A DNA stretch of 64,000 nucleotides from Planococcus wigleyi (GTDB taxonomy: Bacteria > Bacillota > Bacilli > Bacillales_A > Planococcaceae): assembly GCF_014836985.1 (NCBI RefSeq), contig NZ_JACSPU010000003.1, positions 434,001 through 498,000 of the forward strand. The letters are read 5' to 3'. Numbering within the stretch: the stretch's first letter is position 1; every line of letters begins with the position of its first letter. The position numbers were made by a program, and so were the translations under genes. Positions 1-64,000 of the stretch are shown here, one piece after another. Below the pieces are notes generated by a model, which did not search any database, was not told the DNA's origin, and saw only the letters and a list, made by a program, of their open reading frames with translations.

Positions 1-137
1 CCGATGAATTGCTGATGGAATATGATTTTGTAATTCTGTACACCGACCTCACCAATACAACAGCCAATAAAATCTATAGGGAAATCGGCTACGAACAAAT
101 CGCCAATCCGGTCCATCTTGTTTTTGAAGAGCAATAA
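1..137 (+). CDS. GNAT-family N-acetyltransferase, C-terminal fragment
   Basis: The window opens inside this gene; only the last 44 codons (first full codon at position 3, stop TAA at 135-137) are visible. The peptide contains the run TDLTNTTANKIYREIGYEQ, the usual C-terminal signature of GNAT acetyltransferases: an Asn-rich alpha-4 segment that contacts acetyl-CoA, followed by an IYREIGY motif. Substrate cannot be inferred. The 86 bp to the next start contain no clear terminator. Confidence 0.75.
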   Translation, partial: DELLMEYDFVILYTDLTNTTANKIYREIGYEQIANPVHLVFEEQ

Positions 138-223
138 ATTTATGCCGACCGCTAAAGGAATAAAATAAAGGTGAAGAGGGTATAAAAAACCTAGGCTGAA
201 AGAAACAGAAGGGAGCGGAGGCT

Positions 224-1192
224 ATGATACGATTTGAAAACGTCACTAAGCGTTTTCCGGATGGAACGGAAGCCTTGAAAGACATTTCACTCGTTCTTCC
301 CACTCATGAGTTGACTGCCATCATCGGTCCCAGTGGATGCGGCAAAACTACGCTGATGAAAATGATCAATAAGCTGGAAAAACCGACTGGCGGCACTATT
401 TATATTGATGAAAATCCAATTAACGGAATGGATGAAGTTCAGCTGCGGCGATCGATCGGCTATGTTATTCAACGAATCGGCTTGTTTCCCCATATGACGA
501 TTTCTGATAACGTATCTCTTGTGCCGAAATTGCTGGAATGGCCTAAAGACAAAAAAGAAGCGCGGGTTCGGGAATTGCTGCAATTGGTCGGTCTTGATCC
601 GGAAACTTACATGGACCGCTTTCCGCTCGAATTGAGCGGTGGGCAGCAACAGCGTGTAGGTGTAATCCGTGCACTTGCGGGAGACCCCAATATTGTCCTG
701 ATGGATGAACCGTTTTCAGCGCTTGATCCCATCAGCCGGGAACAATTGCAGGACGAACTCAGAAATCTTCAACAGACCATCAATAAGACCATTGTGTTTG
801 TTACCCATGACATGGACGAAGCGTTGAAAATTGCCGATTCCATCATCGTTATGCGTGATGGCCAAGTGGAACAGATAGGGACGCCTCAGCAATTGGTGGA
901 CGATCCGGCCAACGAATTTGTCCGTAACTTTATTGGTGTAGAACGTATCAATCAAAAGCGGGCATTCGGTGAAAAACGACTTTTTGAGTTTTTGGACTTA
1001 TTTACTGCAGAATGGAGTGGCGGTGCCGAGAAGATTTCTGCGGATGCCACCATTGAAAAAGCATTTCTTCAATTGGACGACAGCCGCCATAATTACCTGG
1101 CGATTGTTGAAGGCGAGCAAATTATTGCGTATGCCACCGATCGTGATCTGTTGAAAGCGGCTTTGTTTAAAGAACAGGGGGTATCGGTATGA
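224..1192 (+). CDS. opuCA: Osmoprotectant (glycine betaine/choline-type) ABC transporter, ATP-binding protein
   Basis: Cytoplasmic ATPase that powers uptake of compatible solutes. Visible motifs are Walker A GPSGCGKT (residues 35-42), the signature LSGGQQQRVGV near 138, Walker B IVLMDEP near 158 and the switch His in VTHDMDEA. The 322-aa length and a C-terminal extension after about residue 240 resembling one CBS repeat fit the OpuBA/OpuCA type. The ATG follows AGGGAGCGG. The stop overlaps the next start (ATGA), so the permease is translationally coupled. The symbol is by family; OpuB and OpuC cannot be separated by eye. Confidence 0.85.
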   Translation: MIRFENVTKRFPDGTEALKDISLVLPTHELTAIIGPSGCGKTTLMKMINKLEKPTGGTIYIDENPINGMDEVQLRRSIGYVIQRIGLFPHMTISDNVSLVPKLLEWPKDKKEARVRELLQLVGLDPETYMDRFPLELSGGQQQRVGVIRALAGDPNIVLMDEPFSALDPISREQLQDELRNLQQTINKTIVFVTHDMDEALKIADSIIVMRDGQVEQIGTPQQLVDDPANEFVRNFIGVERINQKRAFGEKRLFEFLDLFTAEWSGGAEKISADATIEKAFLQLDDSRHNYLAIVEGEQIIAYATDRDLLKAALFKEQGVSV

Positions 1193-1827
1193 AGAGTTTT
1201 TTGGATACTCTCGTCAGCCGCCAAGATATGATCATCAGCGCTTTTCTGGAACATATCTATCTTTCGTTTGTAGCGGTGGCAATCGGTATCGCAATTGCCT
1301 TGCCGCTGGGAATCATTATTACGCGCTACCGCCGCTATGCTGAACCGATCATTGGGGTAACTGCCGTTTTCCAGACTATTCCAAGCCTTGCTTTGTTCGG
1401 TTTTTTAGTGCCAATTTTAGGGATCGGCTCACCTACCGCTTTAATTGCGCTGATCATCTACGCTTTGCTGCCGATTCTGCGCAATACGTATGCGGGAATT
1501 GTGGGAGTCGACGGCTCTACTATTGAAGCCGGGCGGGGAATGGGCATGACGCGGACACAGATCTTGCGGCAGATTGAGTTGCCTCTTGCTTTGCCGTTCA
1601 TCATGGCTGGAATCCGGACTGCGACTGTACTCACTGTCGGAATAGCGACACTTGCTACCTTCGTTGGAGCGGGAGGTCTGGGAGATATCATCTACCGCGG
1701 CCTGCAATCGTATAATAATTCCCTGGTCTTGGCGGGTGCCCTGCCGGTTGCGTTGCTGGCCATTGGATTTGATCAGATTTTGAAATGGATTGAAAAAAGA
1801 GCAACACCAAAAGGCTTAAAGACATAG
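1189..1827 (+). CDS. opuCB: Osmoprotectant ABC transporter, permease
   Basis: Integral membrane permease of 212 aa with about six hydrophobic segments and the binding-protein-dependent permease loop near residues 105-140 (EAGRGMGMTRTQILRQIELP), which docks on the ATPase. It overlaps the ATPase gene by 4 bp and lies 13 bp before the binding-protein gene. Bacillus OpuB and OpuC loci normally carry a second permease (BD/CD). None is present here, so the transporter probably uses a permease homodimer, or a partner encoded elsewhere. Confidence 0.85.
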   Translation: MKSFLDTLVSRQDMIISAFLEHIYLSFVAVAIGIAIALPLGIIITRYRRYAEPIIGVTAVFQTIPSLALFGFLVPILGIGSPTALIALIIYALLPILRNTYAGIVGVDGSTIEAGRGMGMTRTQILRQIELPLALPFIMAGIRTATVLTVGIATLATFVGAGGLGDIIYRGLQSYNNSLVLAGALPVALLAIGFDQILKWIEKRATPKGLKT

Positions 1828-1840
1828 GAGGAAATTGAGG

Positions 1841-2746
1841 ATGAAAAAAGCGGCATTAGGTATTTTAGTGGCTGGAACAACTGTCATCATTGCGGGTTGC
1901 GGTCCGGGTGGAGGGACATCGGATCCTCTAGTGATCGGCGGAAAGCCGTGGACAGAGCAATATATTTTGCCTCATATCCTTGGGCAGTACATTGAAGCGA
2001 ATTCCGAGTACACAGTGGAATATGAAGACGGGCTTGGTGAAGTGGCGATTTTAACGCCTGCATTGGAGCAGGGAGACATCGACATGTACGTAGAGTATAC
2101 AGGCACCGGCATGAAGGACGTCCTGAAGGAAGAATCGGTGCCTGGACAATCTTCGGAAGAAGTGTTGGAAATCGTCAGAAAAGGATATGAAGAAACGCTG
2201 GACGCGACTTGGCTGGAGCCACTTGGATTTGAAAATGGTTATACATTAGCGTTCTCAAAAGACAAAGGCTACGATGCTGAAACTTACTCGGATCTGGCTG
2301 AGATTTCGAAATCGGAAAATATGCGTTTCGGAGCACCGCATCCTTTCTACGAACGCCAGGGAGACGGCTTTGATGACTTAGTGGCAACCTATCCTTTCGA
2401 ATTTTCAGCAACGGAAAGCTTTGATCCCGCGATTATGTACGAGGCCGTTAATAGTGGGGAAGTAGACGTCATTCCTGCCTTTACGACAGATAGCCGCATC
2501 GGACTCTTCGATCTCGAAACGACCGAAGACGATCAGTCGTTTTTCCCGAAATACGATGCAGTTCCTGTTGTGAGAATGGAGACGCTTGAGGAATATCCTG
2601 AACTTGAAGAGGTCCTAAGCGGACTGGCTGGACAAATCAGTGAAGAAGAAATGCTGGCTATGAACGCGCGTGTGGATGTGGATCAAGACCAAGCCAGTGA
2701 TGTAGCGCGTGAGTTTCTGATTGAAAAAGGATTAATAGAAGAATAA
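1841..2746 (+). CDS. opuCC: Osmoprotectant-binding lipoprotein (OpuCC-like), copy 1
   Basis: Extracellular solute-binding lipoprotein of 301 aa. Residues 1-20 are a lipoprotein signal ending IIAGC (lipidated Cys20). The mature part carries GGKPWTEQYIL and DMYVEYTGTG, typical of the OpuAC/OsmX betaine-choline-carnitine binding family. ATG 1841 is preferred because AGGAGG lies about 9 nt upstream; the in-frame TTG at 1835 is too close to that site. It completes an ATPase-permease-binding-protein operon. A very similar second copy follows at 2913. Confidence 0.85.
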   Translation: MKKAALGILVAGTTVIIAGCGPGGGTSDPLVIGGKPWTEQYILPHILGQYIEANSEYTVEYEDGLGEVAILTPALEQGDIDMYVEYTGTGMKDVLKEESVPGQSSEEVLEIVRKGYEETLDATWLEPLGFENGYTLAFSKDKGYDAETYSDLAEISKSENMRFGAPHPFYERQGDGFDDLVATYPFEFSATESFDPAIMYEAVNSGEVDVIPAFTTDSRIGLFDLETTEDDQSFFPKYDAVPVVRMETLEEYPELEEVLSGLAGQISEEEMLAMNARVDVDQDQASDVAREFLIEKGLIEE

Positions 2747-2754
2747 GGACCAAC

Positions 2755-2805
2755 AGGCGCGTGTGAAAAGCGGAATCAATAGCTTATCACCTTCGCCTTT
2801 TTCTA
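2755..2805 (+). terminator. Probable intrinsic terminator, imperfect stem
   Basis: AGGCG (2755-2759) pairs with CGCCT (2794-2798), extended by an imperfect inner stem (GTGTGAAAAGC with GCTTATCAC), followed by TTTTTCT. It would end the transporter operon before the second binding-protein gene, though the stem is imperfect and read-through is possible. Confidence 0.5.
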
Positions 2806-2912
2806 TTTTATGGGAGCAGGAGTCAGGATTTTATAGTATTTAATTCCGTTTTCTTGTACAATTATTTTAACTTAAAATAGATTGTAAATTCTGAAAACTA
2901 AGGAGGGGGAAA

Positions 2913-3818
2913 ATGAGAAGTGGTCTGATCATTTGTATAACAGCGATAAGTGCAGCTCTTCTTACAGCGTGTGGAGGGCAGGCGGAAAATTCGGATCCCA
3001 TCGTCATTGGAGGCAAACCGTGGACTGAACAGTATATTCTGCCGCAGATTTTGGGCCAATACATTGAAGCCAACTCGGAGTATTCGGTAAGTTACGAAGA
3101 AGGGTTGGGGGAAGTGTCGATTTTGACGCCGGCGATTGAAGACGGAGATATTGACATGTACGTTGAGTATACGGGGACTGGACTAAAAGATGTTTTAAAA
3201 GAAGAGTCCGTGATTGGGGAATCTTCAGAAGAAGTGCTGGCGCGTGTGCGGTCTGGCTACGAGGAAACTTTAGGGGTGACTTGGCTGGAACCGTTGGGCT
3301 TTGAAAACAGTTATACAGTGGCTTTTTCTAAAGACAGCGGCTTTGCGGCACAGACACTTTCGGAGCTGGCGGAAATAACCCGATTGCAACCTGTAAGCTT
3401 TGGTGGGCCCCATTCCTTTTATGAGCGTGAAGGAGATGGCTATGAAGATTTAGTATCCACATACAAAATGGAGTTTTCTGGAACTGAAAGTTTTGATCCT
3501 TCTATTATGTACGAAGCGGTTGCCGAAGGGAGTGTGGACGTCATCCCTGCCTTCACGACAGACAGCCGAATCGAATTATTCGATTTGCAGACCACCGAAG
3601 ATGATTTAGGATTTTTTCCAAAATACGATGCTGTACCGATTGTCCGGCAAGAAACCTTAGAAGAGTATCCTGAGCTTGAAGATTTGGTGAATGAACTTGC
3701 CGGTCAAATCAGTGAAGAAGATATGCTGCTCATGAATGCAAAGGTTGACCAAGACCAGGCGATCGCAAGCGATGTAGCGCGTGAATTTCTGATTGAAAAA
3801 GGATTGATAGACGAATGA
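2913..3818 (+). CDS. Osmoprotectant-binding lipoprotein (OpuCC-like), copy 2
   Basis: A 301-aa paralogue of the upstream protein. The signal peptide is different, ending LLTAC with lipidated Cys20, but the mature sequence is near-collinear: GGKPWTEQYILPQILGQYIE, EYTGTGLKDVLKEES and the C-terminal DVAREFLIEKGLI are shared. ATG 2913 has AGGAGGGGG just upstream. A probable terminator separates it from the transporter operon, so it may be expressed on its own. It probably feeds the same permease with a different ligand preference (inference). Confidence 0.85.
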   Translation: MRSGLIICITAISAALLTACGGQAENSDPIVIGGKPWTEQYILPQILGQYIEANSEYSVSYEEGLGEVSILTPAIEDGDIDMYVEYTGTGLKDVLKEESVIGESSEEVLARVRSGYEETLGVTWLEPLGFENSYTVAFSKDSGFAAQTLSELAEITRLQPVSFGGPHSFYEREGDGYEDLVSTYKMEFSGTESFDPSIMYEAVAEGSVDVIPAFTTDSRIELFDLQTTEDDLGFFPKYDAVPIVRQETLEEYPELEDLVNELAGQISEEDMLLMNAKVDQDQAIASDVAREFLIEKGLIDE

Positions 3819-3821
3819 GGG

Positions 3822-3855
3822 AGATTCTGCAGCTTCGGCTGCAGAATCTTTTTAT
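3822..3855 (+). terminator. Intrinsic terminator after binding-protein copy 2
   Basis: A perfect 12-bp stem (AGATTCTGCAGC at 3822-3833 with its complement at 3838-3849) closes on a TTCG tetraloop and is followed by a T-run. Confidence 0.92.
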
Positions 3856-3970
3856 TTGAAATACGCATCTTTTTGTTTTAGTTCAGCCTCTGCCTGATAG
3901 TGACAGTCACGGGGATTACTTCTTTATTTCTTCTAGCATTTGGGAATAGGTTCTTGTACAATGAATTTAA

Positions 3971-3988
3971 TGAGTGAATAGTCATTCA
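3971..3988 (+). promoter_or_regulatory. FadR-type operator upstream of the acyl-CoA operon
   Basis: The 18-mer TGAGTGAATAGTCATTCA matches the Bacillus FadR (TetR family) consensus TGAATGAMTANTCATTCA with one mismatch. It lies 48-65 bp before the thiolase start. FadR represses fatty-acid degradation genes and is released by long-chain acyl-CoA. A possible -10, TACAAT (3957-3962), lies just upstream, without a clear -35. Confidence 0.8.
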
Positions 3989-4035
3989 ATTCAGCTAAAT
4001 GAAAGCGATTCCAATAAAATGGTGGGGTGAGACAT

Positions 4036-5184
4036 GTGAGAGAAGTTGTGATTATAGAAGGGGTACGTTCTCCGGTGGGAAGAAGAAAAGGTGGATTTGC
4101 CAATACACGTCCGGATGAACTGGCAGCAATTGTGCTGGATGAACTGGTGACGCGTGCAGGAGTAGATAAAAAAGACATAGAAGATGTTATTTTGGGCTGT
4201 GTGTCGCAGGCCGGTGAACAGGGTGGGAACATCGCCCGTACGGCAGCATTGATTGCTGGTTTTCCAGATTACGTGCCGGGTGTCACCATTGACCGCCAAT
4301 GTGGATCTAGCCAGCAGGCTGTCCATTTCGGGGCACAGGCGATTTTAGCAGGAGACATGGACATTGTCATCGCTGGCGGTGTAGAAAGCATGACGCGCGT
4401 TCCGATGTTCTCCAATATGCAAGGCGCCAAGCTGAGTGAAAAACTGACCAATCAATACGAAATCATTAATCAGGGGTTGTCAGCTGAACGGATTGCTGAA
4501 AAATGGAGATTCACACGCGAACAGTTGGATGCCTTCGCGGTACAGAGCCATGAACGTGCGCAACAAGCCATTCAGGCCGGGCATTACGAACGTGAAATTG
4601 TGCCGATTGAAACGCAAGGGCCGGAAGGTGAAAGCCGGACAGTGGCGGTGGATGAAGGGCCGCGTCCAGGCACAACGCAGGAAGTATTGGCCGGGTTAAA
4701 AACGGCCTTTGATGAAAATGGAGTAATTACAGCAGGCAATGCCAGCCAAATGAGTGACGGCGCTTCAGCCGTTTTATTGATGTCGGCTGAGAAAGCAAAA
4801 GAATTGGGCTTGAAGCCGAAAGCGCGGATTCTCGCGCGTGTAGTGGTGGGTTCTGACCCGACATTAATGCTGACAGGGCCGATAGCTGCGACAAAGAAAG
4901 TCCTTGAAAAAGCAGGACTGGAAATCGGCGATATGGACCGCTATGAAGTCAATGAAGCATTTGCGCCGGTGCCGCTTGCTTGGCTGCACGATATCGGAGG
5001 AGATCCTGAAAAGTTGAATGTCAACGGAGGAGCAATTGCTCTTGGCCATCCACTAGGCGCGACAGGCACCAAACTATTGGTATCGCTGCTGCATGAGTTG
5101 GAACGGGCAGAAGGGCGCTACGGCTTGCTGGCTATTTGTGAAGGAATGGGCATGGCCAATGCGACGATTATTGAAAAACTATAA
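4036..5184 (+). CDS. fadA: Acetyl-CoA C-acyltransferase (thiolase)
   Basis: Thiolase of 382 aa that cleaves 3-ketoacyl-CoA with CoA in beta-oxidation, or condenses acetyl-CoA in reverse. The nucleophilic Cys lies in DRQCGSSQQA (about Cys89). The C-terminal GGAIALGHPLGATG and CEGMGMA carry the catalytic His and second Cys. GTG 4036 is chosen because GGGGTGA lies about 5 nt upstream and the N-terminus MREVVIIEGVRSP is canonical; the earlier in-frame GTG at 4027 lies inside the ribosome site. First gene of a five-gene operon behind the FadR-type box. The symbol is a family assignment. Confidence 0.85.
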   Translation: MREVVIIEGVRSPVGRRKGGFANTRPDELAAIVLDELVTRAGVDKKDIEDVILGCVSQAGEQGGNIARTAALIAGFPDYVPGVTIDRQCGSSQQAVHFGAQAILAGDMDIVIAGGVESMTRVPMFSNMQGAKLSEKLTNQYEIINQGLSAERIAEKWRFTREQLDAFAVQSHERAQQAIQAGHYEREIVPIETQGPEGESRTVAVDEGPRPGTTQEVLAGLKTAFDENGVITAGNASQMSDGASAVLLMSAEKAKELGLKPKARILARVVVGSDPTLMLTGPIAATKKVLEKAGLEIGDMDRYEVNEAFAPVPLAWLHDIGGDPEKLNVNGGAIALGHPLGATGTKLLVSLLHELERAEGRYGLLAICEGMGMANATIIEKL

Positions 5185-5211
5185 ATCAATTGAATGTTGA
5201 GGGGGAAGACA

Positions 5212-5982
5212 ATGGAATTTTCACAGGTTAAGGCAGTGGTGACAGGCGGAGCTTCCGGGCTTGGAGAAGCGACGGTGCGCCGCATTGCAGAAATTGGCGG
5301 CAAAGCAGCTATATTTGATTTGAACGCAGAACGTGCACATAAGTTGATTGAAGAATTGGGCGAAGAATCGGTTGTTTACATGGAGACGGATGTGACAGAC
5401 GTTGGACAGGTTGAAAGCAACATCAATGCAGCGGTTGAGCAATTCGGGGCGATCAATTTGATTGTCAACTGTGCAGGGATAGGAACTCCTGGAAAAGTGT
5501 TATCCAAAGGAACGCCGATCGCGCTGGATCAATTTGAAAAAGTCATCAAAGTGAATTTGATCGGCAGTTTTAATGTAATCCGTATTGCTGCGGCAGCTAT
5601 GCAGAAGAACGAACCGAACGAGGAAGGCGAGCGCGGAGTCATCATTTCAACCGCCTCCGTTGCAGCCTATGAAGGGCAGATTGGCCAAGCGGCCTATAGC
5701 GCTTCAAAGGGTGGGGTCGTATCGATGACGTTGCCGATAGCGAGAGAACTGGCGAGAGACGGCATCCGTGTCATGGCGATTGCGCCTGGGCTGATGGAGA
5801 CGCCGATGGTGGAAGGGCTGCCGGATGCAGCCATTGCTTCCTTGTCTGCAGCAGTGCCATTTCCGGCACGCCTCGGAAAACCTGCTGAATATGCACAATT
5901 GGTCGAAAGCATTGCAGCAAATCCGATGCTGAATGGCGAAACGATCCGGCTTGACGGAGCAATCCGCATGCAACCGAAATAA
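5212..5982 (+). CDS. SDR-family 3-hydroxyacyl-CoA dehydrogenase (HSD10-like)
   Basis: Short-chain dehydrogenase of 256 aa. Visible are the nucleotide-binding TGGASGLG near residues 12-19, NCAG, and the catalytic Ser-Tyr-Lys set ([11 protein letters not shown], then YSASKGG). Overall pattern and length match type-2 3-hydroxyacyl-CoA dehydrogenases (HSD17B10-like), which oxidise 3-hydroxyacyl-CoA, including branched-chain substrates, with NAD. ATG 5212 follows GGGGGAAG; an upstream in-frame ATG at 5194 would place that site inside the gene. Position between thiolase and acyl-CoA dehydrogenase supports a beta-oxidation role. Confidence 0.82.
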
Positions 5983-5995
5983 GGGGGACGAAAAA

Positions 5996-7144
5996 ATGGG
6001 GAAATACCGTTTTGAAGAAGAAGAGCACGTCATGTTCCGCAAGTCGTTGCGGAAGTTTTTGGAGAAAGAGGCAATTCCAAATTACGATCAATGGGAAAAA
6101 GATCGCCTCATTCCGAAATCATTTTGGAAAAAGCTTGGAGAAATGGGCTTTTTAAGTCCTCAAGTAGAAGAGCAATACGGCGGGCTTGGCCTGGATTTTC
6201 GTTATGCGGTCGTAATTGGAGAAGAAATGGAGCGGGTGGGCGCCAGTTTGACAGGTGTTGGGCTCCATAATGACATTACGGTTCCTTACATTGAAGCCTA
6301 TGGAAACGAAGAACAGAAACAGCGCTGGCTGCCAGGCTGTGTTTCTGGCGATCACATTACAGCGATTGCCATGACAGAGCCGGGAGCTGGATCTGACCTG
6401 GCTAATATATCAACCACTGCCGTTCGGGATGGCGACAATTACATAGTCAATGGCCAGAAGACCTTCATCACCAACGGCATCAATTCGACGTTGGTTTTAG
6501 TGGTGGTGAAAACCGATCCAAAAGCAGAACCGAAGCATCGCGGAATTTCGTTGCTGATGGTGGAAGAAGGAACGCCAGGCTTTACAAAAGGGCGCAAGCT
6601 CGACAAGGTCGGCCTCCATGCACAGGATACATCCGAGCTGTACTTTGAAGACTGCATAGTTCCTGCAGCAAATTTGATCGGCGAAGAAAACAAAGGCTTT
6701 ACTTACCTGATGGAAAAACTGCAGCAAGAACGCCTGGTGGTTGCCATGGCAGCTCAAGTGGCTTCAGAAGATATGCTGGAAATGACCTTGGATTACGTGA
6801 AATCAAGAAAAGCCTTTGGCAAACCGATCGGCTCGTTCCAGAATTCCCAATTCAAGTTGGTGGAAATGGCGACGGAAATCGAATTGGGCCATTCGTTTTT
6901 GGAGTCGCTCATTGAAGACCATATGGCTGGCAAAGACATCGTCTCCAAAGTATCGATGGCGAAATTTTGGCTGACCGATACGGCGAAAAGGATTTCCGGA
7001 GAATGCATGCAATTGCATGGGGGATATGGATATATGGAAGAATACAAAATTGCCCGGCGCTACCGTGACATTCCGGTAGCCGCGATTTATGCGGGTTCCA
7101 ATGAAATCATGAAAACCATCATCGCCAAACGGATGGGGCTCTAA
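5996..7144 (+). CDS. Acyl-CoA dehydrogenase (long-chain/isovaleryl-type)
   Basis: FAD flavoprotein of 382 aa that oxidises acyl-CoA to 2-enoyl-CoA. Signatures are AMTEPGAGSDLAN (substrate and FAD loop) and QLHGGYGYMEEY near the C-terminus. The terminal loop reads YAGSNEIMK without the Glu of short-chain enzymes, while YLMEKLQQERL supplies the Glu position used by isovaleryl and long-chain dehydrogenases. This suggests long or branched substrates (inference). ATG 5996 follows GGGGGAC; a longer upstream frame overlaps the SDR gene and lacks a ribosome site. The next gene starts immediately after the stop. Confidence 0.87.
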   Translation: MGKYRFEEEEHVMFRKSLRKFLEKEAIPNYDQWEKDRLIPKSFWKKLGEMGFLSPQVEEQYGGLGLDFRYAVVIGEEMERVGASLTGVGLHNDITVPYIEAYGNEEQKQRWLPGCVSGDHITAIAMTEPGAGSDLANISTTAVRDGDNYIVNGQKTFITNGINSTLVLVVVKTDPKAEPKHRGISLLMVEEGTPGFTKGRKLDKVGLHAQDTSELYFEDCIVPAANLIGEENKGFTYLMEKLQQERLVVAMAAQVASEDMLEMTLDYVKSRKAFGKPIGSFQNSQFKLVEMATEIELGHSFLESLIEDHMAGKDIVSKVSMAKFWLTDTAKRISGECMQLHGGYGYMEEYKIARRYRDIPVAAIYAGSNEIMKTIIAKRMGL

Positions 7145-8128
7145 ATGAAGGATGCGTTGAAAGGCGTTCGCGTACTGGATGTCACTTATTATGTTCCGGG
7201 ACCGTATGCCGGCATGCGGCTCGCTGAATTGGGAGCGGAAGTCATCAAAGTGGAGCCGCCTGCCGGTGACCCTGCTCGCTATATGAGCGGCGGCCATGTC
7301 CATCGGGCCAATAACCGGGGGAAGAAAATTGTCCATATCGACTTGAAATCACCTGAAGGGCGTTTAGAGATGTTGGATTTGGTGAAAAGTGCGGACGCGC
7401 TCATTGAAACATTCCGGCCGGGCGTCATGAAAAAATTAGGCTTGGATTATGACAGTTTGAAAGCGGTTAAACCGGATTTGGTTTATTGCTCTTTATCGGG
7501 GTACGGGCAAACCGGTGAAATGGCAAGCCTTGGCAGCCATGATCTGAACTATATGGCTTTATCCGGTGCCTTGGATCAATTGGCGGATGCTTCCGGAAAA
7601 CCGGTCCATCCGACCAATACTTTTGCTGATTTTACTGGAGGCCTATTGGCGTCTGAACAGCTGATTGCGGCATTGTTGAAGAAATTCAGGACCGGCGAGG
7701 GACAGTATTTGGATATCGCCCTTGTAGAAGTAATGGCGGAATTTCTTGGCAACCATGATGTCTACCATGAAGCGGGCATTTCAGAAAAAGGAGTACCTGA
7801 AATCGGCGGCGCACGTGTCAGCTATGCTATTTATGAAACAAAGGATAGCCGTTATATGACGTTAGGCGCGCTGGAAGACAAATTCTGGCGGGCGTTCTGT
7901 GAGTTTGCCCAACGGCCAGAATGGCTTGAGTGGGCAGAGAAACCACTGGATAGCCCCGAACACCGAGAAATAACGGAGTTTTTCAAATCGAAAGACTGGC
8001 TGGAATGGTACCAAATATCCTTGCAGGTGGATGCCTGCCTGGCGCCTGTATTAAAAGCGCATGAACGGCATGAGCACCCGTTTTTCATCGAAAAAAATAG
8101 AGCGAAAAAGGAGTCGGATGTGACATGA
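7145..8128 (+). CDS. CaiB/BaiF family protein, alpha-methylacyl-CoA racemase-like
   Basis: A 327-aa family III CoA-transferase fold, shorter than the roughly 380-400 aa of true CoA transferases and close to alpha-methylacyl-CoA racemases. The racemase-type catalytic pair appears present: His in GSHDLNYMALSG and Asp in FADFTGG, spaced as in mycobacterial MCR. It would epimerise 2-methyl-branched acyl-CoA so that a stereospecific dehydrogenase can use it. This fits a bacterium with branched-chain lipids and the neighbouring beta-oxidation genes (inference). It starts directly after the upstream stop and overlaps the ligase gene by 4 bp. Confidence 0.75.
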   Translation: MKDALKGVRVLDVTYYVPGPYAGMRLAELGAEVIKVEPPAGDPARYMSGGHVHRANNRGKKIVHIDLKSPEGRLEMLDLVKSADALIETFRPGVMKKLGLDYDSLKAVKPDLVYCSLSGYGQTGEMASLGSHDLNYMALSGALDQLADASGKPVHPTNTFADFTGGLLASEQLIAALLKKFRTGEGQYLDIALVEVMAEFLGNHDVYHEAGISEKGVPEIGGARVSYAIYETKDSRYMTLGALEDKFWRAFCEFAQRPEWLEWAEKPLDSPEHREITEFFKSKDWLEWYQISLQVDACLAPVLKAHERHEHPFFIEKNRAKKESDVT

Positions 8129-9741
8129 TGGATTCGCCATTATTATTATCAGCTTTCGTAAAAAGAGCAGAGCGTTACTTTCCGGAAAAACTGATCATTT
8201 CACGGACTGGAGAAAACAAGGTCCATCGCATTCCTTATAAGGAGTTTGCTGTGCGGACTCGAAAATTGGCTGCTGCTCTAACGAAAATGGGGATGGAGCG
8301 GGGCACGAAAGTTGGAAGTTTTGCCTGGAACCATCATCGTCACTTGGAATTGTATTTTGGCGTGCCGGGTGCCGGCGCGATTCTGCACATGATCAATATT
8401 CGCTTGTCTCCGGAACACATCGCCTATGTCATCAACCATGCGGAAGATGAAATTCTGCTGGTTGACCATGATTTATTTCCATTGATTGAAAAATTGGCGC
8501 CGATGTTGAAAACAGTTAAACATTTTGTCGTCATGAAAGATGGCAACGATTTGCCGGAAACGGCACTTGAAAACGTCTATTCCTATGAAGAGTTGTTGGC
8601 TGCTGAAGACGGCAGCTTTGAATTCCCGGAAGATCTGGATGAAAATACACCCGCTGGCATGTGCTACACGTCGGCAACGACCGGCAATCCAAAAGGCGTG
8701 GTCTATACGCATAGAGGATTGGTGCTCCACAGCTATGCGTTGGGTATGAATGATGCTATGGGCTTGTCAGAACGTGACATTGCCTTATCGATTGTGCCGA
8801 TGTTCCATGCCAATGCATGGGGCTTGCCGTTTGCTTGTGTTTTGTTCGGGACGACGCAAGTATTGCCGGGGCCTGGATTTGCTCCAGGGATGCTGCTGGA
8901 TTTGATTGAATCGGAAAAAGTTACGTTGACTGCCGGCGTTCCAACTATCTGGATGGGTGTCTTAAAGGAATTGGAAGCCAATCCGCGAAATATTGACACG
9001 TTGCGGATGATCATTTGCGGGGGATCAGCTTCGCCTAAAGGGTTGATCCGGGCGTTTGAAGAAAAATACCATGTTCCGTTTGTAACAGGATATGGCATGA
9101 CGGAAACTTCGCCGCTTGTCAGTCTGGCCATCACCACTTCCGCTATGGCTGATCTGACGATGGATGAGCGCATCGAACGCCGCTCCATGGCCGGCTTGCC
9201 GATGCCGGGGCTGGAAGTACGGATCGTCAACGAAAATGGCGAGGCTCGGTGGGACGGTGAAACGATGGGTGAGCTGAATGTCAAAGGTGCCTGGATCGCC
9301 GATGAATACTACAAAGACGAACGGACCGCTGATGCGTTCAAGGATGGTTGGCTTTATACAGGCGACATTGCTGTGATCGAGCCGGATGGCTACATCAAGC
9401 TGACAGACCGCACGAAAGACCTGATCAAGAGCGGAGGGGAATGGATTTCCTCTGTCGATTTGGAAAATTCTTTGATGACCCATGAAGCAGTCTTTGAAGC
9501 AGCTGTGGTCGCCGTTCCTCATGAGAAATGGATGGAACGCCCACTTGCTTGTGTGGTGCTGAAAGAAGGCTACGCGGAAGACGAAGCGACGAAATCGGAA
9601 TTGCTGGCCTATCTGGAGAGGCAATTTGCCAAATGGTGGGTACCGGACGATGTGGTTTTCTTGAAGGAAGTGCCGAAAACATCAGTCGGAAAATTCCTCA
9701 AAGCGGCTTTAAGAAAAGAATTGAACGGCTATTACCAGTAA
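8125..9741 (+). CDS. AMP-dependent fatty-acyl-CoA ligase
   Basis: Adenylate-forming ligase of 538 aa that activates a fatty acid with ATP and CoA. The P-loop-like motif is YTSATTGNPKGV (near residue 180), followed by GYGMTETSP, YTGDIAVIEPDGYI and the C-terminal KTSVGKFLKAALRK with the acylating Lys. The close fit to medium/long-chain ligases and the operon place it as the entry step for the upstream enzymes. It overlaps the racemase-like gene by 4 bp, with AAAGGAG about 15 nt upstream. Enoyl-CoA hydratase is not in the cluster and must be supplied elsewhere. Confidence 0.85.
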   Translation: MMDSPLLLSAFVKRAERYFPEKLIISRTGENKVHRIPYKEFAVRTRKLAAALTKMGMERGTKVGSFAWNHHRHLELYFGVPGAGAILHMINIRLSPEHIAYVINHAEDEILLVDHDLFPLIEKLAPMLKTVKHFVVMKDGNDLPETALENVYSYEELLAAEDGSFEFPEDLDENTPAGMCYTSATTGNPKGVVYTHRGLVLHSYALGMNDAMGLSERDIALSIVPMFHANAWGLPFACVLFGTTQVLPGPGFAPGMLLDLIESEKVTLTAGVPTIWMGVLKELEANPRNIDTLRMIICGGSASPKGLIRAFEEKYHVPFVTGYGMTETSPLVSLAITTSAMADLTMDERIERRSMAGLPMPGLEVRIVNENGEARWDGETMGELNVKGAWIADEYYKDERTADAFKDGWLYTGDIAVIEPDGYIKLTDRTKDLIKSGGEWISSVDLENSLMTHEAVFEAAVVAVPHEKWMERPLACVVLKEGYAEDEATKSELLAYLERQFAKWWVPDDVVFLKEVPKTSVGKFLKAALRKELNGYYQ

Positions 9742-9755
9742 TTTTTATTGATTTG

Positions 9756-9798
9756 AGCGCAAGTGCCCGGAAAACTTTGGGCACCTGCGCTTTTTTTT
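9756..9798 (+). terminator. Intrinsic terminator of the acyl-CoA operon
   Basis: The stem GCGCAAGTGCCC pairs with GGGCACCTGCGC across a roughly 10-nt loop, with one mismatch, and is followed by eight Ts (9791-9798). Confidence 0.93.
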
Positions 9799-9883
9799 AT
9801 CCGTTTTGATGGAAAATAGAACTACTTTGCTGGTCTTTCTTGTATCGGTTAAAGTGGTATGGCTGCCTACGCATTTCTTTTAC

Positions 9884-9912
9884 TTGACAGAATATACAAA
9901 ACCTTTTAACAT
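9884..9912 (+). promoter_or_regulatory. SigA promoter of the trp operon leader
   Basis: TTGACA (9884-9889), a 17-bp spacer and TAACAT (9907-9912) form a good vegetative promoter about 370 bp before trpD, just before the T-box leader. Confidence 0.7.
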
Positions 9913-9994
9913 AAGGGTCAACTTGTTGTACGAGAAGCAAGTCCTTTTGAGAGAAGAGCCCAGAGAAGACGAGAATAGAAGAGTGTATAAATCG

Positions 9995-10252
9995 AGGATT
10001 GAGACGAGTAGGCAGGGAAATCCATTTAGAGAGTCAGCGGCTGGTGGGAGCTGATTGGGTGATCTGCGCGAATGGACTTAGGAGAGCTGGCCTGAAAGCG
10101 GAAGCGAGTAAGGGAGACGTAAGCCCTGCGTTAAAGGGAAAGGCGAAGAGCCTGTTTAAGTGAGTGCAGAAATTTCTTGCATTAATGCGTGGTGGTACCG
10201 CGGTTTCAACCCGTCCCCGCAATCAGATAGCTATCTGATTGCGGGGATTTTT
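9995..10252 (+). promoter_or_regulatory. T-box leader (tRNA-Trp responsive) with terminator
   Basis: Stem I carries the GACGAGTA GA motif, the terminal motif GAGAGTCAGCGG...TGGTGGGAG and, on its 3' side, the specifier loop GAATGGAC with codon UGG (10073-10075) followed by A. The conserved T-box TGGTGGTACCGCGG lies at about 10190-10203. The terminator is a 17-bp inverted repeat (10214-10230 with 10231-10247) followed by Ts. Uncharged tRNA-Trp should stabilise the antiterminator and switch on trpD-trpA. The 5' limit is approximate; 9913-9994 is leader of unclear structure. Confidence 0.9.
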
Positions 10253-10283
10253 GCATTTAAAAACGAGACGAGGAGAGATTAGC

Positions 10284-11276
10284 ATGAGCAGAGTAGAGAA
10301 TATGAGCGAGCAAACAATGTACGAAAAATCATTGGAAATTTTGAACGGTACTATAGATGAGCAACGGGTAAAAGCATTTTTATCAGGTTTGCATGAAAAA
10401 GGCGAAACAGCAGATGAATTGGTGGGCTTAGTCAAAGCGATGCGCGAAAAAGCGGTAGAGCTGCCAATGGTAGAAGGGGAACTGGTAGATGTTTGTGGAA
10501 CCGGTGGTGACCGCTCATACAGTTTCAATATCAGTACGTTGACCGCTTTTGTGTTGGCGGGTTGTGGATTGACGGTAGCCAAGCATGGCAATCGCAGTGT
10601 TTCCAGTAAAACGGGCAGTTCGGATGTATTGGAGGCGCTTGGCATTTCCACTGAATCGGACATCGAGTCAATTCCGATGATGCTTGATCAGACGGGGATT
10701 GCGCTTTTATTCGCCCCGGCCATCCATCCGGCACTTGGGGGAATGCGCCAGATTCGTAAAGAGATCGGGACTCCGACTATTTTCAACTTGGTGGGCCCAT
10801 TGGCGAATCCGCTGCCGATTACAATTCAAATGACCGGCGTCTACCGCCGCGATATGCTGGAACCGATGGCTGATGCCTTAATCCGGTTAGGGCGAAAGAA
10901 AGGTGCACTGGTTCATGGGGCTGGCGGATTGGACGAATTGTCACTTGCAGGAACCAATGAACTGATCATCTTCGACGAGAACGGCAAGCGGAAAATGACC
11001 ATCCATCCAAATGAAGTCGGTTTGGAAGTTGCTTCAATTGAAGCGATTCGTGGAGGCGATCCGGAGCGCAATGCAGAAATCTTTATGGATGTACTGTCTG
11101 GAAATGACAGCCCTTATCTGGATACAGTGGCATTGAATGCAGGTACGGTTCTGTATGTCAGCGGCAAGGCTGAAACGGTGAAAGAAGGCGTTCAGCAAGC
11201 GAAGGCTTCGCTGCAAGCAGGCGAAACTGCACGGGTCTTTGACTTGCATCGCTTAGCGGCGGGGGTGTTGGTATGA
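10284..11276 (+). CDS. trpD: Anthranilate phosphoribosyltransferase
   Basis: TrpD of 330 aa transfers phosphoribosyl from PRPP to anthranilate. Diagnostic motifs are VDVCGTGGDRSYSFNIST (PRPP/Mg site), KHGNRSVSSKTGSSDVLEALG, and HGAGGLDELSLAG near residue 220. ATG 10284 is preferred, with GAGGAGAG about 7 nt upstream; the longer frame starting near 10239 runs back through the leader terminator. First gene of the operon: no trpE or trpG precedes it, so anthranilate synthase must be encoded elsewhere. The stop overlaps trpC (ATGA). Confidence 0.95.
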   Translation: MSRVENMSEQTMYEKSLEILNGTIDEQRVKAFLSGLHEKGETADELVGLVKAMREKAVELPMVEGELVDVCGTGGDRSYSFNISTLTAFVLAGCGLTVAKHGNRSVSSKTGSSDVLEALGISTESDIESIPMMLDQTGIALLFAPAIHPALGGMRQIRKEIGTPTIFNLVGPLANPLPITIQMTGVYRRDMLEPMADALIRLGRKKGALVHGAGGLDELSLAGTNELIIFDENGKRKMTIHPNEVGLEVASIEAIRGGDPERNAEIFMDVLSGNDSPYLDTVALNAGTVLYVSGKAETVKEGVQQAKASLQAGETARVFDLHRLAAGVLV

Positions 11277-12049
11277 CGACGATACTGGATAAAATCATTG
11301 CAACCAAATATGAAGAAATAAAAACATATCAACCAATCGAACAAAGTGCGGCCGTCTTTCCTGAAAAAACGAAGCTGCTGCAGCATTTGCAAGAAAAGAA
11401 TGGCGTCATTTCGGAAATCAAACGTGCTTCTCCTTCGAAAGGGGATATCCAGACAGAAGTGGATATCGTGGCACAAGCGAAAAAATACGAAAAAGCAGGG
11501 GCGGCTGCAATTTCAGTGCTGACCGATGAAACTTATTTTAAAGGATCGATCAATGATTTGCGTGAAGTGGCGCAAGCGGTGTCCATTCCTGTCTTGTGCA
11601 AAGATTTTATGGTCAGTGAAATTCAGATTGACCGGGCTCAACAAGCAGGAGGCACCATCATTCTGTTGATTGTCGCAGCATTGGAAAAGCAGCAGCTGCA
11701 ACACTTGTATCAGTATGCTCTTTCTAAAGGACTCGAGGTGTTAGTGGAAGTCCACGATGAAGAGGAACTGAAGGAAGCATTGGAGCTGGATGCCAAATTA
11801 ATTGGCGTCAATAACCGTAATTTGAAGACTTTCGAAGTGTCAATTGAACGGACTGCGCAATTGGCGGAGAAGTTTCCGTTTGACGGTGAGCGCGTACTCA
11901 TCAGTGAAAGTGGGATGCACACAAGAGAAGATGCGAAATTTGCCTATGCGAACGGAGCTTCCGGAATTTTAGTGGGCGAAGCGTTGATGCGGTCTGAAGA
12001 TCCCGGCAACTGGATCCGTCAAGCAACCAGTGAGGAGGCAGTCAAGTGA
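11273..12049 (+). CDS. trpC: Indole-3-glycerol-phosphate synthase
   Basis: TIM-barrel enzyme of 258 aa that closes CdRP to indole-3-glycerol phosphate. The signatures [22 protein letters not shown] (catalytic Lys), [35 protein letters not shown] and [10 protein letters not shown] are all present in order. It overlaps trpD by 4 bp and the following GTG start by 4 bp. Confidence 0.95.
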
Positions 12050-13842
12050 CCAAAGTGAAAATCTGTGGTTTGAAAGAAGAACAGCATGTCCAAGCAGCGA
12101 AGCGGGCTGATGCAATCGGATTCGTCTTTGCCCCAAGCAAACGGCAGGTGACAATTGAGCAAGCCGCGCAATTGGCTAAGCACATTCCAGCAGATACAGA
12201 TAAAATCGGTGTCTTCGTCAACGCTTCTTTAGAAGAAATTGAAGATACAATAGCTGGCGTTCCGTTGACGATGGTTCAGCTGCACGGGGATGAGCCGGAC
12301 GAATTGGTCGAGGCGATTCGCGTACCCGTCATACAAGCTTTCTCGATCCGCACAAAAGAAGACGTCGACCAATTGAAAAAATCACGGGCAGATTATGTAC
12401 TGGTGGATGCACCGGGTACCGATTACCGTGGAGGCAGCGGCAATGTCTTTGATTGGACTTTATTGGACGGAGCCGATATCGACTCATCCCGCCTGATTGT
12501 GGCGGGAGGCTTGAATCCCGAAAACGTCCATGCGGCAATCGGCCAAACGGCTCCTTATATGGTGGACGTTTCTAGTGGAGTTGAAACCGAGGGACGCAAA
12601 GACTCTTCGAAAATACAGGAATTCATTAAACAAGTAAAGGATGATTCGATGGAACAGACAATAGAAAAAACAGGATTTTTCGGTAAATATGGTGGGCAAT
12701 TTGTGCCGGAAACCTTGATGAAAGCAGTTAAGGAATTGGAGGATGCTTACAACGAAGTAAAAGAAGATCCTGAATTCCAAAAAGAATACCATCACTATTT
12801 GTCTGAATATGTGGGACGTGAACAGCCGTTGACATTCGCGAAACGGATGACTGAAGCATTGGGCGGTCCGAAAATCTATTTGAAGCGCGAAGACTTGAAC
12901 CACACCGGCGCCCACAAAGTGAATAACGCGATTGGACAGGCGCTGCTTGCTATGCGCATGGGCAAACGCAAAATTGTAGCGGAAACCGGAGCGGGGCAGC
13001 ACGGTGTGGCGACTGCAACCATTTGTGCACTTTTTGATCTGGAATGCGTCATTTTCATGGGTGAAGAAGATATTAAACGCCAGCAATTGAACGTCTTCCG
13101 CATGAAATTATTGGGTGCCCGTGTTGAAAGTGTCACGAAAGGCAGTGCGACCTTAAAAGATGCCGTCAATGAAGCCTTGCGCTACTGGGTTGCCAATGTA
13201 GAAGATACTCATTATTTGATCGGTTCGGCTCTTGGGCCACACCCATTTCCGACGATGGTCCGCGATTTCCAAAGTGTCATCGGCGAAGAAACCAAACGGC
13301 AGATTCTTGATAAAGAGGGCCGACTGCCTGATGCCATCCTGGCATGTGTCGGCGGGGGCAGCAACGCCATCGGCATGTTTTATCCGTTCATTCAAGACAA
13401 AGATGTCCAGTTGATCGGTGTTGAGGCTGCAGGTGAAGGTGTGGATACAGAAAAGCATGCTGCAACGTTGACCAAAGGAACCGAAGGCGTGCTTCATGGC
13501 GCATTGATGAAATTATTGCAGGACGATGCCGGCCAGGTGCAGGAAGCGCATTCGATTTCTGCTGGGCTTGATTATCCGGGAATTGGTCCAGAACATGCGC
13601 ATTTGGCAGACATAGGCCGTGTTGAATACCGCGCGATTACCGATGAAGAAGCGTTGGCTGCGGTCATCAGCATGTCCCGCCTTGAAGGGATCATTCCTGC
13701 ACTTGAATCGGCTCATGCGATTGCGGAGGCCGAAAAGCAGGCGAAGGCGATGACTGCCGATCAGATTATGGTCATTTGCGTATCAGGGCGCGGCGATAAA
13801 GATATGGCTACGTACGCTGAAAAATTGGAGGGACTGTCATGA
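12046..13842 (+). CDS. trpFB: Fused phosphoribosylanthranilate isomerase :: tryptophan synthase beta chain
   Basis: One uninterrupted 598-codon frame. Residues 1 to about 198 are TrpF (KICGLK with Cys7, [36 protein letters not shown]). From Met202 onward it is TrpB ([18 protein letters not shown]-Lys291 in [46 protein letters not shown]). No stop separates the halves. An in-frame ATG at 12649 is preceded by AAAGG about 8 nt upstream, so free TrpB may also be made. The GTG start has GAGGAGG upstream. Fusion by loss of the trpF stop is the simplest reading. Confidence 0.92.
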
Positions 13843-14609
13843 ATAGACTGGAACAGCTGAAAAGTTCAGGGAATAAAGCATTTGTCGCTTATATCATGGC
13901 GGGAGATGGCGGTCTCGGCCGTTTGAAGGAACAAGTGCAGTATTTGCAGAAAGCAGGCGTGACGGCCATTGAAATCGGCATCCCTTTTTCGGATCCGGTA
14001 GCGGACGGTCCGACGATAGAAGCGGCGGGAAACCGTGCCTTGAAACAAGGGGTCACCCTTCAGAAAGTGTTGGAAGAACTGCAAAGCTGGACTTTTCAGG
14101 TTGAAATCCCGTTATTGGTCATGACCTATTTGAACCCGGTGCTGAGATTCGGTGTGGAACGTTTCGCTACTGAATGCGGCAAGGCTGGAGTCTCAGGCGT
14201 GATTATTCCGGATCTTCCTTTCGAACATAAACAGCTGGTACAGCCTTACGTGGATAAAGAAGGCATCAAGCTGATTCAGTTGGTGACTTTGACGACGACC
14301 GATGTTCGCTTGAACGATATTCTCGGCGAAGCGGAAGGTTTTGTTTATGCAGTGACGGTTAAAGGCATTACAGGGTCGCGTGATGAAATGTCCGAAGAAG
14401 TCAAAGCGTTCATGCGGAAAGTCCGGGAGAAAAGCCCGGTTCCGGTCTATGCCGGTTTCGGTATTTCGAAAAGCAGCCATGTCGACTTGCTGCGTGATGA
14501 CGTGGATGGCTTTATTGTGGGAAGTGCCATTGTCGAGGCTTTCAATGACAATAGAATTGAAGAAATCGAACCGCTTATCCATGCAGTGACTGCCGCCCAT
14601 TCGGTATAA
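13839..14609 (+). CDS. trpA: Tryptophan synthase alpha chain
   Basis: TIM-barrel subunit of 256 aa that cleaves indole-3-glycerol phosphate and channels indole to TrpB. Signatures are [26 protein letters not shown] with the catalytic Glu and Asp, [20 protein letters not shown] and [10 protein letters not shown]. It overlaps the trpFB stop by 4 bp. Only 20 bp, including GGAGGGG, separate it from the glycosylase gene, so the operon may continue. Confidence 0.95.
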
Positions 14610-14629
14610 TACCGATAGGAGGGGATTTT

Positions 14630-15220
14630 ATGTTTACACCACTTGCTGCTGATTTCTTTCATGCTCCCACTTTGGAACTGTCCCGCAATTTGCTTGGCCA
14701 GATTTTGGTCCATGAATTGCCGGAAGGCCTCGTGGCGGGACGCATCGTCGAAACGGAAGCCTATATGGGAGCGGAAGATCGCGCTGCCCACAGCTTCGGC
14801 AATCGGCGCACGAAACGAACAGAAATCATGTTCGGAAAACCTGGCCTTGTTTATACCTATCAAATGCATACCCATACATTGATCAATGTCGTCAGCGGGC
14901 CGGAAGATACCCCGCGGGCGATTTTGATTCGTGCAGTCGAACCGGTCGAAGGCATTGACTTGATGGCAGAACTGCGCGGAAAACATATGCCGATCAAGCA
15001 ATGGACCAGCGGACCCGGAAAGCTGACCAAAGCGCTGGGCATTACAATGGATTATTACGGCCATCACTTTACAGAAAAGCCGCTTTACATTGCACAAGGA
15101 GATCCGGTCCATGCAGTCGCAGTCGGGCCGCGTGTCGGCATCGGAAATTCACTGGAAGCTGTCCATTACCCTTATCGTTTCTGGGAACAAGACAATCCGT
15201 TTGTATCGAAATTTCGTTAG
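14630..15220 (+). CDS. 3-methyladenine DNA glycosylase (AAG/MPG family)
   Basis: A 196-aa base-excision enzyme that removes alkylated purines. The family pattern is complete: ELSRNLLGQILVHE, IVETEAYMGAEDRAAHSFG (catalytic Glu and strand-intercalating region), RTEIMFGKPGLVYTYQMHTH, and TSGPGKLTKALGI near residue 127. ATG 14630 follows TAGGAGGGG. It lies 20 bp after trpA with no terminator between, so it is probably co-transcribed. A functional link with tryptophan synthesis is not evident. Confidence 0.9.
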   Translation: MFTPLAADFFHAPTLELSRNLLGQILVHELPEGLVAGRIVETEAYMGAEDRAAHSFGNRRTKRTEIMFGKPGLVYTYQMHTHTLINVVSGPEDTPRAILIRAVEPVEGIDLMAELRGKHMPIKQWTSGPGKLTKALGITMDYYGHHFTEKPLYIAQGDPVHAVAVGPRVGIGNSLEAVHYPYRFWEQDNPFVSKFR

Positions 15221-15226
15221 TTCTGT

Positions 15227-15251
15227 GTTTAATTTCCTTCTTTCGTGGAAT
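15227..15251 (+). promoter_or_regulatory. Candidate SigB promoter of the DJ-1/PfpI gene
   Basis: GTTTAA (15227-15232), a 13-bp spacer and TGGAAT (15246-15251) resemble the SigB consensus GTTTAA / GGGWAW, 40 bp before the GTG start. B. subtilis yfkM (GSP18) is known to be a SigB-dependent stress gene. Confidence 0.55.
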
Positions 15252-15290
15252 ACTGAGAAAGAATGATTAAAACAGAAGGAGTGGAAGATA

Positions 15291-15812
15291 GTGGCTAAAA
15301 TTGCAACGTTAATTACAGATATGTTCGAAGATGTAGAATATACAGATCCGTCGAAAGCATTCAATGACGCAGGTCACGAAGTTTTCACCATTGAAAAAGA
15401 AGCGGGCAAAGAAGTGACAGGCAAACAGGGTGAGGCGGTTGTTGCAATCGACAAGGGAATCGACGATGTCAGCCCGGACGATTACGATGCACTGTTCCTG
15501 CCGGGCGGATTTTCACCGGATCAGCTGCGTGCAGATGACCGTTTTGTTGAATTTACAAAAGCATTCATGGATGCGAAAAAACCGGTCTTCGCGATTTGTC
15601 ATGGCCCGCAATTATTGATTACGGCCAAAGCGTTAGAAGGCCGCAAAGCAACAGGGTATAAATCGATTCAAGTTGATATGGAATATGCAGGAGCTACAGT
15701 AGTCGATGAAGAAGTGGCAGTATGCCAGGACCAATTGGTGACGAGCCGCCAACCGGATGACTTGCCGGCATTCAATCGCGAATCACTTCGTCTGCTGGAA
15801 CAATTGGCTTAA
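15291..15812 (+). CDS. yfkM: DJ-1/PfpI family stress protein (YfkM-like)
   Basis: A 173-aa cytoplasmic protein of the type-1 glutamine-amidotransferase-like fold. The nucleophile elbow AICHGPQLL carries the conserved Cys, and LPGGFSPDQLR and VTSRQPDDLPAF are family blocks. Relatives are reported as deglycases, chaperones or proteases; the activity here is not settled by sequence. GTG 15291 has AGAAGGAGTGG upstream. The gene is monocistronic, flanked by a candidate SigB promoter and a strong terminator, consistent with a general-stress role. Confidence 0.85.
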   Translation: MAKIATLITDMFEDVEYTDPSKAFNDAGHEVFTIEKEAGKEVTGKQGEAVVAIDKGIDDVSPDDYDALFLPGGFSPDQLRADDRFVEFTKAFMDAKKPVFAICHGPQLLITAKALEGRKATGYKSIQVDMEYAGATVVDEEVAVCQDQLVTSRQPDDLPAFNRESLRLLEQLA

Positions 15813-15824
15813 TAAGAAAATGGA

Positions 15825-15856
15825 AACCGGATCAGCAATGCTGATCCGGTTTTTTA
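15825..15856 (+). terminator. Intrinsic terminator
   Basis: A perfect 12-bp stem AACCGGATCAGC (15825-15836) with its complement at 15840-15851, a 3-nt loop, then a T-run. Confidence 0.95.
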
Positions 15857-15919
15857 TGGATAAATGCAATTGAGATGCAATAGAGCGAGAAAAGTTATCC
15901 CGGTAGTCACATTTTCCTC

Positions 15920-15948
15920 TTGAATACATAAGTGTTTACTTATATAAT
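15920..15948 (+). promoter_or_regulatory. SigA promoter with a palindrome in the spacer (ArsB-like gene)
   Basis: TTGAAT (15920-15925), a 17-bp spacer and TATAAT (15943-15948). Inside the spacer, ATAAGT (15928-15933) and ACTTAT (15938-15943) form an inverted repeat about a 4-nt centre. That is a classic place for a repressor, but no regulator gene is adjacent. Confidence 0.7.
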
Positions 15949-16002
15949 GAAATGATTGCAGAAGGAATAAAAGAGAATGATAAGCAGGGAGTTGTATAGC
16001 AC

Positions 16003-17298
16003 GTGGATGTTTGGTTAGCGAGTTTTATATTTATTGTGACATTGATATTTGTTATTTGGCAGCCCAGAGGCTTGTCAATCGGCTGGTCGGCAATTGCGGG
16101 GGCTGTTGTGGCGCTGTTATTTGGCGTGGTAGATTTCGGTGATGTTTGGGATGTGACCGGCATTGTCTGGAACGCGACGTTGACGTTTGTCGCCTTGATC
16201 ATCATTTCATTGATTCTTGATGAAATTGGATTTTTTGAATGGGCAGCTTTACACATGGCGCGTTTTGCCAAAGGCAGCGGCTTGCGGATGTTCTTCCTCG
16301 TCATCATGTTAGGGGCGGTCGTTGCCGCTTTGTTTGCAAATGACGGTGCCGCATTGATTTTAACGCCAATTGTGCTGGCGATGGTTCGGGCTTTGAAATT
16401 CAAAGATGCCATGATTTTACCGTTTATCATGGCTTGTGGATTTATCGCCGATACGGCGTCTCTGCCTTTTGTCGTAAGCAACTTGGTCAATATCGTCTCT
16501 GCAGACTTCTTTGGCATCGGATTTACTGAATACGCCATCCGGATGGCTGTGCCGAACTTGTTCAGCATCGCTGCAAGTATGCTTGTGCTGTATCTGTATT
16601 TCCGAAAAGACATTCCAAAGCATTTTGATGACAGTGTTTTGAAAACCCCGGCTTCAGCAATAAAGGATATCAAGATTTTCCGTTTGTCATGGGTGGTGCT
16701 GGTGATTTTGCTGATCGGCTATTTCAGCAGTGAAGCTTTGAATATCCCGGTTTCCTTGATTGCCGGAGCGGTAGCCATCATTTTCCTGGCGATTGCACGG
16801 AGAAGCAAATCGGTTGAAACGATGACCGTTTTAAAAGGAGCGCCTTGGGCCATCGTCTTTTTCTCGATCGGTATGTATGTTGTCGTTTATGGCCTGAGAA
16901 ATGTTGGGCTGACATCGGTGCTCGCGACGGCCATCGAATGGACAGCGAGCCATGGGTTGTATGCAGCCACCATTGGTATGGGCTTTATCGCAGCTATTCT
17001 TTCCTCGGTCATGAACAATATGCCGACAGTCATGATCGATGCACTTGCCATAGCTGAAACCGATACGACGGGAGTCGTGAGGGAAGCGTTGATTTATGCC
17101 AACATCATCGGGTCGGACCTAGGCCCGAAAATTACGCCAATCGGTTCATTGGCAACTCTATTATGGCTGCATGTGCTGAAAACAAAAGGTGTGAAAATCA
17201 CATGGGGCTATTACTTCAAAATTGGAATTATCCTGACGATACCAACTTTGTTCATCACATTGACGGGCTTGTATTTGTGGCTCAACATTTTAAATTAA
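16003..17298 (+). CDS. ArsB/NhaD-type transporter (arsenite efflux-like)
   Basis: Polytopic membrane protein of 431 aa with about 11-12 hydrophobic segments, of the ArsB/ion-transporter superfamily. The block [18 protein letters not shown] and the C-terminal [19 protein letters not shown] are highly typical of ArsB pumps that extrude arsenite or antimonite. The start is a weakly supported GTG at 16003 with CAGGGAG about 11 nt upstream. ArsR, ArsC and ArsA are not adjacent, so the metalloid role rests on homology alone. A related anion or Na+/H+ exchange role cannot be excluded. Confidence 0.8.
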
Positions 17299-17304
17299 AA
17301 CAAC

Positions 17305-17340
17305 GAAAAAAGGAGCTTGCCGCAGGCGAGCTCCTTTTTG
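17305..17340. terminator. Bidirectional terminator
   Basis: AAAAAGGAGCT (17306-17316) pairs with AGCTCCTTTTT (17329-17339), with A- and T-runs on both sides. It serves the plus-strand ArsB-like gene and the convergent minus-strand GNAT gene. Confidence 0.9.
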
Positions 17341-18150
17341 CTAGTCTAGAAATTTTGCTAAATAGATTTCGTTATGTGGTTTTCCGTCGATCATCATTGA
17401 TTTTTGGCGGATGCCTTCAGATTCAAAACCGGCATTTTCATACAATTTGCGTGCAGGTTCATTTTCTTCGACAACGGTCACTTCCAGTCGGGTGATGCCT
17501 TTTTCCTTGGACCATTCTTCTGCTTTTTCAAGAAGCGATTTTGCGATGCCTTTGCCTTGCGCATCTTTTTGCAGGCCGAGGTCGATAAAAGCACGATGCG
17601 CAGCACGTTTTGCATCATTCCCCATCACCATTAAAAAGCCGACATGCTGGCCATTTAAAATAGCGATGATGATGGTGGAGTGTCCGCTTTGTTTCCACTC
17701 GATGATTTGCTTACGGACTTTTTGTGTGGATTGCGTCCGCTCATCTTTTGCGTACAGCATATAATCAGACTCAGATTCCACTGTCTTTTGCAAAGCGGCC
17801 AGAGAACGTGCATCTCCATGCTCTGCTGTGCGGATAAGAAGAATGTCCTGGTCCTCATCGTCTTTATTGGAACCTTTTCCATTTGAAAGATCGGCTCTTT
17901 CGAATACAACGAAACGGTCAGGTTCCACATCGCTGACAAAATAGCCGGCATCTACCCAGGCGTGAAAATGCTTGGCGGGTGGTTTTGTTTTTTTCCACCA
18001 GCTTTTATTCAGGTAGGCAGCATTGGGCAAATTCTGCCCCATAATCTGTTCAATCTCAGAAAAGGTTAATCTTATTGAGGCATTCGTCGCTCCGGAGAAA
18101 TAATCGGCCAGAGGAATGTATTTCTTTTCCAGTAAAATGGTCACAGGCAT
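17341..18150 (-). CDS. GNAT acetyltransferase with an N-terminal domain of unknown function
   Basis: A 269-aa two-domain protein. Residues 1-80 contain IRLTFSEIEQIMGQNLP, SWWKK and HAWVDAGYFV, which resemble a small uncharacterised domain that I believe is of the DUF7662 type. Residues 110-268 are a GNAT domain with an IDLGLQKDAQGKGIAKSLLE acetyl-CoA loop and EENEPARKLYENAGFE. The acceptor is unknown. The N-terminal module could select a substrate or partner (inference). GGAAGGAAGAG precedes the ATG. Monocistronic, convergent with the ArsB-like gene. Confidence 0.75.
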   Translation of the reverse strand: MPVTILLEKKYIPLADYFSGATNASIRLTFSEIEQIMGQNLPNAAYLNKSWWKKTKPPAKHFHAWVDAGYFVSDVEPDRFVVFERADLSNGKGSNKDDEDQDILLIRTAEHGDARSLAALQKTVESESDYMLYAKDERTQSTQKVRKQIIEWKQSGHSTIIIAILNGQHVGFLMVMGNDAKRAAHRAFIDLGLQKDAQGKGIAKSLLEKAEEWSKEKGITRLEVTVVEENEPARKLYENAGFESEGIRQKSMMIDGKPHNEIYLAKFLD

Positions 18151-18359
18151 CTCTTCCTTCCACCTAACTTTGAATTAGTTAGTCATATTATACCATTCGC
18201 ATATGCTAAAGTACATAATGAATTTTTAAAATACAGATAATTCTATAAACTTATACTCTTTTAGGTCTATTTTTCTTTCTTTACCAGTTGGATTTATTTG
18301 AATAGCGGTCTTATGGTAGAATAAATACAGAAACTAAGAATTCCAGGAGGCTATTATTC

Positions 18360-19286
18360 ATGTCAAATGTTTTAGTATTGGGCCACAAAAATCCGGACAC
18401 TGATTCGATTTGTTCGGCCATTTCATATGCTTATTTAAAAAATGAAATGGGCATGGTTGCTGAACCGATCCGTTTAGGGGAAGTGAACAACGAAACCATT
18501 TTCGCACTGGAAACATTTAAGTTCGACCAGCCACGATTGGTGACGCAAGTTTCCAAAGAAGCATCACAAGTGATTCTGGTGGACCACAACGAACGCCAGC
18601 AAAGTGCTGAAGACATCAATGAAGTACAAGTGATCGAAGTGGTCGACCATCACCGCATCGCCAACTTCGAAACCACTGACCCGCTTTACTTCCGCGCGGA
18701 ACCTGTTGGCTGCACGACGACCATCATCTTGAAGTTATTTAAAGAAAACGGTATTGAAGTGCCGCCGAATATTGCAGGCTTAATGCTGTCAGCCATTATT
18801 TCGGATTCACTGCTTTTCAAATCACCGACTTGTACGAAGCAGGATGTTGACGCTGCTGCCGAATTGGCAGAAATTGCGGGCGTTGATGCACAAAGCTACG
18901 GCCTTGATCTGTTGAAAGCCGGAGCTGATCTAAGCAATAAAACATTGGAAGACTTGATTTCATTGGATTCAAAAGAATTTGAAGCAGGCGACCGCCGTTT
19001 TGAAGTCGCTCAAGTCAATGCAATTGATGTAGAAGAAGTCATGATTCGCCAAAAAGAGCTTGAAGTGCTGATGGCAAATACCATCGCTGCTAAAGATCTT
19101 GATCTTTTTGTCTTTGCTGTTACCGATATCCTTAACAACAATTCGGTTGCCATCGTCCTTGGCGAAAGATCCGGCATCATCGAAAGCGCCTTTAAATCGA
19201 GCGTTGTTGATAATCGTGTGTTGTTGCCAGGCGTTGTTTCACGTAAAAAGCAAATCGTTCCAGTCATTACAGAAGCATTAAGCTGA
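18360..19286 (+). CDS. ppaC: Manganese-dependent inorganic pyrophosphatase (family II)
   Basis: DHH-superfamily hydrolase of 308 aa that splits pyrophosphate and so drives biosynthetic reactions. Metal ligands are visible in [13 protein letters not shown] (residues 8-20), VDHNE and [10 protein letters not shown]. The C-terminal DHHA2-type domain ends [20 protein letters not shown] lies about 9 nt before the ATG. Length matches Bacillus PpaC. Monocistronic. Confidence 0.95.
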
Positions 19287-19310
19287 TTCCCAATGGGAGT
19301 CAGTTTTTTT
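19283..19310 (+). terminator. Intrinsic terminator of ppaC
   Basis: CTGATTCCC (19283-19291) pairs with GGGAGTCAG (19295-19303), one G-T wobble, then seven Ts. The stop codon lies in the stem. Confidence 0.88.
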
Positions 19311-19362
19311 CTTGGGGTGGTATTTTCGTTTGGTTTAAGATGAGTGCTTGTGCATTTCTTAT

Positions 19363-19483
19363 TGTCTAGCTTCGGCGCCTTGAATCTCGGGGTCTTAAGT
19401 CATTCCGTCTGTGCGGCAAAAAGCGCCGCTTCGACGATCTGCCTTAAGCCCGTCGATTCAGGACAGGCACCTCAGCTTTTCCT
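19363..19483 (+). repeat. Intergenic repeat, copy 1 (tandem with copy 2)
   Basis: Begins TGTCTAGCTTCGGCGCC and ends near CTCAGCTTTTCC. The layout (TGTCTAG start, internal inverted repeats around GCCGCTTCG, GCTTTTC end) is shared with the copies at 19487, 22912 and 23035. I recognise it as a structured intergenic repeat common in Bacillaceae/Planococcaceae genomes. Non-coding; short frames across it look spurious. Confidence 0.72.
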
Positions 19484-19486
19484 TCT

Positions 19487-19607
19487 TGTCCAGACTCCAG
19501 CAGCCAGCTCCTCGAGTCGCTTCATCCTTTCCAGCAAAGGCTGAAGAACGCCGTTACCGGCAAGGCTTCCAGCGCTTGTCGGAGCTTAACGGCTGCTTCC
19601 GCTTTTC
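19487..19607 (+). repeat. Intergenic repeat, copy 2
   Basis: Begins TGTCCAGACTCCAGCAGCC and ends GGCTGCTTCCGCTTTTC. Same orientation as copy 1, separated by 3 bp, but clearly diverged from it, so not a recent tandem duplication. Confidence 0.7.
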
Positions 19608-19673
19608 TTTCCACAGGCAAAAAAATTGAGCGCTTTTGTTTTCGTTGCTATAGTTAATGGCGAGGTGGATAAT

Positions 19674-20384
19674 ATGAAAATTGAAGTTTGGTCAGATTAT
19701 GTGTGCCCATTCTGCTATATAGGCAAGCGAACTTTGGAGAAGGCATTGGTTCGATCAGGTTTTGAAAGCCAAGCGGAGATTTCGTTTAAGGCCTACCAAT
19801 TAGACCCGAGTACACCCATTGATTCGACTGTTTCAACTTATGACAGTTTAGCAAAAAAAATGGGGCAGACGGTGGAACAGGCAAAAGAAATGACTAAGGG
19901 AGTGGCACAACATGCCCGCTCAGTTGGTTTGGAATATGATTTCGATAACATGATGGAAGCCAATACACTGGCTGCACATCGTTTGGTGAAGTGGGCTGAA
20001 ACCAAAAATAAGGATGCAGAACTGACTGAACAGCTTATGCACCAGTATTTTGTGGAAGCGAAAAATGTTGGCAATCATGATATTTTATTGAGCATTACAG
20101 AATCGATTGGATTGCCGCGAGACGAAGCAAAGCAAGTGCTGGAGTCGGATCAATTCATGGCTCAAGTTCAGTTTGATATCGCGGAAGCTGGCCAAATCGG
20201 CGTACAAGGCGTACCGTTTTTTGTAGTCAACCGCAAATATGCGCTTTCCGGTGCACAGCCGTTAGATGCCTTTGTAGAAGCCTTGGAGCAGATTGCTGAA
20301 GAAGAAGGCATTCGCCCAAAACTTAAGCCGATGGGTAAAGCGAAAACCACTTATTGTACGGGAGATTCCTGCGAAGGGGTTTAA
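19674..20384 (+). CDS. DsbA-family oxidoreductase (FrnE-like)
   Basis: Thioredoxin-fold protein of 236 aa. The active site is CPFCYIG (Cys11 and Cys14) at the end of the first beta strand, followed by a long helical insertion and the cis-Pro loop QGVPFFVVN near residue 179. This is the cytoplasmic FrnE/2-hydroxychromene-isomerase-like branch: no signal peptide is present. ATG 19674 follows GGCGAGGTGG; a longer in-frame GTG at 19626 lies in repeat-derived sequence. A C-terminal YCTGDSC adds another Cys pair. Confidence 0.85.
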   Translation: MKIEVWSDYVCPFCYIGKRTLEKALVRSGFESQAEISFKAYQLDPSTPIDSTVSTYDSLAKKMGQTVEQAKEMTKGVAQHARSVGLEYDFDNMMEANTLAAHRLVKWAETKNKDAELTEQLMHQYFVEAKNVGNHDILLSITESIGLPRDEAKQVLESDQFMAQVQFDIAEAGQIGVQGVPFFVVNRKYALSGAQPLDAFVEALEQIAEEEGIRPKLKPMGKAKTTYCTGDSCEGV

Positions 20385-20391
20385 GTTTGAG

Positions 20392-20424
20392 GCAGAGTAA
20401 TTGACTTTTACTCTGCTATTTCTT
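20392..20424 (+). terminator. Probable terminator
   Basis: GCAGAGTAA (20392-20400) pairs with TTACTCTGC (20408-20416), followed by TATTTCTT, a weak T-tract. Confidence 0.65.
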
Positions 20425-20493
20425 ATGATAAGAAAGTGCTTTTAATTTGAGATAAATAATTTTAATATAATTACAAAAGGAGTTTTACATTAG

Positions 20494-21132
20494 ATGACTA
20501 ACGTTTTAGTAGTAAAAGCAAATAACCGCCCTGCATCTGAAGGAGTTTCAAGCAAAATGTATGAAGTATTCATGGATTCGATCGGAACAGGTTCTGATCT
20601 TGACATCAATACGTTTGACGTATTTAAAGAAGATATGCCTTATTTCGGTCAGGACTTCTTTGACGCAATGCAAAAATCAGCTCAAGCTGAAGAAATGACT
20701 GAATTGGAGCAACGTATTCTGACTGCTGCCAACAAAGCAATGGACGCATTCATGGATGCTGATGTGGTTGTCTTCGCATTCCCATTATGGAATAAAACAA
20801 TTCCTGCGCCTTTGCAAACGTTCATCGACTATGTTTACCGTGCAGGCGTTACGTTCAAATATACAGCTGAAGGCCCGGTTGGCCTAGTTCCTGAGAAAAA
20901 AGTCATCATCTTGAATGCGCGCGGCGGAGTTTATTCAACACCAGAAATGGCTCCTGCTGAAATGAGCGTTAACTATATCCGTTTGATCATGGACTTCTTC
21001 GGCATCACTGACATTGAAGAAGTGATCATTGAAGGACACAACATGTACCCAGACCGCGCTGAAGAAATCATTGCGGACGGCATGAAACGCGTAGAGCAAG
21101 CTGCAAATTCATTAGTAAAAGTAAACGCATAA
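20494..21132 (+). CDS. azoR: FMN-dependent NADH-azoreductase / quinone reductase
   Basis: Flavodoxin-like enzyme of 212 aa that makes two-electron reductions of quinones and azo compounds. Motifs are VLVVKANNRPASEG at the N-terminus (phosphate binding), FAFPLWNKTIPAPLQTFIDY near residues 90-110 and LNARGGVYS near 140, typical of AzoR/AcpD. AAAGGAG lies rather far (about 11 nt) before the ATG. TATAAT at 20466-20471 may be its -10, without a clear -35. It belongs functionally with the other electrophile-defence genes in the window. Confidence 0.9.
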   Translation: MTNVLVVKANNRPASEGVSSKMYEVFMDSIGTGSDLDINTFDVFKEDMPYFGQDFFDAMQKSAQAEEMTELEQRILTAANKAMDAFMDADVVVFAFPLWNKTIPAPLQTFIDYVYRAGVTFKYTAEGPVGLVPEKKVIILNARGGVYSTPEMAPAEMSVNYIRLIMDFFGITDIEEVIIEGHNMYPDRAEEIIADGMKRVEQAANSLVKVNA

Positions 21133-21142
21133 TTTTAAAATG

Positions 21143-21174
21143 AAGGACTGCCCTTAACGGGTGGTCCTTTTTTT
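21143..21174 (+). terminator. Intrinsic terminator of azoR
   Basis: AAGGACTGCCC (21143-21153) pairs with GGGTGGTCCTT (21159-21169) across TTAAC, one mismatch or wobble, then a T-run. Confidence 0.92.
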
Positions 21175-21188
21175 GCTTTAAAAGGCGG

Positions 21189-21270
21189 TTGGACAGTAAA
21201 TGTGTCAAATCGGACAGTATTTCCGAAATCTGGACAGTATTTTGTCTAAATTGGACAGTATGTCCAAATA
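21189..21270. repeat. Four phased direct repeats of GGACAGTA
   Basis: GGACAGTA starts at 21191, 21212, 21232 and 21253, spaced 21, 20 and 21 bp. The interspersed bases are also partly conserved (TTTnGnCnAAATC-like), giving a degenerate tandem repeat of about 20.5 bp. It lies 92-171 bp before the FAD/Rieske gene. The spacing equals about two helical turns, so all copies face one side of the DNA. Confidence 0.85.
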
Positions 21271-21361
21271 ACTGGAAATTTCCACTGCTCTCCCATTATA
21301 TTGATTAGGATTTTTCAATGGGGGTAGACATTTACTAAAAGCTTTCTTAAGGAGGAACGGC

Positions 21362-22915
21362 ATGGTACAAGGTGATAACGTGAGTCGGGTTCCAGAAGAG
21401 CAGAAGTCGTATTGGAGAGAATACAAGGATATACCGAGCTATCCCGCTTTACAGGAAAATGAATCGACAGATATTGCGGTTGTAGGCGGAGGTATGGTTG
21501 GGATTATCAGCGCTTACCTATTGGCGAAAGCCGGCAAAAAAGTGACGTTGATTGAGGCTGGGAAATTAGTGGACGGGGTTACGGGTTATACGACGGCAAA
21601 AATTACGGCGCAGCATGGCCTGTTTTATTACCCGCTGGTCAAGCTGGTGGGAGAAGAACAGGCGAAGCTCTATTATGAGGCAAATATGGACGGGCTGAAG
21701 TTCATTGAAGAAACAGCGAGAGAGCTCAATATCGACTGCGATTTTTCCTATCACAATGCATTTGTTTATGCCAATACGGCAGTAGGAGCGAAATTGGTAG
21801 AAAAAGAAGCCGAAACTTATCGGCAGCTGGGCATCGAGGGAGAATTGGCGAAAGATGAAGTTGAGTTGCCATTCCAAGTAAAAGAAGCAGTGGTCATGCG
21901 CGGACAAGCGCAATTCCATCCGGTGAAATTCCTTGCTGGGCTGGTAAAGGAAATTGAGCGGCTGGGCGGCAAGATTTATGAACAGACCCGTGCTGTAAAA
22001 ATTTTAAGCAAAAACGATCCCGTGATCCAAACCGAAAATCTATCGCATTTATCGTGCAATAAAGTCATTGTGGCTACCCATTACCCATTCAATGATTTTG
22101 ATGGGATGTATTTCTCCCGCTTATCGATCAATCGATCATATATCATCGCAGCCAAAGTGAATGGAGATGTACCGAACGATATGTACATCAGCGGCGATAT
22201 GCCTTCCCGTTCGTTGCGCTATGCACCGGGTGAAAACGGAGAGAAGCTGTTGTTGATCGGCGGCGATGGCCATGCGACTGGAAAAAGTTCCAGCGAAACG
22301 ATGGAACATTACCGCAATCTCGAGAAATTCGGAGAAGAGCATTTCGGCATCCAGGAGATTCCGTACCGCTGGTCTGCACAGGACATGACAACACTCGACC
22401 AAATTCCGTATATTGGAACCATCACTGCAGGCTATGACAACATCTTGGTAGCTACAGGTTTCCATAAATGGGGGATGTCGAACGGCGCACTGGCGGGTAT
22501 CCTGCTGACTGATCAAATTTTAGGCAAAGAAAATCGCTACGCACCGGTATTCAGTCCGACCCGCCCGAAAATGAAAGCTGTGGATGTTGCAAGCTTTGCG
22601 AAAGACAACGCCTCAGTTGCGAAGGAATTGGTGAAAGGCAAGCTGAAAAGAGCTTCCAAAACAGTGGATGATTTGGGCAAAGATGAAGGTTCACTTGTTA
22701 AAGTCGGCAAGAAGAAAGCAGGCGGCTACCGTGATGAATATGGCCAAGTCCATCTCGTCGATACCACTTGCACCCATATGGGCTGTGAAGTGAATTGGAA
22801 TGACGCGGAACGTTCTTGGGATTGCCCATGCCACGGTTCCCGCTTCTCTTATACGGGGGATGTGCTGAACGGACCAGCCGTAAAACCTTTAAAGAAAATC
22901 GAACAGGAATACTGA
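21362..22915 (+). CDS. yhfW: FAD-dependent oxidoreductase with C-terminal Rieske 2Fe-2S domain (YhfW-like)
   Basis: A 517-aa fusion. Residues 35-400 are a DAO-type FAD domain starting with the dinucleotide motif IAVVGGGMVGIISA and EAGKLVDGVTGYTTAK. The C-terminus is a Rieske domain with ligands CTHMGC and CPCHGS (about residues 463-485), then DVLNGPAVKPL. B. subtilis YhfW has the same architecture; the substrate is not known. TAAGGAGGAACGGC precedes the ATG. The TGA stop coincides with the first bases of an intergenic repeat, so insertion next to the gene end may have set the stop. Confidence 0.87.
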   Translation: MVQGDNVSRVPEEQKSYWREYKDIPSYPALQENESTDIAVVGGGMVGIISAYLLAKAGKKVTLIEAGKLVDGVTGYTTAKITAQHGLFYYPLVKLVGEEQAKLYYEANMDGLKFIEETARELNIDCDFSYHNAFVYANTAVGAKLVEKEAETYRQLGIEGELAKDEVELPFQVKEAVVMRGQAQFHPVKFLAGLVKEIERLGGKIYEQTRAVKILSKNDPVIQTENLSHLSCNKVIVATHYPFNDFDGMYFSRLSINRSYIIAAKVNGDVPNDMYISGDMPSRSLRYAPGENGEKLLLIGGDGHATGKSSSETMEHYRNLEKFGEEHFGIQEIPYRWSAQDMTTLDQIPYIGTITAGYDNILVATGFHKWGMSNGALAGILLTDQILGKENRYAPVFSPTRPKMKAVDVASFAKDNASVAKELVKGKLKRASKTVDDLGKDEGSLVKVGKKKAGGYRDEYGQVHLVDTTCTHMGCEVNWNDAERSWDCPCHGSRFSYTGDVLNGPAVKPLKKIEQEY

Positions 22916-23034
22916 AAAGCGTAAGCGCCCGTTTAGCTCTGCCGGGCATAAGACGATCTGGCGAAGCGGTGTGTTTTCAGCCGCATAGGCAGAGTGGCTT
23001 ATGACCCAAAGAGCTGGGCGCTGGAGTCTAGACA
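22912..23034 (-). repeat. Intergenic repeat, copy 3 (minus orientation)
   Basis: On the minus strand it starts TGTCTAGACTCCAGCGCC and ends GGGCGCTTACGCTTTTCAG, the same frame as copies 1 and 2, with internal inverted segments such as GGTCATAAGCC. The TGA stop of the FAD/Rieske gene lies at its end. Confidence 0.75.
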
Positions 23035-23134
23035 CTGAAAAGCGTAAGCGCTTGTACAGAGGAACGTAAGCTAAAGGCGCGACTTCCTGTCGCACCGCTT
23101 ACGTGATCCGCCTCCTGCGGACCTCTGGCAGACA
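23035..23134 (-). repeat. Intergenic repeat, copy 4 (degenerate, minus orientation)
   Basis: It repeats CTGAAAAGCGTAAGCGCTTG directly after copy 3, then diverges and ends CTCTGGCAGACA. Together with copy 3 it makes a head-to-tail doublet like that at 19363-19607. Confidence 0.6.
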
Positions 23135-23150
23135 TAAAATAATAAAATAA

Positions 23151-23186
23151 AAAAGCAGTGCGAGAAAATTTTCTCGCACTGCTTTT
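23151..23186 (-). terminator. Terminator of the YceI gene
   Basis: A 36-bp perfect palindrome built on AAAAGCAGTGCGAG and its complement lies just after the minus-strand stop. A long A-run (T-run on the minus strand) continues to its left. Confidence 0.93.
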
Positions 23187-23196
23187 GCTTTATTCC

Positions 23197-23718
23197 TTAA
23201 GCTGGGTTGCCTTCTAATTCTAATGTGATTTTGATATCTTCGCCGACAAGTACCCCGCCAGTTTCAAGGGCCTGGTTCCATGTAAGGCCAAAATCTCTGC
23301 GGTTTACTTTGCCTTCTACGTTAAATGCCACAACTTCAACGCCCCATGGGTTTGTTGCTTTGCCGCCGTATTCCACTTCAAATGTAACAGGGCGAGTAAC
23401 GTCTTTCATTGTAAGATCGCCAGTCAATTCGTATTCATCGCCTTTTTTGATGATGTCATTAGCTTTGAATGTAATATATGGGAATTGTTCAACATCAAAG
23501 AAATCAGCAGAGCGCAAGTGGTTATCGCGATCTGTGTTGCTTGTATCGATGCTTGCTACGTCAATTTTAAAGTCGATCAATGCGCCTTGCAAATCTTCTT
23601 CATTTGCTTCAACGGTTGCTTCGTAAGATGTGAAAGCGCCTTTTACTTTTGAAATCATCATGTGTTTTACTGAGAATCCGACTTCCGAGTGTGCTGTGTC
23701 TACTGTCCATTTTTTCAT
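23197..23718 (-). CDS. yceI: YceI-family lipid-binding protein
   Basis: A 173-aa lipocalin-like beta-barrel protein with no signal peptide. Family signatures are WTVDTAHSEVGFSVKHM at the N-terminus, RDNHLRSADFFDVEQFP in the middle and NRRDFGLTWN near residue 143. YceI proteins bind isoprenoid or amphiphilic ligands and often respond to stress. AGGAGG lies about 8 nt before the ATG. A strong promoter and an MhqR-like box lie upstream, linking it to quinone or electrophile stress (inference). Confidence 0.92.
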   Translation of the reverse strand: MKKWTVDTAHSEVGFSVKHMMISKVKGAFTSYEATVEANEEDLQGALIDFKIDVASIDTSNTDRDNHLRSADFFDVEQFPYITFKANDIIKKGDEYELTGDLTMKDVTRPVTFEVEYGGKATNPWGVEVVAFNVEGKVNRRDFGLTWNQALETGGVLVGEDIKITLELEGNPA

Positions 23719-23752
23719 GTTAAATTCCTCCTAGATATAATGTTCTGAAATC

Positions 23753-23815
23753 AATATACCAGGTATAAATCTCGATGTCAATAGTTATTAATTAATAATT
23801 CTCGAATTCAAGATA
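23753..23815 (-). promoter_or_regulatory. yceI promoter with an MhqR-like operator
   Basis: On the minus strand: TTGACA (23776-23781), a 17-bp spacer and TATATT (23753-23758). Upstream of the -35, TATCTTGAATTCGAGA (23800-23815) matches the MhqR-type box TATCTCGAATTCGAGATA known in B. subtilis. A second half-site-like ATCGAGAT overlaps the -35/spacer. The same 16-mer occurs at 41342-41357. Confidence 0.7.
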
Positions 23816-23855
23816 TTATTTTATTGGACTTTCGTACCTAAGAACGTTATATCGC

Positions 23856-23884
23856 TTGTCAAATCGGGCTGAAAATTGGATACT
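23856..23884 (+). promoter_or_regulatory. Possible murB promoter
   Basis: TTGTCA (23856-23861), a 17-bp spacer and GATACT (23879-23884), 36 bp before murB. The -10 is only a moderate match. Confidence 0.45.
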
Positions 23885-23920
23885 AGTAGAAGCTATAAGT
23901 TTAGAAGGGATTTGCTTTGA

Positions 23921-24838
23921 ATGACGAAAGAACAATGGTTGACGGATTTACGCGAGTTTTTGGCGGATGATCACGTCAAGATGGATGAGCCGCTACACCT
24001 CCATACATTAACTAAAATGGGTGGGCCAGCTGATATTTTTGTGACACCGACTACTGAAGACGAAACTGCATTTGCAGTTAAATACGCATATAAAAACAAT
24101 ATACCTTTATTGCTTCTAGGAAACGGATCCAATATGGTTGTCCGGGACGGAGGGTTCCGTGGAATCGTTCTGACGCTGAAAAGCCTAGAGGCGATTCGTA
24201 TAGATGGAACTCATGTTTATGCGCAAGGTGGAGCGAACATCAAGAAAGTCTCGAAAATCGTGGCAGCGAAACAACTGACTGGATTTGAATTTGCTTGTGG
24301 GATTCCTGGGTCCATCGGTGGCGCCATGGCGATGAATGCCGGCGCATACGGCGGGGAAATCAAGGACATCATTAAACAGGCGACAGTTCTTTCGAAAGAA
24401 GGAGAAAAATTGGTTTTGTCCAAGGAAGATTTGGCTCTTGGCTACCGGAAGAGCATCATCACTAAAAAAGGCTTTTACGTCTTGTCGGCCGAATTTGAAC
24501 TCGAAGTCGGTAAACAAACGGTCATTGATGCCAAAATGAGTGAATTGACTTATCAGAGAGAAAGCAAGCAACCGCTGGAATTTCCTTCTGCAGGCAGTGT
24601 CTTTAAACGGCCGCCTGGTAATTTTGCGGGGAAATTGATTCAAGAAAGCGGTCTGCAGGGACGAGGATTCGGCGGAGCGGAAGTATCCACTAAACACGCT
24701 GGCTTTATTGTCAATAAAAACAATGCTTCCGCCAACGATTATATTCAGACGATTGAAATGGTCAAAGCGGCTGTTCAGGAAAAGTTTGGCATTGATTTGG
24801 AGCTTGAGGTGAAGATTGTAGGAGAAGATTTAACTTAA
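23921..24838 (+). CDS. murB: UDP-N-acetylenolpyruvoylglucosamine reductase
   Basis: FAD enzyme of 305 aa that makes UDP-MurNAc for peptidoglycan. Family signatures are LHTLTKMGGPAD, LLLGNGSNMVVRDGGFRG, ACGIPGSIGGAMAMNAGAYG, FPSAGSVFKRPPGNFAGKLI (with the proton-donating Ser) and STKHAGFIVNKNNASA. This is the short type IIB MurB usual in Bacilli. Monocistronic, between a possible promoter and a strong terminator. Confidence 0.95.
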   Translation: MTKEQWLTDLREFLADDHVKMDEPLHLHTLTKMGGPADIFVTPTTEDETAFAVKYAYKNNIPLLLLGNGSNMVVRDGGFRGIVLTLKSLEAIRIDGTHVYAQGGANIKKVSKIVAAKQLTGFEFACGIPGSIGGAMAMNAGAYGGEIKDIIKQATVLSKEGEKLVLSKEDLALGYRKSIITKKGFYVLSAEFELEVGKQTVIDAKMSELTYQRESKQPLEFPSAGSVFKRPPGNFAGKLIQESGLQGRGFGGAEVSTKHAGFIVNKNNASANDYIQTIEMVKAAVQEKFGIDLELEVKIVGEDLT

Positions 24839-24846
24839 TTAGACGG

Positions 24847-24877
24847 AAGATGCCCTTTTGCCGGGCATCTTTTTTTA
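24847..24877 (+). terminator. Intrinsic terminator of murB
   Basis: AAGATGCCC (24847-24855) pairs with GGGCATCTT (24863-24871), then a run of Ts. Confidence 0.93.
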
Positions 24878-24942
24878 ATGGAAAAAGGAATTGATCCTTC
24901 GACAGTCGAATAAAACATAATACGAAAAAAGGGGGCACGACA

Positions 24943-27309
24943 ATGGGTGGGAAAGTTAAGAATAAGAGATGGCTGAAATGGCTTTTAGGGATTTTGGGTG
25001 TACTCGTCGCAATTGCAATAGCAGCGCTTATTTTTGTAAACGTTTACATAGGGAAATCCAAGCCGCTTATTGAAGGGGAAGCGGCAGTAGCAATATTGGA
25101 CAGTAATGTGACAGTTGTGCGTGACGATATCGGCGTTCCGCATATTCGAGCTGAAACCGACGCAGACCTTTACCGTGCGCAGGGCTATGTGCAGGCACAG
25201 GATCGCATGTTCCAGATGGATTTATCCCGCAGGCAAGCAAGCGGCCGTTTGGCGGAAGTGATTGGAGCGGATGCAGTCGATACCGACAAGTTTTTCCGGA
25301 CATTCAGTTTACGGGATGCTGCCGAGAAATCCTGGGACGGCTATGACGCAGAAGCGAAACAGGTGCTTGAGTGGTATGCAGAAGGCGTTAACGCTTATAT
25401 GGAAGAAGCTAAAGAAAGTGGGGATTTGAGTTTTGAATTTGCGCTGCTCGGTTTTGAACCAGAGGAATGGACACCTGTCGATTCTTTGACGATCGGTAAG
25501 TTCATGGCTTATGACCTTGGGGGACATTGGAACACGCTGGCCGTCCGCCATTGGGCATTAAATGAATTCCCGGAAGACAAAGCACGGGAATTATTTATCG
25601 AATACCCTGAAGATGCACCGGCTATCTTGGCGGCCAACAAACAATCGCAAGTTAAAGTGGCAGGTGAATTCGATGCTTCTGTCATTCCGCCTGAATTCAA
25701 CGGCAGCAACAACTGGGTGGTATCCGGAGACAAAACGGCAAGCGGCAAGCCGTTGCTTGCGGACGATCCGCATCTTGGGCTCAGCACACCATCCATTTGG
25801 TACCAGATGCATTTGGAATCACCCGAACAAAACGTCAGCGGCGTGATTTTTTCCGGCATCCCTGGAATTATTCTGGGGCATAACGAAGAAATCGCTTGGG
25901 GTGTGACCAATGTGGGCCCGGATGTTCAGGATCTTTACATTGAAACACCGAACCCCGATGACCCGACACAATTTCAGTATGAAGGCGAATGGGAACAGGC
26001 GGAAGTAAGAGACGAACCGATTAAAGTGAAAGATGCGGAAACAGAGGCATTCGAAGTGCTGGTGACGAGACATGGGCCAGTTGTATCGAATGTCCTGTAT
26101 GAAGACGAAGATCCGGGCGCAGTCTTTTCGATGCAGTGGACTGCCCTTGAACCGACGCTTGAACTGCAGGCGGTCCTTAATTTCAATAAAGCATCCAATT
26201 GGGAAGAGTTCGAATTGGCATTAGAGGACTTTCAGGCACCTGCACAGAACTTCGTTTTCGCATCCACGGATGGAACCATCGCCTATAAAGCGAATGGCCG
26301 TATTCCAATCCGCAAATCCGGGGACGGCCAGTTGCCGGTTCCAGGAGACTCAGCGGAATATGGATGGGAAGGATATGTGCCATTTGATGAATTGCCGCAG
26401 TCGGTCAATCCGGAAAACGGATTTATCGCTACAGCGAACAACGAAGTGGTTGACGATTCCTATCCTTATCACATCACCGATTTCTGGGCGCAGCCCTATC
26501 GCTATGAGCGAATTGCGGAAGTGCTGGAAGCATCAGATGAGTTGACTGCGCAGGATATGATGGACCTGCAGATGGACCAAAAGAATTTATATGCCGCAGA
26601 GTTTTTGGCAGACATGATTGCTAACGTACGCAACAGCACTGATGAATACAATGAAGTGCTGGCTTTGCTTGAAGAGTGGGATCAGGTGGACAGCAAAGAT
26701 CAGGCGGCGCCATTGGTTTTCCATAAATGGATGAAGCAATTGCCTGAGACGTTATTGAGCGAACAATTCCCTGATGACGTATTTGAAATGTTGGCAGGCA
26801 AAAACCACATCACCGATGAAATGATGCGGAATGCATTTGCAGGAGATGAAGGTGCTTGGGTAACCGAATACGGCGGATTGGAAAAATGGCTGCTCGATTC
26901 GCTGGAGACGGCAGTGAGTGACATTGAAGAAGAGCAGGGAAGTGATTTGGCTGACTGGACGTGGGGTGAGCATCACCAATTGACTTTCCCGCATCCGATT
27001 GCGGGCGCTTCGTCCATTTTCGCCGCATTCCTGAACCCGGATCCAGTACCGATCGGCGGTTCCAATATCACGGTTCAGGCAGCTGCGTCCACACCGGAAG
27101 GCAATGTCAATCACGGAGCGTCTTGGCGATTTGTGGCCGATCTTGCTGATTTATCGAGTGCCTACCATATTGTTGGACCAGGATTGAGCGGACATTTGAA
27201 ATCTGATTACTTCCATAACCAAGTGGACGATTGGGCTGAAGGCGATTTTCATGAGACGGAAATTACCGAAGACGTAAAAGGGTCGACATTAATTTTAAAG
27301 GCTGAATAA
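24943..27309 (+). CDS. Penicillin acylase family protein (membrane-anchored N-terminal nucleophile hydrolase)
   Basis: A 788-aa precursor. Residues 10-35 form one hydrophobic anchor, so the enzyme faces outside. The alpha chain carries VVRDDIGVPHIRAETDADLY and GYVQAQDRMFQMDLSRRQ. The autocatalytic Ser255 in NGSNNWVVSG would become the N-terminus of the beta chain, and ADDPHLGL follows. Members hydrolyse amide bonds in penicillins, N-acyl homoserine lactones or other acyl-amides; the natural substrate here is unknown. ATG 24943 follows AAAAGGGGGC. Monocistronic, followed by two hairpins. Confidence 0.9.
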   Translation: MGGKVKNKRWLKWLLGILGVLVAIAIAALIFVNVYIGKSKPLIEGEAAVAILDSNVTVVRDDIGVPHIRAETDADLYRAQGYVQAQDRMFQMDLSRRQASGRLAEVIGADAVDTDKFFRTFSLRDAAEKSWDGYDAEAKQVLEWYAEGVNAYMEEAKESGDLSFEFALLGFEPEEWTPVDSLTIGKFMAYDLGGHWNTLAVRHWALNEFPEDKARELFIEYPEDAPAILAANKQSQVKVAGEFDASVIPPEFNGSNNWVVSGDKTASGKPLLADDPHLGLSTPSIWYQMHLESPEQNVSGVIFSGIPGIILGHNEEIAWGVTNVGPDVQDLYIETPNPDDPTQFQYEGEWEQAEVRDEPIKVKDAETEAFEVLVTRHGPVVSNVLYEDEDPGAVFSMQWTALEPTLELQAVLNFNKASNWEEFELALEDFQAPAQNFVFASTDGTIAYKANGRIPIRKSGDGQLPVPGDSAEYGWEGYVPFDELPQSVNPENGFIATANNEVVDDSYPYHITDFWAQPYRYERIAEVLEASDELTAQDMMDLQMDQKNLYAAEFLADMIANVRNSTDEYNEVLALLEEWDQVDSKDQAAPLVFHKWMKQLPETLLSEQFPDDVFEMLAGKNHITDEMMRNAFAGDEGAWVTEYGGLEKWLLDSLETAVSDIEEEQGSDLADWTWGEHHQLTFPHPIAGASSIFAAFLNPDPVPIGGSNITVQAAASTPEGNVNHGASWRFVADLADLSSAYHIVGPGLSGHLKSDYFHNQVDDWAEGDFHETEITEDVKGSTLILKAE

Positions 27310-27351
27310 GTTCTAGCCGAAAATCGTTCGAAAAGGTCTGTAGATAGTCGC

Positions 27352-27394
27352 GAACGTTCGTAAAGTGTTTTGACACATTTACGAACGTTCTTTT
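27352..27394. terminator. Hairpin 1 after the penicillin-acylase gene
   Basis: GAACGTTCGTAAAGTGT pairs with the complementary arm ending ACGAACGTTC (27390), then TTTTGG. It shares the core GTTCGTAAA with the next hairpin. Confidence 0.75.
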
Positions 27395-27416
27395 GGTGGG
27401 TTTATAGAAGATGTTG

Positions 27417-27455
27417 AACCGTTCGTAAAAGTACACTTTTACGAACGGTTTTTTA
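27417..27455. terminator. Hairpin 2, strong bidirectional-type terminator
   Basis: A 34-bp near-perfect palindrome with arms AACCGTTCGTAAAAGT and complement, followed by six Ts. It probably protects the downstream region from read-through. Confidence 0.85.
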
Positions 27456-27605
27456 ATAGTTAATTAAAAGTGAAATTGCGTTTAGCTTATTCGGAATAAA
27501 CAAATAATGGTAATGTAAAAAGAAGGGAAAATAACTTTTTAGTCTATTTTTGTAAGAGTAGAGCATGGTGTCTAAGTGAAAGATATAAATGAAGGAGGCG
27601 ACTAA

Positions 27606-28367
27606 ATGAAAAAATGGAGTTGGATTTTACTCGTGCTTAGTGTCATCCTGGTATATTGGCTTTGGCCAAAGGCAAGCATCGAAAAACCAATTGTGGTATC
27701 GGCTCAAGTAATGGAGTACACCAGCACGATGACTATTTCCTATATCACTACAAAAAAAGATGACACGCATTTAATGGAGGTCGCAGTGAACGGAAAAGGC
27801 TTTTATGCTCCATCTCGAACCGAGAATGGAGCAGAAGGAAGAAACAACCAAGTTGCCAGAAAGCTGACTACCCAAAATGGCTATCAGCTGCGGGAAGCTA
27901 CAATTAAGTTAAACAAAGAGGAACTAGCTTATCTCCTACCTGATGATTCGAACCGCACTTTTTCGGCGGATTTTTCCTTCGCAGATTATTCACCCGTAAA
28001 AGCTGATGGTATTCTGCTATTGGAAGATGAAGCGGCAGAGGGAAGCTTGGAACAAGATCAGCTGCATTATACATTTACGGCATCTGAACCATTGTCTGTT
28101 TTTACAATAGGCCATTACAGTTCAGTTGCCACCGTCTCCTGGTCTCATAATGGCAGAGAAATGAAATTGCCATTAGCAATGGAAAAAGGAGATATGTTGG
28201 ACATTCATTTTGACGGAACCTATCAAATGGGATCAACGGATGAACTTCTATTGGAAATTCAAACAGCAGGCGACAACTATTACACAAAACATTTAAAAGA
28301 AACCGTTCAGCTGCCAGATGGATACTTAAAACAACTTGTAAACGAGAACCGAAAGTTGTCGTATTGA
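27606..28367 (+). CDS. Hypothetical membrane-anchored exported protein
   Basis: A 253-aa protein I do not recognise. Residues 4-20 (WSWILLVLSVILVYWLW) form one hydrophobic anchor; the remaining 230 residues are polar, rich in Thr, Ser and Glu, and predicted beta-rich and outside the membrane. No lipobox, catalytic motif or repeat is seen. GAAGGAGG lies 6 nt before the ATG, so it is clearly a translated gene. It opens the AT-richer 27.5-31.9 kb stretch of small genes separated by palindromic elements. Confidence 0.65.
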   Translation: MKKWSWILLVLSVILVYWLWPKASIEKPIVVSAQVMEYTSTMTISYITTKKDDTHLMEVAVNGKGFYAPSRTENGAEGRNNQVARKLTTQNGYQLREATIKLNKEELAYLLPDDSNRTFSADFSFADYSPVKADGILLLEDEAAEGSLEQDQLHYTFTASEPLSVFTIGHYSSVATVSWSHNGREMKLPLAMEKGDMLDIHFDGTYQMGSTDELLLEIQTAGDNYYTKHLKETVQLPDGYLKQLVNENRKLSY

Positions 28368-28450
28368 GGGGAATTTGCCTATCCTGAATTGTTGGCAGTC
28401 CGATAGGGGGAGGGTCTGAAATACATAAAAGGTGCTAATTTAGAGGAATC

Positions 28451-28482
28451 GAATTTAACTTATGTGCAGTTAAATTACATTC
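28451..28482. repeat. Palindromic element, copy A
   Basis: GAATTTAACTTA at the left pairs imperfectly with TTAAATTACATTC at the right. It is the most diverged of four related palindromes in 1.4 kb. Confidence 0.65.
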
Positions 28483-28542
28483 AAACGTAGTTAAATATTT
28501 AAGAATATTATCTAAACAAAAATGAAATATAAGGAGTTTGTG

Positions 28543-28893
28543 ATGAAAAAAAACATAAGTTCTATAATCGTGATTTTGGCATTGATCGGCTTATTAGTTG
28601 CAACGTTTTTTCTTCAGTATGAATTTTTATTTCTAACTCGTATTGTTTCACTTATCTTCGCAATCGTTTATTTAGTAATTGAAGTAAAGCAAGAGTATTT
28701 CTCAAAACGCAAGCCATTATTTATTCTCTTTAGTGTCATTAGCATGTTAGTTATAGCTGTAGGCATTATAGTTGATGAGACTTCAGCGACTGATGGATTC
28801 CATGCTAGAAGTTTTATGCTCCTAGTATTTGTTTTCATTCTTCTGGTCGTTAGCTATAAAGATTTATACAACAAAAACGAGGGTGGAAAGTAA
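28543..28893 (+). CDS. Hypothetical four-helix membrane protein
   Basis: A 116-aa protein with four hydrophobic segments (about residues 5-25, 30-45, 60-80 and 90-108) and a short charged tail ending NKNEGGK. I recognise no family. ATG 28543 is chosen because AAGGAG lies 6 nt upstream; an earlier in-frame ATG at 28522 has no ribosome site. Palindromic copies A and B lie on either side. Possibly a small transporter-like or immunity-type membrane protein, without evidence for either. Confidence 0.6.
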   Translation: MKKNISSIIVILALIGLLVATFFLQYEFLFLTRIVSLIFAIVYLVIEVKQEYFSKRKPLFILFSVISMLVIAVGIIVDETSATDGFHARSFMLLVFVFILLVVSYKDLYNKNEGGK

Positions 28894-28927
28894 TTTCAGT
28901 TCAACTTTAGCTTTATAAATTCTATGA

Positions 28928-28965
28928 TTTGAATGTAACTTATTGTGAATTAAGTTACATTCAAA
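28928..28965. repeat. Palindromic element, copy B
   Basis: TTTGAATGTAACTTAATT-type arms: TTTGAATGTAACTTATT and AATTAAGTTACATTCAAA flank GTG, a nearly perfect inverted repeat. It is not followed by a T-run. Confidence 0.8.
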
Positions 28966-28966
28966 T

Positions 28967-28996
28967 GGCCAGATAAGAGAGCTCTCCTATCTGGCC
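28967..28996. terminator. Hairpin between convergent small genes
   Basis: GGCCAGATAAGAGAG pairs with CTCTCCTATCTGGCC, immediately after palindromic copy B, followed by TTCGTTGTT and, further on, TTTTT. It may terminate the plus-strand gene. Confidence 0.55.
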
Positions 28997-29019
28997 TTCG
29001 TTGTTACTCTTCCTTATTT

Positions 29020-29235
29020 TTAAACTCTATTTTCCTCTGATTGCACTTTTTGACTAGGATGTTTGATTCTCCAAAGGAAAAATATAGTTAGTAAAACATA
29101 AAATACTGTAGCAATAAGAAAAAAGGGTTTGTTTTGAGAATAGGAAAAGGAATCACTAGTGAATAAGATTAGAAAGTATACCGTCCACATTCCGACGATT
29201 TGAAGCAGCTGGTTCATGAGATTAGATTTAAACAT
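29020..29235 (-). CDS. Hypothetical two-helix membrane protein
   Basis: A 71-aa protein with two hydrophobic segments (about residues 10-26 and 38-55) and a charged C-terminal tail. No family recognised. AAAGGGACGATGAC precedes the ATG. It is convergent with the plus-strand membrane gene across the hairpin at 28967, and palindromic copy C lies upstream of it. Confidence 0.55.
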   Translation of the reverse strand: MFKSNLMNQLLQIVGMWTVYFLILFTSDSFSYSQNKPFFLIATVFYVLLTIFFLWRIKHPSQKVQSEENRV

Positions 29236-29343
29236 GTCATCGTCCCTTTCGCTAGAAAAATTTTAATAATTTATTTGATATTATATATACCATTTTTCTC
29301 CAGTGAGGTTTCGTTTTTTCTCAAAATAGAGATTTTAAAGTTT

Positions 29344-29379
29344 TTGAATGTAACTTATTAGCAAGTAAGTAACATTCAG
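29344..29379. repeat. Palindromic element, copy C
   Basis: TTGAATGTAACTTA and TAAGTAACATTCAG arms flank a short TTAGCAAG centre; same core as copies B and D. Confidence 0.75.
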
Positions 29380-29463
29380 TTCCCTTTGTTATCTCTACTC
29401 AGTTAAAGTTCCATAGTTGAAATAACTTCAGGTGCTATTCTCTATTTTTAGTTGTTCAGTAGA

Positions 29464-29769
29464 TTAATTTTCTACCAGAATTTTTTCTGCAACTTCTTTA
29501 TTTGCACCTGCTTTTTCGATCCGGATTTTCACCTTATCCCCACGTTCTAGATCACTTAGCTTGTCTTTAGCACCATCTATCTCAGTGTTTTCAGATAAGA
29601 AAATCTCATAAACAGGGTAATCTCCTTCACGCTCTGTCATAGGGGGCACTATGACAATGCTATTTTCCTTAATTTCTTCAATAAAGCCTTCATAGTCACT
29701 CGAATTATTTGCAGGACATCCAATCAAAAAAATTACAAGAGTGAGTGTAATGATAAGTCGATTTATCAA
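29464..29769 (-). CDS. Small lipoprotein, DUF3221-like
   Basis: A 101-aa exported lipoprotein. The signal peptide ends in IFLIGC (Cys18), followed by NNSS and a small beta-rich domain with the pattern GFIEEIKENSIVIVP, then KLSDLERGDKVKI, resembling DUF3221/YobA-type proteins of Bacilli. Function unknown. AAGGAGGACTCT lies upstream of the ATG. Palindromic copies C and D flank it. Confidence 0.7.
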   Translation of the reverse strand: MINRLIITLTLVIFLIGCPANNSSDYEGFIEEIKENSIVIVPPMTEREGDYPVYEIFLSENTEIDGAKDKLSDLERGDKVKIRIEKAGANKEVAEKILVEN

Positions 29770-29850
29770 TAGAGTCCTCCTTCAAAAAAAAGTTTTTTCT
29801 GTTACTTTATCATGAAATTTATTGATGGATGGAAAAATTTTCTACTGAGT

Positions 29851-29885
29851 TTGAATATAACTTAATCCTAGTTAAGTTATATTCA
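29851..29885. repeat. Palindromic element, copy D
   Basis: TTGAATATAACTTAA and GTTAAGTTATATTCA are perfect 14-15-bp arms around a TCCTA centre. The matching base changes in both arms relative to copy B (ATA for GTA, with TAT for TAC) preserve pairing. Confidence 0.8.
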
Positions 29886-30145
29886 CACCCCTTATTCTAG
29901 CGAAGTTGTAAACATAAGAAGAAAAAGTGAATTTGCTAGAAAAAATGATATATTGAAAAGACCATTCAGTACGTTTTTATAATTATAAATTAACGGACTA
30001 ACGAAGTGGTTTAGTTGAAGGAAGCATATGGATTCCAAATAGAAGTGTACATCAAATAAGATATATTTAAATGCATGATTGGTTTGAACGAGATAAGACG
30101 CAAAACAATCTCCCTGTTTCATTTCAAAAGAAAGGAAATGTGAAA

Positions 30146-30604
30146 ATGACATATAAATTACATTTTACTATCCCTACATTTACAGAGGACTTGGATACCT
30201 TTCCAATCCCTGAAAATGAAAATTATGATTATTGGGTTCCTTTAATAAGCTATTTTCTTAAGCAATCAACTATCATCGAAATCCATTGCTGGAATGACGA
30301 AAAAAATGTTATTGAGGAAACGACCTTGTTGTTCAAAGACTCTTTTAAAATAGTAAATGGAAGAGAGGTTACTGTTATTAAAGGAAGCAAAACGGATAAT
30401 ATATCACACCACTTGTTGTACGAGAACCTAAAAAAAAACGGTAAATTAAAATGGTTTTCGATTTTTTTTATTAAAAACAACATTCCCCTTTTTCACTCTG
30501 AGCATTGGGGAACCGAGTTTTTTGCTCCGAATCTCAGGGAAGAAAGCATAGCATACATCAAATCGATCACACCCGCAGGTACAGATTTTCATCAATACAA
30601 CTAA
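30146..30604 (+). CDS. Hypothetical protein
   Basis: A 152-aa soluble protein with no signal or membrane segment. It begins MTYKLHFTIPTFTEDLDTFP and has many aromatic and acidic residues. I recognise no family; the style (short beta strands, WVPLISYFLKQS helix, HSEHWGTEFFAPN) resembles Bacillus immunity-like or stage-III-type small proteins, but this is weak. ATG 30146 has AAAGGAAATGTG upstream. A longer frame from 30071 lacks a ribosome site. Confidence 0.55.
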   Translation: MTYKLHFTIPTFTEDLDTFPIPENENYDYWVPLISYFLKQSTIIEIHCWNDEKNVIEETTLLFKDSFKIVNGREVTVIKGSKTDNISHHLLYENLKKNGKLKWFSIFFIKNNIPLFHSEHWGTEFFAPNLREESIAYIKSITPAGTDFHQYN

Positions 30605-30832
30605 AATAATTGCACTAAGCTGTTTCGTTCAATGAGATGCATAGCAGTTGCCAGCGAAAAGGTTAACTTTCTTAAGGGGTTTCAATGCAATAGGATTTAA
30701 AGAAAGTTAAACCCGGTTCATTAATTTCGTTACATTTAAAAATACTATTCATGTATTCACTGCCTAGTATACATATCATGAAGTCATCGGAAGAAGACCG
30801 CTGGAGAAGGAAATTTATTTCTAGAAAAAAGA

Positions 30833-30880
30833 AAGGCCCAAAGCGAATTTTTTTCGCTTTGGGTCTTTCTTTTTGAAGCG
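30833..30880. terminator. Strong hairpin, probable terminator (minus strand)
   Basis: GAAAGGCCCAAAGCGAA pairs with TTCGCTTTGGGTCTTTC, flanked by A-rich sequence on the left and T-rich on the right. It lies just after the stop of a minus-strand gene remnant. Confidence 0.8.
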
Positions 30881-30898
30881 ATTATAACTTCACTCTGT

Positions 30899-31042
30899 TT
30901 ATTTCGCTGTTAATTCCTCTTCGGTCGCCCATTTGTGATTGGTTATTAATTCACTGCCGGTCGTAGGGATTAAATCGATCATATAGACGATTGTGTCCTT
31001 GACCGAATCAATCGTAGCCGTTGCACCATCCATTCCCTCCAT
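30899..31042 (-). pseudogene. Remnant of a YdhK/DUF1541 protein
   Basis: The minus strand encodes a 47-codon tail starting MEGMDGATATIDSVKDT, then VYMIDLIPTTGSELITNHKW and ending in a stop. This matches the C-terminal part of YdhK/DUF1541 copper-associated exported proteins (GAEATIDxAxxTTVYMV...NHKWVTE). No ribosome site, signal peptide or first repeat is visible upstream, so it is a truncated relic. The original terminator is still in place. Confidence 0.7.
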
Positions 31043-31333
31043 ATGATTGAAAAAGTTTTGAAAACTGAATTTTCTCCATCATTTCTCGATAGTTTCTTTT
31101 TATAATCAACAGTAGAATAGTGGATTTTTCCAAGCTAGAAAATCGAAGGAAGCAGTGGCCCGGACAATGGGGTTATTGATTGGCCTGTCGAAAAAGACCG
31201 ATTGGAAACTGGTACAGAATTGGTGGCGGACCACTGGTTACAAGATTTTCGCGATTAATGTAAGACGGTTGAAAGCGTAAAACGAAATTGGCTGTAAGAT
31301 TCCAACAACATTCTTTTAACTGGGGGAGTGGGA
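31043..31333. other. Intergenic stretch with possible decayed coding sequence
   Basis: Mostly AT-rich without a clear gene. From about 31148 to the TAA at 31256-31258 one plus frame reads SGPDNGVIDWPVEKDRLETG and onward, which looks like the end of a real protein, but it lacks a start and I do not recognise it. No strong promoter seen. Confidence 0.4.
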
Positions 31334-31666
31334 ATGAAAATTCAGGTCATCTGCGAAGACTGTGAGAGTATTGAAGAGTTTGATTCACCTAAGAAAGATG
31401 GAGAAGTTGGCATTCACTCAATCGAACAAAGTTTCAGAGTAGGTGTGAGTTGGAAGAACGAAGTGATTGAAAATTTTCAAGACGAGTTCATCGACAAGAT
31501 AGGCAAGGCAAAATCGAATAAAGAAAGAAGGCGAATTCTGGAAGATGGGATTACAGAAAATGCGTTTTCTGAGACAATCGATTTTGAACTGAGTTTTACC
31601 TGTAGGGGATGTGGAAATCGGATTATCTTGAATGACTTTCATCTGTTAGATTTGATGGGATTCTAA
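31334..31666 (+). CDS. Hypothetical zinc-ribbon-like protein
   Basis: A 110-aa protein with paired Cys motifs at each end: CEDC near residues 7-10 and CRGC near 95-98, a spacing that suggests one split zinc site. Between them lies a charged helix-rich middle. No known family recognised. ATG 31334 is chosen, with GGGGGAG about 6 nt upstream; an in-frame GTG at 31328 lies on that site. Confidence 0.6.
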   Translation: MKIQVICEDCESIEEFDSPKKDGEVGIHSIEQSFRVGVSWKNEVIENFQDEFIDKIGKAKSNKERRRILEDGITENAFSETIDFELSFTCRGCGNRIILNDFHLLDLMGF

Positions 31667-31977
31667 GTGATGCAGCCTTTCTTTACGGCTGGATCTATTA
31701 AAGAAAAGGGGAATAGCCATTACAAAGCGGACAGAATAAAATAAAAAACGTTGTGGAACATTTTCTTGATTAACATACGAGGGCTTATCGGAAGTTAGCG
31801 GCAAATACTAAATATAAATTCGAGGTTTCTATTAGCTGTGTCGAAAAAGGGCACCACGCATTTGTAATAATTAAAGCAAAGTGAAGCGCAACAATGATGC
31901 CCTCCATTAAAGCAGCCAATAAACATGATATTTTTCAATAAGTTATACTGAAGAAAAACAGATATGGGGCGCATGAG
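31667..31977. other. Gene-free leader region of the fluC genes
   Basis: A 311-bp AT-rich stretch. TATACT at 31944-31949 is a possible -10. A segment near 31891-31935 (GATGCCCTCCATTAAAGCAG) faintly recalls a fluoride riboswitch, but the conserved closing elements are not there. No open frame with a ribosome site seen. Confidence 0.4.
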
Positions 31978-32331
31978 ATGAAACGGATACTGGCAGTGGG
32001 ATTTGGCGGAATGGCGGGCTCGCTTTTGCGGGCGGGTATTTATATAGCAGTCACGGGCGGGCTTGGGCTATGGGTTGTCAATCTGGTTGGCAGCTTTCTG
32101 ATCAGCGTGGCAGCAGTCCGTTTGAGTCGCCAGTCCGCGGAATTGCGCTTATTGGTATCAACAGGACTGCTGGGTTCATTTACGACGTTTTCCGCTTTCT
32201 CCGCTGATTGGTTCCATTACCTGGAGTCATCCATCTGGTGGGGACTCGCGTTTGCCGGGAGCATGACGGCGGCTTGCGTAGCGTCGGCAGCTGCAGGGCT
32301 GTGGGTCGGCAGGAAAGGAGTGGCGTCATGA
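31978..32331 (+). CDS. crcB1: Fluoride channel FluC/CrcB, subunit 1
   Basis: A 117-aa four-helix membrane protein that exports fluoride as half of a dual-topology dimer. Signatures are NLVGSFLISVAAV (pore Asn) and GLLGSFTTFSAFSADW (phenylalanine box and Na+ site). It overlaps the second subunit by 4 bp. GC content is visibly higher than in the preceding accessory stretch. Confidence 0.9.
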   Translation: MKRILAVGFGGMAGSLLRAGIYIAVTGGLGLWVVNLVGSFLISVAAVRLSRQSAELRLLVSTGLLGSFTTFSAFSADWFHYLESSIWWGLAFAGSMTAACVASAAAGLWVGRKGVAS

Positions 32332-32657
32332 TCGGCATCGCAATAGGCGGATTTTCGGGGGCGATTACACGTTACTTTTTTTACTTGCTGATCGAGAGTA
32401 AAATGTGGCAGCCAAAAACTGCAACTTGGCTGGTCAACAGCATCGGCTCATTTACGCTTGGCCTGTTTATCGGCAGCGGCAATTTATCGTCTTTCTGGAT
32501 TACTGGTTTTCTCGGGGCCTTCACGACCTTTTCGACCATGGCTTTGGACATTGTCAAAGATCTGGAAGACGGCAAATGGCTGCACGCTGTCGGTTATGTT
32601 GGCGCAACTTTAGCTGGCGGCATTGGGCTGTTCAGCCTCGGCTATGTTTTAATTTGA
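32328..32657 (+). CDS. crcB2: Fluoride channel FluC/CrcB, subunit 2
   Basis: A 109-aa four-helix FluC protein with WLVNSIGSFTLGLFIG and GFLGAFTTFSTMALDIV. ATG 32328 follows AAAGGAGTGGCGTC and overlaps the previous stop (ATGA). A longer frame starting at 32208 would overlap subunit 1 heavily and is rejected. Two adjacent genes suggest a heterodimer with opposite insertion of the two subunits, as known for Bacillus CrcB1/CrcB2. Confidence 0.9.
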   Translation: MIGIAIGGFSGAITRYFFYLLIESKMWQPKTATWLVNSIGSFTLGLFIGSGNLSSFWITGFLGAFTTFSTMALDIVKDLEDGKWLHAVGYVGATLAGGIGLFSLGYVLI

Positions 32658-32667
32658 TAAATCTCTG

Positions 32668-32698
32668 AAACTCCTGCGGCGATTGCAGGAGTTTTTTT
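32668..32698 (+). terminator. Intrinsic terminator of crcB1-crcB2
   Basis: AAACTCCTGC (32668-32677) pairs with GCAGGAGTTT (32685-32694), then a T-run. Confidence 0.93.
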
Positions 32699-32748
32699 GT
32701 GAACGCCCACAAATTCTATCGAACGCTCATAAATCAGCAATAAAATAA

Positions 32749-32791
32749 AAATCCAGCCGCTTTTCAGAAATCCCGAAAAGCGGCTGGATTT
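32749..32791 (-). terminator. Intrinsic terminator of the sulP-usp operon
   Basis: AAATCCAGCCGCTTTTC (32749-32765) and its complement (32775-32791) form a 17-bp stem. The A-rich left flank gives a T-tract on the minus strand. It overlaps the usp stop codon. Confidence 0.92.
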
Positions 32792-33209
32792 ATTTGACGA
32801 TGATGACAGGGGACTGGACGCGTTTGGCCACTTTATGGCTGACGCTGCCCAGAACCATTTCCTGCAGCGCATTCAATCCGCGGCTGCCGATTAATACGAC
32901 ATCATAGCCGGTTTCATTGGCATGCTTGACGATGGTCGGTCCCGGAGCACCATGAAGTGTTTTGGTTTCAAACTCAACACCGGCTGAACGAAAGATTTCT
33001 TCAAGCGGTGCCAAGTGCTTGCGGCGTTCGAAGTGGACTTCGTCGCTGCTTTGGCCATGCAGGATTTCAGTTCGTGCTTTTTCATAATCAATAACGTACA
33101 GCAAGGTGACAAAAGCTTGTGGATTGGCTTTTGCCATCTTGACCGCTTCATGAGCGGCCCGTTTCGAATGGTCCGAACCGTCAGCTGCAACTAAAATTTT
33201 CTCGTACAT
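32790..33209 (-). CDS. Universal stress protein (UspA family)
   Basis: A 139-aa Rossmann-like nucleotide-binding protein. MYEKILVAADGSDHSKRAA at the N-terminus and GSRGLNALQEMVLGSVSHKV (ATP-binding GxxG-9x-GS) near residue 108 are diagnostic. It lies 12 bp after the sulP stop and is surely co-transcribed. SulP-Usp pairing is common in bacteria and suggests regulation of the transporter or a shared stress role (inference). Confidence 0.92.
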   Translation of the reverse strand: MYEKILVAADGSDHSKRAAHEAVKMAKANPQAFVTLLYVIDYEKARTEILHGQSSDEVHFERRKHLAPLEEIFRSAGVEFETKTLHGAPGPTIVKHANETGYDVVLIGSRGLNALQEMVLGSVSHKVAKRVQSPVIIVK

Positions 33210-33221
33210 GAAGCATCCCCC

Positions 33222-34688
33222 TTAGTGTGTACTCTTGCCTGCGTTACCGTATGTCGCCAATTTATCTACAAGTTTTTGGCTGGAAGCATTCAAACCGGTG
33301 ATTTCAACGGTTTGCCCTTGGGCTTGAAGTTTATTCATCACCCGGTCGATGGCTCCTACGCCTGAATCGTCCCAGACGGTTGCATCGGAAAAGTCCAAAA
33401 TGACTCCTTGGGACGGCTCCACCTGATCAAATGCAGAAACAAAGTCCTGGGAAGACGCAAAAAACAATTGTCCGTGTATGGTATATCTATTCGACGCATC
33501 GGACTCCAATCCTTCTTTGCGGACTTCCACTTTGGAAATCTTGGCAGCAAACAGGACTGCGCTTAAAATGACGCCGGCGAATACGCCTTTAGATAAATCA
33601 TGTGTGTAAACGACAACAACGACAGTCAATAACATCACGACGGCATCTGATTTCGGAGCTGTCACCAAGTATTTGAAGGATCCCCAATCAAAGGTTCCGA
33701 TGCATACCATCACCATGATTCCTGCCAAGACCGGCATCGGGATTTGAACAACCCAATTGCCAAGGACGATAATCAGGAACATCAGGAAAACCCCAGCGAC
33801 AAACGTGGACAAACGACCACGGCCACCCGATTGGACGTTGATGCCGGACTGGCCAATCATTGCGCAGCCAGCCATGCCGCCGAAAAATCCAGTGATGATG
33901 TTGGCGATCCCTTGTCCGCGGGCTTCTTGGTTTTTATCCGATCCGGTTTCTGTAGCATCATCGAGGATCGATGCCGTCAGTAAAGACTCAAGCAAACCGA
34001 TGATGGACAAAGCCAGTGCTGTCGGGAAAATAATTTGCAGCGTTTCGAAGTTGAACGGAACATTCGGGATGAAGAAACTTGGCAGGGTTTGGGAAATGGT
34101 GCCCAAACTGCCGACATTTTGCATGTCGATGCCGCTGTACATGACGACACCTGTCAACGCCAAAATGGCAATCAAAGGAGCCGGGATGGCTGTGAAGAAC
34201 CGCGGCAGGATATAGACAATCGCTAACGTGATTCCCACAAACGCGTAAGTGATGGCATTGATGCCGAAAATGAACGGCACTTGTGCCATGAAAATCAGGA
34301 TGGCCAGTGAATTGACAAAGCCGATCATGACAGCACGGGGGATGAATTTCATAAAGCGTGCGATTTTCAAAAAGCCGAAAATCAACTGCAGTATACCCGT
34401 CAGGATAGTGGCAGCCAACAGGTAATCCAGCCCGTGGTCACGGACCAGCAACACCATGGCCAATGCCATTGCGCCAGTCGCGGCAGAAATCATAGCGGGC
34501 CGGCCGCCGACAAAGGAAATGATGACAGCGATTGAGAACGAAGCATACAAGCCAACCATAGGGTCGACTCCGGCAATGATGGAGAAAGCGATGGCTTCCG
34601 GAATAAGCGCAAGGGCTACCACAATTCCCGACAAAATGTCTCCGCGGATATTGCCAAACCATTGCTCTTTATAAGATAAGGTATTCAA
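33222..34688 (-). CDS. SulP/SLC26 family anion transporter with STAS domain
   Basis: A 488-aa transporter for bicarbonate or sulfate-type anions. About 12 hydrophobic segments are followed by a C-terminal STAS domain (residues about 390-488). Signatures are [20 protein letters not shown] and, in the STAS part, [24 protein letters not shown] at 34688 ([17 protein letters not shown]) is preferred, with AAGGAAG about 9 nt upstream; an open frame runs to 34805 without a ribosome site. Upstream is a promoter and a strong leader hairpin. Substrate not resolved; the Usp partner favours a BicA-like bicarbonate role. Confidence 0.87.
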
Positions 34689-34724
34689 ACAAGTGCACTT
34701 CCTTCTATATAAAATGAATTGATG

Positions 34725-34763
34725 ATTCTCTTTACTATGCTTGCGTAGCATAGCAGAGAGAAT
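34725..34763 (-). promoter_or_regulatory. Leader hairpin of sulP
   Basis: A 17-bp stem (34725-34741 with 34747-34763) closed by TGCGT has only one mismatch and one wobble. It lies in the predicted 125-nt leader, 36 nt before the TTG start, and lacks a T-run, so it is more likely a regulatory or stabilising structure than a terminator. Confidence 0.6.
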
Positions 34764-34818
34764 GGGGTAACATGACTCCTTACTCTCAAAGAAGTCCCGG
34801 TGCACAGCAACAGCTAAA

Positions 34819-34847
34819 ACTGTACCACCTTTTTTTCAGAGTGTAAA
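34819..34847 (-). promoter_or_regulatory. Candidate SigA promoter of sulP-usp
   Basis: On the minus strand TTTACA (34842-34847), a 17-bp spacer and TACAGT (34819-34824). It is divergent from the cadC promoter, and the first CadC operator starts 8 bp upstream of its -35. Confidence 0.5.
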
Positions 34848-34854
34848 TATGCTT

Positions 34855-34928
34855 CATTCAAATCAGCGTTTGACTGTAATTGCAGAGGCATATATACTGA
34901 AGTTAACAATCAAATGCTCGTTTGAATG
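34855..34928 (+). promoter_or_regulatory. cadC-cadA promoter with two CadC-type operators
   Basis: Promoter TTGACT (34870-34875), 17-bp spacer, TATACT (34893-34898). Operator 1 (34855-34876) and operator 2 (34907-34928) each contain TCAAA-N6-TTTGA, the ArsR/CadC style. Operator 1 covers the -35; operator 2 lies at the transcription start. Their centres are 52 bp apart, about five helical turns. Confidence 0.85.
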
Positions 34929-34942
34929 AAAGAGGTGGCAGT

Positions 34943-35299
34943 ATGAAAGAATTGTGTGAAGTGACCAAAGTCAATCCGGAAGTGGTGGACCATGTGCAGG
35001 AGCGTATGGCCGATTTGAGTGAAGTTGCCAACCTGTTCAAAGCGTTGGCAGATGAAACAAGGCTGAACATCGCGTATGCCTTAACGATAGAAGAAGAAAT
35101 GTGCGTCTGTGACATTGCAGCAGTCATTGGTTCCTCCACAGCTACGGCTTCCCATCATTTGCGTTATTTGCGGGAGCGCGCCTTGGCGAAATCCGAGCGC
35201 AAAGGAAAACAGATTTATTATTCCTTGTCTGACGACCACGTTCGTCAATTGGTGACAATCGCTCATGAACACACGAAAGAAGGTGTGGAAAATGGTTAA
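34943..35299 (+). CDS. cadC: ArsR/SmtB-family metal-sensing repressor (CadC-like)
   Basis: A 118-aa winged-helix repressor that leaves DNA when it binds Cd, Pb or Zn. The CadC-type metal site is visible: Cys in KELCEVTK near the N-terminus and the CVCD motif at the start of the recognition region. The HTH is SSTATASHHLRYLRERALA, and C-terminal His residues (HEHTKEG) could form a second metal site. ATG 34943 follows AGAGGTGGC; an upstream in-frame start at 34922 lies inside operator 2. It overlaps cadA by 8 bp. Confidence 0.9.
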   Translation: MKELCEVTKVNPEVVDHVQERMADLSEVANLFKALADETRLNIAYALTIEEEMCVCDIAAVIGSSTATASHHLRYLRERALAKSERKGKQIYYSLSDDHVRQLVTIAHEHTKEGVENG

Positions 35300-37361
35300 A
35301 ACCTATCGTCTTGAAAACTTGTCGTGCACCAGTTGTGCAGCCAAATTCGAAAAGAATGTCCGCGAATTGCCGGAAATCAGAAATGTCAATTTGAATTTTG
35401 GTGCCTCTAAATTGACGGTTGATGGAAATGTATCCATTGAAGCGCTTGAGAAAGCGGGAGCGTTTGATCATATCCGCGTCTATCCGGAAAAAGAAAAAGT
35501 AAAGCAAGTGCCATTTTACCAACGCCGCCAGACAATCGAAACAGCTTTCTCCCTGTTGTTGCTGATTGCAGGAATCATCGTTTCGTTCCAAGCGGGTGAA
35601 ACACACCCTTGGTCGATTGCGCTCTTTGGCGGGTCTATGGCAATCGGCGGTTACCATATGTTCTGGACGGGGCTGAAAAACCTCAGCACATTCCAGTTTG
35701 ATATGAAAACCTTGATGACGATAGCAATCATCGGTGCGGTGATCATCGGCGAATGGCGTGAAGGAGCGGTTGTCGTGTTCCTGTTCGCTGTCAGCGAAGC
35801 ATTGGAGTCTTTCTCCATGAACAAAGCGCGCCAGTCGATCCGCAGCCTGATGGATCTGGCTCCGGCACGGGCATTGATTCAGCGCGACGGGGAATTAGCC
35901 GAAATGGATACGGAAGACATCCGTATTGGAGACATTCTACTTGTGAAGCCAGGACAAAAAATCGCTATGGACGGCACAGTCCTGCGCGGACAGTCCGCCG
36001 TCAACCAGGCAGCGATTACAGGAGAGTCGATTCCTGCAGTCAAAACGGTGGGAGATGAAGTTTTTGCTGGTACGATGAATGATGAAGGGGCGCTTGAAGT
36101 CACTGTCACAAAGCGTGTCGAAGATACAACCATTGCGAAGATCATCCATCTCGTCGAAGAAGCGCAGGCTGAAAAAGCACCGACACAGAAATTCATCGAT
36201 CAGTTTGCCAAATATTATACACCGGCGATCATCGCCATCGCCTTTTTGGTGGCATTGGTGCCTGGCTTTATAACGGGAAACTGGGAGTTGTGGGTGTACC
36301 AAGGCTTGGCAGTTCTGGTCGTTGGATGTCCATGTGCACTGGTCGTCTCCACTCCGGTAGCTATTGTGACGGCCATCGGCAATGCTGCGCGCCAAGGTGT
36401 GCTCATTAAAGGCGGTGTTCATTTGGAAGAAACGGGCCGTATCAATGCGGTCGCTTTTGATAAAACGGGAACATTGACCAAAGGTTATCCGGAAGTGACA
36501 GATGTTCTAGTCCAAGGGACTGTCTCGAAAGAAGAGTTGTTGAAACTTGCGGCATCGGTGGAAGCCATGTCGCAGCATCCTTTGGCGAGAGCCATTACAA
36601 AAGAAGCGGCAGGTGTTTATGCTTCTGAAAACTTCAATTCCATAACAGGCAAAGGCGCTTATGCAGATGTCAATGAAGAAACTATCTCTGTCGGCAGCCT
36701 GACGTGGGCCGAAGAGAAGGGCTTACACATTCCGGAAAAAGCGCGTAAACTGCAGAAGAGCGGAAAATCCGTCACTGCTGTATTTTCAGAAACAACTTTA
36801 CTGGGCATCATCGCAGTAGCGGATGCCATCCGTACAGAAAGCCCTTCTATTATTCAGAAACTGAAAGCGATGGGCATCAATCAGACCATCATGCTGACGG
36901 GGGACCATCCTGCAACAGCCAAGGCTATTGCAGCGGAAATTGGTGTAACCGATGTTCGGGCTGGGTTGATGCCTGAAGATAAACTGTCAGCGATTAAAGG
37001 CTTGCAACAACAATATGGCCGTGTAGCGATGGTCGGTGATGGCATTAACGATGCACCGGCTCTTGCTGCATCAAATATCGGCATTGCTATGGGTGGAGCA
37101 GGGACAGATGCAGCTCTGGAAACAGCGGATATCGCATTGATGGCTGACGATTTGGAGAAATTGCCTTATACGATTCGACTCAGCCGAAAGACATTGCGTA
37201 TAATAAAAGAAAATATCGTCTTTGCATTGGGGCTCAAGATCCTTGCATTGCTTTTGATCATCCCAGGTTGGTTAACCTTATGGATTGCGATTTTCGCAGA
37301 TATGGGTGCCACCTTATTGGTGGTTTTGAATGCATTGCGTCTTGTGAAAGTCCAGAAGTAA
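35292..37361 (+). CDS. cadA: Cadmium/zinc/cobalt-exporting P1B-type ATPase
   Basis: A 689-aa pump. Residues 1-65 are one heavy-metal-associated domain with LSCTSCAAKF (Cys12/Cys15). The transmembrane metal site is VVGCPCALV (CPC at 346-348). The phosphorylated Asp is D390 in DKTGTLTKG, and hinge MVGDGINDAPALA follows. ATG 35292 has GAAGGTGTGG upstream and overlaps cadC, so the pair is coupled. The order cadC-cadA and CadC-style operators point to divalent metal export rather than copper. Confidence 0.92.
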   Translation: MVKTYRLENLSCTSCAAKFEKNVRELPEIRNVNLNFGASKLTVDGNVSIEALEKAGAFDHIRVYPEKEKVKQVPFYQRRQTIETAFSLLLLIAGIIVSFQAGETHPWSIALFGGSMAIGGYHMFWTGLKNLSTFQFDMKTLMTIAIIGAVIIGEWREGAVVVFLFAVSEALESFSMNKARQSIRSLMDLAPARALIQRDGELAEMDTEDIRIGDILLVKPGQKIAMDGTVLRGQSAVNQAAITGESIPAVKTVGDEVFAGTMNDEGALEVTVTKRVEDTTIAKIIHLVEEAQAEKAPTQKFIDQFAKYYTPAIIAIAFLVALVPGFITGNWELWVYQGLAVLVVGCPCALVVSTPVAIVTAIGNAARQGVLIKGGVHLEETGRINAVAFDKTGTLTKGYPEVTDVLVQGTVSKEELLKLAASVEAMSQHPLARAITKEAAGVYASENFNSITGKGAYADVNEETISVGSLTWAEEKGLHIPEKARKLQKSGKSVTAVFSETTLLGIIAVADAIRTESPSIIQKLKAMGINQTIMLTGDHPATAKAIAAEIGVTDVRAGLMPEDKLSAIKGLQQQYGRVAMVGDGINDAPALAASNIGIAMGGAGTDAALETADIALMADDLEKLPYTIRLSRKTLRIIKENIVFALGLKILALLLIIPGWLTLWIAIFADMGATLLVVLNALRLVKVQK

Positions 37362-37382
37362 GGTAGGTTTGGAGGGTAACCA

Positions 37383-38501
37383 TTGAAATTAACAGAGTGG
37401 ACAATGGAAGAACAAGAACAGCTGATTCATTTTATGACAACGAATTCATGGCCATTTCACGGTCACGAACATCCGGTCCGCGCCTTGATTGAGAAGACCA
37501 TCGAAGAAGGCGGATATAAATCAGATCAAGTCACGACTTTTTGGATAGAAAACGAGGAAAGCCAGCAAGTGGGCTTAGTCAAAATCTTTGACCTGCAGGA
37601 TGATATCCCGCTTTTCGATTTGCGGATTGCAGATCCGTACCGCAATAAAGGTTACGGCCCGAAGGCGTTGAAAATGGTTGCTGACTTCGTCTTTTCATTG
37701 CCGGAAAAGAAAATCCGTCTGGAAGGCAATACGCGTCATGACAATTTTGCAATGCGCAAAGCTTTTGAACGGACAGGATTTGTCAAAGAAGCACATATGC
37801 GGCAAGCCTGGTTTTCTCCGCGGGAAAACCGCTATTACGATGCCGTAACTTATGGGATGACGCGCGAAGATTGGCAGGCTGGCATCACGACACCGGTCCT
37901 GTGGGATGATGCGGTGGTGGAAGCGAAAGAACCGCCTTTCAATCCGGTATTGCTCGATTTTCCGGAAGAATTCGAATCGGAACGCCTGCTGATACGGGCG
38001 CCAAGAAGAGAAGATGCACAGGCGAGCTATGAAGCGGTTGTGCATTCATTGGAAGCTTTTCGCCCCTGGTTGCCATTTGCGCAACAGGAGCCGGATCTTG
38101 CAGAAACGGAAGCGACGCTGATTGAAGCTGAGGCGAATTTCAAATTGCGCAAGGATCTGCGTCTGCATTTCTTTTTGAAAGAAACCGGGCAATTTATCGG
38201 TTCTACAGGGCTTCACCGGATTGATTGGGAAGTGCGGAAATTTGAAATCGGCTATTGGGTCGATAACCGTTATGAAGGCAAAGGCTACGTCACGGAAGCA
38301 GTTGAGCGCATTACTCGATTTGCTTTTGAGGAGTTGGAGGCCAATCGGGTTGAAATCCGTTGCGATCCGGACAATGTCCGCAGCCGCGCAGTAGCCAACC
38401 GCCTGGATTTCGAGCTGGAAGGCATCTTGCGCAATGATACGATTTCTAAAGTAGGAAATAAACTTCGGGATACATGCATCTACGCCAAAATCCGTCAATA
38501 A
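37383..38501 (+). CDS. Tandem GNAT acetyltransferase (two domains)
   Basis: A 372-aa protein with two acetyltransferase domains. Residues 1-165 carry LRIADPYRNKGYGPKALKMV and NFAMRKAFERTGFVKE. Residues 195-372 are RimJ/RimL-like, with FESERLLIRAPRREDA, YWVDNRYEGKGYVTEAVERI and NVRSRAVANRLDFELEG. RimJ-like modules usually acetylate N-terminal or small-molecule amines. The start is TTG 37383 with GGAGGG upstream. It follows cadA by 21 bp with no terminator, so it may be co-transcribed with metal resistance. Confidence 0.82.
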   Translation: MKLTEWTMEEQEQLIHFMTTNSWPFHGHEHPVRALIEKTIEEGGYKSDQVTTFWIENEESQQVGLVKIFDLQDDIPLFDLRIADPYRNKGYGPKALKMVADFVFSLPEKKIRLEGNTRHDNFAMRKAFERTGFVKEAHMRQAWFSPRENRYYDAVTYGMTREDWQAGITTPVLWDDAVVEAKEPPFNPVLLDFPEEFESERLLIRAPRREDAQASYEAVVHSLEAFRPWLPFAQQEPDLAETEATLIEAEANFKLRKDLRLHFFLKETGQFIGSTGLHRIDWEVRKFEIGYWVDNRYEGKGYVTEAVERITRFAFEELEANRVEIRCDPDNVRSRAVANRLDFELEGILRNDTISKVGNKLRDTCIYAKIRQ

Positions 38502-38524
38502 AGTATATGGAGTTCCCTGACACT

Positions 38525-38570
38525 GAAAAGCAGGAAGGAAAATCACTAACTTTTCCTTCCTGCTTTTCCT
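38525..38570 (+). terminator. Intrinsic terminator
   Basis: An 18-bp stem, GAAAAGCAGGAAGGAAAA (38525-38542) with its complement (38551-38568). Confidence 0.9.
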
Positions 38571-38600
38571 ATGGGGTTGTTGAATAACAGACATAAAGAA

Positions 38601-38645
38601 AGGGTTGTCCCAACAGCCATTTACAATGACTGTTGAAACAACCCT
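38601..38645 (-). terminator. Terminator of the Lmo0937-family gene
   Basis: AGGGTTGT (38601-38608) pairs with ACAACCCT (38638-38645), with an inner stem AACAGcCATT/AATGaCTGTT. The minus strand continues with TTTCTTT. Confidence 0.75.
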
Positions 38646-38666
38646 GTTGTTTAATTAACGCTGTGG

Positions 38667-38831
38667 CTATACGCCCTTACGTCCAGTTACTAAATTGATA
38701 ACTAAAACGATTGCAGCAATAATTAAAAGAATGTGTATAAGTCCGCCTGCTACATCCATTAAGAATCCGATAAGCCATACTACAATAATGACTGCTAAGA
38801 TAATCCAAAGAATACGTCCCACGTTTTTCAC
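38667..38831 (-). CDS. Small membrane protein, Lmo0937 family
   Basis: A 54-aa miniprotein with two hydrophobic segments. It begins MKNVGRILWIILAVIIVVWL, then a short GFLMDVAGGL loop, and ends LVINLVTGRKGV. This matches the small Lmo0937-type membrane proteins of Listeria and Bacilli. The start is GTG 38831 with AAAGGGCAGG about 8 nt upstream. It has its own terminator and a very good SigB promoter, so it is likely a general-stress membrane miniprotein. Confidence 0.85.
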   Translation of the reverse strand: MKNVGRILWIILAVIIVVWLIGFLMDVAGGLIHILLIIAAIVLVINLVTGRKGV

Positions 38832-38870
38832 CTGCCCTTTCGATAATAACTATTTTGCTTATAGTAATAA

Positions 38871-38896
38871 CTACCCTGACAGTATTTAGCTTAAAC
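38871..38896 (-). promoter_or_regulatory. SigB promoter of the Lmo0937-family gene
   Basis: On the minus strand GTTTAA (38891-38896), a 14-bp spacer and GGGTAG (38871-38876): close to the SigB consensus. It starts transcription about 35 bp before the GTG. Confidence 0.78.
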
Positions 38897-38996
38897 CTTT
38901 CTGAAAAAACGGACTGTTTTAAGGACGGCAAGTCCAGTTGTTTCAATGATGGCGGTATAGTAAACTGAACATAGCTACGTGAGGGAGGAAAGAACT

Positions 38997-39419
38997 TTGC
39001 CTACTCCAAGTATGGAAGACCATATTGAAATCATTTATTCATTAATTGAGCAAAAGGGCTATGCGCGTGTTTCGGATATCGCGGAGGCCTTATCTGTGCT
39101 GCCTTCTTCTGTCACTAAAATGGTGCAGAAGCTGGATAAAGACGGCTACTTGATATACGAACGCTACAGAGGACTGGTTTTGACGCCAAGGGGCCAGAAG
39201 CTGGGCAAACGCCTATTGGAGCGGCACAGCCTGCTTGAACAATTTCTTCGGTTGATCGGTGTAGATGAAGAACGGATCTACGGGGATGTTGAAGGAATCG
39301 AGCACCATTTAAGCTGGAATTCAATCGATCGGATTGCCGATTTGGTCCAACTGTTGGAAGAAAGCCCGGATTTTATGGAAAAGCTGGAACAGCTGAATAA
39401 AGAAGAAAAAGAAAGTTAA
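38997..39419 (+). CDS. mntR: Manganese transport regulator (DtxR family)
   Basis: A 140-aa Mn-sensing repressor of manganese uptake genes. It is close to B. subtilis MntR throughout: [37 protein letters not shown] (HTH), [15 protein letters not shown], and [20 protein letters not shown] with the Glu/His metal ligands. TTG 38997 gives the canonical N-terminus with the conserved Asp/Glu metal ligands and has GGGAGGAAAG upstream. An in-frame GTG at 38979 would precede the ribosome site. Confidence 0.93.
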
Positions 39420-39440
39420 GAGAAATAGGAGGAGCTAATT

Positions 39441-40301
39441 ATGGCTTTACACCCAGGATTGAAAGCGACATTGCAAGTGAAAGACCGTTCAACGTCTCAG
39501 TGGATTTTATCGGATGGTTCAGGCGACGAAGTAATGATGAACGCATCAGAAATAGAAGAAGGTCAGGAAATCGGAGAAGAAATTGAAGTCTTCCTTTACC
39601 GCAACCGCCAAGGAGGCGTTTCGGCAACACCGATGATTCCTCATATTCTGCCAAGTGAATATGGCTGGGCAAAAGTATTGAAAGTTTCTCCACGTGAAGG
39701 TGCAGTAGTGGATATTGGTACGACTCGTGAAGTGTATCTGCTGCCGGCTGATCTTCCGCAAATCATGGAATTGTGGCCGAAGCAAGGCGACCATATTTTC
39801 ATGACGCTTCGGACAGACCGCCATGGCGATTTATACGGACGCCTGGCAACGGAAGAAAAAGTATTGGAATTGATGCAGCCTGCACCAGAAACCGCTTTTA
39901 ATCAAAACCTGCAGGCACGCGCTTACCGGTTGTTGCCAGTCGGGACCTTTATGCTATCGGTTCCTGAAATGTACCGTATTTTTATTCACGAAACAGAACG
40001 CCATGAAGAACCGCGCCTTGGGGAAGAAAAAACTGTCCGCATCATCGATGTAAAAGACGATGGCACACTTAACGGCTCGTTGCTTCCAAGAAAACAGGAA
40101 CGTTTGGCAGATGACGCGGAAGAAATCATGCGTTATCTCGAAGAATCGGGCGGCAAGATGCCATTCACCGATAAATCTTCTCCGGACGAAATCCAGGAAA
40201 TTTTCGGCATGAGCAAAGCGGCATTCAAGCGTGCACTCGGCAAATTGTATAAAAATCGCCAAATTATCCAGGAAGATGGCTGGACCAGGTCAACGAAGTA
40301 A
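39441..40301 (+). CDS. cvfB: S1-domain RNA-binding protein CvfB
   Basis: A 286-aa protein of the CvfB/YitL family: tandem S1-like OB folds plus a C-terminal winged helix (DEIQEIFGMSKAAFKRALGK). Signatures are LYRNRQGGVSATPMIPHI and GAVVDIGTTREVYLLPADLP. Staphylococcal CvfB binds RNA and influences virulence-gene expression; in Bacillus the role is not defined. It lies 21 bp after mntR with AGGAGG before the ATG, so probably co-transcribed. Confidence 0.92.
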   Translation: MALHPGLKATLQVKDRSTSQWILSDGSGDEVMMNASEIEEGQEIGEEIEVFLYRNRQGGVSATPMIPHILPSEYGWAKVLKVSPREGAVVDIGTTREVYLLPADLPQIMELWPKQGDHIFMTLRTDRHGDLYGRLATEEKVLELMQPAPETAFNQNLQARAYRLLPVGTFMLSVPEMYRIFIHETERHEEPRLGEEKTVRIIDVKDDGTLNGSLLPRKQERLADDAEEIMRYLEESGGKMPFTDKSSPDEIQEIFGMSKAAFKRALGKLYKNRQIIQEDGWTRSTK

Positions 40302-40312
40302 AGGAACCTTTT

Positions 40313-40335
40313 CAAATTAATTTCGTATTAATTTG
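40313..40335. promoter_or_regulatory. Inverted repeat in front of the DUF1002 gene
   Basis: A perfect 9-bp repeat, CAAATTAAT (40313-40321) and ATTAATTTG (40327-40335), around TTCGT. It ends 3 bp before the ribosome site GGAGAAAGGGG, so it could be an operator or a translation-controlling hairpin. Confidence 0.55.
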
Positions 40336-40355
40336 GAGAAAGGGGCAATATACTA

Positions 40356-41243
40356 ATGAAAAAATTACTCACTGCCATAGCATTACTGTTTACGCTATCT
40401 GCTGTTTTGCCATCATACAGTTCGGCAAATGTCGGCATCAACGAAAAATTCGGTCTGCCGATCGTGGTTTACGGAGGCAATTTATCAGCAGATGAAAAAG
40501 CATCTGTTGCTGAAAGCCTGGATGTAGCTGGAGAAGTGGATGTAGAAGAAATTGAAGTGACGGGCCAGGATCTGATCAAGTACATTAAAGATGGCGATTC
40601 TCGTGCCAATATGTATTCATCTGCAAAAATCACGCGCAAAGATGAAGGTGCTGGACTGGTGATTGAAATTGTAACGCCTGACAACATTACTCAGGTAACC
40701 TCTGAAATGTACGGCAATGCCATGCTGACTGCGGGTATTGAAAATGCTACCGTGGAAGTGGCAGCACCCAAAGCGGTAACTGGCCACTCGGCACTTGTAG
40801 GGATCTATAAAGCCTATGAAGTAAATGGTGAAGAGCTCGACCCGGAACGGACAGACGTCGCAAATGACGAATTGACCGTTGCAACGGAACTTGCAGACGG
40901 CGGCGTGGACGACGCTAAAGTCAGCGAATTGTTAACTGAAATCAAAAAACAGATTGCTGAACAGAATCCAGCTTCGCGTGAAGAAGTGGAGCAGATTGTG
41001 GAGGAGCAATTGAGTAAGCTCCAAATTGAACTGAGCCCGGAAGACCGCCAATTGTTGGTGGATTTGATGGACCGCATTCGTAAGCTTGATATCGATTTTT
41101 CCAAATGGTCCACACAATTAGAAGATTTGAGTAAGACCATCGAAGACAAAATCGGCAAAGTCGTCAATGATGAAGGCTTTTGGGAAAGTGTAAAAACTTT
41201 CTTCAGAAATCTTGCTGATACTGTCCGCGGCTGGTTGAATTAA
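40356..41243 (+). CDS. Secreted DUF1002 protein
   Basis: A 295-aa exported protein. Residues 1-24 form a signal peptide (hydrophobic LLTAIALLFTLSAVLP, likely cleaved near SSA-N). The core has KYIKDGDSRANMYSSAKITR and ITQVTSEMYGNAMLTAGIEN, typical of DUF1002. The C-terminal third is charged and likely helical (LSPEDRQLLVDLMDRIRKL), possibly coiled coil. Function unknown. A palindrome precedes the ribosome site and a strong terminator follows. Confidence 0.85.
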   Translation: MKKLLTAIALLFTLSAVLPSYSSANVGINEKFGLPIVVYGGNLSADEKASVAESLDVAGEVDVEEIEVTGQDLIKYIKDGDSRANMYSSAKITRKDEGAGLVIEIVTPDNITQVTSEMYGNAMLTAGIENATVEVAAPKAVTGHSALVGIYKAYEVNGEELDPERTDVANDELTVATELADGGVDDAKVSELLTEIKKQIAEQNPASREEVEQIVEEQLSKLQIELSPEDRQLLVDLMDRIRKLDIDFSKWSTQLEDLSKTIEDKIGKVVNDEGFWESVKTFFRNLADTVRGWLN

Positions 41244-41247
41244 TTTG

Positions 41248-41287
41248 AACAGGCAAGTCCCATTTATGGGGCTTGCCTGTTTTTGGT
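41248..41287 (+). terminator. Intrinsic terminator
   Basis: AACAGGCAAGTCCC (41248-41261) pairs with GGGGCTTGCCTGTT (41269-41282), one wobble, then a T-run. Confidence 0.93.
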
Positions 41288-41302
41288 TTAAAGTGTGATA
41301 GC

Positions 41303-41357
41303 TTGCGCGTGTGAAAAGACAGTGATAATATGAAATTAATATCTCGAATTCAAGATA
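41303..41357 (+). promoter_or_regulatory. MhqR-like operator with a candidate promoter
   Basis: The 18-mer TATCTCGAATTCAAGATA (41340-41357) matches the B. subtilis MhqR box with one mismatch and lies just downstream of a candidate promoter TTGCGC-N17-TAATAT (41303-41331). It directly precedes the ribosome site of the dioxygenase gene. Confidence 0.72.
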
Positions 41358-41374
41358 ATTAGGAGGAAATTGAT

Positions 41375-42343
41375 ATGAAATTAGAAGGAATTCACCATGT
41401 TTCAGCTTTAACAGCCAACGTCGATGCCAATCATGACTTTTTTACACGGATCTTAGGAATGCGTTTAGTGAAAAAAAGCGTTAACCAAGACAATCCGTCA
41501 TCCTATCATTTATTTTATGCAGATGCGGTCGGAACCCCAGGCACAGATATGACGTACTTTGATATTCCAATGGCTGGACGTACGCATCCAGGTGTTTCGA
41601 GCATCAGCAATACGGCGTTCCGCGTAAAAAATGAAGGAGCGTTGGATTATTGGCTTGCGCGTTTTGATGAATTTGAAGTTCCACACGGAAAAATTGAACA
41701 GCGTTTTAATCGTCCAACTTTGACTTTCCAGGATTTCGAAGGTTCCAGATTAATGCTGGTTGTTGATGATGGGAGTGGCATTGAGCATGGTATCCCTTGG
41801 ACAAAAGCCGGTATTCCCGAAGAGTTCGCCATTGTCGGATTAGGCCATGTACGCTTGACGGTCCGAAAAAGCGATAAAACAGCTGCCGTTCTGACAGATA
41901 TTATGGGGTTTGAACAAATTGGCCATTATCCGTCCACAGTAGACGGGCAAAAAGATATTTTAGTCTTTTCGACAGGAAAAGGCGGTCCCGCTGGCGAAAT
42001 ACACTTAGAGGAACGTTCAGACCTACCGCCCGAAAGACCGGGACGAGGCAGCGTCCACCATGTGGCGTTCCGTGTCAAAACGTACGAAGACTACAGCAAA
42101 TGGAATGAATACTTGCGTTCCAATGGTTTTATGACTTCCGGAGAAGTAGACCGCTATTATTTCAAAGCGATATATTTCCGTGAGCCTAATGGCATTCTTT
42201 TTGAACTGTCAACAGATGAGCCAGGCTTTGCAACGGACGAACCGATGGACGCTTTAGGACAAACCTTGGCATTGCCTCCGTTTTTAGAGCCTAAACGTGC
42301 TCAAATCGAAGCATCTCTTCGTCCGTTGAGTATTAATCAATGA
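41375..42343 (+). CDS. mhqO: Ring-cleaving dioxygenase (MhqA/MhqO family)
   Basis: A 322-aa vicinal-oxygen-chelate enzyme with two tandem glyoxalase-like halves. Metal ligands are suggested by GIHHVSALTANVDAN at the N-terminus, GRGSVHHVAFRV in the second half and the distal Glu in FREPNGILFELSTDEPGF. B. subtilis MhqA, MhqE and MhqO have the same layout and are induced by catechol and 2-methylhydroquinone. TAGGAGGAAATTGAT precedes the ATG. The MhqR-like box supports this assignment; which paralogue it matches is uncertain. Confidence 0.87.
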   Translation: MKLEGIHHVSALTANVDANHDFFTRILGMRLVKKSVNQDNPSSYHLFYADAVGTPGTDMTYFDIPMAGRTHPGVSSISNTAFRVKNEGALDYWLARFDEFEVPHGKIEQRFNRPTLTFQDFEGSRLMLVVDDGSGIEHGIPWTKAGIPEEFAIVGLGHVRLTVRKSDKTAAVLTDIMGFEQIGHYPSTVDGQKDILVFSTGKGGPAGEIHLEERSDLPPERPGRGSVHHVAFRVKTYEDYSKWNEYLRSNGFMTSGEVDRYYFKAIYFREPNGILFELSTDEPGFATDEPMDALGQTLALPPFLEPKRAQIEASLRPLSINQ

Positions 42344-42360
42344 ATAGGAGGAGAATGGAA

Positions 42361-42642
42361 ATGGATTTTAAATTAATCGAATTAGGCAGTGACGAATTTG
42401 CGTATCGGCTTGAAGAAGAAGGCCAAACAAAAGCGGAAATTACGTGGACGGAACTAGCGAATGTTATGGTCATTGAACATACCTTTGTAGACGAATCAAT
42501 GCGCAATCAGGGACTTGCCAAAAAACTATTAGATCGGGCGGCCGACTATGCCCGTGAAAACAGCTTTAAAATGGAGCCGGTTTGTTCTTATGCTGTAACG
42601 GCTTTTGACCGCTATAAAGAATACGATGACGTTAAAATATAA
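42361..42642 (+). CDS. Short GNAT-like acetyltransferase (YjdJ/COG2388 type)
   Basis: A 93-aa minimal acetyltransferase domain: IEHTFVDESMRNQGLAKKLL is the acetyl-CoA loop, and VCSYAVTAFDRYKEY the C-terminal Cys-containing motif of the Gtn10/YjdJ type. ATG 42361 is chosen: AGGAGGAG lies 7 nt upstream, while the earlier in-frame ATGs at 42340 and 42355 are before or too close to it. It lies 17 bp after the dioxygenase and is probably in the same MhqR-controlled unit. Confidence 0.82.
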   Translation: MDFKLIELGSDEFAYRLEEEGQTKAEITWTELANVMVIEHTFVDESMRNQGLAKKLLDRAADYARENSFKMEPVCSYAVTAFDRYKEYDDVKI

Positions 42643-42695
42643 AGGACCTACACTTTGGTGAAGGTTTTCGGCTTTGCTGAATTTTTTAGGCACGC

Positions 42696-42732
42696 AAAAA
42701 GCAATCCTCTATCAGTTGAGTGGATTGCTTTT
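42696..42732. terminator. Bidirectional terminator
   Basis: AAAAAGCAATCC (42696-42707) pairs with GGATTGCTTTT (42722-42732). It serves the plus-strand GNAT gene and the minus-strand miniprotein. Confidence 0.82.
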
Positions 42733-42775
42733 GCTATGTTATACATATGTAATTGATCATTCGTTACCTCCGTTT

Positions 42776-42874
42776 TTAAATGCTTGTCATAAAGAATACA
42801 ATGGCAGTTAAAATTGAAGCTCCTCCAACACCATACATAAAATCAGCTTGACTAAAAATTAGATTTTTTTCCAT
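42776..42874 (-). CDS. Putative 32-aa membrane miniprotein
   Basis: The minus strand encodes a 32-residue peptide beginning MEKNLIFSQADFMYGVGG, with a hydrophobic C-terminal half (ASILTAIVFFMTSI). AAAGGAG lies about 9 nt before the ATG. A clear SigB-type promoter is 38 bp upstream and a bidirectional terminator lies downstream, so it has all parts of a gene despite its size. I do not recognise a family. Likely a stress-induced membrane peptide (inference). Confidence 0.65.
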   Translation of the reverse strand: MEKNLIFSQADFMYGVGGASILTAIVFFMTSI

Positions 42875-42911
42875 TTTTTAGAACTCCTTTCAAATCTTTG
42901 TTATTAATATT

Positions 42912-42936
42912 CTACCCTTTTGAAACGTCATTAAAC
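42912..42936 (-). promoter_or_regulatory. SigB promoter of the 32-aa miniprotein
   Basis: On the minus strand GTTTAA (42931-42936), a 13-bp spacer and GGGTAG (42912-42917), nearly identical to the promoter of the Lmo0937-family gene. Confidence 0.75.
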
Positions 42937-43089
42937 ATTTTTTTGACAAAAGTCCATTGGTTCATCTACTCGGAATGCTGGACAGTCTTTACAGGTTTTA
43001 TTAGTTTTTTTAAGGGAACAGAATAATTAAGTAACCAAATCCTTATTTGTACGTATACTGATAAGAGACTATAGGAAGAGGTGGAATGA

Positions 43090-43677
43090 ATGAATCAAGA
43101 AACAGTTAACAGAGCGGGAGAAAAAGTGCTCGGGATCATCGGCATCGTCTTTAACATTTTAGCAATTGCCTTAATCGGATTTGGAATGGCGAGTTATTCG
43201 AGTGTTCAAGGTACACCGGAGTTCCAACAATATATAGAAGACGAAATTATGGCAGATCCTGCATTCTCCAATCCGGAAGAAGCACAAATGGTTATTGATA
43301 TGATGTCTTCAAGCTTCAATATCGTAGGATGGGTATTAATTGCGCTGTTGGCGTTAAGTACAATTTTCGCTATTGTTGCTTTGGTCAATCTCCGTAAACG
43401 AGGAAAAGCGTCTATGGCAGGAGTCTTCTTTATTCTTGCCGGATTATTTGCCGGACTTCTATCGTTAACATCTATCTTGTTCTATATTGCCGCTATTATG
43501 TGCTTTGTCCGCAAACCGCGTATATCAAACAATCAAAACTTGCGCGATGATGACTTCAAGTACCAGGAAGATCAGCTGCGCCGCAAAGAAGAATCCGTTC
43601 GTCGAGAAGATGAATTGCGCCGCGATGACACAACCACAACACGCAATGACGACGATACACCTTATCGTCCGTTGTAA
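43090..43677 (+). CDS. DUF4064 membrane protein
   Basis: A 195-aa protein with four hydrophobic segments in the first 140 residues (EKVLGIIGIVFNILAIALIG, then after an acidic loop GWVLIALLALSTIFAIVALV, and two more) and a highly charged Arg/Asp/Glu tail (RRKEESVRREDELRRDD) likely to be cytoplasmic and helical. The fold matches DUF4064; function unknown. GAGGTGG precedes the ATG. Monocistronic. Confidence 0.82.
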   Translation: MNQETVNRAGEKVLGIIGIVFNILAIALIGFGMASYSSVQGTPEFQQYIEDEIMADPAFSNPEEAQMVIDMMSSSFNIVGWVLIALLALSTIFAIVALVNLRKRGKASMAGVFFILAGLFAGLLSLTSILFYIAAIMCFVRKPRISNNQNLRDDDFKYQEDQLRRKEESVRREDELRRDDTTTTRNDDDTPYRPL

Positions 43678-43700
43678 GTGAATGAGCTTTAAAAGAACGA

Positions 43701-43739
43701 ATAGGCACCTTGGCAATAGTTGCCAAGGTGCCTATTTTG
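43701..43739 (+). terminator. Intrinsic terminator
   Basis: A perfect 16-bp stem, ATAGGCACCTTGGCAA (43701-43716) with its complement (43720-43735), 3-nt loop, then TTTT. Confidence 0.93.
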
Positions 43740-43751
43740 ATGAGTGCACAA

Positions 43752-43786
43752 AAAACAGCTGCCTATAAAGCAGTGGCAGCTGTTTT
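43752..43786 (-). terminator. Terminator of the minus-strand GNAT gene
   Basis: AAAACAGCTGCC (43752-43763) pairs with GGCAGCTGTTTT (43775-43786). It overlaps the last codons of the gene, and T-rich sequence follows on the minus strand. Confidence 0.82.
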
Positions 43787-44260
43787 CAAATTGTAAACGT
43801 ATTTGGCTGTTTGCAGTGGATGGCCTTCGAATAATTCCTCGAACTCTTCCAGCAGCTCGAAGCCATTTGCTTCATAAAAGTTGCGGCCTTTACTGTTTTC
43901 GCTTTCGACATAAACAAAGAGCTGGTTGCCGTTGAGCAGATAGCTCAAACCGCTGTTCAACAATTGTTTGCCATAACCCGAACGCTGAAATTCGGGTTTC
44001 ATGTAGATGGCGATCAATTCGGCATCACCATCTTCATCGACTTTCGTGAAGTTGGCGAAGCCGACGGGCTGGCCTTCATGTTCCGCAAGCAATATGATTG
44101 TTCTCTTTAAACGCATCTCCATCATCGGAGTAGAATAGGATTTATCTAAAAAGCTTTGTTGGATGGTAGAGGGAATGATTCCGGCATACGTATCATTCCA
44201 GCTAACTTTGGCAATCTCTTGAACAGATGCAATATCTGCAGATGTACCGGTACGAATCAT
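43763..44260 (-). CDS. GNAT-family N-acetyltransferase
   Basis: A 165-aa single-domain acetyltransferase. The acetyl-CoA loop is IAIYMKPEFQRSGYGKQLLN, followed by VESENSKGRNFYEANGFELL. The N-terminal IRTGTSADIASVQEIAKVSW and YAGIIP match the PhinothricinAT/YuaI-like group. Acceptor unknown. Its terminator overlaps the 3' end, and it is divergent from the ElaA gene. Confidence 0.87.
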   Translation of the reverse strand: MIRTGTSADIASVQEIAKVSWNDTYAGIIPSTIQQSFLDKSYSTPMMEMRLKRTIILLAEHEGQPVGFANFTKVDEDGDAELIAIYMKPEFQRSGYGKQLLNSGLSYLLNGNQLFVYVESENSKGRNFYEANGFELLEEFEELFEGHPLQTAKYVYNLKTAATAL

Positions 44261-44354
44261 GTAATCACCTCTAAATTCTTTTTGTAATCATATCAAAAAT
44301 ACAGCCCAATAGCCACTAATGTGGAATAATAGAAACAAAAGGAGGGTGCTGAAT

Positions 44355-44807
44355 ATGGACTGGAAGACCTATTATTTCGAAGAGTTGACGGCAAAAAAAC
44401 TATATGAGGTACTGAAGCTGCGAGTTGATGTATTTGTAGTGGAACAAAACTGTCCATACCCCGAGCTGGACAATCTGGATCAGCAATCCATTCATTTGCT
44501 TTACACTGAAGATGGGGTCATCCAAGCTTATGCACGTCTAGTCCCAGGTGGTGTAAAGTACGACCTGCCATCCATTGGCAGAGTCATTGTCCGACAAGAA
44601 GCCAGAGGACGCGGATTGGCCAAGCAACTGCTTGAACACAGTATTGATTACATACTAACCGAGTGGAAGGCCCCGGCAATTCAACTGCAGGGGCAAGTCT
44701 ATCTTCAGGAGTTTTACCAATCTTTCGGATTCCAACCGATTTCTGAAAGCTATGACGAAGACGGCATTCCGCATGTGGATATGAAATTAACGAACAGCAA
44801 AATGTAA
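44355..44807 (+). CDS. elaA: ElaA-family N-acetyltransferase
   Basis: A 150-aa GNAT of the ElaA type. KLRVDVFVVEQNCPYPELD is the family hallmark, and IGRVIVRQEARGRGLAKQLL the acetyl-CoA loop. QGQVYLQEFYQSFGFQPISE and the C-terminal DGIPHVDMKL complete the pattern. ATG 44355 is chosen, with GGAGGGTGC upstream; an open frame from 44319 has no ribosome site. Acceptor unknown. Monocistronic. Confidence 0.9.
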   Translation: MDWKTYYFEELTAKKLYEVLKLRVDVFVVEQNCPYPELDNLDQQSIHLLYTEDGVIQAYARLVPGGVKYDLPSIGRVIVRQEARGRGLAKQLLEHSIDYILTEWKAPAIQLQGQVYLQEFYQSFGFQPISESYDEDGIPHVDMKLTNSKM

Positions 44808-44896
44808 TACTTTTGACATACAATAAAGGATTAGCTTCATAAAAAAAGGGTAAATATATTGTAATAACCAAATTGATTGATGAAGGAGTGCTGTAA

Positions 44897-45289
44897 ATGG
44901 CAAGAGGAAGAGGTCTCTTATTAGCAGGATTAGCTGCGGGAGCATATGCATATTTCAAAAACCCTGAAAACCGCGAAAAAGCCACAAAGGCTTTTAATGA
45001 AGCGAAAGTGAAGGTGAACTCTTACATGGAATCACAAAACCTGGATAAAGACGGCAACCCGATTTCAAAAACCACGGATACGCCAAGCACTACCGAAAAA
45101 CGTGAAAACAAAATGGTCGCTGAAGGTGGAGCTTCCGCAAGTGTCCAGTATTACAACGAGCAGCAACAGAAAAAACAGGACAAAGAGAAGGATGACGTAA
45201 AATTATCATCAAACGATGTCGGCAGCGAAAAAGCTGAAAATACGGCATCAGCATCTCCGGAAAATAAAATAAGCACAGATAACTTATAA
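44897..45289 (+). CDS. Hypothetical YtxH-like stress protein
   Basis: A 130-aa protein with a short N-terminal hydrophobic/glycine segment (GLLLAGLAAGAYAYF) and a long, very polar Lys/Asp/Ser/Asn-rich remainder of low complexity. The N-terminal GLAAGAYAYFKNPENREKA resembles YtxH-like small stress proteins that anchor by one helix, but similarity is limited. TGAAGGAGTG precedes the ATG. GGGTAA about 40 bp upstream could be a SigB -10, though no good -35 matches. Monocistronic. Confidence 0.65.
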   Translation: MARGRGLLLAGLAAGAYAYFKNPENREKATKAFNEAKVKVNSYMESQNLDKDGNPISKTTDTPSTTEKRENKMVAEGGASASVQYYNEQQQKKQDKEKDDVKLSSNDVGSEKAENTASASPENKISTDNL

Positions 45290-45290
45290 G

Positions 45291-45319
45291 AAAAAGGATG
45301 GTCCAGGACCATCCTTTTT
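45291..45319. terminator. Bidirectional terminator
   Basis: AAAAAGGATGGTCC and its complement form a 29-bp palindrome with A and T flanks, serving the plus-strand small gene and the minus-strand MFS gene. Confidence 0.92.
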
Positions 45320-45327
45320 ACTGCCGA

Positions 45328-46458
45328 TTATTCTTTCTTAACCGTCAACCCATTCAATAAGGCGATTGCCAATAAGAGAAGGCTGCTGACGATAAATCCT
45401 TGATTGGGGTTTAAAGCAAATGCTCCTGTAATGCTTGAACCAGCAACAACACCGATGGAAAAGAACGCGTAAAAATACCCATAAGCCCGTCCGCGCGATG
45501 CTTCATCCGTTGAATCAATCAACAGAGAATTGATTGAAGGAAACAGCAGAGCAAAGCCGATTCCATACGTACCCATGCTAGCGTACAATAGGGATTCAAT
45601 GGATGCTGCACTCAGAAAAAGCAGCGATGCACCCATCACAGTAAAGCCGATGATTAAAGTATAGATAGGTTTTGTGACATCAAAAATGCGATTGATGGGG
45701 AGCAGAAAAACTAGAATAGCTGAAATTCCGAAAACGCTTAATAACAGACCGCTCAGCTGAGAATCCAAACCAAGCGCTTCGACTTTGAGCGGCAGCATAT
45801 AGGCCAAAACCCCTTGGGAAAACATCAGAAAGAATGCGCCTGAAAAAGAGCGGATCAACCCTTTGTTTTTCAGAATATCCATGAGCGCAACAGTTTTCCT
45901 GGCCGTTTTGTTTTTGGTTATGGCTGTTTGCCGCAACAAGAAAAATGCAGCTATGCCAATCAGCAAAATCAGCATACCGGTAAGAAACATGGTTTGTGGA
46001 ACGTCATTGCGGCTGGTATATACTGCGCCGTAAGCTGGACCGACGATAGCGGCGAGCCCGACGAATGCACCTGACAACGCTGCGCCTTTTCCTCGTTTAG
46101 TGCTTTCTGTCCGATTGGCTAAGTATGTGAAGGCAGCCGGAACAGTCAGTCCTGCCGCAATTCCGTGGAAAAAGCGGATAGCTAAAAGGCTGTAAGGACC
46201 TTCTATTGCTGAATAGCTGAACAATGCAAAGCTCGTAGATAATAGGCCAACAACTAAAATCTTAAAAGGTCCTTTACGATCGGAAAAAATACCGGAAATG
46301 ACGTTTCCGAATGTATTGGAAAGCGAATACATGCCCACCGCCAATCCGGCGATAAAGGGACTGGCGCCTAAAGACACTGCATACGTGCTCATGATGGGCA
46401 GCTGGGCAAATAAATCAAAAAAAGCAAAGAAGATAATGAGATAAATAAAAATACGCAA
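45328..46458 (-). CDS. MFS transporter
   Basis: A 376-aa major facilitator with 12 hydrophobic segments. The motif-A equivalent GNVISGIFSDRKGPFKI lies between helices 2 and 3, and GIAAGLTVPAAFTYLANRTE lies in helix 4-5. Drug-efflux (DHA1)-like; substrate unknown. A TTG at 46458 (MRIFIYLIIFFAFFDLF) is preferred, with GTAGGAG 5 nt upstream; an earlier in-frame TTG at 46482 would put that site inside the gene. Confidence 0.82.
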   Translation of the reverse strand: MRIFIYLIIFFAFFDLFAQLPIMSTYAVSLGASPFIAGLAVGMYSLSNTFGNVISGIFSDRKGPFKILVVGLLSTSFALFSYSAIEGPYSLLAIRFFHGIAAGLTVPAAFTYLANRTESTKRGKGAALSGAFVGLAAIVGPAYGAVYTSRNDVPQTMFLTGMLILLIGIAAFFLLRQTAITKNKTARKTVALMDILKNKGLIRSFSGAFFLMFSQGVLAYMLPLKVEALGLDSQLSGLLLSVFGISAILVFLLPINRIFDVTKPIYTLIIGFTVMGASLLFLSAASIESLLYASMGTYGIGFALLFPSINSLLIDSTDEASRGRAYGYFYAFFSIGVVAGSSITGAFALNPNQGFIVSSLLLLAIALLNGLTVKKE

Positions 46459-46560
46459 GGCGGCTCCTACTTTCCTGAACAAATTGCAGTTTTCTGGAGT
46501 TGCTCACCCCAAGGCAAGGGACGAATATAACTATAGCCGTATTATACCATCGGAGGTCTG

Positions 46561-47463
46561 ATGATGAAAAAAGCAATGTTCATATTAAATCCATCTGCAG
46601 GAAAAGAGCGTGCGTCCGAATACCGGGAGCAAGTAGAAGAAACACTTGCATCCATGGGATATGAAGTCGATACAAGAGAAACGGAAAAAGCGAAAGATGC
46701 CACGCATTTTGCAGCTGAAGCCTGTGAAAAGAAATATGATTTTGTTGTAGCCATGGGTGGGGATGGCACCATCAATGAGGCGGTATCAGGAATAGCAGAG
46801 CAAGAGCATCAACCTTTATTTTCCTTGATCCCTCTTGGTACCGTCAACGATTTTGCGCGTGCATTGGGAATTTCACTCGACCCGCCGGAAGCGATTGAAG
46901 CCCTTAAAACAGGATATGAAAAGCGCGTAGACATTGCCAAGGTTGGAGAGCATTTCTTCATGAATATCTTGGCAATTGGTGATATTGCCGAGTCCACGTA
47001 TGATGTGGATCCAGAGCAGAAAACCAAATTGGGAGCATTGGCCTATTTTATTGAAGGCGTTAAAGCCATTACAGCAGATACAGAAACATACTTTGAAATT
47101 GAGCATGACCATGGAACGTGGTCGGGAGAAGCAAAACTGGTGCTGGTCGCATTGACCAATTCAGTAGGTGGCTTTGAGAAATTAGCCCCTGAAGCTTTAA
47201 CGGATGACGGCCTGTTGCATCTGTATATCGTGAAAAATGCAGCTCTGCCGGCATTTCTCCGCATTGCAACTTCGGTGCTAAGAGGAAAACTGGAAGAAGA
47301 TCCAGCGGTGGAAGCAGTCCATACGACCAAAGTGTCCATTAAAACGAATGAACCGATGTCCTGTAATATTGATGGTGACGAAGGGTGCACGACTCCCTTC
47401 ATGATTGAGGTATTGCCGCAGCATATACGTGCACTCATTCCACCCGATGATGCCGGGGAATAA
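46561..47463 (+). CDS. Diacylglycerol kinase-family lipid kinase (YegS/DagK type)
   Basis: A 300-aa lipid kinase. FILNPSAGKERA and the catalytic nucleotide loop VVAMGGDGTINEAVSGI are diagnostic, then LFSLIPLGTVNDFARALGI. Such enzymes phosphorylate diacylglycerol or related lipids to recycle them into phospholipid, or act in resistance to membrane agents (BmrU-like). CGGAGGTCTG precedes two tandem ATGs (46561 and 46564); the second has better spacing. Monocistronic, divergent from the MFS gene. Confidence 0.85.
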   Translation: MMKKAMFILNPSAGKERASEYREQVEETLASMGYEVDTRETEKAKDATHFAAEACEKKYDFVVAMGGDGTINEAVSGIAEQEHQPLFSLIPLGTVNDFARALGISLDPPEAIEALKTGYEKRVDIAKVGEHFFMNILAIGDIAESTYDVDPEQKTKLGALAYFIEGVKAITADTETYFEIEHDHGTWSGEAKLVLVALTNSVGGFEKLAPEALTDDGLLHLYIVKNAALPAFLRIATSVLRGKLEEDPAVEAVHTTKVSIKTNEPMSCNIDGDEGCTTPFMIEVLPQHIRALIPPDDAGE

Positions 47464-47794
47464 AAAAATGGAATTCACCCTTTAAAGGGGCTGAAACGAT
47501 GGCGTACGGAACAGGAATACAGGACAAGTCATTTTTCTGCTGTGGCTTGTTTTGTCATTCTGTTAAAATCGAGTTTTTAAAAGTAGGAATGGAACCTTTT
47601 TAAAACGATTTCGTTTAATATAGTATAAATTTTGTATTAAAACGTTACTGAAGGCGCAAGACTGTGTTTTTTATACTAGAGCAAATTACATAAAAAATAT
47701 ACAATAATAGCAGCATATCTCTATTATTTTGCGCTATTTCAGTATATAGTTGAGAGATGCAGCACAAACTTGTACAAAGAAAGACGGGGAAACG
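47464..47794. other. Gene-free region upstream of the AraC regulator
   Basis: A 331-bp AT-rich stretch without a credible frame. A short CCCTTTAAAGGGG palindrome lies near 47479. A loose inverted repeat, CGTTTAATA and TATTAAAACG, lies near 47609-47644 and could be a regulator site, but I cannot support a particular protein. No strong -35/-10 pair is certain. Confidence 0.35.
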
Positions 47795-48580
47795 ATGAAT
47801 CTTATCACTGCACCATCTATACAAGAAACGATTTCAAAAATATTTATGAACGAGACAGAAAACTTAAACCAGGTTGAGGGATTGGATAAGTTTTTTGAAA
47901 TTGAAACGCAATTGATGTATGAAATTCACCATTTGGAAAAAGAGCGGGCAAAAGAAACATTGAGAGAATTGATTGATATGCTTTCGCTTCGTCCAGAAAA
48001 AGATATCATCCGCTCTATCCGCAATTATTTCATCATCCTATCTTCCGTTATGGCACGTAAACTTTATGAAATGCGTGTACCACCTAAGAAAGCATTTGCC
48101 TTTAACTCCGCTTGCGTAGAGTTAGTGGACAAACATATGAACGACTCTGAATTCATGTTCGTTGCAGATGAGCTGATTGAATTTTTTGTATCGATCATTT
48201 CTGAACGCAAGCAACCTTCTTTCGGGCACCAAACCGTCAACAAAGTCGTTATTTACATCAATGACGAAGTAGAACGCGATTTGTCTGTTGAAGAAATTGC
48301 TAAGCATTTTAATATTTCAACCAGCCATTTGTCACGTATTTTCAGAGAACATGCCGGCATTACGCTTGTTGAATATTTGAATGTCCGTCGTGTGGAAGAG
48401 TCGCAATACTATCTTCGCCATTCGGATAAAGGCATTTCAGACATCTCCAAGCAGTTCCACTTCTGCAACCAAAGTTACTTTACGCGGATTTTTAAAAAAT
48501 ACACAGCCGTCACACCAAAGCAATTCCGTGACAGCCAGCACATTCCGTATTTCCGCTATACATTGCCGAATGCCAAGTAA
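47795..48580 (+). CDS. AraC-family transcriptional regulator
   Basis: A 261-aa regulator. The C-terminal double HTH of AraC proteins is clear: LSVEEIAKHFNISTSHLSRI, TLVEYLNVRRVEESQYYLRH and GISDISKQFHFCNQSYFTRI, then PKQFRDSQHI. The N-terminal 160 residues form an all-helical sensor domain with no cupin or PAS motif visible; the signal is unknown. ATG 47795 follows ACGGGGAAACG; an open frame from 47750 has no ribosome site. Single gene, target not evident. Confidence 0.87.
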   Translation: MNLITAPSIQETISKIFMNETENLNQVEGLDKFFEIETQLMYEIHHLEKERAKETLRELIDMLSLRPEKDIIRSIRNYFIILSSVMARKLYEMRVPPKKAFAFNSACVELVDKHMNDSEFMFVADELIEFFVSIISERKQPSFGHQTVNKVVIYINDEVERDLSVEEIAKHFNISTSHLSRIFREHAGITLVEYLNVRRVEESQYYLRHSDKGISDISKQFHFCNQSYFTRIFKKYTAVTPKQFRDSQHIPYFRYTLPNAK

Positions 48581-48603
48581 GGAGAAGAAATTCTCCTTTT
48601 TTT
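48579..48603 (+). terminator. Intrinsic terminator
   Basis: AAGGAGAA (48579-48586) and TTCTCCTT (48591-48598) around GAAA, then Ts. Confidence 0.87.
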
Positions 48604-48743
48604 CTTGCATACGAATAGGAAGAAGACATGCCGTAATTTCGTCACAAAAATGAAAAAATCCATCGGTCTTTTACTCACGGATTGAATTTTGCAGCGCTTA
48701 TCGTTATACTTCTTAGTAGTTGAAAAAGGTGAAGGTGACTAAT

Positions 48744-49523
48744 TTGAAAAAGAAAATTACATTATTGATGATGATGGCGGTAGCTGCTGTTTTATTGAGT
48801 GGATGTGCCGCTGTTGAAAACAAAGAAGGATTCTTTTATTCCATCTTTGTGAAGCCATTTGATTTCTCATTGGATTATTTAGGGGGATTGTTCGGCGGTA
48901 GTTATGGTATGGCTATTGTTGTAATTACCATTATTATCCGTTTGGTGTTAATGCCATTCATGCTGCGTACCTATAAACGCCAGCAAGGAATGAAAGTCAA
49001 GATGGATAAGATGCGTCCTGAAATGGAAGATATCCAAAAGCGTTTGAAAGAAACGAAAGATAAAGAAGAACAGATGAAATTGCAGCAGGAAATGATGGGA
49101 CTTTACAAAAAGCATGAGGTAAACCCCTTGAACATGGGTTGTTTGCCTGTTGTTATCCAAATGCCGATCATCATGGGTCTTTATTTTGCCATTCTATACT
49201 CGCCAGATGTCCGTTCACACGAATTCCTATGGTTTAACCTGGGTTCACCGGATGTTATCATGACATTGATTGCTGGTGCGGTTTACTTCTTCCAAGCCAA
49301 AGTATCTTTGTGGACGATGCCAGAACAACAGCAAAAGCAGATGAAGCTGTTTGTTTACATTTCTCCAATTATGATTATGTTCATTTCATTCACATCGATG
49401 GCAGCTTTACCGGTTTACTGGGCAGTTGGAGGAATCTTGTTGATCATCCAAACATTCATCGGCCGTAAATTCTATTCGAATCATCCGGAAAAAGCGCTTG
49501 AAGCAGTAGAAGATAAAAAATAA
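48744..49523 (+). CDS. yidC: Membrane protein insertase YidC/OxaA/SpoIIIJ type
   Basis: A 259-aa lipoprotein-type insertase. The signal ends VLLSGC (Cys21). Five transmembrane segments follow, with the hydrophilic-groove Arg in IITIIIRLVLMPFMLRTYKR and the cytoplasmic charged hairpin QKRLKETKDKEEQMKLQQEM. NMGCLPVVIQMPIIMGLYFA is the core signature. TTG 48744 is preferred: AAGGTGAC lies 5-9 nt upstream, whereas the frame from 48720 spans it. Not next to rnpA-jag, so this may be the YqjG-type second copy. Confidence 0.9.
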   Translation: MKKKITLLMMMAVAAVLLSGCAAVENKEGFFYSIFVKPFDFSLDYLGGLFGGSYGMAIVVITIIIRLVLMPFMLRTYKRQQGMKVKMDKMRPEMEDIQKRLKETKDKEEQMKLQQEMMGLYKKHEVNPLNMGCLPVVIQMPIIMGLYFAILYSPDVRSHEFLWFNLGSPDVIMTLIAGAVYFFQAKVSLWTMPEQQQKQMKLFVYISPIMIMFISFTSMAALPVYWAVGGILLIIQTFIGRKFYSNHPEKALEAVEDKK

Positions 49524-49533
49524 TTTAGAAGAG

Positions 49534-49563
49534 GCCGGCAAATATTGCCGGTTTTCTTTTTTG
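49534..49563 (+). terminator. Intrinsic terminator of yidC
   Basis: GCCGGCAA and TTGCCGG around ATA, followed by TTTTCTTTTTT. Confidence 0.88.
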
Positions 49564-49576
49564 GGGAGATACTTAC

Positions 49577-49822
49577 ATGAATATGAAACTTATACAGGGA
49601 ATAGGCATTGCCTTATTAAGTATCACTGCCTTGACCTTCTTGATCTTTGGTTACCTGGAAGTGGCAGTATTGTTTATGACGCTGTTGTTTGTGTTGACAA
49701 ACAGTTTTCGTTATCGACACATGAAAGCACAAGGAATGCACCGGGAGGCAAAATGGATGCTCGGTATGGCTATCATTTTCGGACTGCTGTTCTTTGTCGT
49801 GTTGGCAACCATTTTAATGTAG
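49577..49822 (+). CDS. Hypothetical three-helix membrane protein
   Basis: An 81-aa protein with three hydrophobic segments (about residues 5-22, 26-42 and 60-79) separated by short basic loops. The gene is well formed: GGGGAG lies 8 nt before the ATG and a hairpin follows. I do not recognise a family. It follows yidC by 53 bp across a terminator, with the ribosome site immediately after the T-run, so it may rely on read-through. Confidence 0.7.
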   Translation: MNMKLIQGIGIALLSITALTFLIFGYLEVAVLFMTLLFVLTNSFRYRHMKAQGMHREAKWMLGMAIIFGLLFFVVLATILM

Positions 49823-49827
49823 AATGA

Positions 49828-49862
49828 AAAACAGCGCGATCTCATTGAGATTGCGCTGTTTC
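49828..49862. terminator. Bidirectional hairpin
   Basis: AAACAGCGCGATCT pairs with AGATTGCGCTGTTT, one wobble. It closes the plus-strand membrane gene and overlaps the 3' end of the minus-strand 37-aa frame. Confidence 0.82.
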
Positions 49863-49955
49863 TATGTATTCGTACTTTTCTTTCGAGCGTTCTTCTAATA
49901 GTGTATCCAACCGGTTCATCAACACCTGGATATCACGTTCCGATATATGATTCAA
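49842..49955 (-). CDS. Putative 37-aa miniprotein
   Basis: The minus strand encodes 37 residues beginning MNHISERDIQVLMNRLDTLL and continuing with a charged helix (EERSKEKYEYIE). The start is TTG 49955, with AAGGAG about 8 nt upstream, a good ribosome site. The peptide looks like one amphipathic helix without a membrane segment. No family recognised; the small size keeps confidence moderate. A hairpin terminator overlaps its end. Confidence 0.5.
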   Translation of the reverse strand: MNHISERDIQVLMNRLDTLLEERSKEKYEYIETAQSQ

Positions 49956-50224
49956 TGTTTACAGCTCCTTATGTGTTTATACTTAGTTATTCGTAAAAAA
50001 CATGGGGCTTAGGGGGGTGTTTAAATAAATATAAGTAAAAATAATGGCCGTTAAATTTTTAAGTGAGTCAAAACTGTTTACAGATTGTTCGAAGAGTTCT
50101 TTTCTAGAAAAAATTCGATCCATTAGAGAAGAAAAAAGCTTGGGAAAAATGCTACTTGTTACGGAAGAAATCCACCAACAAGAATGATAGAATAATAAAG
50201 AAGCTGATAGAAGGAAGGCCTAGT

Positions 50225-51055
50225 ATGAAATCTATGGGTACAAAAAAACCAAAAGATAAAAAGTTCTATATAAAATGGATGGTGATTAGTTTGTCAGCAA
50301 TAATGGCTGTTTTAGCAGCGGCGTGGTTTTACATACATGACTGGGATATGGAAAAAAGCATGACAGCTTTAGCAGAATCGATGACAAGTGAAGAACCCGC
50401 TGAAGAGATGAAGAAAGAGGAGCCTGTAGAAATACCGGCTGAACCTAAAGAAACAGAAGAACCCGCACAAGAAGAACCGGCATCAGAAGAAAAAGCAGAT
50501 GCGACCATTTATCCTGAAGACAGTGTGCTGCCCGCAGAGCCCACTTTAATCAATGGTGTACTTATCGCCAATAAGCAGCATCCATTGCCTGCAACATACG
50601 CTCCTGGAGAAGTCCCGGAAGCACGTGCAGCTTTTGAAACCATGAAAGCGGCAGCTGCTAAAGATGGCCTCAACCTGAATGCATTCAGCACGTATCGCGA
50701 TTTTGCACGCCAAAAGCAATTATATGAAGGCTACACAGCAAAAGACGGCCAAGAAGCGGCAGACCGCTACAGCGCGCGCCCTGGTTATTCGGAACATCAG
50801 ACGGGCCTCGCATTTGATATCGGTGAAGCAGGCCAAGAACAGCACTGGGCTTCCTCGTCCTTCGGTGATACTGAAGGAGGCAAGTGGCTGAAAGCGCACG
50901 CCCACGAATACGGGTTCATCCTTCGCTATCCAGAAGGCAGTGAACACATTACAGGGTATATGCATGAAGCTTGGCATTTCCGTTACGTAGGGAAAGAAAT
51001 TGCTGAAGAAATTCATCAAAAAGGAATCACGCTTGAAGAATATTTAGGTGTATAG
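50225..51055 (+). CDS. D-alanyl-D-alanine carboxypeptidase, VanY/DacB-like
   Basis: A 276-aa exported peptidase that trims D-Ala or D-amino acids from peptidoglycan stems. Residues 18-38 form one hydrophobic anchor. Residues 48-95 are a low-complexity Glu/Pro/Ala linker. The peptidase M15 domain follows, with zinc ligands SEHQTGLAFD (His191, Asp198) and EAWHFRYVG with a catalytic Glu and third His. ATG 50225 has GAAGGAAGGCC upstream. Monocistronic. An upstream frame start at 50156 has no ribosome site. Confidence 0.9.
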   Translation: MKSMGTKKPKDKKFYIKWMVISLSAIMAVLAAAWFYIHDWDMEKSMTALAESMTSEEPAEEMKKEEPVEIPAEPKETEEPAQEEPASEEKADATIYPEDSVLPAEPTLINGVLIANKQHPLPATYAPGEVPEARAAFETMKAAAAKDGLNLNAFSTYRDFARQKQLYEGYTAKDGQEAADRYSARPGYSEHQTGLAFDIGEAGQEQHWASSSFGDTEGGKWLKAHAHEYGFILRYPEGSEHITGYMHEAWHFRYVGKEIAEEIHQKGITLEEYLGV

Positions 51056-51060
51056 AAAGG

Positions 51061-51093
51061 AAAAACGTCTCCGGTTTATCGGAGACGTTTTTC
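51061..51093 (+). terminator. Intrinsic terminator
   Basis: AAAAACGTCTCCG (51061-51073) and CGGAGACGTTTTT (51080-51092) around a 6-nt loop. Confidence 0.92.
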
Positions 51094-51148
51094 TTTGAGT
51101 AAAATATTGGGGACTCTTTATCATTTTTTAAGTCGTAACTTTCTATTG

Positions 51149-52603
51149 TTATAAAATAGGCGCCAGTAAACGGGCAATCGACTCTTTGGTTTTAATCATG
51201 CGGGTGCGGTCCAAATACATCATATAGGTTAATTCCGTCGAAAGCTTCATATCCCGGTGGAATAGTTCTGCAAGATCGGTGGATACTTTTTCATCGTAAA
51301 TGAATGCATTCACTTCGAAATTCAATTTAAAGCTTCTGACATCGATGTTAGCAGTGCCGACGGTAGACGCTTTGTTGTCTGTAACAATCATTTTTGTATG
51401 CAGAAAGCCGTTGTCATAGATGAAGACGCGGGCTCCTGCGCGCAACATTTGGCCAGCGTAGGAATAAGTAGCCCAATAAACGAAAGGGTGATCGGGTTTG
51501 TTTGGAATCATAATCCGAACATCGATTCCTGACAAAGCCGCAATGCGGATAGCATCATAGAAACTGGCATCCGGTATAAAGTAAGGAGTTTGTATGTAGA
51601 TATAATCGCGCGCCAAGTTGATGAGCTTCAAATAACCGTCCTTAATCTGTTCCCATTCTTCATCCGGTCCACTCGAAACAATCTGCATGGAAGTGTTTCC
51701 TGTTTCCTGTTTTACTGGAAAGTAAGCTTCGTCATATTCGATATCATGACGCGCAGATGCTTGGTTCCAGTCTCGGATGAAACGCGTCTGCAATGGGTAA
51801 AGGGCACTTCCAGTTATTCGCAGATGCGTATCCCGCCAATAGCCGAATTTTCGGCTAAGCCCTAAATATTCATCTCCGACATTAAAGCCGCCGAGATAAC
51901 CGACGTCCCCATCAATCACCACGATTTTCCGGTGATTTCGGTAATTGAGCCGCGGATTGATAATCGGCAAGATGGAAGGGAAGAAGGTTTCGACTTCTCC
52001 GCCTGCCGCCGTGAGTTTCTTGAACAGGCGTTTGCTTATTCTTCTGGAACCCATATCATCATAAAGCAAGCGAACCTTAACGCCTTCTTTAGCTTTAAGA
52101 GTCAAAGCATCTACAATTCGGTTGCCCAGTTCGTCCAAACGGAAAATATAATATTGGATATGGATGTGATCAGTGGCATTTTCGATATCCTGAAGAAGCG
52201 AATTGAACTTTTTTCGACCATCATTAAAGATCTGCAAGTTGTTGTCTTGTGTCAACAAAGCTCCGTTGTTGCGAAGGTGGAGGTAAACCAAGTCCGTATA
52301 GTTTTTTGCATTGGGATCCTGAAATTCAAAACTGTTGTCATGCAGTTCGTTCATTTGCGTAGCGATCAAGTGTTCAATACCGACGCGTTTGCTGCCTTCC
52401 CATTTAAAAAGAGTTTTCTTGCGGAGCTGCCTTCCCAAAAGCAGGTAAATAAAGAATCCTAAAATAGGAATGAAAAATAGGACCAGCAGCCATGCCCATG
52501 TGGAAGAGGCATCCCGTCTTTCTAAGAAGACCAGAGCTGCTGCCAGAATAACGTTGAATATGAAAATCGCGGCAGTTAATACACTGAAAATAGTTACAGT
52601 CAT
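51149..52603 (-). CDS. cls: Cardiolipin synthase (phospholipase D family)
   Basis: A 484-aa membrane enzyme that condenses two phosphatidylglycerols into cardiolipin. Two N-terminal hydrophobic segments (first 60 residues) are followed by two HKD motifs: NHRKIVVIDGDVGYLGG and HTKMIVTDNKASTVGTANID. The ATG at 52603 is preferred: AGGAGA lies 7 nt upstream, while the in-frame ATG at 52609 is too close. Bacilli often carry several cls paralogues. Confidence 0.92.
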   Translation of the reverse strand: MTVTIFSVLTAAIFIFNVILAAALVFLERRDASSTWAWLLVLFFIPILGFFIYLLLGRQLRKKTLFKWEGSKRVGIEHLIATQMNELHDNSFEFQDPNAKNYTDLVYLHLRNNGALLTQDNNLQIFNDGRKKFNSLLQDIENATDHIHIQYYIFRLDELGNRIVDALTLKAKEGVKVRLLYDDMGSRRISKRLFKKLTAAGGEVETFFPSILPIINPRLNYRNHRKIVVIDGDVGYLGGFNVGDEYLGLSRKFGYWRDTHLRITGSALYPLQTRFIRDWNQASARHDIEYDEAYFPVKQETGNTSMQIVSSGPDEEWEQIKDGYLKLINLARDYIYIQTPYFIPDASFYDAIRIAALSGIDVRIMIPNKPDHPFVYWATYSYAGQMLRAGARVFIYDNGFLHTKMIVTDNKASTVGTANIDVRSFKLNFEVNAFIYDEKVSTDLAELFHRDMKLSTELTYMMYLDRTRMIKTKESIARLLAPIL

Positions 52604-52781
52604 TGTCATTCTCCTAACTTATCAATCTATGGGAGAAACCAAACCAATAAAATTAAGGGTTTCAAGCGGAATTACTCGCTTTTTCTTGGATAGTTCAAGT
52701 ATAAACTACCCGGGTTATAGAGAGAAGAAACTAATGGTATAGAAAAAACTTCCTCTTGTCTGAAGGGAAAACTAAAAGATT

Positions 52782-52789
52782 TAAAAAAA
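52782..52789. repeat. Target-site duplication, left
   Basis: TAAAAAAA directly before the left inverted repeat of the ISL3-family element; identical to 54170-54177. Confidence 0.85.
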
Positions 52790-54169
52790 GGTTCTCCGTC
52801 AAATGTTGGGGTGAGGTGAAAATCTCTTCACCCTAACCAACGTGAACTCCAATGTTCTTGTACTTGTGTGTCAAAAGTATTTTAGCACGGGCGCGTTCGA
52901 AATTCTGAAAACCGAACGCGTTCCGTTTGATGACTTTCGTCAGGTTATTGATGCCTTCCAGAAATCCGTTGGAATAAGGGAACGCAAAACTGTTCAAAAT
53001 CTCGGTTTGCCAATTCCGGAACGTGCCGATGGCTTTCTGGAACTCCGGAATGCCGGACGCCGTCACCAGCTGATAAAATTCAAGTAAGCCTGTTCTGGTC
53101 TCGAGGAGCTCCTCGGGATCTCTTTTTTTGCTTGCCTGGAACCAGAGGCAATACGCTTCCTTCAGTTCGTAAGCTCGTTTGAGCTCATCGTCCATTTCGA
53201 GATATCGCTTCAAGTACCAACGGTCCTCTTCCGTTAACTTCGCGCTGTTTTTGTAAAAGACATAGCGCATCCGTTTGCCCTTTTTCCGATCATAGTCGTT
53301 CCAGTTTTTCTGTACGCGCCGCCGGACCCCATCCTGGGCCCAGTAGATGTACCGGCAGAAATGGAAGCGGTCGGCGATGATCACCGGTTTGCCAAGTGCT
53401 TGGCGGACCGCGGCCTTAAAGGAAGGGCTCATGTCCATGATGACGATTTTCACCGCTGCCCCGTGCTGTTGGAGGTACTGTTTGATGGTCGCTTTTTTCC
53501 GGTTGGGCAGGATATCGATCGGTTCTCTCGTTTCGCCATTGGCGATAATCAGCTGGTATTTTCCTTCCCGCGTGTCGCCTTTGTATTCATCAATGGCGAT
53601 GACGTGCGGCAGTTTTGCGGTTTCCGCGACTTCCTGCAGCGCCACCCTGTCGAAACGCCGAACGATGGTCGAAGCGGAAGCGCCGTATTGCCCGGCCACT
53701 TCCTTGAATGTTTTCGCTTTGACGCTGCGCACCTGGACGGCCTGGTTCCACTCTTTGGAGAACCGCTGGTAACGCTCGATGAACGGGTTCTGTTCGGCGA
53801 ACTTCTTACCGCACGCCCCACACACGTATCGTCTCTTTTTGTAGAACAGGTAGGTCAGGCGTTCAAACCACTTGAGGTGCTTGATCTTCTGGATTCGGTA
53901 ATCATGGACGCGCCGGGTCTTCTCCTGGCAGCGCGGACACCGGTGTAGCTGCACCTCCAGCTCCACATGCAGGGCCACACGGTCCTCCACCTGTTCCATT
54001 TTTGTGATGATCACATCTTTTAAACCGGGAATATTCATGGTAAAATTCATGTGCACGCATCTCCTCTTTTTTTACTTGTTACTCGACATTTCAAGTATAA
54101 AAGAAGTTGGAGATTGCGTGCCTTTTTTTGGTTAAATTGTGTGAACACCCCAATATTTAGTGTAGAACC
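52790..54169 (-). mobile_element. Complete ISL3-family insertion sequence (1380 bp)
   Basis: The left end starts GGTTCTCCGTCAAATGTTGG and the right end, read inward, GGTTCTACACTAAATATTGG; both continue GGTG. The 24-bp inverted repeats differ at a few positions. One intact transposase gene fills the element, and a perfect 8-bp duplication (TAAAAAAA) flanks it, the size usual for ISL3. The element therefore appears recent and potentially active. Confidence 0.92.
52833..54050 (-). CDS. ISL3-family transposase
   Basis: A 405-aa transposase. An N-terminal zinc ribbon (CPRCQEKTRRVHDY and VCGACGKKFAE) and HTH precede a DDE catalytic core: IAIDEYKGD, VIMDMSPSFKAA and a C-terminal Glu in SNGFLEGINNLTKVIKRNAF. 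The ATG at 54050 gives the canonical MNFTMNIPGLKD start; an in-frame GTG at 54056 is closer to GAGGAG. No frameshift or stop is seen, so it appears functional. Confidence 0.92.
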   Translation of the reverse strand: MNFTMNIPGLKDVIITKMEQVEDRVALHVELEVQLHRCPRCQEKTRRVHDYRIQKIKHLKWFERLTYLFYKKRRYVCGACGKKFAEQNPFIERYQRFSKEWNQAVQVRSVKAKTFKEVAGQYGASASTIVRRFDRVALQEVAETAKLPHVIAIDEYKGDTREGKYQLIIANGETREPIDILPNRKKATIKQYLQQHGAAVKIVIMDMSPSFKAAVRQALGKPVIIADRFHFCRYIYWAQDGVRRRVQKNWNDYDRKKGKRMRYVFYKNSAKLTEEDRWYLKRYLEMDDELKRAYELKEAYCLWFQASKKRDPEELLETRTGLLEFYQLVTASGIPEFQKAIGTFRNWQTEILNSFAFPYSNGFLEGINNLTKVIKRNAFGFQNFERARAKILLTHKYKNIGVHVG

Positions 54170-54177
54170 TAAAAAAA
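54170..54177. repeat. Target-site duplication, right
   Basis: TAAAAAAA directly after the right inverted repeat. It is also the T-tract (minus strand) of the terminator at 54178-54203. Confidence 0.85.
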
Positions 54178-54203
54178 CCGGCCTCCTGATAAAGCGAGGC
54201 CGG
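54178..54203 (-). terminator. Terminator of the yisP-like gene, IS inserted at its T-tract
   Basis: CCGGCCTC (54178-54185) pairs with GAGGCCGG (54196-54203). On the minus strand the stem is followed by TTTTTTTA (54177-54170) and then the insertion sequence. The duplication of this 8-mer keeps the terminator intact. Confidence 0.87.
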
Positions 54204-54208
54204 AAAAA

Positions 54209-55039
54209 TCAACTTAAACGTTCTTCTTGTTTCAATTGTTCGACGATGCCTTCGACTTCCTGGCGGCTCATCTTTTCTTTTCCGGATTTCAATGCTTTCA
54301 ACGTACTATGGGCTAAAGCTAACGGAACTTTACAGAACATGAGAATTCGTTTGTTTTTGATCGGCTTGACGTAAAGGTCTGCTTTTGCCAAATTGTCTTT
54401 AGCGTAGTTGAACATATCTTCGCGCGTCCAGCCTTCAGGAACAAACGTGACGCCCCGTTCGAAATCTTCATCGTAATTGCGCAGCATGTTGACAGCTTGC
54501 AATCCACGGCCGAAAGCAATGGCGTGGTCATCATTTGTTTCTGTTCCATCGTACCAGCGCCAGATATCCGAAAGCATCGTTCCGACAAGGCCAGCTACAT
54601 AATACGTATATTCATCCAGGTCTTCTTTTGTTTTGATAACCCAGTCCTTTTCAACCCATTTGGCCATGCCCCCGGCCATGATGGCAGTGGACTCCATCAC
54701 TTTTCCTCTTATTTCTTCAGGGCAGACACTGATCCAGTCAGCTAAACGCATAGTGACAGGGGGCAGGGATGCTTCATAAGGAGAAACGAGTTCCAAGTAG
54801 CGGATTTCATCAAAATCTGTAGCCAGCATTTCTTGAATGCTGCGCAGCAGGTTGATTTTCACTTGATCTTCAAGCTCCGGATGGTCTTCAATTTCATCAA
54901 TCGCCCGCATACAAAGATAAGCAGAACCGACTGTTTTCTTTAAGGTAGATTCCAAAAAGCTGATTGGGATGAAAAAGGTCCGGCTTGTTTCTTTCAGCAT
55001 AAGCAAGGACTCTTTCTGTAAATTCGAAACTTTGCTCAT
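54209..55039 (-). CDS. yisP: Squalene/phytoene synthase-fold protein (YisP-like)
   Basis: A 276-aa all-helical prenyl-diphosphate enzyme. The first Asp-rich motif is present (CMRAIDEIEDHPE). The second reads NMLRNYDEDFERG, with Asn where head-to-head synthases have the first Asp. B. subtilis YisP has a squalene-synthase fold but acts as a farnesyl-diphosphate phosphatase making farnesol for membrane microdomains, so that role is more likely than C30 carotenoid synthesis (inference). The ATG at 55039 has AGGAGG 8 nt upstream; an open frame to 55087 lacks one. Confidence 0.82.
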   Translation of the reverse strand: MSKVSNLQKESLLMLKETSRTFFIPISFLESTLKKTVGSAYLCMRAIDEIEDHPELEDQVKINLLRSIQEMLATDFDEIRYLELVSPYEASLPPVTMRLADWISVCPEEIRGKVMESTAIMAGGMAKWVEKDWVIKTKEDLDEYTYYVAGLVGTMLSDIWRWYDGTETNDDHAIAFGRGLQAVNMLRNYDEDFERGVTFVPEGWTREDMFNYAKDNLAKADLYVKPIKNKRILMFCKVPLALAHSTLKALKSGKEKMSRQEVEGIVEQLKQEERLS

Positions 55040-55177
55040 CTCAATTTCCTCCTGTTGTGGATTGACGTTTATTCTTCTTATGTACAAAAATTATCTGGTC
55101 TAAAAATGGCTTCCTACTAAATATAAACCATACAGGCGAAAAAACAAACGATTACCCATAAACGCCAACTTTTGAAT

Positions 55178-55221
55178 AAAAAAATAGCCCCTTTGAACAC
55201 ATTTTTCATGCTCGTAAGGGG
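55178..55221 (-). terminator. Possible terminator of the sucrose-type operon
   Basis: AGCCCCTT (about 55187-55193) pairs with AAGGGG (55216-55221) around a long loop; an A-run (55178-55184) gives the minus-strand T-tract. The long loop makes it weak. Confidence 0.5.
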
Positions 55222-55226
55222 AAAGG

Positions 55227-55949
55227 TCAGTCGGTATGGAAATGGTTCCAGGCTTCCAAGATGCCTCCTGCATATTTTTCTTTGGCTCGGTAAATGAATG
55301 GATGTTCTGCTTGTGCAAGCAATTCCGGTTGAGCGTTCCCGACGATGACAGATGGAAAACCCATCGTGAGCATTTCAACGTCATTTCCGGAATCACCAGC
55401 TACCAGCAATTTGGATTCGGCTAGTTGGTATTTGTCCAGAATATATTGAAGGGCTTGTCCTTTTCCGCTTCCTGGAGGAAGAACATCGACATCGCGGCCG
55501 CCGCTGTAAACGAGTTTATGTGGAATTTCGGCTCTATTCAGTGCTGAGCGAAATGCTTCCACAATAGCGGAATCGGACGTGATATAAGAACAGCGGTTAG
55601 TTAAAGGAAGATCTTGGGGAGTCAGCCCAGGTATGCGCTTGGCGATCTCCTTTACTTTTTCAGGCTGCCACCTTTCCTTCAGCTGTTCTGCCCATTCCAA
55701 ATCTGCTTCCAATGATTGGCCTGTGTAAATGCCAGTCCCGACGTCTGTAACCAGTACGTGAGGAACTGGTAAATTCTCTTCTTTTATCAAAGACAAGGCG
55801 GATTCATAATAGCGCCCAGTAATGTAAACCAGTGAAACCTTGTAGGTCTGGCTGTCGTAGAAGTCCAGCAATGCTTTTAAATTGCCTTTATCACCGACCA
55901 GCGTCCCGTCCAAATCTGTTGCTAACAAATGCGTTGCTCCGTGCACCAA
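55227..55949 (-). CDS. HAD-family phosphatase, sucrose-6-phosphate-phosphatase-like
   Basis: A 240-aa type-IIB HAD phosphatase. The nucleophile motif is LLATDLDGTLVGD, motif II VYITGRYYES, and motif IV LLVAGDSGNDVEML. Spacing and the VDVLPPGSGKGQAL block match sucrose-phosphate phosphatases (S6PP). It overlaps the upstream glycosyltransferase gene by 59 bp in another frame, with GAGGTGATC just before tandem TTG/GTG starts (55949/55946). Together they would make sucrose from UDP-glucose and fructose-6-P. Other sugar phosphates cannot be excluded. Confidence 0.78.
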   Translation of the reverse strand: MVHGATHLLATDLDGTLVGDKGNLKALLDFYDSQTYKVSLVYITGRYYESALSLIKEENLPVPHVLVTDVGTGIYTGQSLEADLEWAEQLKERWQPEKVKEIAKRIPGLTPQDLPLTNRCSYITSDSAIVEAFRSALNRAEIPHKLVYSGGRDVDVLPPGSGKGQALQYILDKYQLAESKLLVAGDSGNDVEMLTMGFPSVIVGNAQPELLAQAEHPFIYRAKEKYAGGILEAWNHFHTD

Positions 55950-57153
55950 TGATCACCTCATACAATGAATTTATCCGATTGGAAATTGAGTCCCAATCAA
56001 AGTCTTTACGGGCTATTTGTACCGCTTGTCGGCTTAAACGTTCAGTCAAAAGAGTATTTGCTGATAAAACACCCATGGCGATCGCCAAATCGATTTCGTT
56101 TTCTGTTTCGACCAGTAAGCCGGTAACGCCGTTTTGGACAACATTCTTCAAACCGCCGACATCTGATGCAATCACCGGACTGCCGCAAGCCTGGGCTTCC
56201 GCGGCAACCATTCCAAACGATTCGTAGAAGCTTGGTACGATTGTAGCTGTAGCTGAATTGAATAGCAACGCCAACTGTTCCTGAGACTGTGGCCCGATGA
56301 ATTCTACCATGTCTTCGATGCCTCTAACGGCTTCCCGTAATTTTTTATCTCTAGGCATTTTAGTTTCCAGGTCAATAGCTTCTGCATCTCCTCCTGCAAT
56401 AACCAGATGTGGAGTATTAGAAGAATCATTTTTTTCCACCAACAACTGAAAAGCTTTTAACAAAGTGAAAATGCCTTTGGTTACTTCCAATCTTCCGGCA
56501 AAGACAAAGAGGGGATTGCTGTAGCCAAATTTTTTGCGCAAATGCGCCCGGTTGCCACGCACTTTAAATGCCTGGTCCACTCCGATGGGGATAACTTTGA
56601 TGGGAGAAGGAGAATCAACAAATCTTTTAATCAGCTGCTTTTCGTTGTTGGTAGTGGCCAAGACCTGATCAGCATTTTTTAAAATTGCTTTTTCCGCATT
56701 GATGCGGCGCTGGTCATGGACTCCCGTTGCTTTTTCTTTTGCCCAGCCGAGTGAATGCGCAGTATGCACATAAGGCAGACCGAAGTCTTTCTTCAATTTT
56801 TTCCCGATTAGTCCTGATAACCAGTAATGGGTATGGGCAATGTCATAAGAATCAATATCTACCATGCTCTTCAACTCTTCGTAAAAAGCAGGGAGCATAG
56901 AATACATTTCGTCCTTAGAAACGAATCCTCTATGTCCAGCCTCAAGTCTAATGACGCGGCATGAATTTCCGAATTCTTCTATTTGAGGTGCTGAGGAATC
57001 GCACCAATGAGTTGCTACATCTACCTGCCAACCTTTATCTTCTAATGCAAGTGCTAGTTGTTTTACGTAATTATTTTGGCCGCCGGCTTGCTTTCCGCCT
57101 AACTTAGCCAGTGGATCGCCATGATCCGAAATAAATAATGCTTTTTTACTCAT
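55891..57153 (-). CDS. GT4 glycosyltransferase, sucrose-phosphate-synthase-like
   Basis: A 420-aa GT-B retaining glycosyltransferase. KLGGKQAGGQNNYVKQLALA is the donor-side Gly-rich loop of sucrose-phosphate/sucrose synthases. HTHYWLSGLIGKKLKK and YVHTAHSLGWAK follow, then FAGRLEVTKGIFTLLKAF and the E-X7-E motif in SFYESFGMVAAEAQACGSPV. It would transfer glucose from UDP-glucose to fructose-6-P; the following phosphatase would release sucrose, a compatible solute. The pairing is the best evidence. A related GT4 acceptor remains possible. Confidence 0.78.
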   Translation of the reverse strand: MSKKALFISDHGDPLAKLGGKQAGGQNNYVKQLALALEDKGWQVDVATHWCDSSAPQIEEFGNSCRVIRLEAGHRGFVSKDEMYSMLPAFYEELKSMVDIDSYDIAHTHYWLSGLIGKKLKKDFGLPYVHTAHSLGWAKEKATGVHDQRRINAEKAILKNADQVLATTNNEKQLIKRFVDSPSPIKVIPIGVDQAFKVRGNRAHLRKKFGYSNPLFVFAGRLEVTKGIFTLLKAFQLLVEKNDSSNTPHLVIAGGDAEAIDLETKMPRDKKLREAVRGIEDMVEFIGPQSQEQLALLFNSATATIVPSFYESFGMVAAEAQACGSPVIASDVGGLKNVVQNGVTGLLVETENEIDLAIAMGVLSANTLLTERLSRQAVQIARKDFDWDSISNRINSLYEVIIGARSNAFVSNRFGRDAGR

Positions 57154-57283
57154 CAGAGCTCAACTCCTTTTCATCGTCCTGATGTCCCTAATAAAACAGA
57201 GACTGCTTTACTGTTATACCCGTATTAAATAAATGTTAAACATCGTATTTCGAATTTTCCTTTTTTTAAGATAACATGAAAAT

Positions 57284-57325
57284 CAGCAAAAAACAGCAGA
57301 GGGTTAATCTCGCTGTTTTTTGCTG
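57284..57325 (-). terminator. Terminator of the metallo-hydrolase gene
   Basis: CAGCAAAAAACAGC (57284-57297) and its complement (57312-57325) form a 14-bp stem, followed by ATTTTC on the minus strand. It lies 85 bp after the stop. Confidence 0.75.
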
Positions 57326-57409
57326 GAAATTGAATGGCGCTGTTTCTATAACTGACTAAATCTATGGCTCCATGGGATATTCCTTTTTTCTCTCTGTAAC
57401 AGACTTTCT

Positions 57410-58255
57410 TTATTTTGTATGGACATACTTTCCGTAAGCAGGCACCGCTGTCTTCTGGAAGTTTTCCGCGAGTGAAACCAATCCTTTGGCGAGTGCCGCC
57501 CCTTTCATTGGTTTGCCGTGCCCAGTTGCTGCGATAGACGGTTGGAGGTCCGCCAGTTTGCAGACAGATTCCCAAGCAGCACGCCAATTTGTCGTTAAAT
57601 AGACCGGGGGACCGTGAACTTCTTTTTTCTGGCGTATCACTTTGTAGAGGGAATCCTGTTTAACCGTTACAAAAGCATCTCCAGCAATCAGAACGCGACC
57701 TTGTTCCCGGAACAAGGAAACGTGTCCTTCTGAATGGCCAGGCGTATGGATCCATTGCCAGCCAGACATACCCGGCACACTGCCATCTGAAGGCAATTCA
57801 TGAAGGTGGGCCGTGATATCGATGGCCTTAACGGGGAACATCTTCGACATTTTTGCGACCATGCCACCTTCCACAGACGAATCAGGCTGTGGATAGTCGG
57901 TGATGCCTTTCAAATACGAATATTCAAGCGGATGTGCGTAAACCGGTACTTTGTACTGTTCCAGAATATCAATCAGTCCGCCGACATGATCAAAATGGCC
58001 ATGGGTTAAAATGATGGCTTTCAATTGATGGTCAGGCCCAAAGCGGTTCTCTGCCGCCTTGAGGATTTTTTTTGCGGAATGCGGCATGCCTGCATCGACC
58101 AATACCCATTCGTTGCTGACTTCGGGGTTGCCGATAAAGAAGACATTCGCGATTTGTACGGTATAGCAGTAAACATCAGGGGTCATTTCGATTCCCGATC
58201 CGCTTCGAATGGACGTCATAGGCAAAATGCTTTCAGTTGCTGAACTTCTTTCCAT
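57410..58255 (-). CDS. Metallo-beta-lactamase-fold hydrolase
   Basis: A 281-aa MBL-fold enzyme with the dinuclear zinc motif ILTHGHFDHVGGL, then HTPGHSEGHVSLF, GDAF and a C-terminal ATGHGKPM. Overall it resembles glyoxalase-II/YflN-like hydrolases; the substrate is unknown. The ATG at 58255 (MERSSATESIL) has AGGAGG about 10 nt upstream; an open frame to 58327 lies before that site. Monocistronic. Confidence 0.85.
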   Translation of the reverse strand: MERSSATESILPMTSIRSGSGIEMTPDVYCYTVQIANVFFIGNPEVSNEWVLVDAGMPHSAKKILKAAENRFGPDHQLKAIILTHGHFDHVGGLIDILEQYKVPVYAHPLEYSYLKGITDYPQPDSSVEGGMVAKMSKMFPVKAIDITAHLHELPSDGSVPGMSGWQWIHTPGHSEGHVSLFREQGRVLIAGDAFVTVKQDSLYKVIRQKKEVHGPPVYLTTNWRAAWESVCKLADLQPSIAATGHGKPMKGAALAKGLVSLAENFQKTAVPAYGKYVHTK

Positions 58256-58362
58256 AAGACTGATTCCTCCTCTTAAAAACTTCCGTTTACTTTCTAGTAT
58301 GTTAAGCTTTACCCCAAAAACTAACATTTGAATCCGTTGACGGACAAATTCATGGAATAGGT

Positions 58363-58391
58363 TTGAGTCTCCTTGCTTACTGGATTAGAAT
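58363..58391 (+). promoter_or_regulatory. SigA promoter of the FAD oxidase / fusion operon
   Basis: TTGAGT (58363-58368), a 17-bp spacer and TAGAAT (58386-58391), 34 bp before the FAD oxidoreductase start. Confidence 0.65.
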
Positions 58392-58425
58392 GAAGACACA
58401 AGTCTTTGTGAAACTGGGTGTTTAA

Positions 58426-59541
58426 ATGAAATCATTGATTATTATTGGATCAGGAATACTAGGGGCTTCTGCTGCATATCATGCGGCTAAAGCCGGAGCA
58501 CAAGTACTATTGATAGATCGGGGCGACAAAGGGCAAGCTACGGGAGCGGCGGCAGGAATTGTCTGTCCATGGATTTCGCAACGGCGAAACAAAGCGTGGT
58601 ACGGACTGGCAAAGGGCGGTGCCAAATATTATCCGGAACTGATTCGTGAGCTGGAAGCTTTAGGGGAAACGGATACGGGTTATAAGCAAGTGGGAATCGT
58701 CAGTATCCATGAAGACAGCAAGCTGGATAAGATGGAGCAAAAAGCTCATGAACGGCGTGTAGATGCACCGGAAATGGGGGACATCCAGCGGTTGTCGCCG
58801 GATGAAACAAGAGAGCTCTTTCCATTTGCAACGGAAGAATATGGTTCGTTGTGGGTCAGCGGTGCCGCACGTGTCGATGGCCATGCCATTCGCGATGCGT
58901 TGATTTCAGCAGCTGTAAAACTGGGAGCGCGACGCCTGACAGGCAATGCGGAATTGCTTATCGAAGAATCACAGGTGATAGGGGTCACCATAGGCGGGGA
59001 ACGTTTGCTGGTAGATCGGGTCGCTTCAACAGGAGGCGCCTGGGCAGCTGACTTGTTCAAGCCTTTGGGGTTGGATTTGGACATTGTTCCTCAGAAAGCC
59101 CAAATCCTTCATTTGCAGGCGGAAGGACAGCCGACCGGCAACTGGCCGGTTGCAATGGTTCCTTACGGCCAATACATCGTCCCTTTTGATGACGGAAGAA
59201 TCGTGGCAGGAGCCACACATGAAAATGGCGCCGGTTTTAATGAGAAATTGACGGCAGGCGGCATGCACCACATTCTCGATAAAACATTGGAAGCAGCTCC
59301 AGGGCTTGCGGGGACTGAAATCGCGGGAGCGGCTACAGGCTTCCGCCCAGCAACGACAAGTGCCTTGCCCTTTATCGGACGAGTGCCGGGACAGCCCAAC
59401 TTTTTTGCAGCCAATGGTCTGGGAGCTTCAGGGTTGACCGCTGGACCTTACCTGGGAGGACAACTGGCAAAGCTGATGCTGGGGGAACCTGTTGATATCG
59501 ATTTGAGTCTTTATCAAGTAGAAGAAGCAATCAAGAGCTGA
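58426..59541 (+). CDS. FAD-dependent amino-acid oxidase-like oxidoreductase (DadA/DAO family)
   Basis: A 371-aa flavoenzyme of the DAO family. The N-terminal dinucleotide motif is IIIGSGILGASAAYHAAK, and residues 35-50 give DRGDKGQATGAAAGIVCPW. The C-terminal FAD block reads TGFRPATTSALPFIG and NGLGASGLTAGPYLGGQLA. Such enzymes oxidise D-amino acids, glycine, sarcosine or related amines. The ribosome site is weak (GGGTGT), so expression may be low. It shares an operon with the GNAT::aminotransferase fusion 17 bp downstream, suggesting work on the same amino compound. Confidence 0.85.
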   Translation: MKSLIIIGSGILGASAAYHAAKAGAQVLLIDRGDKGQATGAAAGIVCPWISQRRNKAWYGLAKGGAKYYPELIRELEALGETDTGYKQVGIVSIHEDSKLDKMEQKAHERRVDAPEMGDIQRLSPDETRELFPFATEEYGSLWVSGAARVDGHAIRDALISAAVKLGARRLTGNAELLIEESQVIGVTIGGERLLVDRVASTGGAWAADLFKPLGLDLDIVPQKAQILHLQAEGQPTGNWPVAMVPYGQYIVPFDDGRIVAGATHENGAGFNEKLTAGGMHHILDKTLEAAPGLAGTEIAGAATGFRPATTSALPFIGRVPGQPNFFAANGLGASGLTAGPYLGGQLAKLMLGEPVDIDLSLYQVEEAIKS

Positions 59542-59558
59542 AAAGGGGGCGGACAGCT

Positions 59559-61112
59559 ATGTATTGGTGCAAGATTGCCCGGACGCAAGCTGAATTCGAT
59601 GAGATTGCACGCCTGAATTATGAAACCTTTGTCGAAGAAATTCCCCAACATGAGAAGGAAGCCAGTGGTATGCGCACCGATCCTTTCCATGAGCAGAACA
59701 CCTACCTGATTGTATTGTCGGGGACGGACCTTGTGGGTATGATTGCGCTGCGTTCTGAGCGTCCTTTTTCTCTGGATCTGAAAATCGGGAAAGTTGAAGC
59801 ATTGTTGCCGGACGTCGGCCGCATCTGTGAAATTCGCCTATTGGCAGTCCGTAAAGAACACCGCAACGGCCGTGTCTTTTTCCTTTTAGCCAGCGCATTA
59901 TCCGATTTCTGCCTGGAGCTGGGCTTTGACTCGGCAGTCATTTCCGGAACGACTCGGCAATTGAAGCTGTATGGCCAATTGGGTTTTCGGCCATTTGCGG
60001 ATCCGGTTGGAAAGGGTGAAGCCATCTTTATTCCAATGGTCACCACTGTAAGCCAATACAACGCTTCTGTCGCAGCAAGGCTGCAGGTGAAACGCCGGTT
60101 GTTCGTCCCTGGACCTGTCGCATTAACTGCGCAGCTGGGGGAACCTTTTCAACAACCGCCGGTTTCCCACCGGTCAGCGGCTTTCCACAACATTCGGAAG
60201 GAAGTGGACCGCTTGCTCTATGGCATGGCAGGCTCGACGCCTTATTTGCTCGCTGGAAGCGGAACCTTGGCCAATGAAGCGATGCTTTCACAAATCAAGC
60301 GGCTGGACGCTAAAGGTCTGGTTCTGGTAAACGGGGAATTTGGCAGGAGACTGGCCAATCAGGCAGAACGCCTCAACTTGGATTTTAAAGTGAAGGAAGA
60401 AGTCTGGGGCCAGGCATTTGATTTTGACATGATAGCGGAACAGCTGGGTGCGGAAGGGTATGGCTGGGTGCTGATGGTTCATGGTGAAACCTCAACCGGC
60501 CAACTGAACGATTTTCGTCGGTTGGCGAATGTCTGTAAACAGCAGAAGATCCGGCTATGTCTGGACTGTATCAGCAGTTTTGGCGCATTGCCATTTTCGT
60601 TGGAAAATGTCTGGATGGCGACCGCGGCAAGCGGCAAGGCCATCGGAACAATGAGTGGAATCGCCATCGTCTTTGCCCACCATGAGATTCAACCGGATCC
60701 CAACTTGCCGAGCTATTTGGATTTGGGACTTTATTTCGCCAATATTCCGTTTACGTTTCCTGCCAGTTTGCTGGAAAGCCTGAAGCGGGCATTAGGCGCT
60801 TACCCCTTGCGCTGGGAGCTTTTGGAGCGGCGCTTCAGGCAGCTGGAAGCAGATACAAAGGAATGGCCTGTGCTGGCTGCCGGTTACCCGACATCCCGGA
60901 CTTTCCAGACAACAACCAACACTGAATTTTTGGCTCAGGATGCCCATTTATCAGGATTTGAGCTTCATTCAGCAAGTGGTTATTTGAGGGAACGTGGTCT
61001 TTTCCAGGTATCCTGCATCCAGCCGGAATTTGAAAAAGACTGGGCGCAGTTCCTGGAATTCCACGATTGTTATCAGCGTTATCATACAACAGCAAAAGCC
61101 CGCCATAGTTGA
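59559..61112 (+). CDS. GNAT-like acyltransferase :: class-V aminotransferase fusion
   Basis: A 517-aa two-domain protein. Residues 1-168 are a GNAT-like/autoinducer-synthase-like acyltransferase: FDEIARLNYETFVEEIPQHE, ICEIRLLAVRKEHRNGRVFF, and TTRQLKLYGQLGFRPFADP. Residues 185-505 are a fold-type-I PLP aminotransferase of class V (alanine-glyoxylate/phosphonate-type): FVPGPVALTAQ, GSGTLANEAML, HGETSTGQLNDF, Asp336 in DCISSFGAL and PLP-Lys360 in ASGKAIGTM. AAAGGGGGCG precedes the ATG. The combination would join transamination with N-acylation; product unknown. I know no characterised homologue. Confidence 0.8.
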   Translation: MYWCKIARTQAEFDEIARLNYETFVEEIPQHEKEASGMRTDPFHEQNTYLIVLSGTDLVGMIALRSERPFSLDLKIGKVEALLPDVGRICEIRLLAVRKEHRNGRVFFLLASALSDFCLELGFDSAVISGTTRQLKLYGQLGFRPFADPVGKGEAIFIPMVTTVSQYNASVAARLQVKRRLFVPGPVALTAQLGEPFQQPPVSHRSAAFHNIRKEVDRLLYGMAGSTPYLLAGSGTLANEAMLSQIKRLDAKGLVLVNGEFGRRLANQAERLNLDFKVKEEVWGQAFDFDMIAEQLGAEGYGWVLMVHGETSTGQLNDFRRLANVCKQQKIRLCLDCISSFGALPFSLENVWMATAASGKAIGTMSGIAIVFAHHEIQPDPNLPSYLDLGLYFANIPFTFPASLLESLKRALGAYPLRWELLERRFRQLEADTKEWPVLAAGYPTSRTFQTTTNTEFLAQDAHLSGFELHSASGYLRERGLFQVSCIQPEFEKDWAQFLEFHDCYQRYHTTAKARHS

Positions 61113-61127
61113 TGGCGGGCTTTTGCT
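61091..61127. terminator. Bidirectional terminator between convergent genes
   Basis: A 16-bp perfect stem, AGCAAAAGCCCGCCAT (61091-61106) with its complement (61112-61127). It overlaps the stop of the fusion gene and the minus-strand regulator's stop. Confidence 0.93.
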
Positions 61128-62349
61128 ATGCGGTCATTTGCTCATAGACTTTCAGGATGAGCGTTTTGTGTGGCGAATCGGGCATGGGCTGGATCAGCTC
61201 TTTAGCGATTGTGACATGCTTTAGCGCCAATTCATTTTGGCCAAGCTCTGCATAAACCAGTGCCAGATAAGCGTCTTTTTCATAATGAACCGATAAATCA
61301 TAAGGGTGGTGCAAGAACTCCCAAAGCTTATGTTTATTCAGCCATATCAAAGCATCTTCGAACTGTTCAAGCCCGTACAAGGCTTTTCCTTTTTCCAATG
61401 CGAATAAAAAGATGCTGTCTTCCGGATGTTTTTCCAAGTTCTTTTCAACTAAAGCCATGGCTTTTTCGTAGTCGTGAGCAAAAGAATTCAGGTAATGGAT
61501 TTCAAGGGCATCCGCAACCGCGTTGATTTCTTCGTCATCGGTAAAATCAGCGAACAGGCGAAGCTTGGAAATGTAGAAATCCTTATTGACGATATCTCCG
61601 TTCAAGATAGCCTGAAACCCAGCCAAGCGATAAAGCGCATCAATTCGGTAAAACAGCTGTTGTTCTTTGGAGTAAGTGATGGCTTCTTCCATTAAACGTT
61701 TCGAGTTTTCTCCATCTCCGACAGCTGAGTAAAGAATAGACTCGTAATAATCAAAATCCAATTTCTTCAAGGGATCCAACATGCCGGTGCGTTCTTCAAA
61801 AGTGCTCCGGGATTCCTGGATGATGGTCAGGGCTTCCTTATAGCGATGTTCTGTGAAAGCCATTAATGCCCGGAAAATGTAAAGGTCAGCACTTTGATTG
61901 ATCATGTGCAGGCTTTCGTAAATTTCTTCAGCCTGTGCTAAAGGGATTTGCCAATCATTCTGCTTGGTATGGTAGCTGCAACGGCTGTAGATTTCAAGGA
62001 GCCGTGCAGATTCGTAGCGAAAAGGCAGTTTGTCAATATAAGGTTTTATTTTGCCGGCAATTTTTTTGTACTTTATGATCAGCTCATTGCTGATCATTTC
62101 TTGCGTATAAAGTTGTTCAATCTCTTTTAATAAATCTCGCAATTCATGGGTCGGAATGTCTGCCAGCAATTCGTTTCGGTCCACTTCCAAGCGTTCAGCT
62201 ATATAAGCAAGGCTTTCCATGGAAGGGTTTGCCTTATTGTTTTCAATCAAACTCAGCATGCCTTTTGTCAGCTGGTCGCCTGCCAGAGCCTGCAGTGTTA
62301 ATCCTCTTTGTTTGCGTAAATTTCGGATGCGTTCACCCAAAGTAGCCAT
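61126..62349 (-). CDS. XRE-family regulator with TPR repeats
   Basis: A 407-aa protein. Residues 5-60 are an HTH_3 domain: LGERIRNLRKQRGLTLQALA and KGMLSLIENNKANPSMESLA. Residues 75-405 are a long array of helical TPR-like repeats (AEEIYESLHMINQSADLYIF, ALYGLEQFEDALIWLNKHK, ALVYAELGQNELALKHV). This is the layout of peptide- or ligand-sensing RNPP-like regulators, though no signal peptide gene was seen. It is divergent from the MFS gene across two identical operators, so likely controls both. Confidence 0.87.
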   Translation of the reverse strand: MATLGERIRNLRKQRGLTLQALAGDQLTKGMLSLIENNKANPSMESLAYIAERLEVDRNELLADIPTHELRDLLKEIEQLYTQEMISNELIIKYKKIAGKIKPYIDKLPFRYESARLLEIYSRCSYHTKQNDWQIPLAQAEEIYESLHMINQSADLYIFRALMAFTEHRYKEALTIIQESRSTFEERTGMLDPLKKLDFDYYESILYSAVGDGENSKRLMEEAITYSKEQQLFYRIDALYRLAGFQAILNGDIVNKDFYISKLRLFADFTDDEEINAVADALEIHYLNSFAHDYEKAMALVEKNLEKHPEDSIFLFALEKGKALYGLEQFEDALIWLNKHKLWEFLHHPYDLSVHYEKDAYLALVYAELGQNELALKHVTIAKELIQPMPDSPHKTLILKVYEQMTA

Positions 62350-62371
62350 TAACTCACCTGTCCTTTCGATA

Positions 62372-62442
62372 GTTTAATTATATTAAACTTTTTATTGCAA
62401 TGCTAGTTTTCTCGTGTTATATTTTGTTTAATTAAATTAAAC
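62372..62442. promoter_or_regulatory. Divergent promoters with two 17-bp operators
   Basis: GTTTAATTATATTAAAC (62372-62388) and GTTTAATTAAATTAAAC (62426-62442) differ at one central base. Site 1 contains the minus-strand -10 TATAAT of the regulator (weak -35 TAGCAT at 62400-62405). Site 2 covers the expected start of the MFS transcript, whose promoter is TTGCAA-N17-TATATT (62395-62423). The sites are 54 bp apart. Confidence 0.83.
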
Positions 62443-62464
62443 TTTCACTGGGGAGTGGAAAAGA

Positions 62465-63757
62465 ATGAATGAGGCAGCACGCATCAAACAAGCAAGTTAT
62501 CATCTGTATACGTTTACAGCCAGCAAGTTGATTTCGACATTCGGCAGTTCTGTCTACGCATTTGGCATCAGTTTATACGTATTGGCGTTAACTGGATCAG
62601 CTGCGAGTTTCGCGATTAATTTGATCTGCAGCATTTTGCCGCGATCGCTACTGGCGCCTTTTGCAGGGTACACCGCGGATAAGTATTCGAAAAAAACCAT
62701 CGTCGTTCTGTCTCAAGTGGTCAGTATGCTGTCAGTTGCAGGATTGCTCATTTACAGCCTGCTGAATGGCTTATCACTGACGGCCATTTACACAACGACT
62801 GCGCTGCTGTCCATCAGTTCTATGTTTACCGGTGTCACATTTTCTTCTTCAATCGCCAATCTGATTGACCCAGACCGAATCCAACGGGCAATGGGCTTTA
62901 ACCAATCAGCGATTTCCATCGCTGCAATCGGTGGGCCGGTGGTCGGTGGCATGCTCTTTGGATTTGTTTCGATGAATGTCTTTTTAATGATCCAAGTGTC
63001 AGCTTATGCGATTGCGGTTCTGCTGGAGTCGACAATGAACTTCAAGTTGTACACCGTCCGCGCTGAACGAGCAGTAGGCGAAGCGACAAAGACCATGATG
63101 ACAGAAATGAAAGAAGGATTCTCTTATTTAAAATCCAATCGCGTCATAACCGTTATTGTAACGGTTGCTATTGGCATCAATTTCTTTTTCTCCTCTATGA
63201 TGATCGGTTTGCCCTTTATCGCAGTTCAGCAATTAAATGTAAAAGCCACGCATTTTGGGATGATTGAAGCGATGATCGCAGTAGGGATGCTGGCAGCTTC
63301 CATCTATTTTTCAATCAGCAAGGAAGTGAGATTTCCTTTGCTGTTTGCTAAGAGGGGAATACTGGGGATGTCCGTGTTGCTTGCGGGGATGGCAATTCCT
63401 TTAATTGTTGGCATGTCCTATGGGGTAATGGTCGTTTATTTCCTGTTGCTCATGCTGACTTTCGGTATGACAAACGTGTTTGTCAACACGCCGATTGGTG
63501 TCATGATGCAGAAAGATGTGGATGAGGAATACCGCGGTCGTGTTTTCGGCATTCTCGAATCGATGGCGATGGCTATGATGCCGCTCGGTTATCTTTTATT
63601 CGGCTTGCTGTATGATGTGGTGCCGGCAGAATATGTGGTAGGGGCAAGCAGCTTTTGCCTTATTGTGTTAACCGGATACTTGATGCGCCCGTCCGTTCTT
63701 AAGGAAGCCCATCCGGAGCTGCAAAAGAATCTTTCAAATCAGCCAGAACCTCTGTGA
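62465..63757 (+). CDS. MFS efflux transporter
   Basis: A 430-aa major facilitator with 12 hydrophobic segments, of the macrolide/antibiotic-exporter (MFS_3) type. The loop 2-3 motif reads APFAGYTADKYSKKTIVVLS, and NTPIGVMMQKDVDEEYRGRV between helices 10 and 11 is typical of this group. GGGGAGTGG precedes the ATG. Its promoter region holds two copies of a palindrome shared with the divergent XRE-TPR regulator, suggesting the exporter responds to the regulator's ligand. Confidence 0.87.
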   Translation: MNEAARIKQASYHLYTFTASKLISTFGSSVYAFGISLYVLALTGSAASFAINLICSILPRSLLAPFAGYTADKYSKKTIVVLSQVVSMLSVAGLLIYSLLNGLSLTAIYTTTALLSISSMFTGVTFSSSIANLIDPDRIQRAMGFNQSAISIAAIGGPVVGGMLFGFVSMNVFLMIQVSAYAIAVLLESTMNFKLYTVRAERAVGEATKTMMTEMKEGFSYLKSNRVITVIVTVAIGINFFFSSMMIGLPFIAVQQLNVKATHFGMIEAMIAVGMLAASIYFSISKEVRFPLLFAKRGILGMSVLLAGMAIPLIVGMSYGVMVVYFLLLMLTFGMTNVFVNTPIGVMMQKDVDEEYRGRVFGILESMAMAMMPLGYLLFGLLYDVVPAEYVVGASSFCLIVLTGYLMRPSVLKEAHPELQKNLSNQPEPL

Positions 63758-63778
63758 AAACAGAAGTTCTGGTTTTTT
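63743..63778 (+). terminator. Intrinsic terminator of the MFS gene
   Basis: CCAGAACCTCTG (63743-63754) pairs with CAGAAGTTCTGG (63761-63772), one mismatch, with the stop codon at the loop; then TTTTTT. Confidence 0.88.
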
Positions 63779-63786
63779 ATTGGCAG

Positions 63787-63811
63787 GTTTATTTTGTAAG
63801 AATAAGGGAAA
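63787..63811 (+). promoter_or_regulatory. Candidate SigB promoter of the SDR gene
   Basis: GTTTAT (63787-63792), a 13-bp spacer and GGGAAA (63806-63811), 39 bp before the start. The related B. subtilis general-stress SDR gene ydaD (GSP39) is SigB-dependent. Confidence 0.65.
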
Positions 63812-63850
63812 AACGTAAAACAATCTGAAATAAATAGTTGGAGGGATAAA

Positions 63851-64000
63851 ATGGAGAAAAATAAACCTGAAAATATACCCGCGCAGGAACAGGAACGGCA
63901 ACCGGGATTTGAATCGGAAATGGAGCCGAAACCTGATTTTAAAGGAAATTTGGCCGGACAGGCACAGCGGCTGCCGAATAAGACAGCTTTAATAACCGGT
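63851..64000 (+). CDS. SDR-family oxidoreductase, general-stress type (5' part)
   Basis: The first 50 codons before the window ends. The N-terminus (MEKNKPENIPAQEQERQPGF, then EMEPKPDF and NKTALITG) matches YdaD/YhxD-type general-stress dehydrogenases, where LITG opens the NAD(P)-binding GGDSGIG motif. TGGAGGGAT precedes the ATG. The remainder lies outside the window. Confidence 0.82.
   Translation, partial: MEKNKPENIPAQEQERQPGFESEMEPKPDFKGNLAGQAQRLPNKTALITG

Follow-up and report, generated by a model that had tools for sequence, protein, structure and literature searches.

A fused GNAT and class-V PLP enzyme of Planococcus, its PlsY-like acyltransferase partner and a possible route to an amide-containing lipid

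The window, a stretch of 64,000 nucleotides from Planococcus wigleyi, contains four genes that a sequence-only reading had joined into a cassette, and all four are present about where that reading had put them. A DAO-family FAD oxidase gene (positions 58426-59541, plus strand; PF01266, E 7.8e-59) precedes, by the 17 bp that had been claimed, a gene for a 517-residue fusion enzyme (59559-61112, plus strand). The fusion consists of a GNAT acyltransferase domain (about residues 1-172; 59559-60074, plus strand) and a domain with the fold of class-V PLP aminotransferases (about residues 178-517; 60090-61109, plus strand). It converges with the gene of an XRE-TPR regulator (61126-62349, minus strand), which in turn diverges from that of an MFS transporter (62465-63757, plus strand) resembling TIGR00900 but scoring under the cut-off of that family; these orientations also agree with the earlier description. 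A perfect 14-bp inverted repeat (61092-61126), whose arms at 61092-61105 and 61113-61126 span the ends of both converging genes, looks like a shared two-way terminator, a prediction made from the letters of the sequence. Two operator-like palindromes lie between the regulator and the transporter genes, a left box GTTTAATTATATTAAAC (62372-62388) and, 54 bp from it, a right box GTTTAATTAAATTAAAC (62426-62442). Each is 17 bp long with a central base, and a search for operators among even-length palindromes found none.

The two halves of the fusion are encoded in a single open frame with Pfam domains of both, as had been proposed, and the assignment is further supported by PDB sequence matches, fold matches and an AlphaFold2 model of the whole protein (pLDDT 89.5, pTM 0.86). 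Residues 16-149 match PF13444 (E 4.5e-9; 37.3 bits, cut-off 22.4), PF21926 (FeeM; 31.7 bits, cut-off 27) and PF00583, and a distant relative of the fusion scores 34.7 bits with PF21926. Because structural alignments of the full-length model fell largely on the PLP half, the GNAT half was also modelled alone (pLDDT 89.7). Its best Foldseek match was BjaI, and it aligned with TofI (Z 18.6), FeeM (2g0b; Z 18.4, rmsd 2.8, 165 residues) and LasI (Z 17.9); the ordinary GNAT 5jph reached the same Z as 2g0b, but over 142 residues. Glu91, Arg93 and Arg102 are invariant in 67 of 67 fusion proteins, and an Arg-Val-Phe stands where acetyltransferases have their Gly-rich loop. Sequence and fold thus both place the N-terminal domain with the acyl-homoserine-lactone synthase/FeeM type, in agreement with its first description as autoinducer-synthase-like. 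It shares the fold of the LuxI-type synthases BjaI, TofI and LasI but, unlike them, gave no match to the Pfam autoinducer-synthase family at E 1e-3. With the N-acyl amino acid synthase FeeM it shares both PF21926 membership and fold, whereas the solved FeeM chains, of 170-189 residues, have no PLP domain; the fusion differs further in being paired, in many genomes, with a PlsY-like acyltransferase. An N-acylated amino compound is the likely product.

In the C-terminal half, PF00266 matches residues 208-378, the Schiff-base Lys360 and Asp336 are invariant (67/67 fusion proteins), as is His308, and fold-type-I class-V PLP enzymes align with Z up to 37.6. The usual substrate-binding Arg of the C-terminal FRIG motif is replaced by Gln483 in 66 of the 67 proteins, the remaining one ending before this site; both single-domain relatives (2/2) and the three PDB alignments that reach the site have Arg. 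With its pocket altered in this way, the PLP half could be something other than a transaminase. Its PDB class-V relatives include glyoxylate aminotransferases, and its nearest folds include PhnW, the 2-aminoethylphosphonate (AEP) transaminase, and the PntC-AEPT fusion 6pd1 (Z about 36-37), the latter a precedent for a PLP domain joined to an enzyme that uses its amine. The best NCBIfam match was PhnW-AepZ (TIGR03301), at 121.7 bits far under the cut-off of 360.8, and the half differs from PhnW in this respect and in the Arg-to-Gln change.

Of 261 genomes of the order, 163 encode the fusion as a single protein, a few of the copies being interrupted or partial, and it is therefore no assembly artefact. 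In a sample of the class it occurs in seven families. A tree was built from 54 fusion sequences, among which one gene appears twice (as L067 and L193), with 16 loci left out as near-duplicates or truncated.

The gene that accompanies the fusion most widely encodes a PlsY-like acyltransferase that passes the Pfam cut-off for PF02660. Of 58 fusion loci, 24 have this gene as the next one upstream, in the same orientation, a proportion that is not a survey share, as 27 named loci among the 58 were found with the window's own protein, and in which one locus (L087), also drawn as unlinked in the fusion tree, is counted as unlinked although the gene is directly upstream. It was upstream in all four additional fusion loci (4/4) and, in the class sample, in 17 of 30, including families f11, f16, f41, f44 and f57. 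Unlinked copies of the fusion fall in a few branches among the linked ones, with one clade of 15 holding the window's type. Linked and unlinked PlsY-like copies form a single clade apart from housekeeping PlsY (99/91). The branches of L067 and L070 in the PlsY tree are long; L106, L110 and L111, which are outside this tree, were assigned by profile score alone. A third PF02660 clade (clade C, G000:C14:585661), which at first seemed to track the fusion, was set aside: it is separate from the linked copies in the tree and has other neighbours.

All 28 fusion-bearing genomes have the PlsY-like clade, one as a broken copy (G076) and two typed by position only (G076 and G264), versus 16 of 32 genomes without the fusion, three of them (G064, G072 and G073) counted from match coordinates only (Fisher 4e-6, not corrected for kinship). 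Fusion-less genomes sampled from g27, g31, g32, g38 and g42 lack the clade, except for a 48-residue fragment in G105, and those sampled from g26, g28, g34, g36 and g37 have it. Six further genomes carry an unlinked fusion: five have a clear clade member elsewhere, and the sixth (G362) has, besides its housekeeping copy, only a weak partial PF02660 match. Judged by match position, all 27 genomes of the genus have a PlsY-like copy, whether or not they carry the fusion; seven of these copies were confirmed by sequence. The window's own genome has its clade member unlinked, at G000:C10:33067-33582, beside a DegV/FakB-like gene.

We compared the clade with the residues that form the acyl-phosphate and glycerol-3-phosphate pocket of aaPlsY (PMC5700162), using 62 rows of clade B that represent 60 distinct sequences. 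Ser35 (61/62), Lys104 (54/62), His177 (56/62) and Arg45 (40/62) are retained to differing degrees, Thr41 is replaced by Arg in 60 of 62 and Asn180 is kept in 19 of 62. The partner thus belongs to the Pfam family of the glycerol-3-phosphate acyltransferase PlsY but differs from it in forming a separate clade and in not having an aaPlsY-type pocket.

The sequence-only reading proposed an N-acyl compound produced by the oxidase and the fusion, with the XRE-TPR protein as its sensor and the MFS transporter as its exporter. What stands of it is the FeeM/LuxI-type fusion and its likely N-acyl product; the four-gene cassette does not, and as a whole we regard it as highly improbable. The gap between oxidase and fusion is a constant 15-18 bp in the 24 of 24 loci measured, and the regulator is near the fusion in 18 of 58 loci, in 14 of them convergent and directly adjoining, in Planococcus, Paenisporosarcina, Psychrobacillus and one more genus, all of which speaks for the cassette. 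Yet outside Planococcus the four genes are not neighbours, and they do not co-occur across related genomes; presence and absence within a conserved backbone speak against a four-gene unit. All 27 genomes of the genus have the oxidase and 26 have the regulator, and the two adjoin, 54-393 bp apart, in all 13 genus genomes that lack the fusion at this locus; they are a genus backbone that persists without the fusion. Conversely, of the 21 fusion loci of the genus, four show in the 1.5 kb downstream only a partial match to the regulator (L005 and L007) or none (L009 and L011), and among 11 Psychrobacillus-type loci two (L040 and L051) lack regulator and transporter and three have intervening genes. 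The operator-like pair is conserved, and exact sites occur in the genome only between the XRE-TPR and MFS genes, so that the transporter gene is the probable target of the regulator and the two most likely constitute a separate, self-regulated module outside the fusion pathway. The FAD oxidase is probably not a core part of the fusion system either. Its relatives are glycine oxidases, and its closest match is 6pxs, an iminodiacetate oxidase; together with the constant spacing and the glyoxylate aminotransferases among the class-V relatives, this would suit a two-gene pathway in Planococcus in which the PLP domain would receive a keto acid or an aldehyde, for example glyoxylate, from the oxidase and the product would be an N-acylated amino acid, for instance N-acylglycine. 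We consider such a pathway quite unlikely, given that the oxidase is near the fusion in only 4 of 58 loci, all in Planococcus or Planomicrobium, that it persists in the 13 genus genomes mentioned above, and that the Arg missing from the PLP pocket speaks against a simple keto acid.

Relatives of FeeM and LuxI produce released molecules, and the end product could be an N-acyl amino compound that is soluble or secreted, such as a surfactant, an antibiotic or a signal, and not a lipid of the membrane; the PlsY-like enzyme and, in Psychrobacillus, the ABC-2 transporter would modify and export it. In keeping with secretion, 11 of 58 loci have genes for ABC-2 transporters directly before the fusion, and the distribution of the fusion is patchy. 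We nevertheless think it unlikely, as the widest partner is a phospholipid-type acyltransferase and the sole recurrent regulator nearby, the XRE-TPR protein, is restricted to a few genera, with operators of its own. A phosphonate pathway, with the PhnW-like domain acting on 2-aminoethylphosphonate, the oxidase on its N-alkylated forms and the GNAT domain N-acylating the product, draws on the PhnW-AepZ match and on the PhnW and PntC-AEPT folds, but the score far under the cut-off and the altered FRIG motif make it most improbable. PEP mutase was also absent above its curated cut-off from all 16 fusion-bearing genomes tested, with sub-threshold matches in 6, although all 14 control genomes fell short of the cut-off as well, which leaves that comparison with no positive control.

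Since its most widespread partner is a PlsY-like acyltransferase, an amide lipid is a more likely outcome of the fusion than a sensed or exported signal. We give an about even chance to a two-step route to an amide-containing lipid, of which the fusion would be the first enzyme and the PlsY-like protein the next. The PLP domain would form or load an amine, the FeeM/LuxI-type domain would attach a fatty acyl chain to it, probably from acyl-ACP, and the PlsY-like enzyme of the special clade would add a second chain from acyl-phosphate. Besides the linkage and co-occurrence of the PlsY-like gene, this route is favoured by the FeeM/LuxI-type sequence and fold, by the Arg-Val-Phe that stands in for the Gly-rich loop, and by the LTA-synthase-like and ABC-2 transporter genes that adjoin the fusion in some loci. 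The oxidase, a neighbour in Planococcus, may or may not feed this pathway, and the regulator and MFS transporter would most likely stand outside it. The known aminolipids treated in section 4 of PMC11631085 are likewise made in two steps, N-acylation and then O-acylation, and OlsB/OlsA, GlsB/GlsA and OlsF likewise combine a PF13444-type N-acyltransferase with a lipid acyltransferase partner. The second-step enzymes described there are PlsC-like and not PlsY-like, which counts against our proposal; among the gene neighbours of the fusion, the recurrent acyltransferase is of the PF02660 family, and the N-acyltransferase here differs also in carrying its own PLP domain. In the window's branch, the XRE-TPR and MFS genes are commoner neighbours of the fusion than the PlsY-like gene, which likewise counts against the proposal. 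So do the unlinked clade member of the window's own genome, the PlsY-like copies throughout the genus irrespective of the fusion, the 16 fusion-less genomes that have the clade, the weak match in G362, the long branches of L067 and L070 and the altered PLP pocket.

A more specific form of the amide-lipid route, which we hold to be very unlikely as it stands, has the PLP domain aminate a small carbonyl compound free of carboxylate, for instance converting dihydroxyacetone phosphate into serinol phosphate; the FeeM-type domain would then N-acylate the amine, and the altered PlsY would acylate the remaining hydroxyl. The result would be an amide analogue of phosphatidic acid, an undescribed lipid class, which the LTA-synthase-like gene found directly downstream of the fusion in 5 of 58 loci and the ABC-2 partners might decorate or move. 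The Gln-for-Arg replacement and the changed PlsY pocket fit such an analogue without demonstrating it. Among the matches listed from the open-licence PMC literature, no title or abstract opening dealt with the fusion or with a PlsY/FeeM/aminotransferase operon.

The analysis corrects a tempting quorum-sensing reading of this locus. If the two-step amide-lipid route is true, a large share of the order and some other Bacilli would possess an unrecognized lipid pathway that links the formation of an amine to its N-acylation and to a second, acyl-phosphate-dependent acylation.

The four genes named by the sequence-only reading, encoding a DAO-family FAD oxidase, a fusion protein, an XRE-TPR regulator and an MFS transporter, are all present in the window as described there; the closest named relatives of the window's genome (G000) belong to Planococcus and Planomicrobium. 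The fusion gene (59559–61112, forward strand) is a single frame of 517 residues, with PF13444, PF21926 (FeeM) and PF00583 matching within the first 150 residues and PF00266 in mid-protein; it belongs to the FeeM/PF13444 group by domain and to the class-V PLP enzymes by fold. The AlphaFold2 model of the whole protein reached a pLDDT of 89.5 and a pTM of 0.86, and its PLP half aligned with the class-V aminotransferases PhnW, PucG, AGT and PntC-AEPT (Z of ~34–38 over ~320–350 residues). All 67 fusion proteins keep the Schiff-base Lys360, Asp336 and His308. In enzymes such as PhnW, the Arg of the FRIG-type motif holds the acid group of the substrate. This Arg was found at the equivalent of fusion position 483 in PhnW 1m32, 7e7g and 9os7 (PDB alignments) and in two single-domain relatives, while the fusion proteins carry Gln in 66 of 67 cases, the remaining row (locus L052) ending before the site. 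The fusion was assigned neither to PhnW nor to the OlsB/OlsA type, because defining features of each failed.

When the GNAT half was modelled separately (pLDDT 89.7), Foldseek ranked BjaI first (E 2.8e-10) and put FeeM and LasI within the top ten. This model aligned over 165–170 residues with TofI (Z 18.6), FeeM (18.4) and LasI (17.9); the ordinary GNAT 5jph also reached 18.4, but over 142 residues. Searches of the PDB were weak both by sequence (best BjaI, E 0.004) and by profile (SACOL1063, 0.0028; BjaI, 0.0048). In the alignment, the fusion family has R-V-F where SACOL1063 has its glycine-rich loop, a loss that is compatible with an acyl-ACP donor rather than proof of one.

A search of 261 genomes of the order with profile A2 (E 1e-50) detected the fusion in 163, spanning 15 of 19 genera, with a single match each; in the class sample, 51 genomes out of 398, from seven families, carried it. 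Among 36 genomes of the genus, 21 had the clade of the window gene and 8 a clade ~42% identical; the two never occurred together, and 7 genomes lacked both (Fisher 2e-4, uncorrected for kinship). This suggests that the two clades perform the same job. In two genomes, the fusion gene appeared as two matches, seemingly split (G033:C1:453658–455182 and G471:C1:126087–127522), and may be decaying.

ORF clustering covered 60 loci, 58 of them with the fusion; the set is not random, since 27 loci had been retrieved using the window's protein as query. At 24 of the 58, the gene immediately preceding the fusion, in the same orientation, is PlsY-like (PF02660). Judged by ORF coordinates, the two genes overlap or lie ≤11 bp apart in 23 of these 24. 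A 25th linked locus (L087) had been overlooked by the clustering, and the upstream gene was also present at four further loci. It occurred in 17 of 30 class-sample loci, part of which repeat genomes already covered, including families f11, f16, f41, f44 and f57. On the fusion-protein tree, linkage requires 5 changes, against 17.9 with shuffled labels; in the window's own branch (15 members), the PlsY-like gene is unlinked throughout.

A tree of 89 PF02660 proteins, with long branches for L067 and L070, separated housekeeping PlsY, clade C and clade B (99/91), the last comprising the 24 linked copies and unlinked copies from genera g1, g36, g37 and g43. All 28 fusion-bearing genomes have clade B, as a linked copy in 21 (broken in G076) and an unlinked one in 7, with the G076 and G264 copies typed by position. 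Of 32 genomes lacking the fusion, 16 have it too, 13 of these being typed from sequence. In g27, g31, g32, g38 and g42, fusion-bearing members have clade B and sampled fusion-less members lack it (a short fragment in G105); sampled fusion-less members of g26, g28, g34, g36 and g37 carry it. Typing of eight genomes with an unlinked fusion, G009 and G025 being already known, gave a clear clade-B copy in five of the six new ones, G362 being the exception. The clade-B gene of the window's own genome (L072:8029–8622) has a DegV/FakB-family neighbour. This pair (L072:7076–8622) recurs in most unlinked copies of g1, g36 and g37 whose surroundings were read. Such a neighbour fits a supply of acyl-phosphate, as on the route from FakAB to PlsY in PMC10146087 and PMC12594616.

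Compared with aaPlsY, whose reference residues come from PMC5700162 and were placed on clade B by motif, 60 of 62 clade-B proteins carry Arg in place of Thr41, and 19 of the 62 retain Asn180. The clamp is otherwise largely preserved (Ser35 in 61, Lys104 in 54 and Arg45 in 40). Thr41 and Asn180 were both retained in five of five housekeeping copies. According to that paper, Thr41Ala is severe in aaPlsY and Asn180Asp loses >95% of activity. Given these altered positions and the impaired aaPlsY mutants, clade-B enzymes may well take an acceptor other than glycerol-3-phosphate. Clade C, represented in the window's genome by L071:7599–8246 (contig 14), is another PlsY type distinct from housekeeping; Arg45 is substituted in 30 of 30 proteins and Ser35 in 27, and Lys104, His177 and Asn180 are retained in all 30.

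The sequence-only reading had proposed a cassette in which the oxidase and the fusion make an N-acyl compound that the regulator senses and the MFS transporter exports. Its best point is the recurrence of an XRE-TPR gene, which adjoins the fusion in convergent orientation at 14 of the 58 loci and lies in the neighbourhood at 18 (Planococcus, Paenisporosarcina, Psychrobacillus and g43); this recurrence raises the odds of the cassette slightly. However, all such loci included in the fusion tree fall on one branch, other genes intervene in three, and L040 and L051 lack both regulator and MFS gene. The oxidase cluster was confined to Planococcus and Planomicrobium, at 4 of the 58 loci. Across 27 genomes of the genus (G000–G026), the oxidase is present in all, the regulator in 26 and the window-type fusion in 14. 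In the other 13, oxidase and regulator persist side by side, their matches 54–393 bp apart, and four of these loci, examined in full, also retain the MFS and flanking genes. Within 1.5 kb downstream of the genus fusion loci, the regulator match was partial (L005, L007) or absent (L009, L011) in 4 of 21. The cassette did not hold up and we regard it as highly improbable; the fusion pathway most likely includes neither the regulator nor the MFS gene, but may draw on the oxidase in this genus.

The gap separating the regulator from the MFS gene (62350–62464) holds two 17-bp palindromes. Of 37 loci, a list with some genomes entered twice, 34 carry the left box without mismatch; its distance from the right box is a constant 54 bp, and the pair is conserved over Planococcus, Psychrobacillus and Paenisporosarcina. 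A scan of the window's own genome found no exact site beyond this pair; weaker matches numbered 13, against 8 with a reversed control pattern. Because the exact sites are restricted to this gap, the regulator most likely governs its own gene and the MFS gene. With these candidate operators, the two genes would form a compact self-regulated efflux module.

Elsewhere in the window, a sucrose-6-phosphate-phosphatase-like gene overlaps a GT4 glycosyltransferase gene (55227–57153) next to a squalene/phytoene synthase gene (54209–55087), perhaps for synthesis of a sucrose-type solute or glyco-terpenoid; an ISL3-family transposase (52833–54056) lies directly downstream of the synthase gene. In Bacillus mediterraneensis, a bacterial nitric oxide synthase oxygenase gene (L053:11260–12402) stands two genes past the fusion.

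ORF clustering and Pfam also placed ABC-2 transporter genes directly upstream of the fusion in eleven Psychrobacillus-type loci and an LTA-synthase-like gene (PF00884; name taken from plasmid annotation) directly downstream in five, both kinds of partner being compatible with a lipid, or with a lipid-like compound that is exported. For the fusion/PlsY-like pair, whose architecture, predicted fold, distribution, linkage and altered pockets are established, we infer the donors, amine, step order and product: the fusion would make or load its own amine and then N-acylate it, and the PlsY-like enzyme would perform a second acylation, in like manner to the two-step aminolipid synthesis described in PMC11631085.
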